Source: Blepharisma japonicum
Taxonomy: Eukaryota > Ciliophora > Heterotrichea > Heterotrichida > Blepharismidae
Assembly: GCA_949751835.1 (NCBI GenBank)
Contig: CATKHK010000122.1
Span: forward strand, 1 to 64,000
Length of the DNA: 64,000 nucleotides
Direction of reading: 5' to 3'
In this document: piece after piece, positions 1-64,000 of the stretch
Layout of the letters: the number at the start of each line of letters is the position of its first letter
How positions within the stretch are numbered: the first letter of the stretch is position 1
Position numbers and translations under genes: made by a program
The notes under the pieces: generated by a model
The model's database searches: none
Seen by the model: only the letters and a program-made list of their open reading frames with translations
What the model was told of the DNA's origin: nothing

Positions 1-759
1 AATTATGAATGTAGTACCATTTACACTATTGTTTACATAATTTCCATAGCAGAATGTGCTTCCATTTGGAAGATGGCATATTGATATGTTGTTTCATAGT
101 GTTTCTTTTATATTTAAGACAGTCTTTATAAGTTTTTTATTATCAAGGCTATACTCTTTAAGCTCTTTGGTGTGGTCTCCAAAGTAGAAAATGCTTTCTG
201 TATGGTTGTAATTTCCACAGATTTCTTGAAATGGGTTGATATTTGCAAGTTTAAACGAATGATTGATGATATCAAGTATGGCTTTAGTTTTGATTCAATT
301 ATTTTTTATCCTTCAAGTTATTGCTCTGTATTTTGCTTCAGTAGGTTTCAATCTCAGAATAACCTGATAATCATTTAATTTAGGATAGGCTGGAACTTCT
401 TTTATATAGGATGCTATCTTGATTAGTTCATCAGCCTTTTTCTCAAGATCATTCAAGGTTGAAAATGACTTATTTTTATATTCTGCTAAGCAGTGAAATA
501 TTTTTCTATATTCTTCAATCAGGTATTTTTTACTGTTTTTAATGTCTCTTTTAAGATTGTGAGCTTCATTTATTACTGTTTGCCGAGTTTCTTGGTCAGG
601 AATATGCCAAAGGTCTTGCAGTTTATGATGTGTGTCTTGGAGATTTTGAAGGTGACTAAAGCAATGTCGCTCACAAAATAGTATAGGCTCGCTTAAACAA
701 TCACAGATTCCTTGAGGCTTTAGAGCGCAGGCTGTATCAAAACACTTGATAGCTTCCAT
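1..759 (-). CDS. B-box-like zinc finger / kelch-type protein, 3' end outside window
   Basis: A 253-codon open frame starts at ATG 759 and reads off the left edge, with at least three in-frame TGA codons read as Trp. Residues 7-45 show spaced Cys/His (C-x4-C-x6-C-x-C-x7-C-x2-H-C-x3-H) like a B-box zinc finger. A helical stretch follows at about 60-115. From about residue 165 there are kelch-like strands with Gly/Tyr/Phe pairs (for example ICHLPNGSTFCYGNY). B-box plus kelch would suggest a protein-interaction scaffold, but no partner can be inferred. Two broken relatives lie directly upstream on the same strand, so this is the surviving member of a small local family. The domain call is by pattern only, and the missing C-terminus should hold more kelch repeats. 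Confidence 0.65.
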
Positions 760-828
760 ATTAATTAATTCTATGGCTATTATTACATAAGCATTTCCGA
801 ACCCTTTTAGCTAAGAAATATATTCAAT

Positions 829-1398
829 TTATTTAGGTAGAATTGCAGCCATATACATATAAAAAGCTATTAAAATTTTATCAATGAATTTCAGAACGGT
901 TTCTCTTTTTATTACCAAAAATTTAGAAAATAATTTATCTAAAATTTTGGTCCGAATCAGCTCCTTTGTGTGGAAATTGAATTTAATTAACTCAGTCTCA
1001 GAGTTTATGAGCAATAAATTATTATCTTGATATACTCCAAATGACTATATATCGGTATTACGTATAAATTTCTTCCAATTTCTTTTCATATTGCTAGATA
1101 ATTTTACGCGCTCAGTGGGAAGTGAGGGAAAAAAGCGTAAGGGCAGACTAAAAGCACATCCAACTATATGATAATTTTCTGCTATCTTGATACCTTTTTT
1201 AATTAATTGTCTCATCTATTATTGTTTTCTGGTGCTCTCATACTGAACGCGCCAAAGATCCTGAAGTTCACAGGGATTTTGATACTTTGAAGATGGCTAT
1301 AGCAATTTTTTCGCAAAATAACTCTAGATAGCCCAAACAATCACAAAATCCTTGGCCTATAAAGCACACTTTGAGATGAAACTCTTAATAATTTCCAT
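829..1398 (-). pseudogene. Decayed copy of the B-box/kelch gene
   Basis: Starting at a relict ATG near 1398, the minus strand follows the beginning of the gene at 1-759 base by base (the repeated cysteine region, then the helical part) but with several frame changes and stops. A kelch-like tail (residues such as SFGVYQDNNLLLINSETEL) is readable at about 1045-830. The middle is shorter than in the better copy, suggesting an internal deletion. No full reading frame exists even with TGA as Trp. It is a host gene relic made by tandem duplication. Confidence 0.6.
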
Positions 1399-1549
1399 CT
1401 TAAAAATAATTATGTGATTCCATACTACCATATTTTCCCGAATTTTCAAAACCATTATTTTACATTTTAAAAGCGATTATATCAATTTATATATTTTATT
1501 AATAAAATTGTTATTATTACGTTTGTTTCAAAATTAATTAGTTTTTTTT

Positions 1550-2951
1550 TAAACTTTCTTCAAGAAATTCATCTTTTTGAATCCCAAGTCTAATTTAATT
1601 AAATCACACTCACAATTGATAAACCATAAATTACAGTTATAAAAAGTTCCAAAAGACCAAATTCATGCATTTTTAATATAATTTTTCCTAATATTTCTCC
1701 AGCTCATTGGATTTAGCTCTCCGCTTTCATAAATATTTTGAGATGTTTCTATAACATAAACTCTAGAATTTCCAATAAATAACCTCTTATGAATTTTTTT
1801 CCTAATTTTAAGTTTAGAATTGCTATAAATGCATCTTTCTTAAATTATATTTTATCAATGCTGTGCAACGAAGACTAATTAATAGCAATATATCACAAAA
1901 AATGATACTAGTATTAAATTGATAATTACCTTCTAGCAGTGGGCAACAAGATTTTCAAGAGTTTTCTTGAAGTAAAATTTTTCTGAAAATCCATATGCAC
2001 CTCCAAAAGAATAAGTGTGATTATTATATAAAACTGAGCTTAAATCGCAATTGGCCTTCTCTGTAGGCAACTTCTTAATATTTTTATCTTTATCTATAAG
2101 AAAAGTCAGGCCAGTAAAAGCATGGTCGACCCATTTCCGTAAAAAAACAAATGATTGTTTATTAAAGCACATGTTGATATTCTGATTCCTGTGGAATGCA
2201 AAAAAAATTCCAATTATGTAAAATTCAACAAATTAGAGAAGAGATTATTTCATATGTTCTCATGAATATCTATTTTATGCTTAACAACCCTATTTTCAGC
2301 AAGCCTATACTCACTTAGTTCTTTTACATGCATACCAGCAGAATATCGTTAATTTTCATTTAGATGGTTACCACAGATATAAAAAATGTTTTCAGAATAA
2401 GTTTGACAACCAGAAATTTCTATAAAAGGTGAAATTTTAAATAAATCAAAAGAAACCCCAATGAAATCGATCACATTTTGAGTTTTCAATCAATTTTTGG
2501 AATCATCCAAGCTCTTAGTCTATAGTTTACTTCATTCGGCTTTAATCTTAAAAAAGAGCTGATAAGAAGTGACTTCAGGATAGGTTGGAACCTCTCTAAT
2601 ATATGATGCTGCTTTAATATAATTATTGGCTTTTTTTCGAGATCATTTAAAATGGAAAATGATTGGCTTTGGTAGTCCTTCAAACACCGAAATATTTTTT
2701 TATACTCAGCATTCAAATTCTTTTTTCTGTTTCTGATGCTATGCTTTAACTCATTGGCTTTATATATTATTATTTCCTTGCTTCTTCAGAAGGAGAATGC
2801 CAAAGGTTTTGAAATTTATGGGGATTTATCTCTAATCTTTGAGGTGATCGAAGCAGTGTCTCTCACAAAATAGGCTTGGATAGCCCATGCAGTCACATAA
2901 TCCCTGAGGCTTTAGAACGTAGCCTAAGAAGAAGCACTTGATCTTGTCCAT
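1550..2951 (-). pseudogene. Second decayed copy of the B-box/kelch gene
   Basis: ATG at 2951 opens a stretch close to the start of the gene at 1-759 (LKPQGLCDC and FCERHCF motifs are shared). Frame shifts and stops break it within about 40 codons. Further segments at 2486-2716 and 1933-2172 keep the helical part and a kelch strand (TYSFGGAYGFSEKFY). A last kelch-like tail lies around 1740-1550. It is longer and better preserved than its neighbour at 829-1398. Several breaks in separate parts make expression as one protein unlikely. Confidence 0.6.
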
Positions 2952-3400
2952 ATTAATTTACTTATCACTTTTCCCCGAATTTTAATTTATTAAGATTTAT
3001 TGCTAAAAATTACTCAACAATAATTTTGAGACTTAAAACTGTAAATCAAATATAAATGATAGTGCCTGCAAAAGATAAATACTTAAAACATAATTATAGT
3101 AGAACGGAAAATATTTTTATAAAGTATCATATCTTCATTTTTAATAGAATTAATAATAAAAAGGCTGCCTCAAAATGGAATAGAAAGATTATAATTAATA
3201 TAAAGATTCTATAACTATTTCTTTTTTTTAAGCATTTCATATTCTGCATAATAGCTCTGAGTTAAAAGATATTATAAAATATATTTTATATTTTCGAATA
3301 ACTTTTTCCAATAATTAGGCCTAATATCGATTTAATTTTCATTAATATTAAATTTTGTTTTAAAATTCAATATGTTCATCTTCGAAAAATTACAATTTAA
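2952..3400. other. Divergent intergenic spacer
   Basis: About 450 AT-rich bases lie between the decayed kelch copy (minus strand) and CCDC61 (plus strand). I see no open frame, RNA gene or repeat. It probably holds the CCDC61 promoter. Confidence 0.5.
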
Positions 3401-4972
3401 ATGGAAAGAACGGAAAAATCTGGCTCTATAAATATTCGTGGTACGTTATACTTATACTCCCTCCTCGCAGATTCTGACTCCCTTCAAATCTCTTTCGAAG
3501 AAAAGGAAACAGGCAAAAAATGACAAGGTGACTTTACCGATCAATACATAGAATCAATGACTCAAAAAGCAAACTCTTTTAAACGTTTTCCAATCTTCAC
3601 CAAAATGCTCCTCTCCTCATTAGAATCATCCAGCGACTCTGTAATTATTGATCTCCTAACAGCTCAAGAGCTTGCAATGTTTCGTAATTGAAGATCCCAA
3701 AATACTTCAGCTGATCCAAACCCTAAAGTTACTACAAAACGCTACTTAATCTTAACTTATGCAGTAGAATTTGATAGAGTTCACTATCCACTCCCTCTTG
3801 CTTTTCAAGAAACTCCAGACCCAGAAGCACTACAGAGGACAATTTCCAGGCTAAGATTTGAATTGGAATCAATAAAAAATGCGGCTCCTGAAGAAGGAGG
3901 AATTATTAAGCTTTATCAAGAAAATTCACAGCTGAAACAAAGGTTTCAAATTTTGGAACAAAATTTGACTATAAATTCAACACAAAGAAAGGAAAATCCA
4001 GAAATTGAAAATTTAATTAATGAAAATAAAATCCTTGAAGAAGAAAACGAAAAATTAAAAATAGAAGGAAATAAAGAAGTCAGGATTTTGAAAAAGAAAA
4101 ACGAAGATCTACAATTAGGCCTTGATAGCTTAAAGCAACAGATGGATGGAATAATAAACCAATTAGAATCAGAAAATGATGAAAGAATGGAAGTCAAAGA
4201 AATCAAGACAAAATATACAAGTCTGTGTGGAATGCTTGACAAATCAGTAAAAAATGAAAAAAAAATAAACGAAGAAATAAATAAAGTTCAAATTGAAATC
4301 GAAAAATTAACTGAATGTGATGGAAAACAAAAAGAAAGAATTAAACAGCTGGAAAGCGAGTTGCAAACAGCAATAAAAGCGAGGAATGCCAAAAATGTTG
4401 GCTCTTCGCCTAGTAGAATAAACAGATCTCCAGCAGCTAGAAGTCCTGGATTCTCAAGAGTCTCAAATTCTCCAAAAACTGTGACCGCAAATTCAAGGAC
4501 TTCTTCGAGGCCTGGCTCTGATAGAATTCCACAAAGAGCCACTCAACCATACAGAGGAAGATCTCCAGGGACATCTCCAGCTTCTTCTATTAATAGAAGT
4601 CCTCTTAATTCAAGACAAAGGACTCCTCCAAATAGAAGAGATTCTCCTCCAGCTACAAGAAGTTCGCCAAATACAAGAGTTTCACCTAATGCAAGAAATT
4701 CTCCTAATACTAGGAACTCATATAATGTAAGAAACTCCCCTAATACAAGAAATTCTCCGAATGCAAGAACTTCATACAATGCTAGGAATTCTCCAAATAC
4801 AAGGAATTCTTATAATAGCAGAAATTCACCCAAAACTGGACTTCAAAGAGGAGTTACAGATGAAAATAACCCAATAAGAAAAAGATCACCCAAATCTAGT
4901 GGGCCTGCCGTTAGCGATATTGACGCAAGGTTATCTAGACTTCAAGAACTGTTAAAAAAAGCTAAATCTTAA
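3401..4972 (+). CDS. CCDC61: CCDC61/VFL3 centriole and basal-body protein
   Basis: A 523-residue protein read with two TGA codons as Trp (3521-3523 and 3689-3691). Residues 1-150 match the CCDC61 head domain, an XRCC4/SAS-6-like fold: GKKWQGDFTDQYIE, SSDSVIIDLLTAQELAMFRN and RYLILTYAVEFDRVHYPLPL are family hallmarks. A coiled coil follows at about 155-330. The C-terminal third is basic and rich in Ser/Pro/Arg/Asn, with short imperfect repeats such as NARNSPNTRNSYN. CCDC61 (VFL3 in Chlamydomonas) self-assembles and binds microtubules to anchor and orient basal bodies, fitting a cell covered in ciliary rows. The start at 3401 is chosen because the head domain begins there; a start at the later in-frame Met would lose it. 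Confidence 0.9.
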
Positions 4973-5109
4973 TACATTTTACATGATTTATATTATTAAT
5001 CAGAAGCTTAGCTATAATAACTGCTGAAAATCGTAGACAAAATATAAAAAAGAAATAAATTATCGTTAAGCTAAAAAAATTTAATCCATTTAAATCCCTA
5101 GCACAAAAT

Positions 5110-5952
5110 ATGTCCAGATCTACACCTACTCTTCCACCTTTAAATTCCCCATCTCAAGCTAGAACAAAGTTGGATTCCTTTGTCACAAACCTAAACAGTT
5201 TTCAAAGAGAACTGCATGATTACAAAGAAGAAACATTTTTATCGCTTCCTAGTATAAATACCTTCAGATCCCTTCCACCATTAGCAGAGGAGCGTTTTGA
5301 TAAAAATTTTAACCTCTCCCTAACTTACAAACTAGGCAAAAAACGGATTGAGCAAGAAAAACGCAAAGCAGAGCGCGAAAAAAAGATTGAAAAAGAAAAA
5401 AATTTGTTAATGATTATCCATGACGATAATCCTAGGAACAAAAAATACATGACTTATGACATGTTTTCCGATAAAGAAAATTATAAAATTCTGAAAAGCA
5501 ATAGGAGAAAATTCGGGGTTAATAAGAAAAAAATCAAAAAATCGAGGATGAATAATCAATATTTTCAAACACCACAAGCTAATTATAAATTTAAAAGAGG
5601 AAGGGAAAAAACTATTACTACTCAAGTTGTGGCTAAATGTTTAAACACGATTTTCTTTAATTATGCTTATCGAAACTCGCCAAGGAATTTAACAAATGCA
5701 ATTTCAAAAGAAATCGATGGAAATTTATCGAAATCTCCTTCATATGAAGGCTCTTTGCCAATAACAGAGCGTATAAGTCCAGATGTGGAACATACTGAGG
5801 ATTTGATGACTTTGAAATCAATGAACCAAAATGAGCTTGCTGACTGCATAAAACGTGCTATACAGAAAACTATGATGGAAGCAAGTGATTTGAAAAGTAA
5901 ACTTAATAGACTTAAAATTACCAAGGCTTCTGGAACAGTCGTAAATTCCTAA
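5110..5952 (+). CDS. Hypothetical basic protein
   Basis: A 280-residue frame from ATG to TAA with no in-frame TGA. I do not recognise a family. Residues about 75-100 are a short highly charged helix (KRIEQEKRKAEREKKIEKEK). A Lys/Arg-rich middle follows, and the C-terminus (about 240-270) is a second predicted helix. The sequence is very basic overall. It lies 137 bases after CCDC61 on the same strand. Coding potential is supported by a single long uninterrupted frame and a normal TAA stop. No function can be assigned. Confidence 0.7.
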   Translation: MSRSTPTLPPLNSPSQARTKLDSFVTNLNSFQRELHDYKEETFLSLPSINTFRSLPPLAEERFDKNFNLSLTYKLGKKRIEQEKRKAEREKKIEKEKNLLMIIHDDNPRNKKYMTYDMFSDKENYKILKSNRRKFGVNKKKIKKSRMNNQYFQTPQANYKFKRGREKTITTQVVAKCLNTIFFNYAYRNSPRNLTNAISKEIDGNLSKSPSYEGSLPITERISPDVEHTEDLMTLKSMNQNELADCIKRAIQKTMMEASDLKSKLNRLKITKASGTVVNS

Positions 5953-6052
5953 AAGTTATCATATAAATTATATAAAATAAATTCAGCAGAATTGCCTTGC
6001 TAAAGCAATTTTTGATATATTAAATAGATTTGAATAATCCTTAATAACTAAA

Positions 6053-6682
6053 ATGTCAATTGAAAAGCTTACACCTCGAGCTTTCAATGGGTGAAAAGGC
6101 TTTATTCACTATTTTAAATGCCTTTCTTCAAAAAAATTCAGAGAATCTTATATAGAGTCGACCCAAATAGAGCGGTTAAAGCTTTATTACGATCTCCAAA
6201 AGCTTATCCGTGATAAAGTCACTTCATATTCAGTAAGAGAGCAGAAAAGGATAGAATTTCAAGGATATTTCAGAGAAGCCAAAACCATCACTGATCCTCA
6301 TGATATGGATTATTTTATTAACACAATGAAATTGGTTAAAGAAAAGCTGGAAAGCGGAGAATTCCCACCATTCCCAAGAAGGCTCCCAATGCTTACTATG
6401 CAATTTTTAAGCCCAAGAAAAGATTTGCTATTTTATAGGAGATGGATTTTGAATATAGATAGAAATGATATCATGCTGGAGCCAGGGCAAGATCCATTGA
6501 GAGCACCTTTTATTGAGCCAAGACAGTATGGAAACATTACTCAGCCGCTTAAAGAGTATTATAAATGGGACACAACTTACCAGTTTCCTGAAGAGGAAAT
6601 GCTATTTACTGAGAAAAAAGAAGAGAAAAAGGTGAAAAATGATTTTATGCAAAAAGAAGAAGAGAAAAAAGCAATGAAATAA
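6053..6682 (+). CDS. Hypothetical protein, weakly LYR-like
   Basis: A 209-residue protein from ATG 6053 with one early TGA read as Trp (after FNG). Residues about 40-105 carry a pattern resembling LYR-motif (complex1_LYR) proteins: KLYYDLQKLIRDKV, then a VREQKRIEFQGYFREA helix and a third helix. LYR proteins are small mitochondrial factors for Fe-S delivery or complex I assembly. The canonical Leu-Tyr-Arg appears only as Leu-Tyr-Tyr and the protein has an extra C-terminal 100 residues, so the call is weak. The last 30 residues are Lys/Glu-rich. Confidence 0.5.
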
Positions 6683-6923
6683 CAAAAAGATATTTATAAG
6701 CATGCTCTTTTATAACTTTAATAGGATATAAACTAATTATGCTTTATGTAAATAAATTTGGATATATTAAATATTTTTTATTCAAATAGAATATTCTTCC
6801 AATAATTATTTTGAAAAAACTAAATAGATTATACATGGAGAATAATATTGCAAGTTCATCAAAGAAAAAATGATTATTTAATGATGCTATAAAATCAAAA
6901 TTTATGCAATTAATTTATTTAAA

Positions 6924-7526
6924 ATGGGCTGCATGGAAACTAAATATCCCAGAGAAATTATAAAAACTCATGCTCCCGCTCCAAAAGAAAAAGAAGTAAT
7001 TGAAAAACCTATTCCAATTGCTCCAAGAAAAGCTGCAGATCCTATTGATACTCCAGATGAAGAAGCCCAATTTATAATTCCTGAAAAAGAAATTAAAGAA
7101 AACCTAGAAAAAAATGACAAAAAGATTGAAGCAATGAAAATTCCCATCATTAAGTCAGCAATTGAAAGCCCAAAAGACATCATTTATGTGCCAAAGCACA
7201 ATGTAAAGCCCTCTTTTGGAGAAATAACCGAAAAATTAGAAGATATCCCACAACTCACATCCCGATCAAAACCAGAAAATGCCCCAGAAAAAGTCCCTGA
7301 AGTACCAGCTCCTAACAATGATCCTAAAATAGATAATAATTCCTTGCCCAAGAAAAACGTAGTAAAGTTACCACCATTGGAAAAGCCAAATTTCCCTAAT
7401 ATGTTCCCTGACTTTGATTTCTCTTTTCTAGAAGAGAAAAGAGATACTGAAAAATTCCATATAGACACAATAAGGGAAAAACAAAAGATTGTAGATCAGC
7501 TTATTGAGGAATTTAATGATATTTAA
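6924..7526 (+). CDS. Hypothetical MGC-start protein, Pro/Lys/Glu-rich
   Basis: A 200-residue uninterrupted frame. It begins MGCMETK, an N-terminal Gly-Cys pair typical of N-myristoylated and palmitoylated proteins, so membrane attachment is likely. The rest is low complexity, with many Pro, Lys, Glu and Ile and no folded domain that I recognise. A short helix closes the protein (TIREKQKIVDQLIEEF). One of six MGC/MGN-start proteins in this window. Confidence 0.65.
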   Translation: MGCMETKYPREIIKTHAPAPKEKEVIEKPIPIAPRKAADPIDTPDEEAQFIIPEKEIKENLEKNDKKIEAMKIPIIKSAIESPKDIIYVPKHNVKPSFGEITEKLEDIPQLTSRSKPENAPEKVPEVPAPNNDPKIDNNSLPKKNVVKLPPLEKPNFPNMFPDFDFSFLEEKRDTEKFHIDTIREKQKIVDQLIEEFNDI

Positions 7527-7640
7527 AATATGCCAGATATTCTGGAAGGGATGTCAAGTAATTATTATAAATAGACTAATATATTGAACAATGTAAACTA
7601 TAAGTAAAATAGATGACACAGTGATGATTTTGTGATATAA

Positions 7641-8225
7641 ATGGCGAATATAGAGATAACGAAACAACAGACAACTTCAAATGATTCAGAACCTTCCAGA
7701 TTTTCGGTTAGAAAGTCTTCTGCAAGTCCTAAACGAAAAATAATCTACCCTCCTATGTATAAAATTTTGGAATCCCCAAATCTAAAAGCAACTGTTACCA
7801 AGCACTTGCAAAGAATCCCAAATGGTTCTTCTGCCCTCCCCAGAAATCAAAAGAGTTTGGAAGGTGGCTGAAATGATCGTTTCTGCTATACGTTTTCAAA
7901 GGATAATACAAATTACCCTACAAGGCTGCGAGAGTATTTTGATAGCCCAAAGGACTTTGAACAGGATCATAAAGATTCATTCATTCCTAACGTGTTTTTA
8001 AACACAACTGGAAGAATCCAAAAAAGAAGCCAATCTATTGTGTCCAGCGAAAAGAAAAACTCTAATGGATTTAAAAATTATCGCGGAAAGAAAAAGCAGA
8101 GAGGATTGTCAATGACAAATGGGAAAGATGAATGGAAAGACTTGTCAACTCATAACGCGGATCGGAATTTAGCAAGGTATAAGACTTTTAGAGCGTATTT
8201 TGATGATATCAATAAAATTATTTAA
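7641..8225 (+). CDS. Hypothetical basic protein
   Basis: A 194-residue protein obtained by reading TGA 7869-7871 as Trp; both halves are in the same frame with no other break. Rich in Ser, Lys, Arg and Asn, with no recognised domain. Its stop lies only 5 bases from the stop of the convergent gene at 8231-9142, so the two transcripts must share or overlap their 3' ends. Confidence 0.6.
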
Positions 8226-8230
8226 GTTAT

Positions 8231-9142
8231 CTATACATATTTGGAGTTATTGTAAGACTTGGTATTCTGAATAATCAGCCCCGAGTTCGGTATTACACAA
8301 GGCTTCACAATTTTTCCTCCATGGATTTCAAAACTTTTATTATGTTTTTTCTTTTTCTGTACACTGTTATTCTGCTGTATTTCGACAAGCTGGATTTCAG
8401 GCTTTAAACTTCTTACTTTTTGCGAAAAATTATTTTCCTGTCTGAGGAGTCTTTCAGTTTCTTTCATTTTCTTCAGTAATGTCCCGAGTTCTATAGGATT
8501 TGTTGGGACAATGTACTCAATTTTATTTTTTTTAAAATGCTTGCGGGCTGAGCTGCTTCTTAAAGAAAATGCTAAATGGAAATTACGTAGGTCTGGCTTC
8601 GGGAGTTCTGGGGCAAATGGGAATGGCAAGGTCAAGCTTCTTATCTTTTTGAGTCCTTCTATTAGTTCTATATGTGTAGGCCTGATAAAAGTAATATCTT
8701 TTTCTTCACATATCAAAAGTTTTTTGGCTTTTTTCTTTTTAAAGATTTGGGTTGTCGGGATCAATACCATAGATTCATCAGGTGATGGAATTCTTATAGG
8801 CGATAAATGAGTAGTGTATATAAACTCATTTTCTTTGCTAGTTTCTGGCGGAGTTTCTATTATTAGTGAAGTCTTTGACTGTTTTATTTGAATTTCAGTC
8901 TCCTCAAATGCTTTTATTCTATTTAAAGGAACAGCTCTCATTAACTTCACAGGCTTGGGCTTTGTGTATTTAAGAGTGCTAGAAGGAGTATCAGAAGCTG
9001 TGCTTATACTTTCTCTATGTGAGGACTGGCTTAACCGTTCTGCATGCTTGACAGATGATGGTCGTTGGGTGTTAACAATATTATCTAACATATATATTCT
9101 GGCACTATTAATAAATTTCTCATTTTTGCTTATTCCCATCAT
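8231..9142 (-). CDS. Hypothetical Ser/Lys-rich protein
   Basis: A 303-residue open frame, ATG to TAG, with no in-frame TGA. No known domain is recognised. The first 100 residues are Ser/Thr-rich. A pattern of short hydrophobic clusters lies around 145-215, and a helical stretch (TLLKKMKETERLLRQENNF) lies near 220-240. Two adjacent Met codons open the frame; I took the first. It is convergent with the gene at 7641-8225. Confidence 0.65.
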   Translation of the reverse strand: MMGISKNEKFINSARIYMLDNIVNTQRPSSVKHAERLSQSSHRESISTASDTPSSTLKYTKPKPVKLMRAVPLNRIKAFEETEIQIKQSKTSLIIETPPETSKENEFIYTTHLSPIRIPSPDESMVLIPTTQIFKKKKAKKLLICEEKDITFIRPTHIELIEGLKKIRSLTLPFPFAPELPKPDLRNFHLAFSLRSSSARKHFKKNKIEYIVPTNPIELGTLLKKMKETERLLRQENNFSQKVRSLKPEIQLVEIQQNNSVQKKKKHNKSFEIHGGKIVKPCVIPNSGLIIQNTKSYNNSKYV

Positions 9143-9193
9143 TATTCTAATTTAAATTCCTCATAAACCTATTAGTTTTAAGTGCTCTGTAGC

Positions 9194-10552
9194 TTAAAAT
9201 TGCTTAAGTTCATCTTTTGTAAGCTCTCTTACCCAAGGAAGAAATTCTCTTCCGCCAATGTAAGGTCTAAGTACTTCAGGTACAATTAGACCATCAGCAG
9301 TCTGGTAATTTTCAAGAATGCAGCATAAGGTTCTTTCAGTAGCACAAAGAGTAGCATTAAGCATATGGACATAGCGCTTTTCAGTCTCGTTTTGTTTCTT
9401 AGCTCCACATCTGACTTCAACTGCTCTGGATTGATAATCAGTACAGTTAGAGCAAGACACAAGCTCTCTGTAAGTTTTGTAGCCAGGGAACCAAGCTTCT
9501 AAGTCGTATTTCTTGGCAGCAGCCAAGTTAAGTTCTTTGGAAACGATTGCAATGACTCTGTAAGGCAGGTTAAGGCTTCTGTAGAACTCTTCGCAGGTAG
9601 CGATCATTTCTTCGTGCATTTCCCAAGACTTTTCTGGAGTTGTGATACAGAATTGTTCAACTTTTTCGAATTGATGGATTCTAAAAATACCCCAGGTATC
9701 TTTTCCATGGGCTCCCGCTTCTCTTCTGAAGCAAGATGAGTATCCACCATACCTCAAAGGAAGACTTTTCTCTGGTAGCCATTCTTTATGATGCATGCAA
9801 GATATAGGCTGCTCTGATGTTGCGATCAAGTAAAACCCTTCTTCTCCTTCTTCTCCAGTTACCTTATAGAGTTGATCATGGAAATCTGCGAGCTCAGCTG
9901 TGCGAGCCATCATACCTCTGTTCATAAAGAAAGGTGGCTGGATCAGGGTGTATTGTCTTTGTGTTAAGAAATTCAGGCCGTAGTTAATTAAAGCTTGGTT
10001 CAATAGTACTCCATTTCCTTTCAATAAATACCCTCTATGTCCTACTAATTTGACGCCTCTTTCTGAGTCATAGCCATCAAGTCTAGATAGCACAGCATGA
10101 TGGAAATAGTGCCCAGGAGTATTGTCAATGACCATAGCGTTAGGCTCTCCCCATGTTCTTTCAACTCTGTTGTCATCTTCGGTCTCACTAATAGGGACAC
10201 TTGGGTGGATAATGTTTCCTATTAGATTATTGGTGTCATTAACAGCTTTTAAGAGTTCTTGATCTTTGGCTTTGGCTTCTTCTATTAATTTGTCGAGCTC
10301 ATCTTTTCTGGCAACTTCATCGGTGCATGGGTCTTCTTTGTTAGCCTTTTTACGCTCAGCGATAGCTTTGTTAAGCTGGCCGAATTCTTTGTTGAGCTGC
10401 TCAAGGTTGAATCTAGCACGACGCCACTCTTGGTCAAGCTCAATAGTGCGATCAACCAATCCAGGATCTTTGAAGCGACCAATTTGGGAATTTCTGACTT
10501 CATTAGGATCTCCACCACGCTCTGTTCTAAGCCTGTTTAAGTCGATCGGCAT
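9194..10552 (-). CDS. SARS1: Seryl-tRNA synthetase, cytosolic type
   Basis: A 452-residue class II aminoacyl-tRNA synthetase that charges tRNA-Ser with serine in the cytosol. The N-terminus MPIDLNRLRTERGGDP and RFKDPGLVD match eukaryotic SerRS; residues about 30-110 form the tRNA-binding helical arm. Class II signatures are visible: motif 2 (SSCFRREAGAHGKDTWGIFR) and motif 3 near TLCATERTLCCILENYQ. ELVSCSNCTDYQSR is the conserved active-site segment. The long Lys-rich C-terminal tail of animal enzymes is absent. No in-frame TGA. A second, mitochondrial-type SerRS gene lies at 56717-58042. Confidence 0.95.
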   Translation of the reverse strand: MPIDLNRLRTERGGDPNEVRNSQIGRFKDPGLVDRTIELDQEWRRARFNLEQLNKEFGQLNKAIAERKKANKEDPCTDEVARKDELDKLIEEAKAKDQELLKAVNDTNNLIGNIIHPSVPISETEDDNRVERTWGEPNAMVIDNTPGHYFHHAVLSRLDGYDSERGVKLVGHRGYLLKGNGVLLNQALINYGLNFLTQRQYTLIQPPFFMNRGMMARTAELADFHDQLYKVTGEEGEEGFYLIATSEQPISCMHHKEWLPEKSLPLRYGGYSSCFRREAGAHGKDTWGIFRIHQFEKVEQFCITTPEKSWEMHEEMIATCEEFYRSLNLPYRVIAIVSKELNLAAAKKYDLEAWFPGYKTYRELVSCSNCTDYQSRAVEVRCGAKKQNETEKRYVHMLNATLCATERTLCCILENYQTADGLIVPEVLRPYIGGREFLPWVRELTKDELKQF

Positions 10553-11514
10553 ATTTATTGGAATGGATCAGTGATTACAGAGCAATTGGAATAATTTAAA
10601 TGATATAAGTAAATGTAAGAGATTTATAGATAATATATGACGTAGTCGGAAGGTAAAAATGAATATGGAAAGAATTAGGGGCAAGGAAAAATAAATTTTC
10701 TATATTGAGATTATAGATAGGCAAGAAACGGGTTTTAGGGATCGAATGATAAGTATTTTTAGATTATAATATTTATAAAATAAAGAGATACTATATGATA
10801 TTAAAATGATAATAATGGCATATAATATTTTCAATAGAAAATTTATATATAAAAACCCTTTACTGAATTTAAAATAAATCAATTAAAAAGTTTAGATTTT
10901 CTGCTTTATTAAATTGAGTTTTTTTATTACTACGCCATTATAAATAATCTCTTCTAATTAACGTAAGAAATGACCTTCTTAAAGATTTTTTCTTACGAAT
11001 TATGATCATCAGTAGGATCAGTGCATGAGTCCTACTACATGCTTAGTATCAGCCCGACTAATATTCAGAATAGATAATAAGTGGCATCTCGTCATAACGT
11101 TTTACTTGTTCAAAAAATACTCTTAAGTCGCCATGCAGCGTTGAGTATGAGAGCTGGGATCTACTTAATTTTTTGAGGTATATATCTGTTTATAATCGTG
11201 TTTCTAAGTATAAGTATCAGGATATCAATGTTTATGCATTTTTCAATTGATTTCTTCAATAAGAAAAACGCTCCATTATCCAGTGAAATATGCTACTGAA
11301 TTTGTCATAAATCTGTAACCAATAAATGAGGATTTAAAAATATCTATTTTTTGATTTTAATCAATATTAACTTATAACTAAATGTTTATCTTAGACAAAT
11401 TCAATAGCGAGATTTAATTAGCCTAAGTTTGTATATACTTAAAAGTAAGTTTGGACATTCAGTAAGTTTATTCCTTAATGTCCTAATTTTTATCAAAACT
11501 ATCAATGGCTATAA
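10553..11514. other. Intergenic region with a GC-richer, hairpin-forming island
   Basis: About 960 bases without a credible gene, between SerRS and the propeller array. Most is AT-rich. The part around 10980-11180 is visibly richer in G and C. It contains AGTAGGA at 11011-11017 facing TCCTACT at 11030-11036, and GCATG at 11023-11027 facing CATGC at 11038-11042: two mutually exclusive hairpins. A structured non-coding RNA is possible, but I match it to no known family. Confidence 0.3.
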
Positions 11515-13134
11515 ATGTTAAAATTTTTATATCCTGCTTTATGGATTTCTCAATTCGGGGTAGACCAAGGATGGTCTAGTTATAATGACAACCCAAGAGT
11601 TGTTGGTGATGTCGATGGAGATGGGAAAAGTGATATCATAGGTTTTGGGAACGATGGCACTTACGTCTCTTTATCAAGTGGACAGGACTTTGGGACTGCT
11701 AATAGATGGGTCAGTAACTATGCAAAATCTGCAGGAGGGTGGACCAGCTATGATCAATACCCAAGATTTGTAGCAGATGTGAATGGAGACAAAAAAGCTG
11801 ATGTCATTGGCTTCGGATCTGCAGGCACTTATGTGTCAACATCAACAGGGTCAGGATTTACAGAGCCTTCTATTTGGATTAAGAACTTTGCACGTGCAGC
11901 TGGAGGTTGGAGCAGCTTTGATTTATACCCAAGGTGTCTTGGAGATGTGAATGGTGATGGAAAAGCTGACATTATTGGGTTTGGAGCCCGTTATACTTGG
12001 GTTTCTTATTCAACAGGAAGCTCCTTTTCAAGTCCTCAAAATTTATTAACAGAATTTTCTTCCAGCTCTGGGTGGAGAAGCTTTAATGATACACCAAGAT
12101 GGGCCGGAGATGTAAATGGTGATGGAAAAGCCGACATTATTGGTTTCAATGGTACTGGAGTATGGGTTTCTTTATCCATTGGTACTGGGTTTTTACCCCC
12201 TGCGCTTTGGTCAGACTGGTTTGGAAACTCTGCTGATGCTGGAGATTGGACAAGTTTCGATCAACTCCCAAGGTTTGTAAAAGACGTAGACCATGATGGA
12301 AAAGCTGATATTGTTGGCTTTGGGCTCAATGGAATTTTTGTTGCCCTTTCAAATGGGCAGGGCTTTGACTTCCCCATTTTAATAACCATCAAATCTGGAA
12401 AGGGAGCTGGCAATAGTGGATGGAAATCATTTGAGAATCATCCAAGAATGATAGGTGATGCAAACGGGGATAGAATCGGTGACGTTATTGGCTTTGGAAT
12501 TCTAGGAGTCAACGTCGCTCAAGGGCAGAGTGATATCAGTCTTATAACTCCCATTAATTTAAAGGGTATGAAGGCTAATAGTACAGATTGCGAAGCAAAG
12601 TGCGCTAATAAATGTAAGGGCAATGGAATAAAATCAACCTGCTTAGAAGAATGCAAGGCACTTTGTGAATCCGCAGTAAAAGATTGCACTAAACAGCTTG
12701 AAAAGGGCGGCAAGGCTGATAGCAAAGATTGTGAAGCAAAGTGCGCTAATAAATGTAAGAACAATGGATCAAAATCAACCTGTTTGGATGAATGCCAGGC
12801 ACTTTGTGAATCCGCAGTAAAAGATTGCACTAATCTGCTTGGAAAGGGTGGCAAGGTTGATACCACAGATTGCGAAGCAAAGTGCGCTAATAAATGTAAG
12901 AACAATGGATCAAAATCAACCTGCTTGGATGAATGCCAGGCACTTTGTGAATCTGCAGTAAAAGATTGCACTAAACAGTCTGAAATAATGACTGTTGAAG
13001 TTTGGGCATGGATTTTGACTTTTGCAGTTCTTGGAGCTATCATTGTGGGTTATTTCAAAGGGAAGAAAAATTCGAAAAAAATCCTTTTTGATAGTCTTAA
13101 TGAGGGGTTAGAATCTCCTTATATCAGGGCTTAA
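11515..13134 (+). CDS. VCBS/FG-GAP (PVL-lectin-like) propeller protein, array copy 1
   Basis: A 539-residue protein. Residues about 15-350 hold six repeats of 55-60 residues. Each has W-S/T-S-F/Y...PR, a DVNGDGKAD-type calcium loop, then IIGFG...VSLS.G. This is the VCBS/FG-GAP propeller pattern and is close in style to the fungal GlcNAc-binding lectin PVL. A Cys-rich stretch of three 47-residue repeats follows (C-x3-C-x3-C...C-x3-C-x3-C), with units 2 and 3 nearly identical. One membrane segment lies at about 494-515, then a basic tail ending SPYIRA. No clear signal peptide is visible: the frame opens MLKFLYPALWISQFG, which already resembles a propeller strand. A surface carbohydrate-binding role is inference. 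Confidence 0.85.
   Translation: MLKFLYPALWISQFGVDQGWSSYNDNPRVVGDVDGDGKSDIIGFGNDGTYVSLSSGQDFGTANRWVSNYAKSAGGWTSYDQYPRFVADVNGDKKADVIGFGSAGTYVSTSTGSGFTEPSIWIKNFARAAGGWSSFDLYPRCLGDVNGDGKADIIGFGARYTWVSYSTGSSFSSPQNLLTEFSSSSGWRSFNDTPRWAGDVNGDGKADIIGFNGTGVWVSLSIGTGFLPPALWSDWFGNSADAGDWTSFDQLPRFVKDVDHDGKADIVGFGLNGIFVALSNGQGFDFPILITIKSGKGAGNSGWKSFENHPRMIGDANGDRIGDVIGFGILGVNVAQGQSDISLITPINLKGMKANSTDCEAKCANKCKGNGIKSTCLEECKALCESAVKDCTKQLEKGGKADSKDCEAKCANKCKNNGSKSTCLDECQALCESAVKDCTNLLGKGGKVDTTDCEAKCANKCKNNGSKSTCLDECQALCESAVKDCTKQSEIMTVEVWAWILTFAVLGAIIVGYFKGKKNSKKILFDSLNEGLESPYIRA
12586..12985 (+). repeat. 141-bp in-frame tandem repeat in propeller copy 1
   Basis: Three units start at 12586, 12727 and 12868, exactly 141 bases (47 codons) apart; the last is cut short before the membrane segment. 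Each encodes the Cys-rich hairpin (DCEAKCANKCK...CLDECQALCESAVKDC). Units 2 and 3 differ at only a few positions, so the expansion is recent. The neighbouring copies at 13631 and 15587 have only one diverged unit and the copy at 17671 has none. Confidence 0.9.
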
Positions 13135-13630
13135 TTATTTAAGCTATAAGCATTTAAAATTAAAATAGTCTTCATTGCTATAAATAATTGATTCAAGTTT
13201 AAATGTTTGAACTAATGGAATAAAACTTGCAAGATAAAACCTTATTTATTATGCTTTTAAATGAAAAATTATTTTAATCAGTTAAATACAACTTTTTGTT
13301 AGATTTTTAAAAAAAAAGACAATTTTATTTAAATAATAATTCTATAGTTCATGATATGCATAAAATAATTATTTAATTGCATAACTTTTACATCCAATTT
13401 TCCTTTTAATAGAATCTAATATTTTTATGTTTTTAATCAACAGTAATTGTTTATAAAGAGCCCTATGAAACTATTTTAAAGTGATTTGGCTCTATAGCAT
13501 CATCTATAAATAATTAATTACCGTAAACTATAATCTATTCATTATAAAATATATTTATTCAACTTATTATAATTTAGTAATTTAAGCCTAATTATATCTA
13601 ATTATTGTCAAAATTATCAATGGCTAATAA
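13135..13630. other. Intergenic spacer in the propeller array
   Basis: About 495 AT-rich bases without an open frame. Its last 20 bases resemble the leader of copy 1 (ATCAATGGCTA directly before the start). Confidence 0.5.
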
Positions 13631-14974
13631 ATGTTAAAGTTTTTATATCCTGCGTTATGGATTTCTCAATTTGGGGTAAACCAAGGATGGTCCAGCTTTA
13701 ATGAAAACCCAAGACTTGTTGGCGATGTCGATGGAGATGGGAAAAGTGATGTTATAGGCTTTGCAAATGATGGCACTTACGTCTCTTTGTCAAGCGGTAA
13801 AGATCTTGGAGATGGGAAAAAATGGGTCGGCAATTATGCCAGATTTGCAGGAGGATGGGCAAGTTATAATCAATACCCAAGATTTGTAGCAGATGTGAAT
13901 GGAGACAAAAAAGCTGATGTCGTTGGATTTGGACATGACTTCACGTGAGTGTCATTATCAACTGGATCGGGATTTGCAGAGCCTGCTATATGGGTCAAAA
14001 ATTATGCATATTCAATTGCATCTGGAGGCTGGAGCAGCTTTGATTTATATCCAAGATCCCTTGGAGATGTAAACGGTGATGGAAAAGCTGATGTCATTGG
14101 CTTTGGTGCTTCGTATACTTGGATTTCTTATTCAACAGGCAATTCATTTTCAGAACCTCAAAATTTATTAACAGAGTTTTCTGTAGATTCTGGGTGGAGA
14201 AGCTTTAATGATACACCAAGATGGGTCGGAGATGTAAATGGCGATGGCAAAGTAGACATTGTTGGCTTCAATGGCACTGGAGTATGGGTTTCCTTATCTG
14301 TTGGTACTGGATTTTTAGCTCCTACACTTTGGTCAGGATGGTTTGGAAATTCTGCTGATGCTGGGCACTGGACAAGTTTCGATCAATTTCCAAGGTTTGT
14401 AAAAGATGTTAATGGTGATGGAAAAGCTGACATCATTGGATTTGGGCTTGCAGGAATTTATGTTTCTCTTTCAAATGGAAAAGGATTTGATTTACCTCTA
14501 TTGGTGATGTTCCACTATGGAAAATTAGCTGCTGCTGGAGGATGGAATTCGTTTGAGAGGCATCCAAGAACTATAGGTGATGCAAATGGAGATGGAAATA
14601 GTGACATTTTTGGTTTTGGGATCGCAGGAGTCCATGTTGCTCTATCACTAGACGTTACAAATGCTATAAATCCTATTAACTTAAAGGGTATCAAGGCTAA
14701 TAGCACAGCATGTGACGCAAAGTGCACAAGCGAGTGTAAGGAGTATGGTCCAAGATCAAATTGTTTGGATAAATGTAAGGCAAATTGCGATTGCGAAGTG
14801 CAAAATGATACTAAGCAGTCTGAAGTAGGATCTTTCGGGGTTTGGATATGGATTGCATCTTTTGCAATTCTTGGAATTGTCGTTCTAAATTACTTTAAAG
14901 GGATGAGAAAATCCAAGAAAGTTCTTTATGCTGATTTTGGAGTGGAATCAGAAACTCCTTATATCAGGGCTTAA
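13631..14974 (+). CDS. VCBS/FG-GAP (PVL-lectin-like) propeller protein, array copy 2
   Basis: A 447-residue paralogue of copy 1, read through one TGA (13946-13948) that aligns with the Trp of YTWVS in copy 1. Six propeller repeats with DVNGDGKAD-type loops fill residues about 15-350. One diverged Cys-rich unit follows (CDAKCTSECKEYG...CLDKCKANCDC), then a membrane segment at about 400-422 and a tail ending TPYIRA as in copy 1. The N-terminus MLKFLYPALWISQFGV is nearly the same as copy 1, again without a clear signal peptide. High DNA similarity to copy 1 suggests recent duplication or gene conversion. Confidence 0.85.
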
Positions 14975-15586
14975 AAATTAAGCTAAAAAATAACTAAAAT
15001 AAAAAATCTTATACTAAATGTTTAATATAGTTGCTCTCAAATATATTATTGTATCAAAATTTTAAATGTCCCATAAGATGCAGTAACTTGAAATTTAAAA
15101 ATTTTACCAAATTAATTCTTTTTCTTTTTAATATAGATATCATTAGTTTAAATAAAGTCTTTTTCTCTTTAATAGAAATACAAAAATTCCTATTCTTTGA
15201 GAATTTTTTTTTTTTTCTTTTATCTATAATTTATATGTCTTCACCATTAAAAACCCAATAAGAATTTTTGGAACTATATAATAGAAAGTAATTTCACAAA
15301 ATTTTTTAAACCAGCACAACTGCAAAATAAATAATATAATTAAGGATATTTATTGTAAAAACTATCTTTGCTTTGCTTTCACTTTTACCAGAATTTATAA
15401 ATAAATTTTTAAAAATGCGCCAAGCAATTATTCATATAGATATGACGATCTTAGGTCATTTATTTTGTGATTTGTTTTAATATTCATTTGGATCTAAATC
15501 AAATTTCCCTTAAATTATTTTTATTGCTGAAGATATAATTGAGCTAACAGTTTAAACCTATATTTGTTGAGCTAATTAACTTATAA
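14975..15586. other. Intergenic spacer in the propeller array
   Basis: About 610 AT-rich bases. A 76-codon open frame at 15031-15261 is Phe/Leu/Ile-rich low complexity and looks like chance. Nothing else is recognised. Confidence 0.45.
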
Positions 15587-16921
15587 ATGATAAATTTTTT
15601 ATTTCCTGCTTTATGGATTTCCCAGTTCGGTTTTGAACAGGGATGACGTACTTATAACGAAAATCCTAGATATGTATGAGATGTTGATGGAGATGGCAAA
15701 AGTGACATCATTGGCTTTGGAAGAGATGGAGTTTATGTCTCATTATCTAGAGGAAAAGATTTTGCTCCTCCAAAACGATGGCTTATTGACTTCGCAAAAT
15801 ATGCTGGGGGTTTTACAAACCAGAATCTATACCCAAGACTAGTAGGTGATGTAAATGGAGATAAAAAAGCTGATATTGTAGGCTTCAACTCTGCAGGAAT
15901 CTTAGTATCCACATCAAATACTACAGATTTTACCGATTCTTCATTATGAAGTAAAGAAACTATATGTTCAAGTTCATCTTCTTCAGATTATTGTCCAAGA
16001 TTCCTTGGAGATGTAAACGGTGATGGCAAAGCAGATGTGATTATTTTTTACAGCAACAATATTTATATAGCTTTCTCAAATGGAAACTCATTTGCAAAAG
16101 CTACTTACTATTATTCGACAGATTTTGGATCAAGTTATGGGTGATCAAACATTAATCTAAATCCTAGATGAATTGAGGACGTAAACGGCGATGGAAAAGC
16201 AGATATTATTGGATTCAATGCAGATGGTGTGGTAGTTGCTTTATCAAATGGAGTTAACTTTGATAAGGCTACACTATGGTCATGGTGGTTCGGAAGCTCA
16301 GCTGATGCTGGAAGCTGGACAAATTTTGATCAATTTCCAAGATTTGTGAAAGATATGAACAATGATGGAAAAGCGGATATTATTGGGTTTGGATCAGCAG
16401 GAATTTATATAGCTTATTCTAATGGAAAACACTTTGAAGAACCCTTTTTGGCTTTTTCCAGTTTTGGGGCGGTTAGTAATGGTGGTGGTGGAAATTCATA
16501 TGACAGGCATCCAAGATTGGTTATGGATGTCACAGGGGATGGGCTTTTTGATATTATTGGATTTGGGAACTCTGGGACATTTGTTTCTGTAATGATTGAT
16601 GATGCAACTATTATAAAATCAATTAATTTAAATGTGATCAAAGCTGAGACATCATTGTGTGATGTAAAGTGCTTAAGTGACTGCGAAAGCAATGAACTTG
16701 AAACGAATTGCTTTGATAAATGCAAGACAAATTCATGTGAATATAATTCAAAACTTGATACTTCAGATTCTGAAGAGAAATTCTATGAGTTGTGGGCTTG
16801 AATTTTATTATTTGGAGTTCTTGGGGTTGCTGCGTTAGCTTGCTTAACAAGAAAATCAAGTAAAAATCTTTATCCTGAATTTTATGAAGGCTCGGAGATT
16901 TCTTATATGACATTAAAATAA
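15587..16921 (+). CDS. VCBS/FG-GAP (PVL-lectin-like) propeller protein, array copy 3
   Basis: A 444-residue protein that exists only if TGA is Trp: six TGA codons are needed, and several fall at the conserved Trp of the repeat (QGW, YGW) or of the membrane segment (LWAW). Six propeller repeats with DVNGDGKAD-type loops, one Cys-rich unit (CDVKCLSDCESNELETNC) and a membrane segment at about residues 400-420. The tail ends SYMTLK, a Tyr-x-x-Leu sorting-type motif. It is more diverged than copies 1 and 2. The start MINFLFPALWISQFG is placed by alignment with them. Confidence 0.85.
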
Positions 16922-17670
16922 TATTAACAACTTTGTGAAAAAATTGATGTATTCTTGGAATATAAAAATGTAAATTAATAAGGAAATTTCGAATAAAGGA
17001 TTCTTTATCATTTACATTGGATTTATTGATGAGTAATTATGTTTTTAATATTCTATGATACAAAATGATTTTATTTCTATGCAAGCTATTAAATTGTTGA
17101 TTATAATTTTGTAAAATATCCTAATTTGTAAGTTCTTTCTTAAAATGTATTGATTCAAGCTTTAATTCAGATTGCTGATTTTAAATCCATCCGCGGTGAA
17201 TCTCAAATTGAAATAAAGATTATATAATTTCATAGTTTTTATAATCAGGCAAATTATTTATGCTGTGCATATTTAATTTAAATTAAAGAGTCATAATCAC
17301 TATTTAGGAGTACCTAAATATAAAATTAGCAACTATTAATTATGATTTGCAATAAAGAGAGAGTAATTTAAATTATCTGAACTAAAAAAGAAATTCTAAT
17401 TATTTAGTTATAGCTACCATATTGTATTATTTGAGTAGCAAAATTATAAAAAAGGGTTTTTAATCAATTAGTTAAATTTAATATATTAAAAATCCAAATT
17501 TGCAAATATTTAAAAAACAAAACCTATTTAATAAAAATATTTATTTTTAAGAATAAACTATTAAATTACTTTTATCTAAATATTCATCAATTAGTGCTAG
17601 TTTTCATGTCAATTCCAAAGTTCCATCTTTATCAAGACCCACATTTTCTGCCAAGTATTCAATGGTTATA
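16922..17670. other. Intergenic spacer in the propeller array
   Basis: About 750 AT-rich bases without a credible open frame or RNA gene. The end (TATTCAATGGTTATA before the start at 17671) resembles the leaders of copies 1 and 2. Confidence 0.45.
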
Positions 17671-18891
17671 ATGATTTATTTTCTTCCACCCATCATATGA
17701 CTCAGTAACTTTTACGATACCAATACTTGGGCTAGTTTCAACAGCAATCCTAGGCTCGTCGGTGATATAAATGGTGACGGCACAGCTGATATAGTTGGTT
17801 TTTCAGATAATGGGATTAAAATTTCATATTCTTTGGTGCAAAATTTCACTGACCCAGTTAATTCACTCGGTGCTTTCTGCAGGAATGTTGGAGGTTGGAC
17901 ATCTCAAGACTTATATCCCAGATTTTTAGCAGATGTAAATGGCGATCATATAGCTGACATAGTTGGTTTTGGCTTTGATGCAGTCTATGTATCTATTTCT
18001 GATGCTTATAGAATAAATGATGCAACTCGTTGGATATATGATTTTTCTTTTTCTAATGGAGGATGGACAAGTTTTGACAAATATCCAAGAGCTTTAGGAG
18101 ATTTCGATGGAGACGGAAAAGATGATATCATTGGATTTGGCTATGACAACGTTTATGTATCACTATCTAATGGGAATCAATTTTTACCAATAAAAGTTGT
18201 ATCTCGCGAGTTTACATTTCTAGCAGGATGGTCAAGCTATGATTCTAATCCTAGAATGGTTGCTGATGTAAATGGTGATGGAAAAGCAGATATTATAGGC
18301 TTTAATTCTCAGGGGGTTTGGGTTGCACTATCAAATGGAGTTACTTTTAACAAAGCTGCACTCTGGTCAGCGCATGCTCCTGGGTCAAGCTTTAATCAAT
18401 ACCCAATAATTGTAAAAGACCTCAATGGTGACAAAAAAGCTGATATTGTTTCATTTGGAGATAGTTCGACTTCTGTAGCACTTTCTAATGGCAATGGATT
18501 TGATGAGCCTATATATTTGATGATGTATTTTGGAAGAAATAGCGAGGTTGAAAAATTTGATACTTTTGATTCGAAGCCAAGATTAATCGCAGATATTAAT
18601 AGAGATGGATATAATGATATTATAGGGTTTGGAGGTGAAGGAGTCCGTGTAGCTCTTAATGTACCTAATTATAATCCTCTGAAACTTAACGTAGGTGGCG
18701 AAAGTTTCAGGGATAGCGCAAAAGATGCTCAGAAAAAGGTAAAAGAAAGCAATAATGGCGGAATATTTGAGTATTTATCTTTCTTTATGCTTTTTGGGAT
18801 TGGAGCCTTAGTTTTCTTGATTTTAGTTGGAGCTAGCAAAGGAAAGAACGCTCAGATATCTCAAGCAAGAAATGAGTATGTCAGACTTTAG
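17671..18891 (+). CDS. VCBS/FG-GAP (PVL-lectin-like) propeller protein, array copy 4
   Basis: A 406-residue protein from ATG 17671, with one early TGA read as Trp (PPIIW). Six propeller repeats occupy residues about 15-335 (DINGDGTAD, DVNGDHIAD, DFDGDGKDD, DVNGDGKAD, DLNGDKKAD, DINRDGYND loops). The Cys-rich module of copies 1-3 is absent; a short charged linker leads to a membrane segment at about 365-387. The tail ends NEYVRL, again Tyr-x-x-Leu. It is the most diverged intact member and the closest relative of the broken fifth copy. No signal peptide is obvious. Confidence 0.85.
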
Positions 18892-19134
18892 ATTAAGTTA
18901 ATATACTCAAATAATTATTTTATACAATTGCTATTAAGGGATAAAGCTATATTTATATATTTAACTTAAATAATGCTCCTTTAGGATCATATATGAATAA
19001 GCATTAATATTTATCATCATTTCTTTTACATAATAACATGAACTATATTGATCGTATCTAATAGATCTATTCACTGGTATATTTACAATTCGATTTTATA
19101 ACTTACCATTTTTTTCAGATATTTGTTGGCTATA

Positions 19135-21475
19135 ATGCTTAACCCTCTCACGCCCGTTATTTGGATTAATAGCTTCATTTAGAGAACTTGGCCTAGATTC
19201 AATATTAATCAAAGACTTTTAGGCGATATAAATGGCGACGGCAAGACTGACATCATTAGTTTTGCTGATAGCGTATTCAAGTTTCATATTATACAGGAGG
19301 AAAAATTCACTGATCCAACTAATTTATTAGTCGCTTTCTGTAAAAACGTTGGAAATTGGACCTCTCAAGACAAATATCCCAGACTCCTAGGCGATGTAAA
19401 TGGAGATAAAATAGCTGGTATATCTGATTTTGGCTATGACGGAGTCTACGTGTTTACCTCAACTGCAACAAAAATAAATGACCCTTTTTGTTATATATAT
19501 GATTTTCTTTTGCTAATGAAAATTGGTACAGCTATGATAAATACCCAAGAGCTTTCGGAGATTTTGATGGATAGGAAAAGACGATATCATTAGATTTGGC
19601 TATAATAGTGTTTATGTGCCACTGTTAAACGAAAATCGATTTTTAAGAGGGAAAATGTGTCTAGTGACTTTAAAGTCCAAGAAGATAAACTAGTTACGAT
19701 CGAACTCCAAGAATGGTTACAGATATAAATGGTGATGGAAAAGCTGATATTATAGGTTTAATCTTAAAGGAGCTTTGGTTGCGTTATCAAATGGAGTGAT
19801 ATTTGATAAACTTCTTTTTAACGTCAAATCTTGGAGCTATGCAGGCTGGTCTAGCTTCGATCTGAAACTGTGAATGTTTTAAAGATTTTAATGGTGATAG
19901 AAGGGTTGATATTATAGCATTTGATGATTATGCAATTTCTGTAGCGCTCTCTACTGAAAATGGATTTGTATTTCTACCTTTTGATGCATTATTATGGAAG
20001 TAATACTCCTTAGCTTTTTACAAAAAATACAAGTCATATTTGAAGTAATGTATAATCAATAATTTTTTAGTAGTCTACTTTTTTAAAAGTTGGATTGCTA
20101 ATAGAGTTTCTAATCTTTTAATTATTCTCCTCTAAGAATTCAAGAAATACTTTGCTTGTCTTGTCAGTTTTATTTGATAGATAATAATTGATATTTAAAT
20201 TAAAGTCTCCCGTTATTATATCGCCATGATATTTTTCAATGTTTTTTAAGAGTTTTGTAAAACTTTCTATATTGCATTTAGGTTTTGCATAAACAAAACA
20301 AGTTTTAAATCCTGATCCTTCAGCAATTGCAAATTGATAATCATTACTACTCCTTTTTCTAAAATTTTCCAATGTTTAGAATCTCTGACGTAAATTTGCA
20401 ACCCTCAATTTTCCAATTTGAGAATCTTATCAAATTTTTTGCCTATTAATTCTCCAAGTCCACTCTCTAAAAGTCCTATAATATCACAGTTTGATCATTC
20501 TATCTCGTTTATTGCAAAATTTTTATTCCTAATTTGTTATTTTGAATGTCCACACAAGCAACTTTTATGCCATCTTTATCTGAGTTTAATTTATTTTTAT
20601 TTTTTTCATCATACCTTCAGGATTTTTATCAATAAGCTCATCAATTTTATAACTAATCAGGGATTTAAATTTTTTGCTTAAAGGTCCATCTGTTTTTATA
20701 TCAAAGCAGATGTAATTTTAATTTCTTTCCTCGCAAAATTTATGAAGTAAATATTCATTTGATCATATTACAGAACTCAATGATAAACTTTCTCTTTTTT
20801 TCCTTTTTCTATAAAACTTCCACCAACTTCATCTTCATTTTCATGTGTAATTTTAATAAGTGCTTGTGAAAAATGGGCAATTTTATTATAATATATTTTA
20901 GTACTCATGTGCTTGTTAATTTCAATCATATATTCTTTTAGTTGACTTTTATATAGCTCAGCATTGTTTACAATTGTGCATCTATCTGAATAGTGGCCAC
21001 TCTTATTACATTTTTGGCAGATTCTTGTAAAATAGTGTTCTATCATAAAATCTCTTCCTAAGATCTTGATACTTTTACCAAGATTTGTTTCAGATATTAA
21101 TGGGAGATATAACGATGTAGGATGATTGGGAAAAGTCGAGTTGGCATAGCTTTAGTTGAGCCTAATGCTGAAATTGCTACAATTGATATTGAAGCAGGTG
21201 GAGAATAAATCATGGATATCGCAAATACTACTGAGAAAAAAGTTAAGGAAAGCAATGGTACTGGGTTTTTTGAACATTTAGCTTCTTTTTTTATTGCAGC
21301 TGGAGTTTCAATATGCTTAATTATGACTGGAGCTCAAAAAGAAAAGAATGCCCCTATATATAGAACAAGAAATGAGATATCAAATTTTAAAATAGTTTAT
21401 GAGAAATATTTAAAAAAATTACCCTTTTTTCTTAAAAATGAATACATTTATCTTTTATCAAAAGAAATAGTTTAA
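19135..21475 (+). pseudogene. Propeller array copy 5, broken and interrupted by an insertion
   Basis: From ATG 19135 the sequence follows copy 4 closely at DNA level, but an early TAG, several frame changes and lost propeller loops destroy the frame. At about 20010 the similarity stops and resumes near 21066 (FVSDINGRYNDVG-like), so about 1.05 kb is inserted. The tail at 21212-21475 keeps the KVKESNGTGFFEHL linker, a membrane segment and GAQKEKNAPIYRTRNE, matching the copy 4 end, then runs on past it. It is a host gene relic in the last position of the array. Confidence 0.8.
20010..21065 (-). mobile_element. Fragment of a LINE-like (non-LTR) retrotransposon
   Basis: The block inserted in propeller copy 5 reads on the minus strand. 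At 20777-21046 there is a frame beginning MIEHYFTRICQKCNKSGHYS with a CCHC zinc knuckle (C-x2-C-x4-H-x4-C). At 20118-20372 a second frame has the GDFNLN motif of APE-type endonucleases (exonuclease-endonuclease-phosphatase fold) after FVYAKPKCNIESF. Zinc knuckle followed by endonuclease is the order in many LINEs. The region between is frame-disrupted and no reverse transcriptase is present. I could not see target-site duplications or an A-rich tail. The ends are set by where the copy 5 similarity stops and restarts. Confidence 0.6.
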
Positions 21476-21704
21476 GATTAGTAGGTTTGATATAAAATAC
21501 TCGAAAATATCCTTCTAAGAAAAATAATTAAACACTATTGCAAGAGACTACTTATTTTATGGCACCTAAATATAAATCCTATAAAACCATCTGAATTCAT
21601 CAAAAAAGCAATCTTGAAGTATTTTTATAAGAAGAAAAGAGTCATGAAAAGACTTTTGATTTTTATAATGAATTAAAGTTTATAAGTAAAAAGGAATAAT
21701 AATT

Positions 21705-22529
21705 ATGAGCAGAGCACCACGAAAAGCAGATCCAGTAGTGCCAGCTGAGTTTAATTTGCTAAATTCAGTTGAGAATTCAATTAAAGAAATGATAAAAGAC
21801 AAAGAAGAAAATCCAGGCTTAATTCTCCCATATAGTTTCTTAGACAGTTACAATAGACCAGAAATGCTTGAACTCTACAATGCAATTTACGATTACTCCA
21901 AGACACTAACCGAAATTAACACTTTAATTAAGCAAGAAGAAGAAAAGCAGCACGAAAACAAAGAAACCACAAAAGACCTATCAAAGCAACTAAGTGAGCA
22001 AGGTAAAATCGTTGCCCAAAAATACGGAGAATTAATCCTAAAAGAAAGAATTTTCAGAAAAAACCAAGACGACCAGAATTTTTTCGAAACAATTATCTAT
22101 TTTATAGTAAAAGTCTTGAAGCCTGCTTTTGATAGACCTCAATTGGTCATGCTTGAGGAAGAACTTAACCGATTATTCAGGGGGACAGCATTTAATATAT
22201 CAGAGCGAAGACATAAAACTGAAGAAAAAGTTAAAAAACTGCCTCAGCTAAAAGGCACAAGCAGAAAAGACCCTGATTCAATAATCACAAATATTCTTAT
22301 GAGACAAAAAATATTGAAAAATAAAGCAAAAATTGATATTTCAAGAGATAAAACATTGCCAGCGTTCGTTAAATTGACTCCTTATAAGTCAATAACTGCC
22401 AGATCTCCACTAATATCAATGCTACTTCCTTCCCCAAAAGATAAAATAAGAGAATTCGAAGAGGTCAGAAAGAGAAAAGCTAAGAACACAATAAAGCTAA
22501 AGCCTTTGCCGATGAATGACTCCTGCTAG
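21705..22529 (+). CDS. Helical protein, possibly PPP1R36-like
   Basis: A 274-residue uninterrupted frame. The central part is helical: YGELILKERIF, then FFETIIYFIVKVLKPAF and EEELNRLFRGTAFNISERRH. The last two stretches remind me of PPP1R36, a PP1 regulatory subunit linked to autophagy and spermatogenesis, but this is from memory of the family and not verified. A charged coiled coil sits at about 65-100. The C-terminal 70 residues are basic and probably unstructured. The start ATG 21705 is directly preceded by AT-rich leader. Confidence 0.6.
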   Translation: MSRAPRKADPVVPAEFNLLNSVENSIKEMIKDKEENPGLILPYSFLDSYNRPEMLELYNAIYDYSKTLTEINTLIKQEEEKQHENKETTKDLSKQLSEQGKIVAQKYGELILKERIFRKNQDDQNFFETIIYFIVKVLKPAFDRPQLVMLEEELNRLFRGTAFNISERRHKTEEKVKKLPQLKGTSRKDPDSIITNILMRQKILKNKAKIDISRDKTLPAFVKLTPYKSITARSPLISMLLPSPKDKIREFEEVRKRKAKNTIKLKPLPMNDSC

Positions 22530-22592
22530 CATCTGCTTTATAAGTAAAATAATTGATAAGTCTTACTACTAAAAGCATTATAAATAATAAAT

Positions 22593-23282
22593 ATGATAAG
22601 ATTCTCCTCAGAAGATGCAAAACGCCTAATTTTCGAAGCTCCTGACACAACTCGTAAAACTCTTTTCGTCCTCTTATTTACCTTTGTGTGCTTAATAATT
22701 CACATCTATTGCACTTACCTAGGAACTGCTAACTCTTGGACATGTGAATTAGATAGCACTGACCCCAAGCACAATTATGTTTGTAAAGAGCTCATGCAGA
22801 AAGCATCCTGCAGCACCCTCACAGGTCCTCTTAAAGCTGAAATTCTTCTAAATATCAACGACGAAGTCAAAGCATCAGCTTTAATAGTCTGCCCTTGGGA
22901 AAATGCTATATCAGAGCTACGCATTTGCTTTGCATTAGGATCAGCCCTAGTAGTCATTATTGGCTTATTATCCCTTTCGAATGAAGATAAAAAACTTGCT
23001 GATCTTCATATAAATTCTGCGTATTTTTTTACCTTACTTTTAGTCATTTCCTCTACATTTGACTTATTTGCAGTATCAAATTCCAATACAAATAACTATT
23101 CCTTATGCAATTTGACTAATGAATTTTCAGTAGAAGATGGGATTTCGGGAGAATATTTATCGTGTACGCATGATATTTATAATTTTACTGCATATTTGGG
23201 ATATGTGGCTGCAGTGATGCTATTGGCATCGTCTTATTATTTGAAAGGATGGAGGGATAATTTAAGCTTGGATGGCTTATAA
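22593..23282 (+). CDS. Four-span membrane protein
   Basis: A 229-residue protein with four hydrophobic segments at about residues 24-44, 108-128, 141-161 and 198-218. The loop between spans 1 and 2 (about 60 residues) holds four Cys and is likely extracellular or luminal; the loop between spans 3 and 4 has two Cys and Asn-x-Ser/Thr sites. The topology resembles tetraspanin- or claudin-like four-span proteins, but I do not see a CCG motif or a claudin W-GLW-C-C signature. Family unknown. It lies 63 bases after the gene at 21705. Confidence 0.7.
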   Translation: MIRFSSEDAKRLIFEAPDTTRKTLFVLLFTFVCLIIHIYCTYLGTANSWTCELDSTDPKHNYVCKELMQKASCSTLTGPLKAEILLNINDEVKASALIVCPWENAISELRICFALGSALVVIIGLLSLSNEDKKLADLHINSAYFFTLLLVISSTFDLFAVSNSNTNNYSLCNLTNEFSVEDGISGEYLSCTHDIYNFTAYLGYVAAVMLLASSYYLKGWRDNLSLDGL

Positions 23283-23344
23283 GCACTTAAGTAGCCTAAA
23301 TTTACCTAAATATTTACATAAAATTTCTTAACTTAATAAATAAA

Positions 23345-23779
23345 ATGAATCAAGGCTTAGTTGGTAACCGTGCTCATTACCGTGATATTTTTAATTTATT
23401 CGCAGTCCAAGGTAAAATTACTCGTGACAAGCTTGAAGAAATGTTCCAAAGAGTGAGACTTAATCCATCCCCTGAAGAAATGGAAAAATACATCCAATTA
23501 GTTTTTGAAAACCGCAATTACGCAACCTTTGATGATTTTTTAAAGCTATTCAAAATGAGATGTGTAAGTCATGAGTATACCAGTGAAGAAATTTTTAAAG
23601 GATTTTTATTGCTAAGTGATAATGAGAGGAGACTCCATATTTCAAAAATTGAGGAACTGATTAAAGAACAAGTAAAAGATTATAGAGAGAGGCAATTTCT
23701 TATGGAGCATATGAGCCATTTCACAGATGAGAATGGATGGGTGAATTATCAGGAGTTTGTTAATAGCTCATTTTATTAA
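23345..23779 (+). CDS. Calmodulin-like protein with degenerate EF-hands
   Basis: A 144-residue protein, the size of calmodulin, with helix-loop-helix spacing typical of four EF-hands: EEMFQRVRLNPSPEEMEKYI, FDDFLKLF, MEHMSHFTDENGWVNYQEFV. None of the loops keeps the D-x-D-x-G ligands, so calcium binding is probably lost, as in essential light chains or centrin-related non-binding proteins. Partner and role unknown. Confidence 0.65.
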   Translation: MNQGLVGNRAHYRDIFNLFAVQGKITRDKLEEMFQRVRLNPSPEEMEKYIQLVFENRNYATFDDFLKLFKMRCVSHEYTSEEIFKGFLLLSDNERRLHISKIEELIKEQVKDYRERQFLMEHMSHFTDENGWVNYQEFVNSSFY

Positions 23780-23929
23780 GATTTTTATTATAAAATGTTG
23801 CAGATATTATTTTTTCCTTTTAAATATATTTAAAACATAGAAAGCATGGCTTCCAAAGATACTATTTGATTAGATAAGATTTTTCTATTTTATATTTATT
23901 GACATTAAATAATCAATTTATTCATAAAA

Positions 23930-24508
23930 ATGGAGCCCCCTAAGATCAAAAACAAAGATTGCAAAACCCCAGGCTGCAAAAGCACTTCTGAAGTTTACTG
24001 CAATTGCAATGAATCTGATTTTTGTATTAACTGTCTTATAACACATCTTCAAAAAAATAGTAGCACTTGCCATATGGTCCAAACTTTCAGTCTTCCAAAA
24101 CTTATCTATGAAAATTCAATTTCCCCTGTAGAAATCCTTTGCCACAAGCTTGAATTGCCTTCTGAGGACGCTTGACTTATCAAAAACTCGAAAATCACAA
24201 TAAGGCAGCTTTTAAAATTTACTATGGCTCAAGTCTACTCCTTTGCAGACCAACTTTCACTCTCAGAAAACACGAAATACAGTCTTTATGACGAACTTTA
24301 CTACATAAAATTGGCCACCGGGAAAATCCATATAAAGGACTGCCTTCAAGGCCCAAACAGTTTTCTTCACTACAAACCTGAAACCGACCCAATCCCTTCT
24401 GAAATGCCTCAAAACATCAAAAAAGAGACCATAAAAGAAGAAATTCCTGCAATAAAATCTGAAAACGACGTAGCTTTTGAAGATCTTTTTAATGAAGCTA
24501 ACATATAA
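23930..24508 (+). CDS. Small B-box-like zinc-binding protein
   Basis: A 192-residue protein read through TGA 24173-24175 as Trp. Residues 11-50 carry Cys/His spacing C-x4-C-x7-C-x-C-x5-C-x2-C-x4-H, a B-box-type zinc site close to that of the kelch gene at 1-759 (C-x4-C-x6-C-x-C). The rest has no recognised domain. It ends 31 bases before the next gene on the same strand. Confidence 0.6.
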
Positions 24509-24539
24509 TTTAAGTTTTTTTGCTAATTTTATTTAAATC

Positions 24540-25430
24540 ATGTCACGAAAAAACAAGCACAGACAAAATCCCATAAATGAAGAATTAGAAGGTCCGAAAC
24601 TCCCTGCAAATTTTGTAGACCAGGTTGTCAATTTAGAAAGCGAACTTGAAAGAAATTGCACTGCAGAAAAGGTGTCGAGGCTGATAGAACTATACTCAGT
24701 ATGGACTATGTAGGCTGCTGTGGAATATTTTGGATCAATAAGAGATAATAGGTATATACACTATAAAGAAAGGCTGCAAAGATTATTAGCGAGGGATGAC
24801 TATATATCTGCAGTTAATGGAAATGCGACTGTGAAGGTAGAGAATACAACTGCAAATACAACTGCAAGCAAGCCATTAGAAAAAAGCGCTGCTGTAAGAT
24901 CAAAATCAATTGACGTTAGAGCGAGAAAAGCACCTGAAAAAGAAATAAAAAAGGATGCAGATCAGGCTATAAAAGAGCATCTAAGTAGTAGCTCTACTAC
25001 AAGTTTCAAAATTTGCGAGATGCTAAGACATCAAGAAGGTGATAGTTTAGAACAAAGGTTAAAAGCAAGAAAAAGAATGGGAAGCCCTCAAGCAACTTTA
25101 GGAGGAAGAGTGAGGGCACAGACTGTAGAAAACTTGATGAAAATATCATCAGAAACAAAGTTTGAGAAATATCAAGAAGAAATTGAGAAAATAATGGAGA
25201 AATATGTGGATGAAAAGATTAGCAGGATACAAACAATTAAAAATAAATATAGAGAAGAAATCAATGAAGTCAATATGATGGGAAATAATGGTAATTTTTA
25301 TATAGATACAATATCAATGGTTTTAAACCAATTAGATAAAGACATGCAAAGAGAAATAGAAGATGTTACTAAGCAAATAGATAGAGAAAGAAAGCTAGAA
25401 ATAGCTGAGCTTAAAAAGCAATTTCGATAA
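24540..25430 (+). CDS. Hypothetical coiled-coil protein, one 15-nt intron
   Basis: Two exons, 24540-24698 and 24714-25430, joined across the 15-nt intron GTATGGACTATGTAG at 24699-24713; the product has 291 residues. Without splicing the frame hits TAG inside the intron. The first 90 residues are helical. A low-complexity Ser/Thr/Ala/Lys-rich middle follows, and the last 90 residues form a charged coiled coil (KYQEEIEKIMEKYVDEKI...). No family recognised. Confidence 0.7.
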
Positions 25431-25514
25431 AATGGATTATATAAAAATTTTTATATAAAAGAACTTCATATAGACTTTTAGAATATTAGACCCAAATCTT
25501 CAGAAAATGATTAT

Positions 25515-26531
<1,017 letters not shown>

Positions 26532-26557
26532 TTATAATTTATTTAAGAAATAAGTTA

Positions 26558-27730
26558 TTATGCATCATTCGTGGATTTTTCTTTCAGTTTAGATTGGAAC
26601 AGTGCATGAGATAAAACAGCAGACCTCAATTCCATATCTTTGCCTTCAACTTTTAGCAGCTTTAATCCTTCCTTAATAGCTTGCAGAGGAGAAATATTTG
26701 TGACCATTTTCCCTTGTGTCTCGATCTTTTGTTGGCACTCTTCAATCTTTTCTCCTAATTGTTGATAATGTGCAGACAGTTCTGCCACATTTTCATTAAC
26801 CTGCTTGTATCTTGTTGTCACATCATTTAGCCTATTTGCCTGATTTCGATAATCCCCAGCAATTTCTCCCATTGATAAATTAATTTTTTTCTCTTGTGAG
26901 CCTATTCTTTCTACTGCTTTTGATAAATCATCTGCAATTTTCCTTAATTTCAGCTCTACATCTGGCAAGTCTTTTTCTATATTTTCTTTAAGTTGTTTTG
27001 TCTGTTCTAAATGAGCTCTTCATTCTCTAATATCTCCTCCTGTAGGATCTACTGGTAATTTAAGCCTTGGGGCGACTCTCTCTACTTCTAAAAGCCACTC
27101 ATTGGGGTCTATAGAACTCCAAACTGGCGCATTCTGTCTAAATCCTTCTTCTTCAACTTGATTTACTGGCTGGCCTGCCACTACTTCAGCAAAAACAGCT
27201 TCTTCCTCTTCTTCTTGTATGGCTTCGTCTACAATTTCTCCTTCTTCATCATCTTCAATAACCTCCCCTTCCATTTCATTCTCTTTAGGAAAAATGGGCT
27301 TGCCAAACTTGAATTTTTTAGTCTGTAAAGCTCGCTTTGCTAGAGATAAAAGAACAAGACATGGACCTTCGCCATGACCCCCGCGGAGTTTGCCTGGCGG
27401 GAAATCTAAATCAATTCCAAGTTTATTCATTTCGACAATTATGCTATTTGCTACTGTTGAAGGGTCATCGTACTTATTAAAGCTGGCTTGTGAGCCGTTT
27501 AATTGTAGAAGTCAGCTGGTTAAGGCGGTGAAGTATATAAATTGTTCAGAAGGATTGGCACCTGGAAGCGAAAATTGAGCACGGGTTAGAGGCTTAAAGC
27601 CTTTTGCAGAGAGAAAAGTTTCTTCGTAATTGATGAGTTTTAAAATATCAACTATTTCTTCCATAAGGACACCTGCATCAGCTGATCCTGAAGACTCAGA
27701 TGGGGTTTCAGATTCGTTCGGCTCGACCAT
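26558..27730 (-). CDS. IFT57: IFT57 intraflagellar transport protein (IFT-B)
   Basis: A 390-residue protein obtained by reading TGA at 27512-27514 and 27020-27022 as Trp. IFT57 is a peripheral IFT-B subunit that carries cargo along cilia and pairs with IFT20. Family marks are the N-terminal calponin-like fold (LKLINYEETFL, FPPGKLRGGHGEGPCLVLL), an acidic linker, WLLEVERVAPRLK with DIREWRAHLEQT after it, a long coiled coil (about 230-350) and the closing LFQSKLKEKS. The second TGA falls on the conserved Trp of the human D-W-R-x-H motif. The start is the Met at 27730, next to AT-rich leader. Confidence 0.92.
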
Positions 27731-27833
27731 TTTATTTAAATAAAAAGACAGAAAATTAAATATTTTATTTATCTGTAACAAAAATTACTCTTTAAGTCTC
27801 CTTGATATCTTTTTTAATTGCTTTATAAATATA

Positions 27834-28155
27834 ATGGAGAAAATTCTAGAGAGAACTCTGGCACCAGCGGGAGAGATTTGCAGAAACCAAGTTCATGATC
27901 AGAGTGCTATGAAGCCTATGAAGCTATGGACACGAATTCAAATAATCATGGCAATCAGCCAAAAGTTCAGCTAGCTTGGGAAAATGTAAGCTATGCCATT
28001 GAAAAAAAACTAACGAAACCACTCAAATCCTGAAAGAAGATGGCAAAGTCAATTCAGATGAAATCACTGTAATTGCTTGGATCACTCAAATCCTGAAAGA
28101 AGATGGCAAAGTCAATTCAGATGAAATCACTGTAATTGCTTGGTTATTAAAATAA
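27834..28155 (+). pseudogene. Probable gene fragment with a 63-nt tandem duplication
   Basis: Coding-like sequence in shifting frames. The end reads CKLCHWKKTNETTQILKEDG, then two direct copies of a 21-residue unit (ITQILKEDGKVNSDEITVIA plus W), then LLK and TAA at 28153-28155. The repeats have an exact 63-base period (28020 and 28083) with about 61 identical bases. The upstream part (SECYEAYEAMDTNSNNHG) lies in another frame and no 15-nt intron reconciles them. It could be a relic or a short gene that I fail to assemble. Family unknown. Confidence 0.35.
28020..28145 (+). repeat. 63-bp tandem duplication
   Basis: Two direct units starting CACTCAAATCCTGAAAGAAG at 28020 and 28083, identical over about 61 bases. 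The unit length is a multiple of three and keeps one frame open, which suggests that it arose while the sequence was coding. Confidence 0.9.
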
Positions 28156-29044
28156 AAACGTTAATTATAAATCCTAAAATTCTATGTCTTATTTATAGAC
28201 TTAATAAATTAAAAGTGCAGATTTCTTACCAAATGCAAGATGCTTTGAATTAACTCTAAGTATATGGTTATAAATATTTTTATAGAAATTTATTTTTAGG
28301 CGATAGGGTTAAGATATGGTCGCATTGAGGCTTTTTCAATGCATTATAGTTTTTCAAGTTGATTTAAAACTAAATTAAATGACTCTACGTCTTCAATTTA
28401 TATACCACTATAATAGACTATATTTGTTTATAGGCTTTGATACGATTTATAATACATGTGAAAAGCATTATGTCAAATTTCCCAGATTAGAGATAAAAAC
28501 TTTTTTTTATGGCAAAATATAAAATAATTTGCACATTTCATGGGCTATTTTTGGTATAATGAAATAGTTCTAAATTCACAATAGATTCACGGTATAGTCT
28601 AAAACAATCGTATTATGACTTTTAATGTAATCACAAGCCACTATTACAAAATAGGAAAGTTCTTTTAATGATCAATAAATTAAAAAACTATTAAGGAGTC
28701 AGTTGGCGGCAATATTTATATATAGTTATTTCAGCATTAAATTTCAGGTCCTATATCAGAATTTAGCTTAAGTTCAAATTAAGTAGAGCAATTAAAATTT
28801 CTGCTTTTAAACTACACTTAGAAATTTAATACTTTATTCTAGAAATTACATCCTTCGTTAATTTAAGTTTAAAATAAAGATTTTTTTGTAACGAATAAGA
28901 TTATATTAGATTAAATCCCTTTTAAAGAAAAAAATTGAATTTATTTTTATCATAAAAGTGATAAACCCAACCGAATCAAAAAATCAAAAGCAATTTAAAT
29001 TTAAAATATTTGTATTATTTAACTGTAAAATTAAAGTTAATCTC

Positions 29045-29491
29045 TTAAGAGTGGCATGGATGCGTCAAACGTCTTTTGCTTATAAAAGAGCAGTCTGGAT
29101 TGGAAAGTTCCACTGATTTTGGCTTGAGTGAGCAATCATCTCTTACGTTGATTGCTTCAAATGTGTCTTCTAAGGTATTTAGAAGCTGATCTACCATATA
29201 ATTTAAATTTTCAATTTTTGATTTCTGTGAGCTTGTAAGAGGTTGGAATAATCAAACCATGTCTATTGGTTTGCAAACTCCTTGCTTTTGACAATGATGT
29301 ATTATATTTAAGGTTGGGAAATTTTCTGCCAATCTCGGTGATCTCACCTCAGAATTCTCTGAGTCGAAATCCAATGAAAACCGCCTTTCTAAGTCATCAA
29401 AACTCTCCCGTGTGCTACTATCTGATACTAATGAGGATTTATGAAGCAATTTCGGGAGTTCAATGCTATTAGATTCTTTGATTAATGCCAT
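29045..29491 (-). CDS. Hypothetical small protein
   Basis: A 148-residue frame from ATG 29491 to TAA 29045-29047, read through TGA 29252-29254 as Trp. Ser/Glu/Leu-rich, with a predicted helix around residues 85-110 (SSQKSKIENLNYMVDQLLNT). No family recognised. Support is the single frame across the TGA and a normal TAA stop. Confidence 0.5.
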
Positions 29492-29722
29492 GCAACTTCT
29501 TTACTATTTATTATCTTAATTGATTGGCATATAAAATAAACCAAACTGAGAAGACATGCAAAATGAAAAATTAAAGAGAATTTTAAAATTCAATATATAA
29601 TTATAATTTGGTGAAACAATTATTATAAGGGCAAAGAAAATGTAATAAGGCTCAAAAGCATTTATTCTAAGTAAAACATTAATAACTCCTTTTACAAAAA
29701 ATTATTGTTACTGGATAAATTA

Positions 29723-30604
29723 TTATCTCTTAGGACTTGTTACAGGGATTAATATATTCTCATACGGAGAATGATATTTTCTGATTTTCTTTGTCTTGAG
29801 AGGACGCTTTTTCAATTTTTTTTGCTGCACCTTTCTATTAGAATGACTCTCATTTCTTGTTGTATGAGACTTAATCACAATATTTCTAGGACTATTGTTA
29901 ATTTTCGGCAGCTGCTGCAAAGAAGGGCTTGCTTTAATAGGAATTGGTGATAATGGCGTTAATAACGTTGGACTATTCACCCTTTTTACATTTTTACAAT
30001 TAATTGTAACCCTTTTCGTTCTTTCTGCATGAAGAGTTTCTTTATCACTATCACTTGTTTCTGACGTATTAATCGATTTTACTTCAGAATCAGGTGTTTT
30101 TTCGCCTGTAATACATCTGATTACTTTATTTCTCTCAGTTTCAAACTCTTTTTCTTCTTCTCCTTCACTTCACACCTTGCTAAGCTTGCTTTTGCATCTT
30201 CTTATGTTGGTTTTACAAATCATGTCTATAAAGGTTGGGCTTAAGCTTTGACGGAATCTTTCTGCCCTTTCTTTATGGAAAGGATCATTAAACTCGTAAC
30301 TTTGGCACAGTCCTAGAAGAATCTGTGTACCCTCTGGGTAACAGACACTGTTTCTGTATTTTATGTGGGGAATTTTTATTTGTTCTTCTTTTTTTAAGTT
30401 CTCTGTAGGGAAAGCGCTTTTTAAAAACCCTGCAGCTAAAAGTTTTAAGCGAGTGTTATTTTGCATTTTGGTCCAAACTCCTCGTTCTTTGTTAACTGGA
30501 GTTTTATCATCGTCTGGCTCGTATAAGCCAATTCGAGGGGCTTCTGTATTTCGGCGGTTTTGCGGAACTTTTCGTGTCAGATTCAGTTTAAGTACACTCT
30601 CCAT
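29723..30604 (-). CDS. Hypothetical basic protein
   Basis: A 293-residue protein read through TGA 30170-30172 as Trp. The N-terminal 140 residues contain a compact part (IPHIKYRNSVCYPEGTQILL, FNDPFHKERAERFRQSLSP) that may be folded. The remainder is Ser/Lys/Arg-rich and ends in a strongly basic stretch (KKLKKRPLKTKKIRKYH), possibly a nuclear or nucleic-acid-binding tail. No known domain. Confidence 0.6.
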
Positions 30605-31018
30605 TAATAAATTTTAAAAATGATAGGAAAACAAATAATAAATATGATAAAAATTAAATTATACATTAGATTAATATCTAATATACATATATGCATATAA
30701 GAAGTATCTTTTCTGCATCAAATATACATAAAACAGTATCAAAACTTCTAATTATATGTACAGATAAATATTCATAAAAAATATAATATCCTCCAGTAAA
30801 CTTATCCAAATTCTATTGAAATGCCTTATGAAAATGTTCATAACTATGGAATTTTCAAATTTATGTTTATTATCTAAATTCTAGAACATTTCCCAATTTT
30901 CCTCAGTCTTTACCATCTTCTAATTTTAAAAAATCAATCTCTTAATTAACTCCCAAAATTCCCTTACTCCTCTTCTATAAAGTTTCTGAAAGGTTTTGAT
31001 CAACTTTCATAATTTAAG
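30605..31018. other. Divergent intergenic spacer
   Basis: About 410 AT-rich bases between two divergently transcribed genes, presumably holding both promoters. No open frame or RNA recognised. Confidence 0.5.
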
Positions 31019-32536
31019 ATGGAATTTTCAGAGCCTTTTGAGCTGAATCGGATGCTTAAAATTTCCAGAAGCTCTCCAAATAAAAACCCATACTCCTATG
31101 AGATCGCTACAACTCAAGAATCAATTGACAAGATGTTGGAATTAGCCCAAAGTATTGAAGACTGTTTATTTTATTCTCCGCCAATCCCAGAGGCACCTTT
31201 GCGAAAATTCAGCATCCAAGACCAGCAACAAGAGCAAGCTGAAGAAGTTCCACGGCCAATGACCCCAGAAAAGGAGGAAGAGTCTCCTACTAATATAGAA
31301 GTCGAAAGAGATGAAACATATAGGGAAAGCTTTACTCAGTCAATTGCCAAAGTATCAAGCTTAACCAAGTCGCTTAAGTTTGAGGATACACCCCAAGCAG
31401 TTCAAAATGCCGATATGATTCAACTTAAAGTTTATCTTTTTTCCACTCTTGAAAATATCATTGTTTCTATCCCAAAATCTTCAACAGTAGAGCAACTAAT
31501 CGCCAAAGTGATTACTTCTTATCTCCGAAGTTCAGCCAGCAAAGATAAAGAGCTACCATATGGCCCAATTCCAGAGGGATACGAAATTTGACTTGTAGAT
31601 GATGATACTTGTATGCCTGAAACTGATTTTAATGTCGACAGAGCAATGAAAGTACGCGATTTAGGAGTAGACTCGTTAGCTTTTTGTGCAATTCCTAATT
31701 ATTCAGGAGAGCCAAGGCTTTCAGTGTCTCATAAGCAGGTAAGAAGAGTTTCTGAAATAGGTCAATGCATAGCCTTAAAAATTTATTTTGAAGAAAACTC
31801 CACAATAGTGAAAGCTCAGCCTAATGACTCTTTACGAGATATTTTGCATAAGCTACAGCAGAAGTTTTCTGGGGTGTCTTATTTTCACCCTGACGAGTTT
31901 GAGTTTAAAATTGACGTCGATCTTGAAGACTCTTTTCAAAAAGAAGAGTGCAATGTGGATTTAGACTTGCACGTCCAAGCCCTTGGCACTACAGAATTAA
32001 AACTCTGCCGAAAAGTCTATGTAGATACTCCAGTAGAAAGAGTTTTTATCAAAAAAGAGCTCCCTGTTGTAAAAGAAGTCAATGAAGAAGAAATGAAGTT
32101 CGACCCTCTGAGATTCCATTTAACAAAAGCACAAGCTTGCGCTTATCAAGAATTCCCTATTATTAAAGTCAACCGAAGGGGCAAAAGGCAAAAAAGAATT
32201 CTAGGAATCGACCAAATCAGGCTTTACAACATGACAGAAACCATGGCAAAAGCTGCTATAAAAGGAAAAGCTTCAGGAACTGCTCAGCATGTCATGAGGA
32301 AAAAGTTTGCGGGTATTTTTAAGTCAATAACCCACCATCCTGAAATCCCGATTGCTACGATACATTTGGTAGAGCAAGACGAAAAAAATTTAAACTGCTT
32401 GTGGATCGATTATACTGAAGATAACGTAAAGAAAAGGAAAATGTATGAGGCTGAGACCGCAGCTAATGCTGTAGAAATAATTGCAAAAATAATGAAGCTG
32501 ATGACCTTGAATGTATCAGAAGAAAAAAAATTTTAG
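31019..32536 (+). CDS. SIN1/AVO1-like TORC2 subunit
   Basis: A 505-residue protein read through TGA 31589-31591 as Trp. The segment around residue 190 (EIWLVDDDTCMPETDFNVDR, then VRDLGVDSLAFC) has the pattern of the SIN1 CRIM/ubiquitin-like region, which ends in a D-x-D-F-P/N-x-x-D-R motif. Residues about 375-500 look like the SIN1 PH domain: YQEFPIIKVNRRGKRQKRIL followed by GID, then alternating strands and a C-terminal helix (AANAVEIIAKIMKLM). SIN1 is the TORC2 subunit that recruits AGC kinase substrates and binds membrane lipids. The assignment rests on motif order, not on an alignment. Confidence 0.7.
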
Positions 32537-32635
32537 CTGACTATAAGTAAAGTTAATTTGAAAAAATGTAGATTATTAATAAAATTTCGCATTTCAGGCA
32601 CTCTTACTGCACAAAAATTGTATAAATAATGACAA

Positions 32636-34187
32636 TTAAGTTATTTTAAGCTTCCGCTCTTCGTCAATGCAGCATTTTAAGCCTTCCAAGGTGGTATCAA
32701 CAATATTTTTCAAGTCTTGGTCTAAATGTTCGTAATCTTCTGAAGGTGAGATTTCGAAGCTTCCCCCAGTTAGAGGGTGGACATAGAGTTTTCCGCTGCC
32801 TATCTGATAGCAAACTCTTGCCCCATTTTCAAAATCGACTTCGAAATTCGGATAAGGTTCATTTCACATTAGCATGCACATTGCATCTTTAATTTGCAGC
32901 TTAATTTTAGGGGTTTTTGACCTTACCAAGTCTAATGCAGTTTGGGCATATTGATAAAGTTTCGCACAGTTGTTGTTCATTTCTCTGAAATTTGTGAGTT
33001 TGCCTTGGTAAATTACAGTCATCCCGTCGCTTGAGACTTCTAGTTGACGATTGTTCATATTTACAATGACCCAGCCTTTGTCATTAATTTCTAAAACCCT
33101 GTTTTTTGATATATGTTTAAATGGTAATAAATTTGCAGTCGATAAAGGGATTTTAATGACTATTGGCTTGCTTCGAGGAGTAGCAAAAGGGTCCTGTTTC
33201 AGAGATTTTATTTTTCTATTTGATCTTGGCAAATCGTATTTTCCTGGTTTTTCAGGAGAAATTATAGTTTCTGTATAGTCCACATAGGTAGCTGATCTAT
33301 GCTTTGAGACAGGGCTTAGAATCAGTGTCGGTGACTGCAAAGTTCTTGTATCCATTGTGCTAAAAAACTGTGTCTTAAAAAATGGCTGATTTTTTACATC
33401 TTGTATTGACAATCTTTCATCAGGATTTCACGATAAAAGTGACCTAATTAGTTTTTCAGCATCATCTGATAAATAATTCGGCAAAGAATAGCTCATATCT
33501 TTGATTTTCAATAAGGTTGTCTGTATATCAGGAGACTCAAAGGGTGGGTTTCCTGTAAGGCAGCCATACACTATACATCCTAGGCTTCATAAATCAGCTG
33601 CAAGGCCGTATGGCTGGCGGTTTACCACTTCTGGGGATATATAATTAGGAGTTCCACATAGTGTAGATCTTTCTTCACTATAATTGCTGAGCTTTACAGC
33701 TAAGCCAAAGTCTCCAATTTTTAATAAGGTTTTGTCTTCTGATAATAATAAATTTCCAAGCTTTAAATCTCTATGCAGAATTCCACGGTTGTGCAGGTAG
33801 TCGATTCCATCAACTAATTGGCTACAGAGCATTCGGGTTTCATCTTCACTTAAACGACCTTCAGATTTTATGTAGCTGAACAGCTCACCTCCTGCACAAT
33901 ATTCCAGAACTAAGTAAATACAGTCCTCATCCTCAAAACTGTGATAAAACTTGACTATACATGGATGATTAAGCCGCTTTTGCAGTTTTATTTCGTTAAG
34001 CAGCCTATTTGTCAGGTTTTTTTGGACAACGACTTGCTTTTCAATGATTTTTAAGGCAAATTCTTGAGAAGTAGAACGATATTTGACATGGTAAACGTAT
34101 GAATATGCACCTCTTCCTAATGGCTTGATCACTTCATAATCCTAAATAAGTGCTTACCGGCAATCTGCTTCCAAGTTTACTTTCCAT
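32636..34187 (-). CDS. PLK4: Polo-like kinase, PLK4-like
   Basis: Two exons: 34187-34158 (10 codons) and 34141-32636, split by the 16-nt intron GTAAGCACTTATTTAG at 34142-34157; 511 residues with three TGA-encoded Trp. The kinase domain spans about 11-266, with LGRGAYSYVY, FALKIIEK, ILHRDLKLGNLLL and IGDFGLA. STLCGTPNYISPEV and GLAADLWSLGCIVYGCLTGN favour PLK4 over PLK1. The C-terminal 110 residues carry polo-box-like strands (FEVDFENGARVCYQI, KLYVHPLTGGSFEI). PLK4 starts centriole/basal-body duplication. The linker is much shorter than in animals (about 970 residues). A divergent PLK1-type kinase cannot be excluded. Confidence 0.75.
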
Positions 34188-34419
34188 TCTCCCTAAATTT
34201 TAAATCCTGCTATTAATTAATTCTTATTAAATTAAAACAAACCTGATTTCTTTGCTTTTCCCAGTTTATTCATTTATTTATAATTTTGCTAAAATGTCTT
34301 AAAATTATTCCTCCCTTCATATCTATTCCTTGCTCAAATTTGTTTATTTTCCCTTTAAAAATTCCCACTTCTTTTTATATTTTCAAATAACTCCTTATTT
34401 TAATATTTAAAATTCCCAT

Positions 34420-36714
34420 ATGACGAGTCCTGCACGTGATTTTCCACTGTCAAGAATCCGTTCAGAAGATCCTTATTCTCCAGTCATCGTTGAAGACTTA
34501 TTAGGCGGCTTAAATGAATGGCGCTCAGTTCAAGATATAGTCAGGCTTACATTCAAAGCTCTCTCAGATGTAGTAAAATCCCAAGGATCAAGCTTACGAG
34601 AAATTGATGTCCAGTTCCCTACAAAAGCTTCAAAAGCTGAGCTAAATTCTGGCCTATCTGTTAAGGTAAATATTTCAGATTTCACCAGGTCGATTTCTGA
34701 ACTAAGAACGTCGCTTGAAAATAAAGTGAATATTGACGACGTTTATACGTTAGTAGAAGATAAAATTTCAAGAAATGATGCCCAGTATTTGCTATCAAGC
34801 AAGGTCAGCTACGAAGAACTGAAAACTGCATTAGAAGCAAAAGCTGATTTAAGGGAAATTCAAGCGGAATTAAGAACGATAAAAGCAGCAATCGAAGAAG
34901 TTCATGATGACGCATATAGAAGACTCCAACAGTGTGCAACATTAAGAGATATACAACAACTTGATAAAAAAATAGAAACCAAAGCAAATGCTGCAGAAAT
35001 CAATCAAGCTTTGCAAGAAAAAGCTAATACTGAATCAGTCGCTAATGCATTACATAAAAAGGCTAGCCGCTCTGATATGGAAGCATTGCTTGCTAAAAAA
35101 GTAGAATCTGCTGACCTTATGGCTTATTTAGAGCATAAAGCAGATCTATCTCAGCTTGATGTTTTAGCAAGAGAGCTTGAGCTTAAAGCTGATAAGTCTG
35201 AAACAATAAAATTCATCAACCACGAAATCTCTAAAAGAGTCGAAAAATCTGATATTGACACTATTTTCAGCTCTTTTAACTCAGCCAAAAAAGATGCAGA
35301 TATCAAAAATAACCAAAAATTTTTAGAATTGGAGCAATTTTTGAATAAATTGAAAAATGATTTAGATGATTTGCAAGCTGTTGTGAATAGGAAAGGGGAT
35401 TCAAGAGATGTAGATAGAGCTTTGCAGCTAGTCAATAAAAAAGTAGACGCAGAGAATATAGCAAATTTCAAAGATGAAATAAATAATTCCTTGAAAAATA
35501 TTCAAGCCCAGGTAAGGCTAGATATAAGAAAAATTGAAGAAAGCGGCATAGAAAAATCGATAAGAAATGATAATTATACTAAAGCAATAGAAGAAGACTT
35601 AACAAGACTAAAAGAAACCTTTAAAGCCTCGATAGAAAAAAGCCAAACAGATCTTGAAGAAAACTTAAAGTACATTCAAAGCTACACATCAGGGACCAGA
35701 GCTGAAGACTTGAAATCGCTTCGGCATGAAATTGGAAGTGTACAAAGAGACATAGACGAGATTCGATCACGAAAAGCTGATAAAAATGAATTAAGAACAC
35801 TAACCGACCAAAAAATCGACACCAGAGATTTCCAAGAGCGTCTTGAGCTTACCTTTAGAGAACTCAGCAAAGAGCTTAAAGATAACAAAGATGAGCTCCA
35901 AGATCTCGTTCTACGTAAAGAAAGAGATATCTTAATCCAAATTGACAAAAAACCTGACATTCAAGAAGTAAACTCTCTTCTGTCAGAAACCACTGAAAAC
36001 CTTCTTAACAAGTTCCAGACTGATGAAGTCAACCTTCGCAGTTCAATTGACGATCTTCGTACACAAACTTATGGCCGTGCTCAGTTTATGGACCTTGATT
36101 CTAGCATAAAAGATCTCCAAAACCATCTCGAGCAGATAAGCAAAGAAATTCTCCTTAAAGCCAATATAAAAGATATATGCGTTTTGCTTGACATGAAGCC
36201 AAATATAGAAGATATCAATAAAATCCTACAAGACTTACATGATGAGCTTGACAAAAAAGCAGCCGCTAATGAATTTCATAGCCATATTAACAGCCAAGCT
36301 TTAATAAATGAAGCATTATGTGGAGAAAATTGTGTGGCAAGATGGATATGGAAATCAGGAGAAGTCAGAACTGGATATACCGTCCCTTGGGAAGTCCAAA
36401 GTGTTAATACCTGCCCTGACAACTTTTTGTGGGAAAAAGATAAAACTAGTGTCCTTACAATTGCTCCAGGACTTTATGAAGTTTTCTATGGGTTTTTTGC
36501 CAGAAAAAAACCAAATGTGCAGCTAATGGTAAACGGGGAGCCTGTGATCACTGATAGCCAAACTCTTGGAAAAGTCTGGGGAAGACACTCTTCAGGCAAT
36601 ATCGCTGGACTAACTGTGACTGATTTTATCGCACTTCCAGCCAGAGCTAGAATTTCAATAACTTATACAGGTGATGCAGGAGCAGAAGGATTTTTAGGCC
36701 TTAAGAAGCTTTAG
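34420..36714 (+). CDS. Long coiled-coil protein with a C1q/TNF-like C-terminal domain
   Basis: A 764-residue uninterrupted frame. Residues about 60-620 are coiled coil built from repeated blocks of 18-20 residues with a KA/KV-x-x-x-[ED]-[LIV] start (KADLREI, KANAAEI, KANTESV, KASRSDM, KVESADL, KADLSQL). The last 135 residues form a compact beta-rich domain (RWIWKSGEVRTGYTVPWEVQ, LTIAPGLYEVFYGFFA, ARISITYTGDAGAEGFLGL) resembling a C1q/TNF jelly roll. Such a rod-plus-head layout suggests a trimeric structural or ciliary protein. I do not recognise a named family. It is divergent from the PLK4-like gene, sharing about 230 bases of upstream DNA. Confidence 0.75.
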   Translation: MTSPARDFPLSRIRSEDPYSPVIVEDLLGGLNEWRSVQDIVRLTFKALSDVVKSQGSSLREIDVQFPTKASKAELNSGLSVKVNISDFTRSISELRTSLENKVNIDDVYTLVEDKISRNDAQYLLSSKVSYEELKTALEAKADLREIQAELRTIKAAIEEVHDDAYRRLQQCATLRDIQQLDKKIETKANAAEINQALQEKANTESVANALHKKASRSDMEALLAKKVESADLMAYLEHKADLSQLDVLARELELKADKSETIKFINHEISKRVEKSDIDTIFSSFNSAKKDADIKNNQKFLELEQFLNKLKNDLDDLQAVVNRKGDSRDVDRALQLVNKKVDAENIANFKDEINNSLKNIQAQVRLDIRKIEESGIEKSIRNDNYTKAIEEDLTRLKETFKASIEKSQTDLEENLKYIQSYTSGTRAEDLKSLRHEIGSVQRDIDEIRSRKADKNELRTLTDQKIDTRDFQERLELTFRELSKELKDNKDELQDLVLRKERDILIQIDKKPDIQEVNSLLSETTENLLNKFQTDEVNLRSSIDDLRTQTYGRAQFMDLDSSIKDLQNHLEQISKEILLKANIKDICVLLDMKPNIEDINKILQDLHDELDKKAAANEFHSHINSQALINEALCGENCVARWIWKSGEVRTGYTVPWEVQSVNTCPDNFLWEKDKTSVLTIAPGLYEVFYGFFARKKPNVQLMVNGEPVITDSQTLGKVWGRHSSGNIAGLTVTDFIALPARARISITYTGDAGAEGFLGLKKL

Positions 36715-36726
36715 TTCTAAATATCT

Positions 36727-38292
36727 TTAATTAAGTTTCGATAATAAATAGTCTTTAAGCTCTGCGAAAGTGATGACGCCGTCTCCATCTTTGTCAGCTT
36801 CGTCTAAGAATTTTTTCCATTCAGTGTCTTCAATTCCTGGGATACTTGTTTTAAGCTCTTCTAGAGATAGAGTACCATCCCCGCTGGCGTCATAAATTTG
36901 GAAAGCCTGCTTCAGCTGGTTTTGATTGAGCATTTGGTTCCACTCAGTAGTAGCAGTTACAAATTCAGTAAAATCTATAAACCCACTGTTATCAGTGTCA
37001 CAGTTTTTCATGATTGCTTCTATGTCAGTAGGTGAAGTTAACCCTAATTCATTGTAGCCTTCCATTAGTTCTGCCCTAGATAATTTTCCATCTCCATTTT
37101 TATCAACTCTTTTAAAGATTTTGACTAGATTTGCCTCGTCTTTGGCAGTGAAGATTTGACTTGTGATAAAAGTCTTTATAGATTTAGCTATTTTTGATTG
37201 GTCCTACGTGAAATTTACCCTAAATTTCCCTAAATTCGATAGAGCTTCAGAAGAAATAGGGGTTTCTTCTACAGCATTGTTAAGGTATTTTGCGACCCAA
37301 GGGTGATTTAGTGTATCTTGTGCGCTAGCTCTTTTAGTTGGGCTGACTGCTAGCATTTTTCTTAATAAATCTTTAGCATCATCTGAAATGCTTGACCATA
37401 TTCCTTTTGAAAGATTAAAATTCCCTTTTTGTATAAGCTTCACATATGCAGTGTCATTATCTGCATAAAACGGAGGTTGGCCGCCTAAATAAATCTTACA
37501 AAGCATTATATATAAAATTGTCCCAGCACTCCAAATATCGCATTTTTCATCATGAGAACCTGTGAAAACTTCTGGAGCCATATAGAACAAAGTGCCATTT
37601 GAAGAAGTTAATTTGGCTCCTGGCATCAATCTCTGAGAGATTCCAAAGTCAATTACCTTTAAATTTGCATTAGAATCTGCGGATTCCAAAAGAAGGTTTT
37701 CTGGCTTTAAATCTCTATGGACTATTCCATTGCTATGGCAATAGTTTATAGCCGACATCATGTCCACGAAGTACTTGGCAGCTATTTTTTCATTAAATCC
37801 TTGTGTCTCTATGATTTTGTCAAATAGCTCACCTCCAGACAAATACTCAGAAATGATAAAATAGCTTTTAGCGGACTCAATGACTTCATAGATTTTCATG
37901 ATATTTGGATGATCCTAACTAGTATTTACGAGTTCTCGAAGAATTTCGACCTCTTCAAGCATTTTTTCATTGGATTCACGGTCCATCCTGTCCTTTGGCA
38001 GCTCTTTTATCGCCCTCAAGAGCCCTGATCGTCTATCTTTTGCAGTGAATACAGTCCCAAAGCCTCCTGAGCCGATTTCTTTTATAATTTGGTAAAATTG
38101 TTTGGCATCTCCTTGCTTAGTCTGAATGAAATTTCCTTTTCGAATGCCTTTTGATGCCTGAGAACTGCCAAAATTGCCAAATTTGTTTGAGGCTTGCTTA
38201 GAACTTGAGCTATCTTTGCTCGAAGATGTAAGTAGCTTAGGGTCTTGCTTTTTATTAGATGGTTTGTCAACCTTAGAGTTACAGCAACCCAT
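36727..38292 (-). CDS. Calcium-dependent protein kinase (CDPK)
   Basis: Four exons: 38292-37930, 37914-37510, 37494-37219 and 37203-36727, giving 506 residues. Introns of 15 nt lie at 37915-37929, 37495-37509 and 37204-37218. The middle one lacks an in-frame stop, so it is invisible to simple translation (see its own entry). The N-terminus MGCCNSK predicts N-myristoylation plus palmitoylation. The kinase domain (about 66-325) has IGSGGFGTVF, AIKEL, IVHRDLKPENLLL, VIDFGIS and APEVFTG. After a junction helix come four EF-hands with full ligands (DKNGDGKLSRAE, DTDNSGFIDFTE, DASGDGTLSLEE, DKDGDGVITFAE). CDPKs couple calcium signals to phosphorylation in ciliates, apicomplexans and plants. Confidence 0.95.
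37495..37509 (-). other. Stop-free 15-nt intron hidden in the CDPK gene
   Basis: GTAAGATTTATTTAG fits the local intron consensus (GT, A at position 10, TAG end). It is a multiple of three and has no in-frame stop, so unspliced translation adds five residues (KIYLG). Spliced sequence gives MLCGGQPPFYADN, which fits the kinase family at the start of the Pro-Pro-Phe motif. Confidence 0.85.
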
Positions 38293-38581
38293 TTATTTCT
38301 TAAAATCCGTTTTTATTGGTTCGCTTAATTTTATGCATTTTATTAGACTGATAAATAATAATCTTTTCTTAAAAAGAATATTAATTATAAAATTTTTACT
38401 AATCGATTGATTTATAAGAATATAAGATTTATTTAATATAAAAATATTATTGTACCTAATGATTTTCATGGATTAAGTATGATTAAATTTTGAGTTATAT
38501 TAATTTTTTTCACAAAAATTATTGTTTTAGAAGCTTACTTAAAGCTTGATTTTGAGATCCAGTCTTTAGGCTAAATATAAT

Positions 38582-40167
<1,586 letters not shown>

Positions 40168-40947
40168 TTTTAAATTAAGCGATATAAGTTAAAAGAAATA
40201 AATTTCCTATGAAATCAGGTGCTTGGTAAATGATAATTCTACTGATTTACACCTGATTTTAATTTAAATGAATTGCAAAAAAAAATGGTAATTCTGGTGA
40301 TGTTCATTGGAAAAGTTTAAAGTTTGCTAATTAATTGTATTATATGGCATACCTAATATATAGCTTCAAAAAGTGTATAGACAAATTTTTAAAATTAAAA
40401 ATAAAAAAACTGCTGAAAAAGCTGATTTTTAGCACTTGCGAATAATTACCAAATTTTCATTTTGGAAATAATTATGAAAGCTTAGAAAAATAAAATCTAT
40501 TTATTAAATCTGTATATACATCTTCACCATTTAGCAGCCATATTTAATTACACAGAATTTCTTGAGAATTCTAAAAATGCAGCTCAGGTAACTCTAATGC
40601 TTGTATTTAGACTATTATCAAAATATGATCAAGGCTAAATAAATAGAATTGATTAGGTTTTATCAGTCTATAATCTACAGATAAATAATTTTATTTTAAA
40701 GCCAAAACTGGACTCGTTTTATAATTTTCTTATATCAATGTTCAATTGTTATAAGCTTTATACTCCATTTTTTGCAACCAAACAGACTTCTAGAATCATC
40801 TAAGAACATATGGAAATGCAGCTAAGATAATTGCCAAAATCGATCTATAAGCTGTACGACTTATCTAAATAAAAAATGATTATTTCTTTCAACAATGAGA
40901 ACAAATTAATTTTTGATGGATTCTTATAATTATTAATTAGCAACACA
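40168..40947. other. Divergent intergenic spacer
   Basis: About 780 AT-rich bases between the CDKL gene and the RING gene. Two loosely similar stretches (around 40560-40600 and 40790-40830, sharing AAATGCAGCT) may be a decayed duplication. No open frame or RNA gene is recognised. Confidence 0.4.
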
Positions 40948-42000
40948 ATGGTAAAGCACCATACAAACTCAAATAGAACTAAAAGACCTGTCAGGACTTT
41001 AAAGAAAAAAGTCCCTAAAATTCTTGAAAAGGCACCAAAAAAGGGAATTCTGGTCGTTGAAGACAATAATTCTGATCCAAAATACAAGCTGTTCGAGGCA
41101 GCAACGAAAGGAATTGCCAGTGATATAGAAAAAGGAAACATTTTCCTTGACCAACTAGAGCAGCTTTCATGGACCTACCCTGTTCTTAAAAGGACACCCT
41201 GTCCATTTCAAACTTGCCCCAAATGTTCACAACTTTATGAGGCAAAAGATAAGCTCCCTATATGCCTCCCATGTGGCCATACTTTTTGTAATAATTGTTT
41301 GAAAAACTGTTTAATTACTCCAGGTCGAGGTTTGTGCCCGTTCGACAACAAAGAATTTTTTTCTCTTATCGATTTTTTGCCAGTTAACTTTGCCCTCATC
41401 ATGGACATTGATGAAGCTCCACAGCGCTGTTCAAAGCACAGGCTGATATTAATTGGTTACTGTCGTGATTGCGGTAAACTAATATGTGGCCGCTGTATGT
41501 TTGAGCACAAAAAGCATGAATGTTTCGATGTAGACTCGGATGAAGCAGTCAAAAGAGCTGACTATAATTATACGCTAATTGCCACTTTAGAAGCAAATCT
41601 GATAAAACAAAAAAATATTTGGGCTGAAGAATTTGAAATGATGAAAAAATACTTGGGGCTGATTGAGCAATACATAAAAAAATATGACGATGAAAAAATG
41701 CTCAAAGATAGGCTCGCAATGGACATTGGGATAAATGATGATAGAATCATTACACTTGTGGTAGAACTTAAACATTATTTAAACGGAGAGCTGAGAACGC
41801 TCATGAATAAAATAGCGGAATGCTTAGCAAAACATGTGAAGATCTTATCAGATCTTAAGGAAAACTTTAAACAGATGACACTTCTGGATAGGCTTTGCTT
41901 GTGCTTAGAGCATAATTTTGATTTAAATGCGGAACCAAGCTCGATAATTGCAGTTGAAAAACTTTACAATGCCCTTGAACCTGTTGCAGAAAGAGCATAA
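40948..42000 (+). CDS. TRIM-like RING/B-box/coiled-coil protein
   Basis: A 350-residue uninterrupted frame. Residues about 90-135 form a RING finger (CPKCSQ, then C-L-P-C-G-H-T-F-C-x2-C and CPFD), expected to bind an E2 and act as a ubiquitin ligase. A B-box follows at about 160-192 (CSKHRLILIGYCRDCGKLIC, then H and C). Helical coiled-coil sequence runs from about 210 to the end. RING, B-box and coiled coil in this order is the TRIM layout; there is no extra C-terminal domain such as SPRY. The N-terminus is basic (MVKHHTNSNRTKRPVRTLKK). It converges on the PH-domain gene. Confidence 0.85.
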   Translation: MVKHHTNSNRTKRPVRTLKKKVPKILEKAPKKGILVVEDNNSDPKYKLFEAATKGIASDIEKGNIFLDQLEQLSWTYPVLKRTPCPFQTCPKCSQLYEAKDKLPICLPCGHTFCNNCLKNCLITPGRGLCPFDNKEFFSLIDFLPVNFALIMDIDEAPQRCSKHRLILIGYCRDCGKLICGRCMFEHKKHECFDVDSDEAVKRADYNYTLIATLEANLIKQKNIWAEEFEMMKKYLGLIEQYIKKYDDEKMLKDRLAMDIGINDDRIITLVVELKHYLNGELRTLMNKIAECLAKHVKILSDLKENFKQMTLLDRLCLCLEHNFDLNAEPSSIIAVEKLYNALEPVAERA

Positions 42001-42319
42001 GTGTTTTAAATGGCAAAGTAATTAAATTATTTGAATATATTTAATATATATAAAGTTGGTATTTAGATGCAGAATTTTTTATTTTGATATTAAATATATA
42101 GTTGAAAATATAATTTTTTATTAAAATTAAATAGATTAGTGTTTTAACTGAATTTTTTACACAATCAAAATTATTACTACTTTATTTCGGCAAGAAAAGA
42201 ATTGATAATTGCCAAGAAATTGTATGATCTACCTTATAAAGTGACATTTTAATGTTTGCGAAGCCTGCTAAATTATTGAATCTGGGTTTCAGCTAGAAAT
42301 TATAGGTAAGTAAAAAAAA
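42001..42319. other. Convergent intergenic spacer
   Basis: About 320 AT-rich bases between the 3' ends of the RING gene and the PH-domain gene. Nothing recognised. Confidence 0.5.
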
Positions 42320-43402
42320 TTATTTAAGATTTTTTATAGCATTTTGAATGGTGCTTATCCACAATAAGCAAGAAGCTTCATCTTGGGCACTAAAGAGTAA
42401 TCTCCTCTCTGCGGTGAATCATTCAATTTCCCTTGTGCTTCAAGATATTCTTTCATAGCCTTGGCCCTTCTTAGAGTTTCTTTTCTTTTCTTGTTTATCT
42501 GGAGATTCGCTTCTAACTGGCCTTTTCATAAGTTTGCCATTTTCTACACTTTGCTTTAAGTCATTCACACTTGCTTTTAATATCAAAACTTGGCTTATTG
42601 GGCTTTCATCTGCATGCCTTGATAACTCTGTCATTTGATCTTCTTCATTCAAAAAGATTTCAAATTGGTACATATTATTGGATTTATTATATTTTTGCTC
42701 TTTCTCTGGAACTTTGAATTTTGCTCTTTTTACATTTTTTATCTCAGAGAGTGGAACCAAGCATAAAGGCTTGTCAAACCAGCATTGGGCTGAGTAATGG
42801 TTTTTGAAGTACATAAATTCAAAATCCGTCACTTGGCATCATCGAGCTACAAATTGACGAGAAATTCCAGGGCGATACCTCATCAGCTCTCCTTCTAATA
42901 AAAATTCATCAGAGCATCATAGCGTTACGAATGAAGCAGGAAATTTTGATATAGATTTTATAGCTTGCTCATAAGGAATTTGCTCAGAAATATCATAAGA
43001 AACTTGCTCGGATAATTGATATGGAGTGTTCTTAGAAGCTTGGTATGAGTTTTCTTGGGTAATATCAGAAGTTGTTTGCGCAGAAATCTGATTATATTGA
43101 TTTTTTTCAGAGTATTGATAGTTAATTTGTTCAGAAAGATCATTGGAAGCTTGATGAAAAGTCATAGCATCAAATTGATTGTGATTTTCAGAGAGATCAG
43201 GAGAGGAAAAATACTTTGAATCAGATTGCATTGTAGAGTCGATTTTTTGAGATAATGCATGCTTAACGGGTTTTTTGGAAATTAGAGAACAGTGATCTTC
43301 TTCGAGAACCTATATTATGGTCACTTTAATTGTTATTTGTGAAATTTCAAGGTTGGGGTCGTCTGATTTACTTCCACATTGGCATTTGCAGCTGCATCCC
43401 AT
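42320..43402 (-). CDS. PH-domain protein with MGCSCKCQC start
   Basis: Two exons, 43402-43325 and 43309-42320, around the 15-nt intron GTGACCATAATATAG (43310-43324); 355 residues, with four TGA codons read as Trp. The start MGCSCKCQCG offers one myristoylation and several palmitoylation sites. Residues about 60-140 are Gln/Ser/Tyr-rich with a loose repeat (Q-x-S-E-Q, YQLSEQVSYDISEQI). A PH domain fills about 155-355: LEGELMRYRPGISRQF, VARWCQVTDFEFMYF, a long charged insert, then FTAERRLLFSAQDEASCLLW, the typical closing helix. Ending at the TGA of 42440 would cut off that helix, so the true stop is TAA at 42320-42322. Likely a membrane-bound adaptor. Confidence 0.8.
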
Positions 43403-43683
43403 TTATTTGCAATAGTGAAATTAATAAATTAATTTAATACAAATTCGCATGCAAAAGTTTAATAGATATGCAAAGATTTTATAATGCTTACTGGAAATAC
43501 CAATTTTAAACTGGTTTATATTAAAAGTAGATAATTGCTAGGCAAATACAAATTATCTCTTAATTTTATAATATAAAGATTTCAGTATAAAGGAAATTAT
43601 TGCTATATTAAAATCTGTCATACTTTTCAAATTATCTAAGTTTCATATGATCTTAACTCTAAGTTTATCTAGCACTATTAAAT

Positions 43684-44031
43684 ATGGTTAAGGAAACTAA
43701 AGAATTAGAGCCAGTGACTAGAGATTACACCATTCATCTCCACAAGCGTCTCCACCACACCAATCTCAAAAAGCGTGCTCCTAAGTCAATAAGAATCATC
43801 AAAGACTTCGCTCAAAGAGTTATGAAGACTAAAGATGTTAGAATTGACTATCACCTTAACAACTTTTTATGGTCAAGAGGTATCAAGCATGTACCTTTCA
43901 GAGTCAGAGTCAGAATGGAAAGAAAAAGAACTGAAGAAGAAACCGCTGGAGAAGAACTTTACACCTTGGTTAGATACTTACCTGTAGACTCCTTCGAAGG
44001 GCTTAGACCAGAGAAAGTAGAAAGCGAGTAA
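43684..44031 (+). CDS. RPL31: Ribosomal protein eL31
   Basis: A 115-residue large-subunit ribosomal protein of the cytosolic ribosome. Diagnostic blocks: TRDYTIHLHKRLHHTNLKKR, APKSIRIIKDFAQRVM, DVRIDYHLNNFLWSRGIKHV, FRVRVRMERKR and a C-terminal LYTLVRYLPVDSFEGL. Normal family length, no intron, TAA stop. Codon choice is visibly richer in C-ending codons than in neighbours (CTC, ATC, AAC), as expected of a highly expressed gene. Confidence 0.97.
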   Translation: MVKETKELEPVTRDYTIHLHKRLHHTNLKKRAPKSIRIIKDFAQRVMKTKDVRIDYHLNNFLWSRGIKHVPFRVRVRMERKRTEEETAGEELYTLVRYLPVDSFEGLRPEKVESE

Positions 44032-44251
44032 CACATAAATAATTTACTCAAAAAAAGTTAGATTTTTTATGAAATGATGGGAAATTGATAATTATTAGGC
44101 AGTTCTTATCAAATATTTTATATCTTACAAAAAATTCATTGTTCCCTTAATATTATGGATTTCAATAACATAAATTTAATTTGGTATTAAATGAGTTGCA
44201 TTAATATAAAACTTTTATTTTTATCAATTTTCTAAATTATCTACCTTAATC

Positions 44252-44995
44252 TTAATCTTTTTCTGCTTCTCCAGAAGTCCATAGTGTATGATTGTCTCTG
44301 AGCAGCTGCAATATCAAAGTTGCGTCTTTATAGTTTTCTTCTGAAATGTTATCTAGCTCAGGAATTGCTTCATCAAACGCAGTTTTAGCCATATCACATG
44401 CTTTTTCTTGTTCCTGCTTAATTTCATAATAAAATACCGAGAAATTTAATGCCAAGCCTAATCTAGTAGGATGAGTTGGCTGTAGCTCATTTTTCGCTAA
44501 CTCCATTGCTTCCAAATAAGCCTCCTCAGCTTTAGATGCAGGACCACTTTTGGCAGCCCCTTGAGAAAATTCGCACATATAGCGGTAATAGTCACCTTTC
44601 ATTTTGTAATAGAAAACTCGAGCCTCCGCATTTGCAGCCTTAGGAATAAGGTCAGTGTCAATTAAATTGAGAATGTCATCACAATTGCGTCTGAGCTCAG
44701 CTTCAACTTCATTACGATATGATTCTGCTGAAGCTTTGTGGGCAGCATTTCCTCTTCTCTCTTCTTTGTGCTCAATTGAATTCAAGACTCTATAAGAAGT
44801 CCTGCGGGCTCCTACCACATTTTTGTAGGCTACTGAAAGGATGTTTCTTTCGTCAACTGTTAAGTCTTGGGTAGACTTTTTGACGAAAGCTTTAACGTAG
44901 CCAATCATTTCTTCGTAACGTTCTGATTGCTCAGCGAGGCGGGAGAGGTAAATTAATTCATCACGTTCCAATGATTCCGGCCTCTCGATATTCAT
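44252..44995 (-). CDS. 14-3-3 protein
   Basis: A 247-residue phosphoserine/phosphothreonine-binding adaptor of normal length. Signature 1 (RNILSVAYKNVVGARRTSYR) and signature 2 region (YKDATLILQLLRDNHTLWTS) are both complete, and the phosphopeptide-binding Lys/Arg/Arg/Tyr positions appear intact (KNV, ARR, VFYYKMKGDYYRY). It starts MNIERPESLERDELIYLSRL and ends in a short charged tail. No intron or in-frame TGA. Convergent with RPL31. Confidence 0.97.
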   Translation of the reverse strand: MNIERPESLERDELIYLSRLAEQSERYEEMIGYVKAFVKKSTQDLTVDERNILSVAYKNVVGARRTSYRVLNSIEHKEERRGNAAHKASAESYRNEVEAELRRNCDDILNLIDTDLIPKAANAEARVFYYKMKGDYYRYMCEFSQGAAKSGPASKAEEAYLEAMELAKNELQPTHPTRLGLALNFSVFYYEIKQEQEKACDMAKTAFDEAIPELDNISEENYKDATLILQLLRDNHTLWTSGEAEKD

Positions 44996-45434
44996 TTTTT
45001 ATTTCTATTATCTCATATTTTTAATCGAAAAATAGTCAACTAGATTGGATTTTCTAGAATTATAAAGAAAATATTATATAAAAATTATCTTGGAAAAATT
45101 ATGACATTATTGAAGAAGAATAAATTTATTCAGCAGTATCATTATTAAGTTAAAAACTAATTTTTGTTTACTTTAATAATTATTAATTAAACTAGCAATA
45201 TTTATTTATGTTCTTTAGTGTATTTTTAATAATTTTTGAATCATATTTCATAAACTAAATTCATTATTTTAAAATACAACATTTATTTAAATACTGTAGT
45301 AATTAAGTAAAACAAAACTGCAGATGTAATTTTTTCAATTAATTTAATTATTTAATTCCAAGACTATTATCTTTTGAAAGAATCCTATATATCTAGGAAA
45401 ATAGTAATTTTATATTATTATTTTAAAAGGCAAG
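44996..45434. other. Divergent intergenic spacer
   Basis: About 440 very AT-rich bases between the 14-3-3 gene and the coiled-coil gene at 45435. Nothing recognised. Confidence 0.5.
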
Positions 45435-46454
45435 ATGGAATATGATAAATCAAGGTAGCTTTTAAACAGATATGAATCCCATGAGCCTAAAGTCACTCCT
45501 TCACCACCTATAAGAAATAACCCCAGAATATCTATTTGCAAAATTGTAAAAATTATTCAGGATCTCAAAAAACAAGAAAATCACTCCAAAGTTATATCTG
45601 AAGAATATATGCGAGCTTTAAAATCTCACCAAGACCCAAGATCTAGTAATGAAATTAACTTTGAATTCAACTATAAAATTGACAAAATAATCAGAAAAGA
45701 GCAACGATCCAAATCAATAGATCGAGAACACAAAGAAAAGCTGTTAAAAAGCTACGACGACTGAAAGCAGCAAAAAGAAGAAGAATTTTCTTTAAAAAAA
45801 CAGTGGCAAAATGCTTTTAATCAAAAAATTGAAGAAGAAAAATTAAAACAAAACCAAGAAAAAGAGGAAAACAAATTAATTTCACAGTCCTCTTATAATG
45901 AATGAAAAAGAAAAAAAAGAAGAGAAGAATTAGAAAGAAAAAGACAACAAGAACAAGAAAAGTTAAATAAAGAGAAAGAAGAAAAAGAAAAAAAAGAGCT
46001 CGTTGACAAAGAATATGTAGAATGGTTTAAAGAAAATCTTAGGAAGGAGCAAGAAAAACAAAAAGAAAAAAACAAAAAAAGGATTGAGGAAGCAAAGAAA
46101 AAACAAGAGGAAGAGAGGCAAAAGAAAGAAAAGCAAGAAGAGTTTCAAAAAGAATTTCAAAAATTTTTGCAGAGATCAGCCAAAAAGGTAAAAGGAAATA
46201 ATACTCAGTCTCAAGGGGTGAAAAAGGCAACAACGCCATTGTTGCTGGCGTATTCACCGAACAAGAAAAATAACTTGTCCACAAATAAATCAGGGATAAG
46301 TAGGAATAGTGAATATTCAGGTCATTATGACGGTTCAATACAAGATTATCAAGAAAATGAGAAGTCTGAAGAGAAAAAAAATAATGAATATTCAGCTGAA
46401 TTTGAGTCAGAAAATTATTCAGATGATTTGGAGTCTGATGAAGGGGATTATTAA
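45435..46454 (+). CDS. Highly charged coiled-coil protein, possibly CCDC34-like
   Basis: Two exons, 45435-45454 and 45470-46454, joined across the 15-nt intron GTAGCTTTTAAACAG; 334 residues with two TGA-encoded Trp. Most of residues 40-260 is a single Lys/Glu/Gln-rich helix. Two units with an aromatic start (YNEWKRKKRREELERKRQQE and EYVEWFKENLRKEQEKQKEK) recall the W-containing repeats of CCDC34, a ciliary/sperm protein; this is a weak resemblance because charged coiled coils look alike. The C-terminal 70 residues are Ser/Asn/Glu-rich and acidic. Confidence 0.7.
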
Positions 46455-46524
46455 AGAAAATAAAATACTAATATCTGGGGCATTAATTAAAAATTTTCCC
46501 TCTGCTTTTGTCACTACCTATCAA

Positions 46525-47382
46525 TTACATTTTATTTTTCTTTGTGCTTTCCTTTCCTTCTCCAAGTAAATCTTCAATTAATTTCTGTTTCATGTGTTCA
46601 TCTTTAGCTTCGTCATTTTGTTGAGGCTGGACAATCAAACTTGGAGAAGTATCCGCAGGCTTTTCACTTTGAACTTGCTGATTTATATAAGGATCATAAA
46701 GGCTTGGATAATCACTATAAGTTTGGTTATAAAACTGCTGCTGAGGGGGATACATCATATATGGCATAGCTCCTGGATATGGCATGAATTGCATTTTATA
46801 TCTTTCATCTGGCTGATTGTATCTTGGTGTAGCTTTTTTACATTCAATTCATTTCCCATTAATATAATTATGCTCATAATTTTCCAGGACCCTCTCAACA
46901 CTATCTTCACTTATAAAAGTGATGAAGCCAAAACCTCTTGGACTTCCAGTTTCCCTATCAAACATAACAACACTGTCTTCAATTGGTCCAAATTGTTGGA
47001 AAAAAGCTCTGAAAATGTCTTCCGTCACGTCTGGCGGAAGACCTCCAACAAACATTTTTTTGGTTCTTTGAGATGATAAATTATCTGGGACTGGAGGTGG
47101 AGCATTTTGTTCTCTGGGAACTGCTAGCTTGCAGTCAACTTTTTTCCCATCAATAATTTGGTCTTCAGCTAGGATCATGTCAGCTGATTGACTGCTATGC
47201 ATTGTTATGAATCCAAAGCATCGTGATCTCCCAGTAGCTCTGTCAATCATTAAGATGCAGTCTTGAACTGGACCGTATCTTTGGAAATGCTCAATCATTT
47301 TTTCTCGGGTTGTTTGTGGAGCAAGTCCTCCTACGAAGAGTTTTCGACTGAATATGATTTACTTTCCCAAGTCATGCATCAT
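46525..47382 (-). CDS. Two-RRM RNA-binding protein, Musashi/hnRNP A-B type
   Basis: Exons 47382-47363 and 47347-46525 around the 15-nt intron GTAAATCATATTCAG (47348-47362); 280 residues with Trp as TGA at 46849-46851. RRM1 (about 8-85) has RKLFVGGLAPQT and CFGFITMHS. RRM2 (about 105-180) has KKMFVGGLPPDVTEDIFRAF and GFGFITFISE. The intron splits the frame just before RNP2 of the first RRM, a reliable check on splicing. The tail is Tyr/Pro/Gln-rich (GAMPYMMYPPQQQFYNQTY). Such proteins bind mRNA 3' UTRs to control translation or splicing. Confidence 0.92.
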
Positions 47383-47744
47383 TTTAATTATATTAATATA
47401 TTTTAAGTATATCATTAAATGAAATTCTTTAATTTATTATAATATTGGAAGACTCCCTCTGGAACTATCGGGGTTGGGTGAGCAAAAAAAAGGCCGTATT
47501 GCATATGCTAAATATAATTCAATAAATAAAATATTTATTGTTCCTTTATCGAATAAAAATGATTGAATTGATAATCTTTTAACAGTACATAAAAATAGAC
47601 CTATAGGCAACTCATAAAAATAGCTATAATATCTTTAATAAAATATAATTTAATAATATTACTCAAGCGATTTTAAATTTATTTTAAATTTACTACCTAA
47701 AAATTACACAAAAAAATATTTAAAAAATAGACTTATTTATATTT
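47383..47744. other. Intergenic spacer
   Basis: About 360 AT-rich bases between the RRM gene's start and the sirtuin's stop. Nothing recognised. Confidence 0.5.
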
Positions 47745-48713
47745 CTAATTTTTTATTTCTACAAGTTTTTTCAAGCTTTCATCCAATTGGGTGTCTTTTA
47801 CGATATCACTTATTATCTCATCACAGTCTCCATCAAGGAAAATATCTCTTTTTATTTCTGAGTCGAATTTGAACCCATTCTGTGCAAAAGTATTATAGCC
47901 TCCTTTATTAATAACTATTCTTGGAGTATTAGGGCTAACCATCTGAGCCAATGAAGCAAATGGATAAGCAGTTAAGCTTGTCCCTATAACCAATAGCAAA
48001 TCTGCATATAAAATTAATTCTGATTTAGAGTGGAATTCTTGTGGTAATTTTTCTCCAAAAAATACAATGTCAGGCTTAATAACGCCGCCACACTCACAAA
48101 ATGCAGGCTGTTTAGAAAGCATATGCTGCCTTAATTCAGAAATAGGGTAATCTTTTTTGCATGAACTGCAATGGCAGTTATCAACGTTTCCATGAGCTTG
48201 AACTAGCTTTTTAGAAGAAAGGCCAGCCTTTTTTTCTAAACTATCAATATTTTGAGTATAACACATAAGTAAAATTCCTTGATCTTCTAATAATTTCAAA
48301 AAATAATGGGTAAGTGTGGGAATTTTGCTTGTGGTGATCAAATTAGGGCTAATCCTATAAAAGGGCTCGGGGTCGAGTTTGAAATAATTTAGATCAAATA
48401 TTGCTTCTGGAAAAGGCAAATCAGGATCTTCGATTTGAGAATAAAGTCCTGTTGTAGGAGTCCGAAAATCATGAATTCCTGCCTTAACAGAAATTCCTGA
48501 GCCAGTCATGATAGCAATTTTCTTATATTTTTTGGCGGATAAATTTTTTCCTATTTCTCTGGTGTCACCTCTTTCGAAGTAAATTGAATCATTTAACTGA
48601 TTTTGAGGCATAGAAGGGGCAATGGCTTCAGGATCAAATGGATTTCGCTGAGAGAATTGCCTAGTGGTTAGCAACAGGTTAGGAATAAAAAATGGTCTGA
48701 TTCGAAAAAACAT
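47745..48713 (-). CDS. Sirtuin, NAD-dependent protein deacylase
   Basis: A 322-residue SIR2-family enzyme. The NAD site is GSGISVKAGIHDFRTPTTGL (the usual motif is GAGIS..GIPDFR, so Ala is Ser and Pro is His here). YTQNIDSLEKKAGL and the catalytic His in QAHGNVD are intact. Zinc ligands are CSSC and CECGG, then VIKPDIVFFGE, VIGTSL and VINKG. This fits class I (SIRT2/SIRT3). I start at 48713 (MFFRIRPFFIPNLLLTTRQF), because that segment is basic and hydrophobic like a mitochondrial targeting peptide; a start at 48779 would add 22 hydrophobic residues. It ends in TAG. Confidence 0.93.
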   Translation of the reverse strand: MFFRIRPFFIPNLLLTTRQFSQRNPFDPEAIAPSMPQNQLNDSIYFERGDTREIGKNLSAKKYKKIAIMTGSGISVKAGIHDFRTPTTGLYSQIEDPDLPFPEAIFDLNYFKLDPEPFYRISPNLITTSKIPTLTHYFLKLLEDQGILLMCYTQNIDSLEKKAGLSSKKLVQAHGNVDNCHCSSCKKDYPISELRQHMLSKQPAFCECGGVIKPDIVFFGEKLPQEFHSKSELILYADLLLVIGTSLTAYPFASLAQMVSPNTPRIVINKGGYNTFAQNGFKFDSEIKRDIFLDGDCDEIISDIVKDTQLDESLKKLVEIKN

Positions 48714-49274
48714 TTTATAAAAACTGGACAAAATATGGCTGAAATGATTAAAAAATAGAAAAGACAGTAATATATACAAAGTTTAACGTATTTTATTAAA
48801 AAAAAAATTCAGTGCATATACTAATACTCTGCCAATAAATATCTTCCAAGAGCTTTGGAAGATATTAAACCTTAAATATAAGAATAATTTCACTATTCAC
48901 TGTCTTTTTAATTTTTCAACAATTTTGATACAAACAGATTTTGGAATTATTAATATAAAATTCATTGAAATAATCAAATCAGAATCTTAAGAAATTCTAA
49001 ATAACTTATCGGTTTATTATATAACTAGCATCATTTCTAAGACGATAAATTATTATCTAATTGAAAAGATAAAAAATAGATCAGCATAGTTAGGATTTTA
49101 AATCCATTATTGCTAAAAATAAAATAAATTTTCCTTTTAATATTTCTAATCAGCATTCTAAAAAATCATTTTAAGAACTAGCATATTATTTATAAAGTAA
49201 ACATCAAGTATCGTTCCAAGTTTTTACAATGCCATGATTAAATTAATGTTAAAATTCTAATCACAAAAAGATCT
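48714..49274. other. Intergenic spacer
   Basis: About 560 AT-rich bases between two minus-strand genes. Nothing recognised. Confidence 0.5.
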
Positions 49275-49793
49275 TTATAGAGCGTATTTTGGCTCGTAAA
49301 TTTCCTCATCAGAAGACGATTCAACTGTTTTTTCAAATTTTGGTGACTTAATAACCACTTTAAGCATATCTAGTTTTACTTCTCCAGCTTCATAATTTTG
49401 AAACTCATTGAATTGAGTTCCAAAAGTAAATCTGAACGAATGCCTTACGGTATTGCTTCTTCTATCAGTTAATTGTTTAGTATTAAGTAAAGGCATTTTC
49501 TTGATCAATAATTGCGGCTTATATGTTTGAGTAAAATTATTGCTTAGGCAATTCGAGTTAATCAATTTTCGGCAACTTATAGAATTTGCTAGAGTTTCTT
49601 TACCCCTTAATTTTATAGAAGACTGCTGCTTCTTTAACACTGAAATTGTTGGCTTTTGTTGTTTAATGCTAATTCTGACATAAGAATTTTTTCGCCTATG
49701 CTCAATCTTGTGTTGGGTTTGTAAGAGATCAATAGGTTCAAATGTAAATAAATTTGAAGAAGATCTGCAGCTTTGCGAGAGATGAGCTTCCAT
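49275..49793 (-). CDS. Hypothetical basic protein
   Basis: A 172-residue uninterrupted frame, ATG to TAA. Ser/Lys/Gln/Arg-rich for the first 110 residues, with an acidic end (ESSSDEEIYEPKYAL). No domain recognised. It is divergent from the aromatic amino acid hydroxylase gene, sharing a 235-base upstream region. Confidence 0.55.
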   Translation of the reverse strand: MEAHLSQSCRSSSNLFTFEPIDLLQTQHKIEHRRKNSYVRISIKQQKPTISVLKKQQSSIKLRGKETLANSISCRKLINSNCLSNNFTQTYKPQLLIKKMPLLNTKQLTDRRSNTVRHSFRFTFGTQFNEFQNYEAGEVKLDMLKVVIKSPKFEKTVESSSDEEIYEPKYAL

Positions 49794-50028
49794 GGAGAAA
49801 TTACTGTAATCTATTTTATTTATGCATAATTAATGCTTCATCAGTTTTTTTCTTAACTGCTTATTTACTGTCATTTTATTAATAAAGAAATCTTAAGAAC
49901 TATATGGTCATTTTAAGATTTTAAATATTTCTTATATAATTATAGTCAATTCTCTCAATTTTTTATGATTATTATCCTCCTATTTAATTTGCAATTTTAT
50001 CCACATAAAAATCGGTAATAGTTTATAA

Positions 50029-51291
50029 ATGAGCTGCTATCGATTAGCTCGGCTTTTCTCAAAGGCAAAATCGCACCATGAGCCTTTGGAGCACCTCAAA
50101 TCAATGATTTTAACTGTTAAAAATGATGGACCAGGCCGACTTCAAGATGCTCTTGAAGCTTTTTCAGCCCTCAATATCAATATTACCCACATACAATCTC
50201 GTCCAGCAGAAATTCTAGATTTCAGAAAAGGGTATGATTTTAAGCTTGATTTTGAATTAAGTGACGATCCTAAATTGAAAAGGATTACAAAACACCTGGA
50301 CAAGCTTGGGTTTAGAACACAAATCGTCAAAAGCAAAGAAGTTCCATGGTTTCCAAGATCATTTGAAGATCTTGACCATTTAGATCAGTCTTGCCTAGAA
50401 GCCGGAGCAGATTTAGATAGCGATCATCCAGGATTTAATGATGAAATTTATAAGCAAAGAAGAGCAGAAATAGCGAAAATAGCTATGGGCTATAAACTCA
50501 GTGATGCAAAAGTACCTGCTGTTCATTATACTGACCAAGAAATAGAGACCTGGCAAACTGCTTATAGAGCTTTAGACCCTCTGCATCAAAAGTATGCATG
50601 TGATGAATATAATCAAGCTGTTGAGGAGTTTAAAAAACATTGCAGTTTTAGAGAGGATAATATTCCTCAGCTACAAGATATTAATGAATATTTAATACAA
50701 AAAACTGGATTTAGGCTAAAGCCCATCACTGGATTGCTATCTCAAAGAGATTTTTTGAATTTTTTAGCATTTAGAGTGTTTGCGTCGACACAATATATAA
50801 GGCATCATTCAGTGCCATTTTATACGCCAGAACCAGACATAATTCATGAATTAATTGGGCATGCTCCTCTATTTGCAGACCCTGATTTTGCTGATTTTTC
50901 ACAAGAAATTGGACTAGCTTCATTAGGAGTTAGTGATGAAGAAATTAAAAAGCTAGGGACTTGTTATTGGTATTCTATTGAATTTGGGATTATTAAGAAG
51001 GCAAATGGAGAAAAAAAAGTATATGGAGCTGGATGTTTAAGCTCAGTTGATGAAATTAAAAATGCAGTTTCAGACAAGCCTGAGATTAGGTATTTTGACC
51101 CTCTTAAGGCGGCTCATGTCCCATTCCCTATCACATCATTGCAGCCAATTTATTTCTGGTCAAATAGCTTTGAAGAAGCTAAGCATGCAATGGAAAATTA
51201 CGTCTGGACAGTTCCAAGAGACGTTTCAGTGTCTTATGATAAATTCGATCACACAATAAAAGTTCATCAAGATATCACAATGAAGAAATAA
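50029..51291 (+). CDS. PAH: Aromatic amino acid hydroxylase, probably phenylalanine hydroxylase
   Basis: A 420-residue pterin-dependent iron enzyme converting Phe to Tyr. The N-terminus (MSCYRLARLFSKAKS) is basic and Ser-rich and could be a mitochondrial presequence. An ACT regulatory domain follows at about 25-100 (SMILTVKNDGPGRLQDALEA). The catalytic domain starts near PWFPRSFEDLD; TGFRLKPITGLLSQRDFL, the iron site PEPDIIHELIGHAPLFADP and the Glu in WYSIEFG are present. Lack of a clear tetramerisation tail and the overall pattern favour PAH over Tyr/Trp hydroxylases. No intron or TGA. Confidence 0.93.
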   Translation: MSCYRLARLFSKAKSHHEPLEHLKSMILTVKNDGPGRLQDALEAFSALNINITHIQSRPAEILDFRKGYDFKLDFELSDDPKLKRITKHLDKLGFRTQIVKSKEVPWFPRSFEDLDHLDQSCLEAGADLDSDHPGFNDEIYKQRRAEIAKIAMGYKLSDAKVPAVHYTDQEIETWQTAYRALDPLHQKYACDEYNQAVEEFKKHCSFREDNIPQLQDINEYLIQKTGFRLKPITGLLSQRDFLNFLAFRVFASTQYIRHHSVPFYTPEPDIIHELIGHAPLFADPDFADFSQEIGLASLGVSDEEIKKLGTCYWYSIEFGIIKKANGEKKVYGAGCLSSVDEIKNAVSDKPEIRYFDPLKAAHVPFPITSLQPIYFWSNSFEEAKHAMENYVWTVPRDVSVSYDKFDHTIKVHQDITMKK

Positions 51292-51413
51292 TTAATTATA
51301 TCTTCTTAAGGGCTAAGCAGCATATCAATATAAAACTAAGCTGAATTATTATAAATTCACTATATTTAAATTAAATTTCAAGGATGTAATTTGACATCCT
51401 AATACCCTATCCA

Positions 51414-52250
51414 TTATTTCTTTCTTTCAGCTTCTTTTTCCAGTTCTTCCATATTTTCACTAATTAGCTTGTCTTCCAGCATATCTCTAAACAATGGATC
51501 TTTCATTCTCTCATTAAATTTATGCTCATCCCTCATATAAGCTCTCACAAGGGTTGCAGGGGCTATTAAATCATTATATTTTTCCAACGCAAGTTTTCGC
51601 AGACTATGAGATTGAAGCAAGCTTTTGACTTCTTCATCTTTAAAAGATACTAAAAACAAAGGCTTCGATAGCTCTTCGTCATCAATTTCATTAACACGCT
51701 GAGAGAGATACACCACAAGCGTATCCTTAATATTCGCTAATTTTTCTATATATTGCTGAAGCAGCATTTTTTCATTTCCTTGAGATAACTCCATCGCATA
51801 TTTAGGAAGCCAAACTAAGCTTATATTGACGAGGTCTTTAAGAAGGCATAAAAACTCTTGTTGGCTGATACTTTTAGAAGTATCCATATCGTAGTTCTCA
51901 AATAGCACAAGCGCTTTATCAGCAACAGCTCCATTTCCTAGCAAAATTCCTAGACATGTAAGCCTTTGAGCATGAAAGCAATTTTCTTCATCTTTAAACT
52001 CATCATAAAATTTGCAGATGGGTGAGGCTGCATCATAAGTTCGAATTGGCTTAGTATCGATATTTATGTCTTCTAAGCTTGTGAAAAATTGATTATCAGT
52101 CATCTTAAAATCTGTTGAAAATCGATGGAAAGTTCGATCCAGCTCTTTTGATTCTAAATCTGTGAATCCTAAAGTGTCTTCAGCTCTTTTTATTATGGCT
52201 TCTTCTTCTTTACCAACCACATCGCTACCTCTTCCTAAGTGACAGCCCAT
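51414..52250 (-). CDS. EF-hand-like, MGC-start protein
   Basis: A 278-residue frame without breaks. It begins MGCHLGRG, predicting myristoylation. Residues about 30-190 look like a helical EF-hand bundle of the NCS/calcineurin B type. The only recognisable calcium loop is DMDTSKSISQQE at about 120-132, which has Asp at positions 1 and 3 but is otherwise weak. A Lys/Glu-rich helix closes the protein. Similar EF-hand proteins occur in other ciliates. Function unknown. Confidence 0.65.
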   Translation of the reverse strand: MGCHLGRGSDVVGKEEEAIIKRAEDTLGFTDLESKELDRTFHRFSTDFKMTDNQFFTSLEDINIDTKPIRTYDAASPICKFYDEFKDEENCFHAQRLTCLGILLGNGAVADKALVLFENYDMDTSKSISQQEFLCLLKDLVNISLVWLPKYAMELSQGNEKMLLQQYIEKLANIKDTLVVYLSQRVNEIDDEELSKPLFLVSFKDEEVKSLLQSHSLRKLALEKYNDLIAPATLVRAYMRDEHKFNERMKDPLFRDMLEDKLISENMEELEKEAERKK

Positions 52251-52395
52251 TTTTCAAAATAACTATATAAAGTAATTTATAAAATCTCTTAATAGCAAAA
52301 TTATGATTTTCTTTAATGATAAACTTTAAAAGTAATTTGGAATAATTGGAGTATTGAAATGCAGTCGCATAAAAATGTTTTATTAATAAAAATAA

Positions 52396-52665
52396 ATGCC
52401 AAGGCTCCCATTTCCTCCTGAAAAACTTTTATCGAAGAATAATGCCAGATTTTTTGCAGTTGCTGTGATGTTTTTTGCATGCACAGCCTTTGGGTATGTG
52501 ACCTTTAAAAATGCGGATCGATATTCAAAGAGCATTCATGATCAAAAAATGATCGAAATTGAAAGAGAATTGAATCAGATTAGCGCAGATCCAGCTGTAA
52601 GAGAACAGATGAAGAAGATATATGGGATAAGAAAGGAAATGGCAAAGGAAAAATCTAATCAATAA
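52396..52665 (+). CDS. Small single-span membrane protein
   Basis: An 89-residue protein. A basic N-terminus (MPRLPFPPEKLLSKNN) is followed by one membrane segment at about residues 19-36 (FFAVAVMFFACTAFGYVTF), then a charged helix to the end. Size and layout resemble small mitochondrial inner-membrane assembly factors, but no family motif is seen. Support is a complete frame with a leader like its neighbours. Confidence 0.6.
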   Translation: MPRLPFPPEKLLSKNNARFFAVAVMFFACTAFGYVTFKNADRYSKSIHDQKMIEIERELNQISADPAVREQMKKIYGIRKEMAKEKSNQ

Positions 52666-52837
52666 ATAAATGATCTTCGGATTAAAAATATTTTCAATTA
52701 AATAAAGCATAAAGCATAGGGCATTAAAGGATTTTCAATTAAATTATCAAAATTTCCCTTGGAGAAAAAAGAAACTAAAATAATCAAAATTGTTGTCAGC
52801 TTTTTCCATCGCTTATCTTAATAAAAAATCTTATAAA

Positions 52838-53494
52838 ATGGGAAATTTCTGTGCAAGGAGTGAGCCTGACGATTCCGTAACTCGTCCGAAATTCAGTATA
52901 GGCAAAGATTATCAAGAAATTCCAGACCAAACTTCTGGTGAAGGAATTAAAAAAACAATTGCTTGAAAAGCCTCAGTAACTCGTCCACAACTTGAAGCAA
53001 AGAGAGAAGAATTCTGAAGGACTCGAACCACCGGAAGACGACACATTTGGCTTGCTATCAAAAGTGCTGTTGAGGCTGATCACGCTACTGCTGCTGTTTT
53101 ACTACAAATGGCTAATATTACTGTTAGAGATGGCTCCATTACTGTATGTGAAGACACTAATGGGAATATTTACGAAATTCCTCCATTTATTGTTAACGAC
53201 CCTACTGCATTTGTAAATGAAAAAAAGCACAAAGTAAACAGACCAAAGGTAGCGGAAAATGAGCTTTTAAAGCTGAAACTTAGGAGACCTGGGAAAGCTC
53301 AGGATGTGGAAATAGAAATTGAAAGCAAGAATAAAGTGAGTTTGGTAAAAGAAGAGTATGCAAAGAAAGAAGGAATTTCAGCTTCAGATGTGAGGCTGTT
53401 TTTTGCAGGAAAAGAATTGCAAGACGAGAGCACTTTGTTGAGCTACTATGTTAGCAATGAAATGGTTTTGATGGTTTTTATAAAACAAACTTAA
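52838..53494 (+). CDS. UBTD: UBTD1/2-like ubiquitin-domain protein
   Basis: A 218-residue protein read through two TGA codons as Trp (52964-52966 and 53015-53017). It begins MGNFCAR, a myristoylation-type start shared with animal UBTD proteins. Residues about 40-110 match the DC-UbP/UBTD2 N-terminal domain: AWKASVTRPQLEAKREEFWR, then HIWLAIKSAVEAD and QMANITVRDGSITVCED. Both TGA codons fall on conserved Trp positions. The C-terminal 75 residues are a ubiquitin-like fold (LKLKLRRPGKAQDVEIEIES to LLSYYVSNEMVLMVFI). UBTD proteins work with E2/E3 enzymes in ubiquitin handling. Confidence 0.92.
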
Positions 53495-53979
53495 ATATAT
53501 TTATGTTAGTATGATTTAATAGAATTGTATAGCTTAAAAAGCTAATCTAATAATTTCTGGTATTAACAAATAGTAATTTTATTAATTATGATCTCAGGGG
53601 TCATAAGACTCCCCTTAATGATTCGAATAGAGAGTTTTTATAAAATAAATGAGTTTATAGAGAATGATTGTTAAATGAAATCAAATCTTTTAAATAGTTT
53701 TATCTCGGCTCACTCCTTCTTGTCAATCCAAAAAATATCACAGAAATTATAAAGCTATTTATGATTGCCATAACTTAAACGTATTTTAATTAAATTTTCC
53801 AGATATTAAAATAGAAAAATAAAATGCCATGCCATGCATCATTTTATGTAAAAACTCATGCCTCTTTACAGCATATATATTGCAAAAAATTAGCACATCA
53901 ATTGTAAATATATAATTTTATTAGTATCTCAATAAACTTTCTCTATTTTCCTATCTTTATTCCAATCTATATTGTTAAA
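53495..53979. other. Intergenic spacer
   Basis: About 485 AT-rich bases before the karyopherin gene. Nothing recognised. Confidence 0.5.
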
Positions 53980-56691
53980 ATGGATGAGTTTATCGCGGAA
54001 AATGTTCTGAAAGCAATCGACTCCATGTATGGCCAAAATCCACTTCCAAACTATAAAGAACTTGATTTATGGCTCAAATCATTTCAAAAAGCCACAGTTG
54101 CCTGGGGAATAATCGGCCAACTTTTACTTCAAGAAAATTTATCTGAGCCAGCCTATATCTTTAGCGCCCAAACGCTAAAAACAAAGCTTTCCTTTGACTT
54201 CGAAGAGCTGAAAAACACAGATCTTGCAAGCTTCAAAATTAACTTACTCAGTCTCTGCACACGCTTCGTAAACAATACTCATGTGATGCGGCAGCTTGCC
54301 TTGTGTGTAGGAATTTTAGGCTTACACTTAGTCGACACATGGGGTCCTGCTATGTTCACTGAGCTTTATACAGCTTTTAGAGACAAGCCAGGGCTGATGC
54401 TTGAAATTCTAAAGTGTTTGGCTGAGGTGAGTAGCGATGAAACAATAGTAGCTGACCAGGACACGATTATTAAGTATAAAAATTTACTTATAAGAAACTC
54501 AAGTGACGTTTTGGTATTTTTACAATCCATGCCGAATGAGTTTTTGGTTTCCATACTGGAAACATTTTTAGAGTGGCTGCAGCTAGGTCTTGAGCCAAAT
54601 GTAGTTAATGAGCTGCCAAAAAGTCAGCTTTTACCTATGTGCTTTGGAGCTTTAAACTCACCAGTACACTTTCAAACTGCGTCTGGAATTATTTGTGAAC
54701 TAATCAGAGCTACAGAAGATTTTACTAAATATCAAGACACCATTACACTAATAGTAAACCAAGTTCTTTTATTAAGAGAAAAAGCTTTAGAAGCGATAAG
54801 ATTTAAAGATACAGAAGCTGTTGAAGGGTATATCAAAATATTTACGACTTTAGGGAACACACATATATTACTGATAATCAGAGGACAATCAGACGAATTA
54901 TTACAAATTCTTATTGAAATGCTGAGGGTCGAATCTTATGAAGGGATTAAAGATGTGACTAATTTTTGGCATAAATTGTGCAGAAATTTCAGACGAGCTC
55001 TAAATGTAGAAGAACAAAGCGTAAAAAAAGAGAATTTAGCTCCGTTTATGATGAGAATTTTACAGATCTGCATACTTCAATGCAAACTGGATGCAGACTT
55101 GCTTTATTCAATTATTCCAGGTAAAAAATTAGATGAAGAGATTGATGATAAAAGATACCATTTGTCTGGAGCAATCCAAGACATTTCAATAGTTCTTGGG
55201 GAAGCTAAAACCGTTCAAATTTTACATGAGAATTTGCAGCAAATATTTTCAGAAAATTATAATGAAAGCGAAAGGGAAAGATACTGCCAAATTGAAGCTA
55301 TTGCTGTCTGTTTGCAAGCTTTAAGTGAAATATTGCCAGAAGACAATGCAGATGCACTGCAGCAGCCAATTATTTTGCTTACTAGACAGGTATGGCCTAT
55401 TCTACAGCTAAACCTGACTATTTGTAAGATGCTGAGCTCTGCTTCTTTGAGAATTCTCCAGGATTCTTTGACAACAATTATGGCTTATTTGGCAAACTGC
55501 ATGACTCAGCCTGGTACCCATCATGACTCTGCAGCTGCATTTCAAGCTATTTGTCAAGATAATTCTTATTTGCTTGTTCAACACGTTGATTCGTTATTAC
55601 AGCTTCATACAGCATCTCATAAGATGCCAGATTTTTCACAAGAAAAAATTTTAGAAGGAGTTTCATCAGTGGTTTGGAGGTGTGAAGACCATACAAAAAT
55701 CCTTGAATTGTGCAGTTACTATGCGACTGAATTAAAAAATATAACCCAACAAGAGCAACCAAATGAAGAAGTGTTCAATGAAAATTGTGATAAGCTAGCT
55801 ATTATACTAAAATCCTCTGCGAGCAGCGAAGTAAGCAAAGGTGGGGTCTACATCTTCTTCAAAGAAATGTGGCCAGTTCTCAAGCGCTTAATTGAGGTCT
55901 TCCAAAACAGCCCAGACGCAATAGAGAGAATATGCCGAATCATCAAGCACTCAATGAAAAAACTAAAAGAAAACTTCGGTGAATTTTTACCTGATTTCTT
56001 ACCAATTATTTCCAGCCTCTTTCAAACATACGGACATTCATCATATTTATATATGACTGAAAATCTCGTAAGGATCTTTGGAGGTAAGCAAGAGTATAAC
56101 GAACTATTAAGCCAAGTTTTCAACACCCTTTCACAGTCAGCCCTTGCTAGAATAAATTCATACGAAGCAATGGTAAATAGCCCTGAACTGACTGAAGATT
56201 TCTTTGGTATGGTCATCAGATATCTGAACTATTGCACCCACTCTACTATAAACTCCCCATCTTTTCAAAACATTATTAATACTGCTAAAATTGGAATCGG
56301 GCTCCAACATGGGGAAGCTGCAAAATGCTTATATGGGTTCCTTGAAGTTTTGGCTGATTTGGCTGATGAAAAGCATTATAGATATATACCAGAAGTCGAG
56401 GAGATTTGCCTGGTACATTATGGAGAAATTCTGAGGAAATTAATAGGCGCGATAATTCAAGTCATGCCATCAGAAATTTATGACTGCATTTCTGATCTCT
56501 GCTATAAGATTTTGACTGTTTTTGAGGCATCTGAATGGCTAAAAGAAGCTTTGGTAGGAGTTCCACACGACTGCTTGACGGAGTCTGAGAAACAAAAATT
56601 TGTCCAACAAAGTGCTGATTCGCAGTATGTTAATGATTGGCTGCATAAATTACACAACAGAGCCAAGCAGAGAGCTCTTAGGACAAGATAA
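53980..56691 (+). CDS. TNPO3: Transportin-3 / importin-13-type karyopherin
   Basis: A 903-residue uninterrupted frame, the usual length for TNPO3/Mtr10 (about 920). The N-terminal importin-beta region is clear: ELDLWLKSFQKATVAWGIIG, then SEPAYIFSAQTLKTKLSFDF. The rest is continuous alpha-helical HEAT-like repeats, with FLEWLQLGLEP, FWHKLCRN and WRCEDHTKILELC. TNPO3 imports SR-type splicing factors into the nucleus. Importin-13 is the nearest alternative. No intron or TGA seen in this long gene. It ends 25 bases before the next gene. Confidence 0.85.
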   Translation: MDEFIAENVLKAIDSMYGQNPLPNYKELDLWLKSFQKATVAWGIIGQLLLQENLSEPAYIFSAQTLKTKLSFDFEELKNTDLASFKINLLSLCTRFVNNTHVMRQLALCVGILGLHLVDTWGPAMFTELYTAFRDKPGLMLEILKCLAEVSSDETIVADQDTIIKYKNLLIRNSSDVLVFLQSMPNEFLVSILETFLEWLQLGLEPNVVNELPKSQLLPMCFGALNSPVHFQTASGIICELIRATEDFTKYQDTITLIVNQVLLLREKALEAIRFKDTEAVEGYIKIFTTLGNTHILLIIRGQSDELLQILIEMLRVESYEGIKDVTNFWHKLCRNFRRALNVEEQSVKKENLAPFMMRILQICILQCKLDADLLYSIIPGKKLDEEIDDKRYHLSGAIQDISIVLGEAKTVQILHENLQQIFSENYNESERERYCQIEAIAVCLQALSEILPEDNADALQQPIILLTRQVWPILQLNLTICKMLSSASLRILQDSLTTIMAYLANCMTQPGTHHDSAAAFQAICQDNSYLLVQHVDSLLQLHTASHKMPDFSQEKILEGVSSVVWRCEDHTKILELCSYYATELKNITQQEQPNEEVFNENCDKLAIILKSSASSEVSKGGVYIFFKEMWPVLKRLIEVFQNSPDAIERICRIIKHSMKKLKENFGEFLPDFLPIISSLFQTYGHSSYLYMTENLVRIFGGKQEYNELLSQVFNTLSQSALARINSYEAMVNSPELTEDFFGMVIRYLNYCTHSTINSPSFQNIINTAKIGIGLQHGEAAKCLYGFLEVLADLADEKHYRYIPEVEEICLVHYGEILRKLIGAIIQVMPSEIYDCISDLCYKILTVFEASEWLKEALVGVPHDCLTESEKQKFVQQSADSQYVNDWLHKLHNRAKQRALRTR

Positions 56692-56716
56692 AATTAATTA
56701 ATATGAATTAGATAAA

Positions 56717-58042
56717 ATGATGAGACATTTTTCTCAAGTAGCCTCTAAACTCAGATATGGGTCAATAAAGTTTGACTTTAAGAACCTTAAAGAAATTCTT
56801 CCTTATCACATCCAAAATATCAAAAATCGTGCTGCAAATGCCAATGCTCAGAGGACTGTTGACTTATGGGAACAATACAAAACTCAATTGCATGATCTTG
56901 AAATGCTTAGAAAAAAGCGAAACCTGCACTCAGAGAAGTAAATTTCACACAGGAAACCTTTATCAGAAGATGACAAAGCAGAACACAAAAAGCTTGCAAG
57001 GGTTCAAAAGCAAGAAGTCGCAGCCCAAGAAGCCAACTTAGAAAAGCTAGAAAATGAATTAATGGAAGAAGCTCTAAAGATCCCAAACTTAACCCATCCA
57101 GATGTCCCTATTGGAGACCAACCTCATCAGCTTGCTCTTCATGGTGAAATCCCCAAGTTTGACTTCAAAATAAAGGACCATCTAGAACTAGGCGCACTCC
57201 ATAATCTATTTGATTTTGACTCAGCAGCCAAAATCACTAACTCAAAGTTTGTGTATTTAAAAAATGAAGCTGCACTGATCGAGCTTGGGCTCATCAACTG
57301 GGCAATGCAAAACGTGGTCAAAAAAGGCTTTACTCCTATCACAACACCTGATATCTGCAAACAAGAAATAGCCACAGGCTGCGGATTCCAACCAAGAGAC
57401 CCATCAGGACAGATGTACAATTTAGCTGATAATAAATTATGCTTAATTGGAACAGCTGAAATTTCGATTGCTGGGATGTTTGCAGAGACTATTATAAATG
57501 CTGATAAGCTTCCTATGAGATATGCAGGATTTAGCCATTGCTTCAGAATGGAAGCTGGAAGAGGACAGGTTTCAAAAGGACTATATAGGCTCCATCAGTT
57601 TTCAAAGGTAGAGATGTTTGCGTTCACAACCCCTGAAGAGTCAGATAAAACTCATGAAGAAATGCTAAGCATTGAAATAGAACTCCTAAATAGCTTGAAA
57701 TTGCCTTTCAGAGTCTTAGATATGCCATCAACTGATCTTGGAGCTAGTGCATATAGGAAATATGATATAGAAATCTGGATGCCTTCACGAGAAGACTGGG
57801 GAGAAGTCACTAGTACTTCAAACTGCCGTGACTACCAAGCTCTAAGGCTCAATTCATTTTATCTAGACAAATCAGGAGAGAAAAAACACGTTCATACAGT
57901 CAATGGGACAGCTTGTGCAGTACCAAGAGTTCTACTAGGTCTGCTTGAGCATGGCCAAAAGAAAGATGGGACTATAGAACTGCCAGAGTGTCTGCATAAA
58001 TATGTAGGATTTTCACACATTTCACCATTAAATAAGGCTTAG
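56717..58042 (+). CDS. SARS2: Seryl-tRNA synthetase, mitochondrial type
   Basis: Two exons, 56717-56937 and 56953-58042, joined across GTAAATTTCACACAG; 436 residues. Without splicing the frame ends at once in the intron's TAA. The N-terminus MMRHFSQVASKLRY looks like a mitochondrial presequence and is followed by the helical tRNA-binding arm. The catalytic domain is of bacterial/organellar type: LIGTAEISIAGMF, FSHCFRMEAGRGQVSKGLYR (motif 2), EVTSTSNCRDYQALRL and HTVNGTACAVPRVLLGLLE (motif 3). It is clearly different from the cytosolic enzyme at 9194-10552. Ends in TAG, 34 bases from a convergent gene. Confidence 0.95.
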
Positions 58043-58076
58043 ATAGTAAAGTTAGAAAATTAGTGTTACTCTGTAT

Positions 58077-58736
58077 TTACATTTTGAAACCTGTAAATGT
58101 AACCTTTTTATTGCTTCTCGGTGAGAATTCGGGCTGTCTCAGTTCAGAGTCCAGTCTATGAACTTCACCCAATAAAAGATTGCTGAGTTGCACTGCTTCT
58201 TCTAATGCTCTTTTAGTCACTTTATTTTTCTCTTTTAATATTTTGCAATTATTACATGGGATTTTCCCTCTTTTATACGCCTCTAGTTCGTTTTCAAGCT
58301 TGGCTCTCGCAGCTTCAGATCTCCCACACTCTTTTTGAAGCTGCTGATATTTTTTCTTTAAATTTGACTGCTCGTCTGGAGTTGTGTCTGGCCACTGACC
58401 ACATTCTAAGTAATTTTTTTGGAAATTTCCTACATAGCGTTGAGGAGAAATAGGTAGCGTGCAGAAATCTTCAGAAGTGTCAAATCTTATACTTGAATCT
58501 GCCTCAGTCTCTCGGAGCGCATGCACTTTTTCAAGAGAGTTCGGACTGGAAAGACCGGTGCTCGAAATGCTTGGTTTTGATGATAATTCTTCTCTTCTAT
58601 CAAGAAAGCTCGATTTGAATTGGGATGTTACGGATGATTTCAATGATGGCGCGGTGTTCAAATAATAAAATTTAGCATCGAGATCTTCAAATGAGGAGCT
58701 GTCTTGTCGAAGACTAAACCTGCTTTTGGCTTCCAT
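58077..58736 (-). CDS. Hypothetical coiled-coil protein
   Basis: A 219-residue frame starting at the first ATG (MEAKSRFSLRQ, context TAAAATG). The frame is open for another 38 codons upstream but has no ATG there, so the longer version would need a non-ATG start or an unseen exon. The first 120 residues are Ser-rich; a coiled coil covers about 120-190 with a C-x2-C pair (CNNCKILKEKNK). No family recognised. Confidence 0.55.
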   Translation of the reverse strand: MEAKSRFSLRQDSSSFEDLDAKFYYLNTAPSLKSSVTSQFKSSFLDRREELSSKPSISSTGLSSPNSLEKVHALRETEADSSIRFDTSEDFCTLPISPQRYVGNFQKNYLECGQWPDTTPDEQSNLKKKYQQLQKECGRSEAARAKLENELEAYKRGKIPCNNCKILKEKNKVTKRALEEAVQLSNLLLGEVHRLDSELRQPEFSPRSNKKVTFTGFKM

Positions 58737-58996
58737 TTTAGAATTATCGAAAACGGATTGTTCATTTAATTTTGTCGGTGATGAAATGCACTGATTCCGA
58801 CCAGATGAATTAGCCACACAAATTGGTGCATTTTCCCGACAGAAAACCAATTTTTTTAATTTTCAAAATTAATAAGTAAAAATTATCTTTTTTATAATAA
58901 AAATTTCCCTAATTTGGCGGAGTCCATATTTTGTATAATCAGTAGTAGATCTATTCATTCTACACTTATGTCTTTATTGAGTAATAAATAATTCAA

Positions 58997-60463
58997 ATGG
59001 GCTGCTGTACTAGTAAATCGTCACAATCAGTTCACAACCCTGTGCCAGTTTCTCAAGCGCCAGTTTCTCAGGCATCTAGTCATGGACCCCATCGTCCAAA
59101 TCCGCCATCTCAGCCAGAGCGCCATCATATGGTCATCAATGGTCCAAGTAACTCTTTAGTCTGTCCAAGGTGCAGGATGGAGTTCCCAAGAAATACTGAA
59201 ATTCGGCTATTTGCCGAGCATTTGATTTCCTGTTTAAGGCACTCCCGAGGAGAAAGCCAACAATATAAAATTCTCAATATCCAGATCTCGAAAGATCAGC
59301 CATATGAGACTAAAGCAAAATGGCTCCAAAATGAATTTAATAAAATTCGTATTCCGTGGCAGTCAGAAAGTGTGAAATTCGTTGTAAATAGGGAGGATTT
59401 TATACAGTCCTCAATGGCCCAAGTTTTGTTTTCCCCAGCTGAAGATTTGCATAAGGAATTTCAAATTAGTTTTGAAGGAGAAAATGGAATGGATGCAGGA
59501 GGGATTTTTAGGGAATGAATAACATTATTAATGAAGGATTTATTTTCGGAAGACTTAGGGTTGTTTGTAAAAGCCCCAAGTACAGTTATTAGCTATACTT
59601 TTCCAAGTCATTTTTCAGATTCCAATATATCAAGCTACATATTTGCTGGAAGAATTATGGGAAAAGCCCTATTTGAGAACATCCCAATAAATTGCCCCTT
59701 GTCTCAGGTAATTTATAAGCACATTATTGGTGATAAAATTGAGCTAAAAGATTTGAATTTCCTTGACTCTGAGGTATTATCTATTTAGCTTTATTCTTCA
59801 TTACTGTATATGAGAGATAATTATCTTGAAGATGGAATTTATTCGAATTTTGAGGTCGAAAAAAATATGAATGGAAAAATGGTCAAATTTTTGCTGAAAA
59901 AACGTGGTGATAAAATAATGATAAATGAAGAAAATAAAGAAGAATATATAAAAAAAAGACTAAAATTCGAGACATATGGGATAATGAAAGAACATTTAGA
60001 TTTATTGCTGCAAGGATTTTACTCTGTAGTACCGAAAACATTGGTTTCATATTTTACTTCTGAAGAACTTGAGCTTGCCATGTGTGGACTTCCATTTATT
60101 GATATAGATGACTGGCAGGCATATACAGAATATAGAGGAGAGTACCGTAGAAATCATCCAGTCATTGAATGGTTTTGGGAAATCCTTGAAAAACTTAGCC
60201 ATGAGCAGCTTATGAATCTTTTGCTGTTTGTGACAGGATCTCCAAGACTCCCAGTTGAAGGTTTTGCCTCATTGAAAACAATGAGAGGAGATATGGCAAG
60301 GTTTACGATTGAGCCAACTTCCTATGACCAGTCTAATATATACCCAAGATCCCATACTTGCTTCAATAGGTTAGACCTTCCTTTATATCCTTCTAAAAAA
60401 GCACTTAAAAAAGCTTTGAAATTTGTTATCAACAACCATGCCTATGGTTTTGGAATTGAGTAG
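58997..60463 (+). CDS. Compact HECT-type E3 ubiquitin ligase
   Basis: Exons 58997-59773 and 59789-60463 around GTATTATCTATTTAG; 483 residues. MGCCTSK at the N-terminus predicts dual acylation. A Pro/Ser/Gln/His-rich linker follows, then a zinc-finger-like pattern (CPRCRMEFPRN...HLISC) at about 55-80. The HECT domain fills about 130-483: GMDAGGIFREW (Trp is TGA 59516-59518), then FAGRIMGKALFENI, LYSSLLYMRDN across the splice, ELAMCGLPFIDIDDW, TEYRGEY and the catalytic Cys in RSHTCFNRLDLPLYPS. It is much shorter than most HECT ligases (often above 800 residues), leaving little room for substrate domains besides the finger. Confidence 0.93.
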
Positions 60464-60700
60464 CAAAAGTTAATAATAATTCAATTTGTAATAACTTAAT
60501 TATAATTAAAAATAAAAGTAAAAGCATTGAATTATAATACTAATATTTTTTAATAAACTAAGCATACCATCTATTTAAATATCGTATGCATTATATTCTT
60601 TTTATTAATTTACTCTTTATTATCCTAAACTAGTTTCTCAAAATAAAATGGGAAAAAACTGCCAAAGCAACGAAAATAACACTCCTTCAATAATAATTTA

Positions 60701-63481
60701 ATGGAAAAGTCAAAATCCCACCAAACCATTGGGCTGCTACCTAAAATCTCTCCACGGTCAACCTCATTAGGCTTCACCAGTTTTCATCCCTTGGAAAGTC
60801 CAACTAAAAGTCCAGCGTTATCTCCTAACAAAACTCAAAATCGAAATTTCCAATCCACCTTTCCTCCTATTTCCATTCGTGAAAACCTCGAAACCAGAGA
60901 CATTTCTCGACAAATCTTCTTAAAAACTCGAGAAAGGCGTGAATCCGGTAGCATGCAAACCTATTCCGGTCCAATTGGACCTGCAGCGAGACTTGAGTAT
61001 TTTGATTCTTTCAAAAATTTACCCAAAGTAACGCAAAGGAATAAATTTGAAAAACTAGAAGATTCTCCTAACGTCGCATACTTGCAGAGAGTTGAACAAA
61101 ATCAGCTGCAGCCAAAGCCGTTTGGAATGGTAAGGAGAAATGGTCCTGAGAACAATTTAGATATTCACTGTTACAGTATGGGTGATTTATATGCTGAAGC
61201 ATTTTCAGAAGGAATAGAACATGTGAAAGGGCTGGAAAAAATCAATTTAAAGTCTAATAGGCTGACTGAAAGAGGAAGTTTTAGCATCCTTTCAAAACTA
61301 CCAGCACATAAATTGAGATCAATTTCATTAGCTGACAATAAAATTGGAACAAGGTCGATATCGAAGATTATAGAAATGCTAACGGGATTTAACTCAACAC
61401 TTAGACATTTAAATTTAGAAAATACTTCAATTACAGATTTGGCTGTTTCTGAACTTTGTCAAGTTCTTGCAGACAATAAAACGCTATCACGACTTAGTTT
61501 GGCAAAAAATAATCTTACAGACAAGTGCGCTGCTGCTTTGCATGATTTATTATTTCATAGCCAGTCATTAAAACGGCTGGATTTGCATTGGAACAAAATC
61601 AGAGGAGACGGTGCAAAAGTATTTTTTGAAGGGCTAGCTGGGAATGATGTGCTAAAGGTTTTAGACTTGTCATGAAACGCGATTGGAAGAAATGATAATT
61701 TAGAAATCGCAACTCTAATAGGCCAAGCTCTAAAAGGCCATCAGACACTATACCATTTAGATTTATCTTATAACTATTTTACTACTGAAGAGTGCAAAAT
61801 CATAGGAGATTTTCTTAATGAAAATCATGTGATTCTTGGACTTCATATGGCAGGTAACGACTGCTCATTAAATTCCAAAGGGTTTATTACTCCACAAGTA
61901 GCAGGGGAAAGACTAGAGCAAGGCCATTTTTTCAGAAGGATTATTGAGCCAGCGAAATGCAACTCATATAAGGAATCAATAAACTGCTGGGTTTGCGAAG
62001 ATTGGGTTGAAGTGGAGTTTAACTGGAAGCCAAATGTTTCAGGAAAAGCTGACTCTGATCCTATTTTTTTGCATTTAGAGTGCGATAATTATGGAGCGGA
62101 TCTTATGGCTAGGCAGTATGATGGTTCATATAAACTTACCCGAGCCGTTCCACCTGGGCTTGTAAAATTCTTTTACAGTCATAATGGAAGCCCTATGAAA
62201 TCTCTAGAGCATAAAATCATTCAGCTGGAAACACCAATTCAGCGGCAAGTCCAATTTTGGTCTGGGTTCATTGAAACTGTAAAGATGCATAGCATCAATG
62301 TATTCCCTGCAAAAGGCCATATCTGCAATAAAGACCATGACTTTGATGTAAAACCCAGAATCCCAGGACTTGTGTATGTCCCTCCAGAGCAGGAGCTTGA
62401 AAGGATCCCATGGAGCATCCCAATTTCTCTATTCAAAGACTATAAATTTGATGACGAAAACCTTCTTAATGACTGTTTTGAGTTCGACTGGCGATATTCT
62501 CGCCTACCTAATTTTATTAAAAATCAAGGCGACCAAGACAAAGTTAAAGAAATTTTGAGGTCTCATTATAAACACATAAGAGAAACTTATAAATATTTGT
62601 CAGCTTTTAGCGGCTCTGATATGTTTTCAATTGGGTCAAATGTTTTGACTGATTTTTTAAATCAGTGCTTGATTCTTGACTCAAATTACGCTGTAAGTGA
62701 CTTAGGGGTCAACTGGAATTCTTGCATAGTGCCAAAAGAAAAAGGACAGCTTTACAACCCAGGCAGTGCATTAGTAAGATACGAATTCATGGAAATCCTC
62801 GTCAGAGTTGCAAATGATAGATACATCAGGAATAAAATCTGCACAACTGTGTCAGAGTCCATCCAAAAGCTTCTAGATGAGCATCTAATGCCAGTGATGA
62901 TTACTAATGACACAAACAAATGAAGATTCGAAAAATATATTTGTGAAGAAGTCGATTTAGTCCTCAAAGCCCACAAGCCTATCCTTAACGCATTATTTAA
63001 AAAATACAGTGGCAAAAAGACCTTGCCTGGTTATAAGCCTTTTATGAGTTTGGAAGAGTTTAGGTTGCTATGTAGTGAAGCTGGGCTGATTACTGATACT
63101 TTTGCAACTAGAGAAATTGATTTATGCTTCACTCAAGCTATGATGACACAAGTGGATGAGCTTTATAAAAAACGACATGTTGAGATGTCCTTTGTGGAAT
63201 TCTTAGAAGCGTTATCAAGGTCTTGTGATATGGCAAATTTAAATACAACTGAAGTGTTGAGTGAGCAGGAAGAAATACAGCAGCTCTTCACAGCAAATAA
63301 TAGCTTGTCCACAAATCTAAGATCGAAACTTGAGTCAGCATTCCCGAATCTTTTCAAGATTTGCCCGCAGCTGGTTCAAGACAGTTTTGTATTTCCGACG
63401 TCTGAGACGTATAAAAGCATGATGTTTAAATCGAAAAGTGACAGCGCGCAAAATTCACCTAACAATTTATATTTAGAATAA
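60701..63481 (+). CDS. Large leucine-rich-repeat protein
   Basis: A 926-residue protein read through TGA 61673-61675 and 62921-62923 as Trp. The N-terminal 140 residues are Ser/Pro-rich. Residues about 165-385 hold ribonuclease-inhibitor-type LRRs (LEKINLKSNRLTERGSFSIL, LRSISLADNKIG, LRHLNLENTSI, LSRLSLAKNNLTDKCAAAL, LKRLDLHWNKIRGDGAKVFF). The first TGA sits in the canonical L-D-L-S-W-N core of a repeat. A beta-rich region with many Trp follows (about 415-570), then a long helical C-terminus with EF-hand-like spacing but no clear calcium loops. Similar LRR proteins are common in ciliates, often axonemal or cortical; that role is not shown here. Confidence 0.8.
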
Positions 63482-63864
63482 TATATAATAAATCGAAATA
63501 CATGCTAAAAGATAATAATTGATTTATTGTTTTAATTTAGAATTTATCGTTTATTAGCACTCAATGCCTTATAATAAATTTTAATGTTTTAGCACGGCTC
63601 ATATTTGTGTGAATAGAGATATATTTATAACTTTAACCAAGGAATATAAAAATATCAGCAATTTATTCTTATAATTTAAAACATTTATTTTTTTATTTTA
63701 ATGAGTTTTCCTTAAAAACGGTTTCCAATTAAAGAAAGTGGAGACCTAGCAAATAGCAATAAGTTTCTAGGCCTTGAGTCTAGTATTTATGCAATAGATT
63801 CTTTTATAATAGCTTAATAGTTTCCATACCACAGAGATTTAATAATTTAAATTGCCACCAAATA
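63482..63864. other. Intergenic spacer
   Basis: About 380 AT-rich bases before the last gene. Nothing recognised. Confidence 0.5.
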
Positions 63865-64000
63865 ATGCACCTTTCCTCTCATCAAGCCTATCAGTCAAGC
63901 GAATTCCAGCCAGCTGCTTCACAAGATGTCGAAAGTGCTTTAAAAATTGGGGAAGGTTATGAATCAATTCCCTTAAGCAGTCGCTCAATTTTTGACGCTA
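63865..64000 (+). CDS. 5' end of an unidentified gene
   Basis: An ATG at 63865 opens a frame of 45 codons that runs off the right edge (begins MHLSSHQAYQSSEFQPAASQ). The sequence is Ser/Gln-rich and too short to identify. The leader is AT-rich like that of other genes here. No stop or intron before the edge. Confidence 0.45.
   Translation, partial: MHLSSHQAYQSSEFQPAASQDVESALKIGEGYESIPLSSRSIFDA

What the first reader, a model, noticed from the sequence alone, without database searches (positions are those of the whole stretch)
11515..21475. Tandem array of membrane-anchored, lectin-like propeller genes
Five head-to-tail genes encode six-repeat VCBS/FG-GAP propellers of the PVL-lectin style, a variable Cys-rich stalk, one C-terminal membrane span and a short tail. 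The copies differ in stalk length (three, one, one, zero units) and divergence, and the last is dead: an actively evolving surface-protein family. Roles in cell-cell recognition, mating or prey contact are possible but unproven. I know of no described ciliate family of this layout.
Basis: partly seen in the sequence, partly recalled or inferred. Interest (0 to 1): 0.75.

Follow-up and report, generated by a model that had tools for sequence, protein, structure and literature searches.

The report
Leaderless membrane-anchored propeller-lectin gene array
A ciliate genome carries a small tandem family of sugar-binding-type propeller proteins, related to mushroom and bacterial lectins, fixed to a membrane by a ciliate-made stalk, yet with no clear signal to send the propeller out of the cell, so which side of the membrane it faces is an open and testable question.

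The parts
11515..13134 (+). gene 1: six-bladed propeller (11515 to about 12540), three Cys units (12571-12985), membrane span (about 13000-13056), basic tail ending SPYIRA; 539 aa
13631..14974 (+). gene 2: propeller, one Cys unit (14711-14794), span (about 14831-14887), tail ending TPYIRA; 447 aa, one TGA
15587..16921 (+). gene 3: propeller, one Cys unit (16658-16738), span (about 16790-16846), tail ending SYMTLK; 444 aa, six TGA
17662..18891 (+). gene 4: propeller, no Cys unit, span (about 18775-18831), tail ending EYVRL; 409 aa (406 from the ATG at 17671); orthologous to B. stoltei P0075
19129..19967 (+). gene 5, 5' remnant, nearest to gene 4 (55% over its residues 2-129), broken by stops and frame changes
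20047..21060 (-). retroelement piece inside gene 5 (CCHC-knuckle-like frame, below Pfam's cut-off), a genome-wide repeat; described only
21131..21475 (+). gene 5, 3' remnant (span and tail)

Best explanation
A small Blepharisma family of membrane-anchored receptors or adhesins. A propeller of bacterial-type PVL/FG-GAP ancestry entered the lineage once (inferred), was joined to a resident Cys-unit/span/tail module that this genome also uses in leader-bearing membrane proteins (homology shown), and was multiplied in tandem. The six-bladed head is held off the membrane by 0-3 Cys units, probably helical, acting as spacers (inferred). The basic tail, ending in Tyr-x-x-hydrophobic or similar, lies in the cytosol and may sort the protein for uptake (inferred; motif meaning recalled). 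The head most likely faces outwards or into a vacuole and binds glycans or glycoproteins at low valency, since 0-2 of 6 canonical GlcNAc pockets are kept per copy. How the head crosses the membrane without a clear signal peptide is not explained.
Against: No clear signal peptide: highest 9-residue hydropathy in the first 30 residues is 1.34, 1.34, 1.81, 1.94, 1.92 (genes 1-4, C17; gene 4 reaches 2.3 from its earlier ATG), against 2.76-3.74 in five leader-bearing relatives. TAA lies directly before the ATG in genes 1-3. Residues 1-10 are modelled as part of the folded ring (pLDDT 94 and 90). The charge argument is weak in genes 3 and 4, and two of the five leader-bearing relatives (C4a +4/+4, C62 +3/+4) show next to no charge difference themselves. 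Most sugar pockets are altered. No expression, localisation or binding data.
Confidence: 0.5

Rival explanations
1. Tail-anchored, cytosol-facing lectins: without a signal peptide the protein is made in the cytosol and inserted after synthesis by its C-terminal span, so the propeller faces the cytosol on an organelle or food vacuole and could sense glycans exposed by a damaged vacuole or an intruding microbe.
For: N-termini of genes 1 and 2 no more hydrophobic than ordinary window ORFs; no strong leader in the other copies nor at the start of the B. stoltei orthologue; span ends only 19-28 residues from the C-terminus; N-terminal strand closes the ring.
Against: Homology of stalk, span and tail to proteins with leaders and, less firmly, the tail charge argue for a cytosolic tail, the opposite orientation. 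Genes 3, 4 and C17 (1.81-1.94) lie above 24 of 25 other window ORFs of 250+ aa in N-terminal hydropathy. A Cys-rich stalk is unusual for the cytosol (recalled).
Confidence: 0.28
2. The propeller is a structural or protein-binding scaffold that has lost lectin activity.
For: Canonical Asn/Asp-Trp-His/Tyr triad intact in 2, 1 (2 by hand), 0, 1 and 0 of 6 blades in genes 1-4 and C17.
Against: The same crude count gives only 152 of 691 blades in 118 bacterial/metagenomic relatives, so low counts need not mean no binding; purifying selection on the head.
Confidence: 0.2
3. Receptor for the mating glycoprotein gamone 1.
For: The gamone 1 receptor is only putative in the passages seen; gamone 1 carries N-glycans (PMC10892320).
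Against: B. japonicum gamone 1 binds Con-A but not wheat germ agglutinin, and gamone 1 keeps slight activity after deglycosylation, a poor fit for a GlcNAc-type lectin; no mating-linked expression data.
Confidence: 0.04

Closest known systems
PVL-type fungal lectins (Agrocybe aegerita AAL2, Psathyrella velutina PVL, P. asperospora PAL)
   Same: Homologous W-shaped repeats with GGW connecting segments; strong sequence and fold match
   Different: AAL2 and PVL have seven blades and AAL2 six GlcNAc sites; here six blades, 0-2 canonical sites, and an added stalk, span and tail
Bacterial/metagenomic VCBS/FG-GAP propellers
   Same: Up to 52% identity among the 120 listed; longest run of six repeats in 51 of 119 listed, P0075 included; at least three five-residue linkers after Trp, as in the ciliate copies, in 65 of 118
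   Different: Several carry peptidase or other domains (Pfam column); a C-terminal span (hydropathy 1.8 or more) in 1 of 101 hits that begin with Met
S. griseus UmbA4 (9oee)
   Different: 25% identity; a subunit of a bacterial complex, no stalk-span-tail of this kind (recalled)
Blepharisma leader/Cys/span family (C4 twice, C62, C2, C6; B. stoltei P0127, P0130)
   Same: Homologous Cys unit, span, basic tail and terminal Tyr motif
   Different: Strongly hydrophobic N-terminal leader, other ectodomain, no propeller

Membership tests
Pfam FG-GAP_3 (PF13517) | score above the curated cut-off | tested here: met
   61.6, 62.0, 74.7, 79.7 bits (cut-off 26.9); C17 copy 68.8
PVL-type lectin family | sequence and fold homology to PVL/AAL2 | tested here: met
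PVL-type lectin family | seven blades | tested here: not met
   six repeats in each copy; six four-stranded blades in the models of genes 1 and 2
PVL-type lectin family | GlcNAc-site residues in most blades | tested here: not met
   0-2 of 6 per copy by a regular-expression alignment
PVL-type lectin family | GlcNAc binding | not testable with these tools
   needs recombinant protein
Type I membrane protein | N-terminal signal peptide | tested here: inconclusive
   none clear by hydropathy; no trained predictor on hand
Type I membrane protein | C-terminal span with positive cytosolic flank | tested here: inconclusive
   right sign in 5 of 5 copies but weak in genes 3 and 4, and next to absent in 2 of 5 leader-bearing relatives
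Tail-anchored membrane protein | no signal peptide | tested here: inconclusive
   as above
Tail-anchored membrane protein | single span within about 50 residues of the C-terminus (criterion recalled) | tested here: met
   span ends 19-28 residues from the C-terminus
Tail-anchored membrane protein | cytosolic N-terminal domain | not testable with these tools
   needs localisation

The most novel reading that the evidence does not exclude
A laterally acquired, leaderless propeller lectin has become a family of membrane-fixed, cytosol-facing glycan sensors in a ciliate, built by grafting the head on to the host's own stalk-span-tail module.
Probability: 0.2. Interest if true: 0.7.

Novelty: new variant of a known kind. 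Interest (0 to 1): 0.45.

Why it matters
It joins a bacterial-type lectin head to a ciliate membrane module, with a spacer that varies by whole units between neighbouring copies. It also poses a clean topology question: homologous spans occur in proteins with and without a clear leader. Answering it would say whether Blepharisma displays these heads to food and partners or keeps them inside as sensors.

Tried and rejected
Upstream signal-peptide exon behind a tiny intron: rejected for genes 1-3, where TAA directly precedes the ATG with no AG between them (and in genes 1 and 2 the nearest upstream AG is 50 and 46 bases away); not excluded for gene 4 and C17, which lack a nearby in-frame stop and have an AG at -17 and -8. 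The annotated B. stoltei orthologue of gene 4 starts at the same place.

Leaders as a general feature of the bacterial relatives: not upheld. By the same hydropathy measure (2.2 or more) a leader shows in 51 of 101 hits that begin with Met, and in 17 of 40 whose first repeat core lies within 110 residues of the start; 7 of 101 begin their first core within 40 residues. Some of those genes may be incomplete. So I do not claim that the ciliate copies lost an ancestral leader.

Known stalk family: Pfam and PDB give only weak matches, the Pfam ones below cut-off (TIL 0.037, Vanabin-2 0.011). The stalk is modelled with low confidence (pLDDT block means about 67-75 in gene 2, 36-78 in gene 1).

Protein search with the stalk region of gene 1: 810 candidates, none at E <= 0.01, so no stalked relative outside this genome was seen. 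B. stoltei showed only the gene 4 type by name among the best 120 of 1550 hits. The tree places the split between gene 4 type and stalked type before the species split, so loss in B. stoltei or a gap in the database are both open.

Papers: searches for ciliate with FG-GAP (1 paper), ciliate with propeller lectin, ciliate with VCBS, Blepharisma with lectin and Blepharisma with membrane protein, surface, conjugation list no paper whose title concerns this family. Only the open-licence library was searched, and of these listings only PMC10892320 was opened.

My own notebook entry 1 says that AAL2 has six blades; that was recalled and wrong (seven).

Dropped rows: the tree used 51 of 118 hits and 6 of 80 genome loci (exactly six repeats by a pattern). 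The first structure alignment used 37 of the 119 listed hits P0008-P0126 (P0075 among them) plus four window proteins; the second added P0127 and P0130. In the tree, two rows have long branches (L074, L080), 20 rows have unusual composition, and 19 of 60 inner branches are weak.

The automated pocket test reads gene 2 blade 3 as altered; by hand, allowing a two-residue insertion, it keeps Asn, Trp and Tyr. The test was not run on AAL2 itself, and it could not read 93 of the 691 blades in the relatives.

Full report
WHAT IS THERE. With TGA read as Trp, the window holds four intact head-to-tail genes of 539, 447, 444 and 409 aa. TGA = Trp is the published code of Blepharisma stoltei (PMC9942806, passages seen). 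A fifth, broken copy follows. Searches of the whole genome with genes 1 and 4 found these five and one more intact copy, 445 aa, on contig C17. Gene 4 has a B. stoltei orthologue of the same length, 79% identical, so the window comes from a relative of B. stoltei. A module-family protein of this genome is identical over 310 aa to a EukProt entry from transcriptome MMETSP1395, which I recall, not from a call, as B. japonicum.

POCKETS. In AAL2 each pocket uses an Asn/Asp, a Trp and a His, and mutants in the counterparts of Asn104 no longer bound a GlcNAc column (PMC4483166, section read). By a regular-expression alignment, allowing His or Tyr, the triad is intact in 2 of 6 blades (gene 1), 1 (gene 2; 2 by hand), 0 (gene 3), 1 (gene 4), 0 (C17) and 1 (B. 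stoltei). The same count in 118 bacterial/metagenomic relatives is 152 of 691 blades, 93 of which the pattern could not read. The ciliate heads are thus not unusual in this, but a PVL-like six-site GlcNAc lectin is not what the sequences show.

STALK, SPAN, TAIL. Gene 1 has three 47-residue Cys units (141-base repeat), genes 2 and 3 and C17 one each, gene 4 none. The models make the units helical, at low confidence. One span ends 19-28 residues from the C-terminus. The same module occurs in other genes of this genome (C4 twice, C62, C2, C6) and in B. stoltei (P0127, P0130). A profile comparison gives 98.4% probability, E 4.9e-15, over 97 columns. Tyr lies at -4 or -5 in genes 1-4 and in the five relatives measured, though not in C17, and in 0 of 35 other window ORFs of 200+ aa.

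NO CLEAR SIGNAL PEPTIDE. The five module relatives begin with strongly hydrophobic leaders (highest 9-residue hydropathy 2.76-3.74). The propeller proteins score 1.34, 1.34, 1.81, 1.94 and 1.92 (genes 1-4, C17); gene 4 reaches 2.3 if its earlier ATG is used. Of 25 other window ORFs of 250+ aa, 24 lie between -1.03 and 1.74 and one antisense frame at 2.08. Genes 1 and 2 are thus inside the background, while gene 3, gene 4 and C17 lie a little above it and well below the leaders. In genes 1-3 TAA immediately precedes the ATG, with no AG between, so no upstream exon can be read into them, short of an intron that ends inside the frame. The N-terminal residues also form the closing strand of the ring. 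The leader-bearing relatives argue the other way. So does the charge around the span, but weakly: the difference is small in genes 3 and 4, and two of the five leader-bearing relatives show next to none. I weigh the two orientations at about two to one for the outside.

ORIGIN AND EVOLUTION. In a tree of 63 heads (6 ciliate, 51 hits, 6 genome loci) the ciliate rows form one group (100/95), with gene 4 and its B. stoltei orthologue on one side and gene 3, C17, gene 1 and gene 2 on the other. dN/dS over the head is 0.21-0.42 in all ten pairs (dS above 1 in nine, so rough), and 0.41-0.52 over the last 90 residues in the five pairs tested. The head is thus under purifying selection, with the stalk end looser and copy number and stalk length variable.

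DEATH OF COPY 5. It is broken by stops and frame changes and contains about 1.0 kb of a repeat with at least 13 other places in the genome. Its knuckle-like frame (below Pfam's cut-off) and neighbouring frames would fit the APE-type non-LTR elements reported for B. stoltei (PMC9942806, passage); the link is inferred.

FUNCTION. The most likely reading is a low-valency adhesin or uptake receptor with the head outside or in a vacuole (0.5). The main rival is a cytosol-facing, tail-anchored sensor (0.28). A gamone 1 receptor is unlikely, as B. japonicum gamone 1 binds Con-A, not wheat germ agglutinin, and gamone 1 is slightly active without its N-glycans (PMC10892320, section read).

Noticed in passing
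window:20047-21060: Retroelement piece, a repeat with at least 13 other places in the genome at 73-85% identity.
   Followed up: partly
window:11515-18891; L009:2608-3945: Genes 1, 2 and 4 nearly avoid TGA for Trp (TGG:TGA 16:0, 16:1, 7:1) while gene 3 and the C17 copy use it freely (7:6, 8:7); perhaps an expression-linked codon preference.
   Followed up: no
window:13949-14974: A database protein (P0007) equal to the 3' part of gene 2 lies on a 1,374-base contig, close to the 1,344 bases of the gene 2 coding sequence: possibly a transcript, source not shown.
   Followed up: no
L040 (G000:C67:196000-200500), minus strand: A different FG-GAP protein with a hydrophobic C-terminal stretch, without the GGW connecting segments.
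   Followed up: no
L011 and L010 (C4, C62), upstream of the starts: An AT-rich element with ATGGATG just before the start codon, similar in the three module genes; a looser ATGG(C/T)-TATAA-like form in genes 1, 2 and 4; may be a shared initiator.
   Followed up: no
L038 and L036 (C6, C2): Leader-bearing relatives with highly acidic or His-rich ectodomains, the same Cys unit, span and terminal Tyr motif: a wider Blepharisma membrane-protein family without a Pfam match over cut-off in the three members scanned (C62 and the two of C4).
   Followed up: partly
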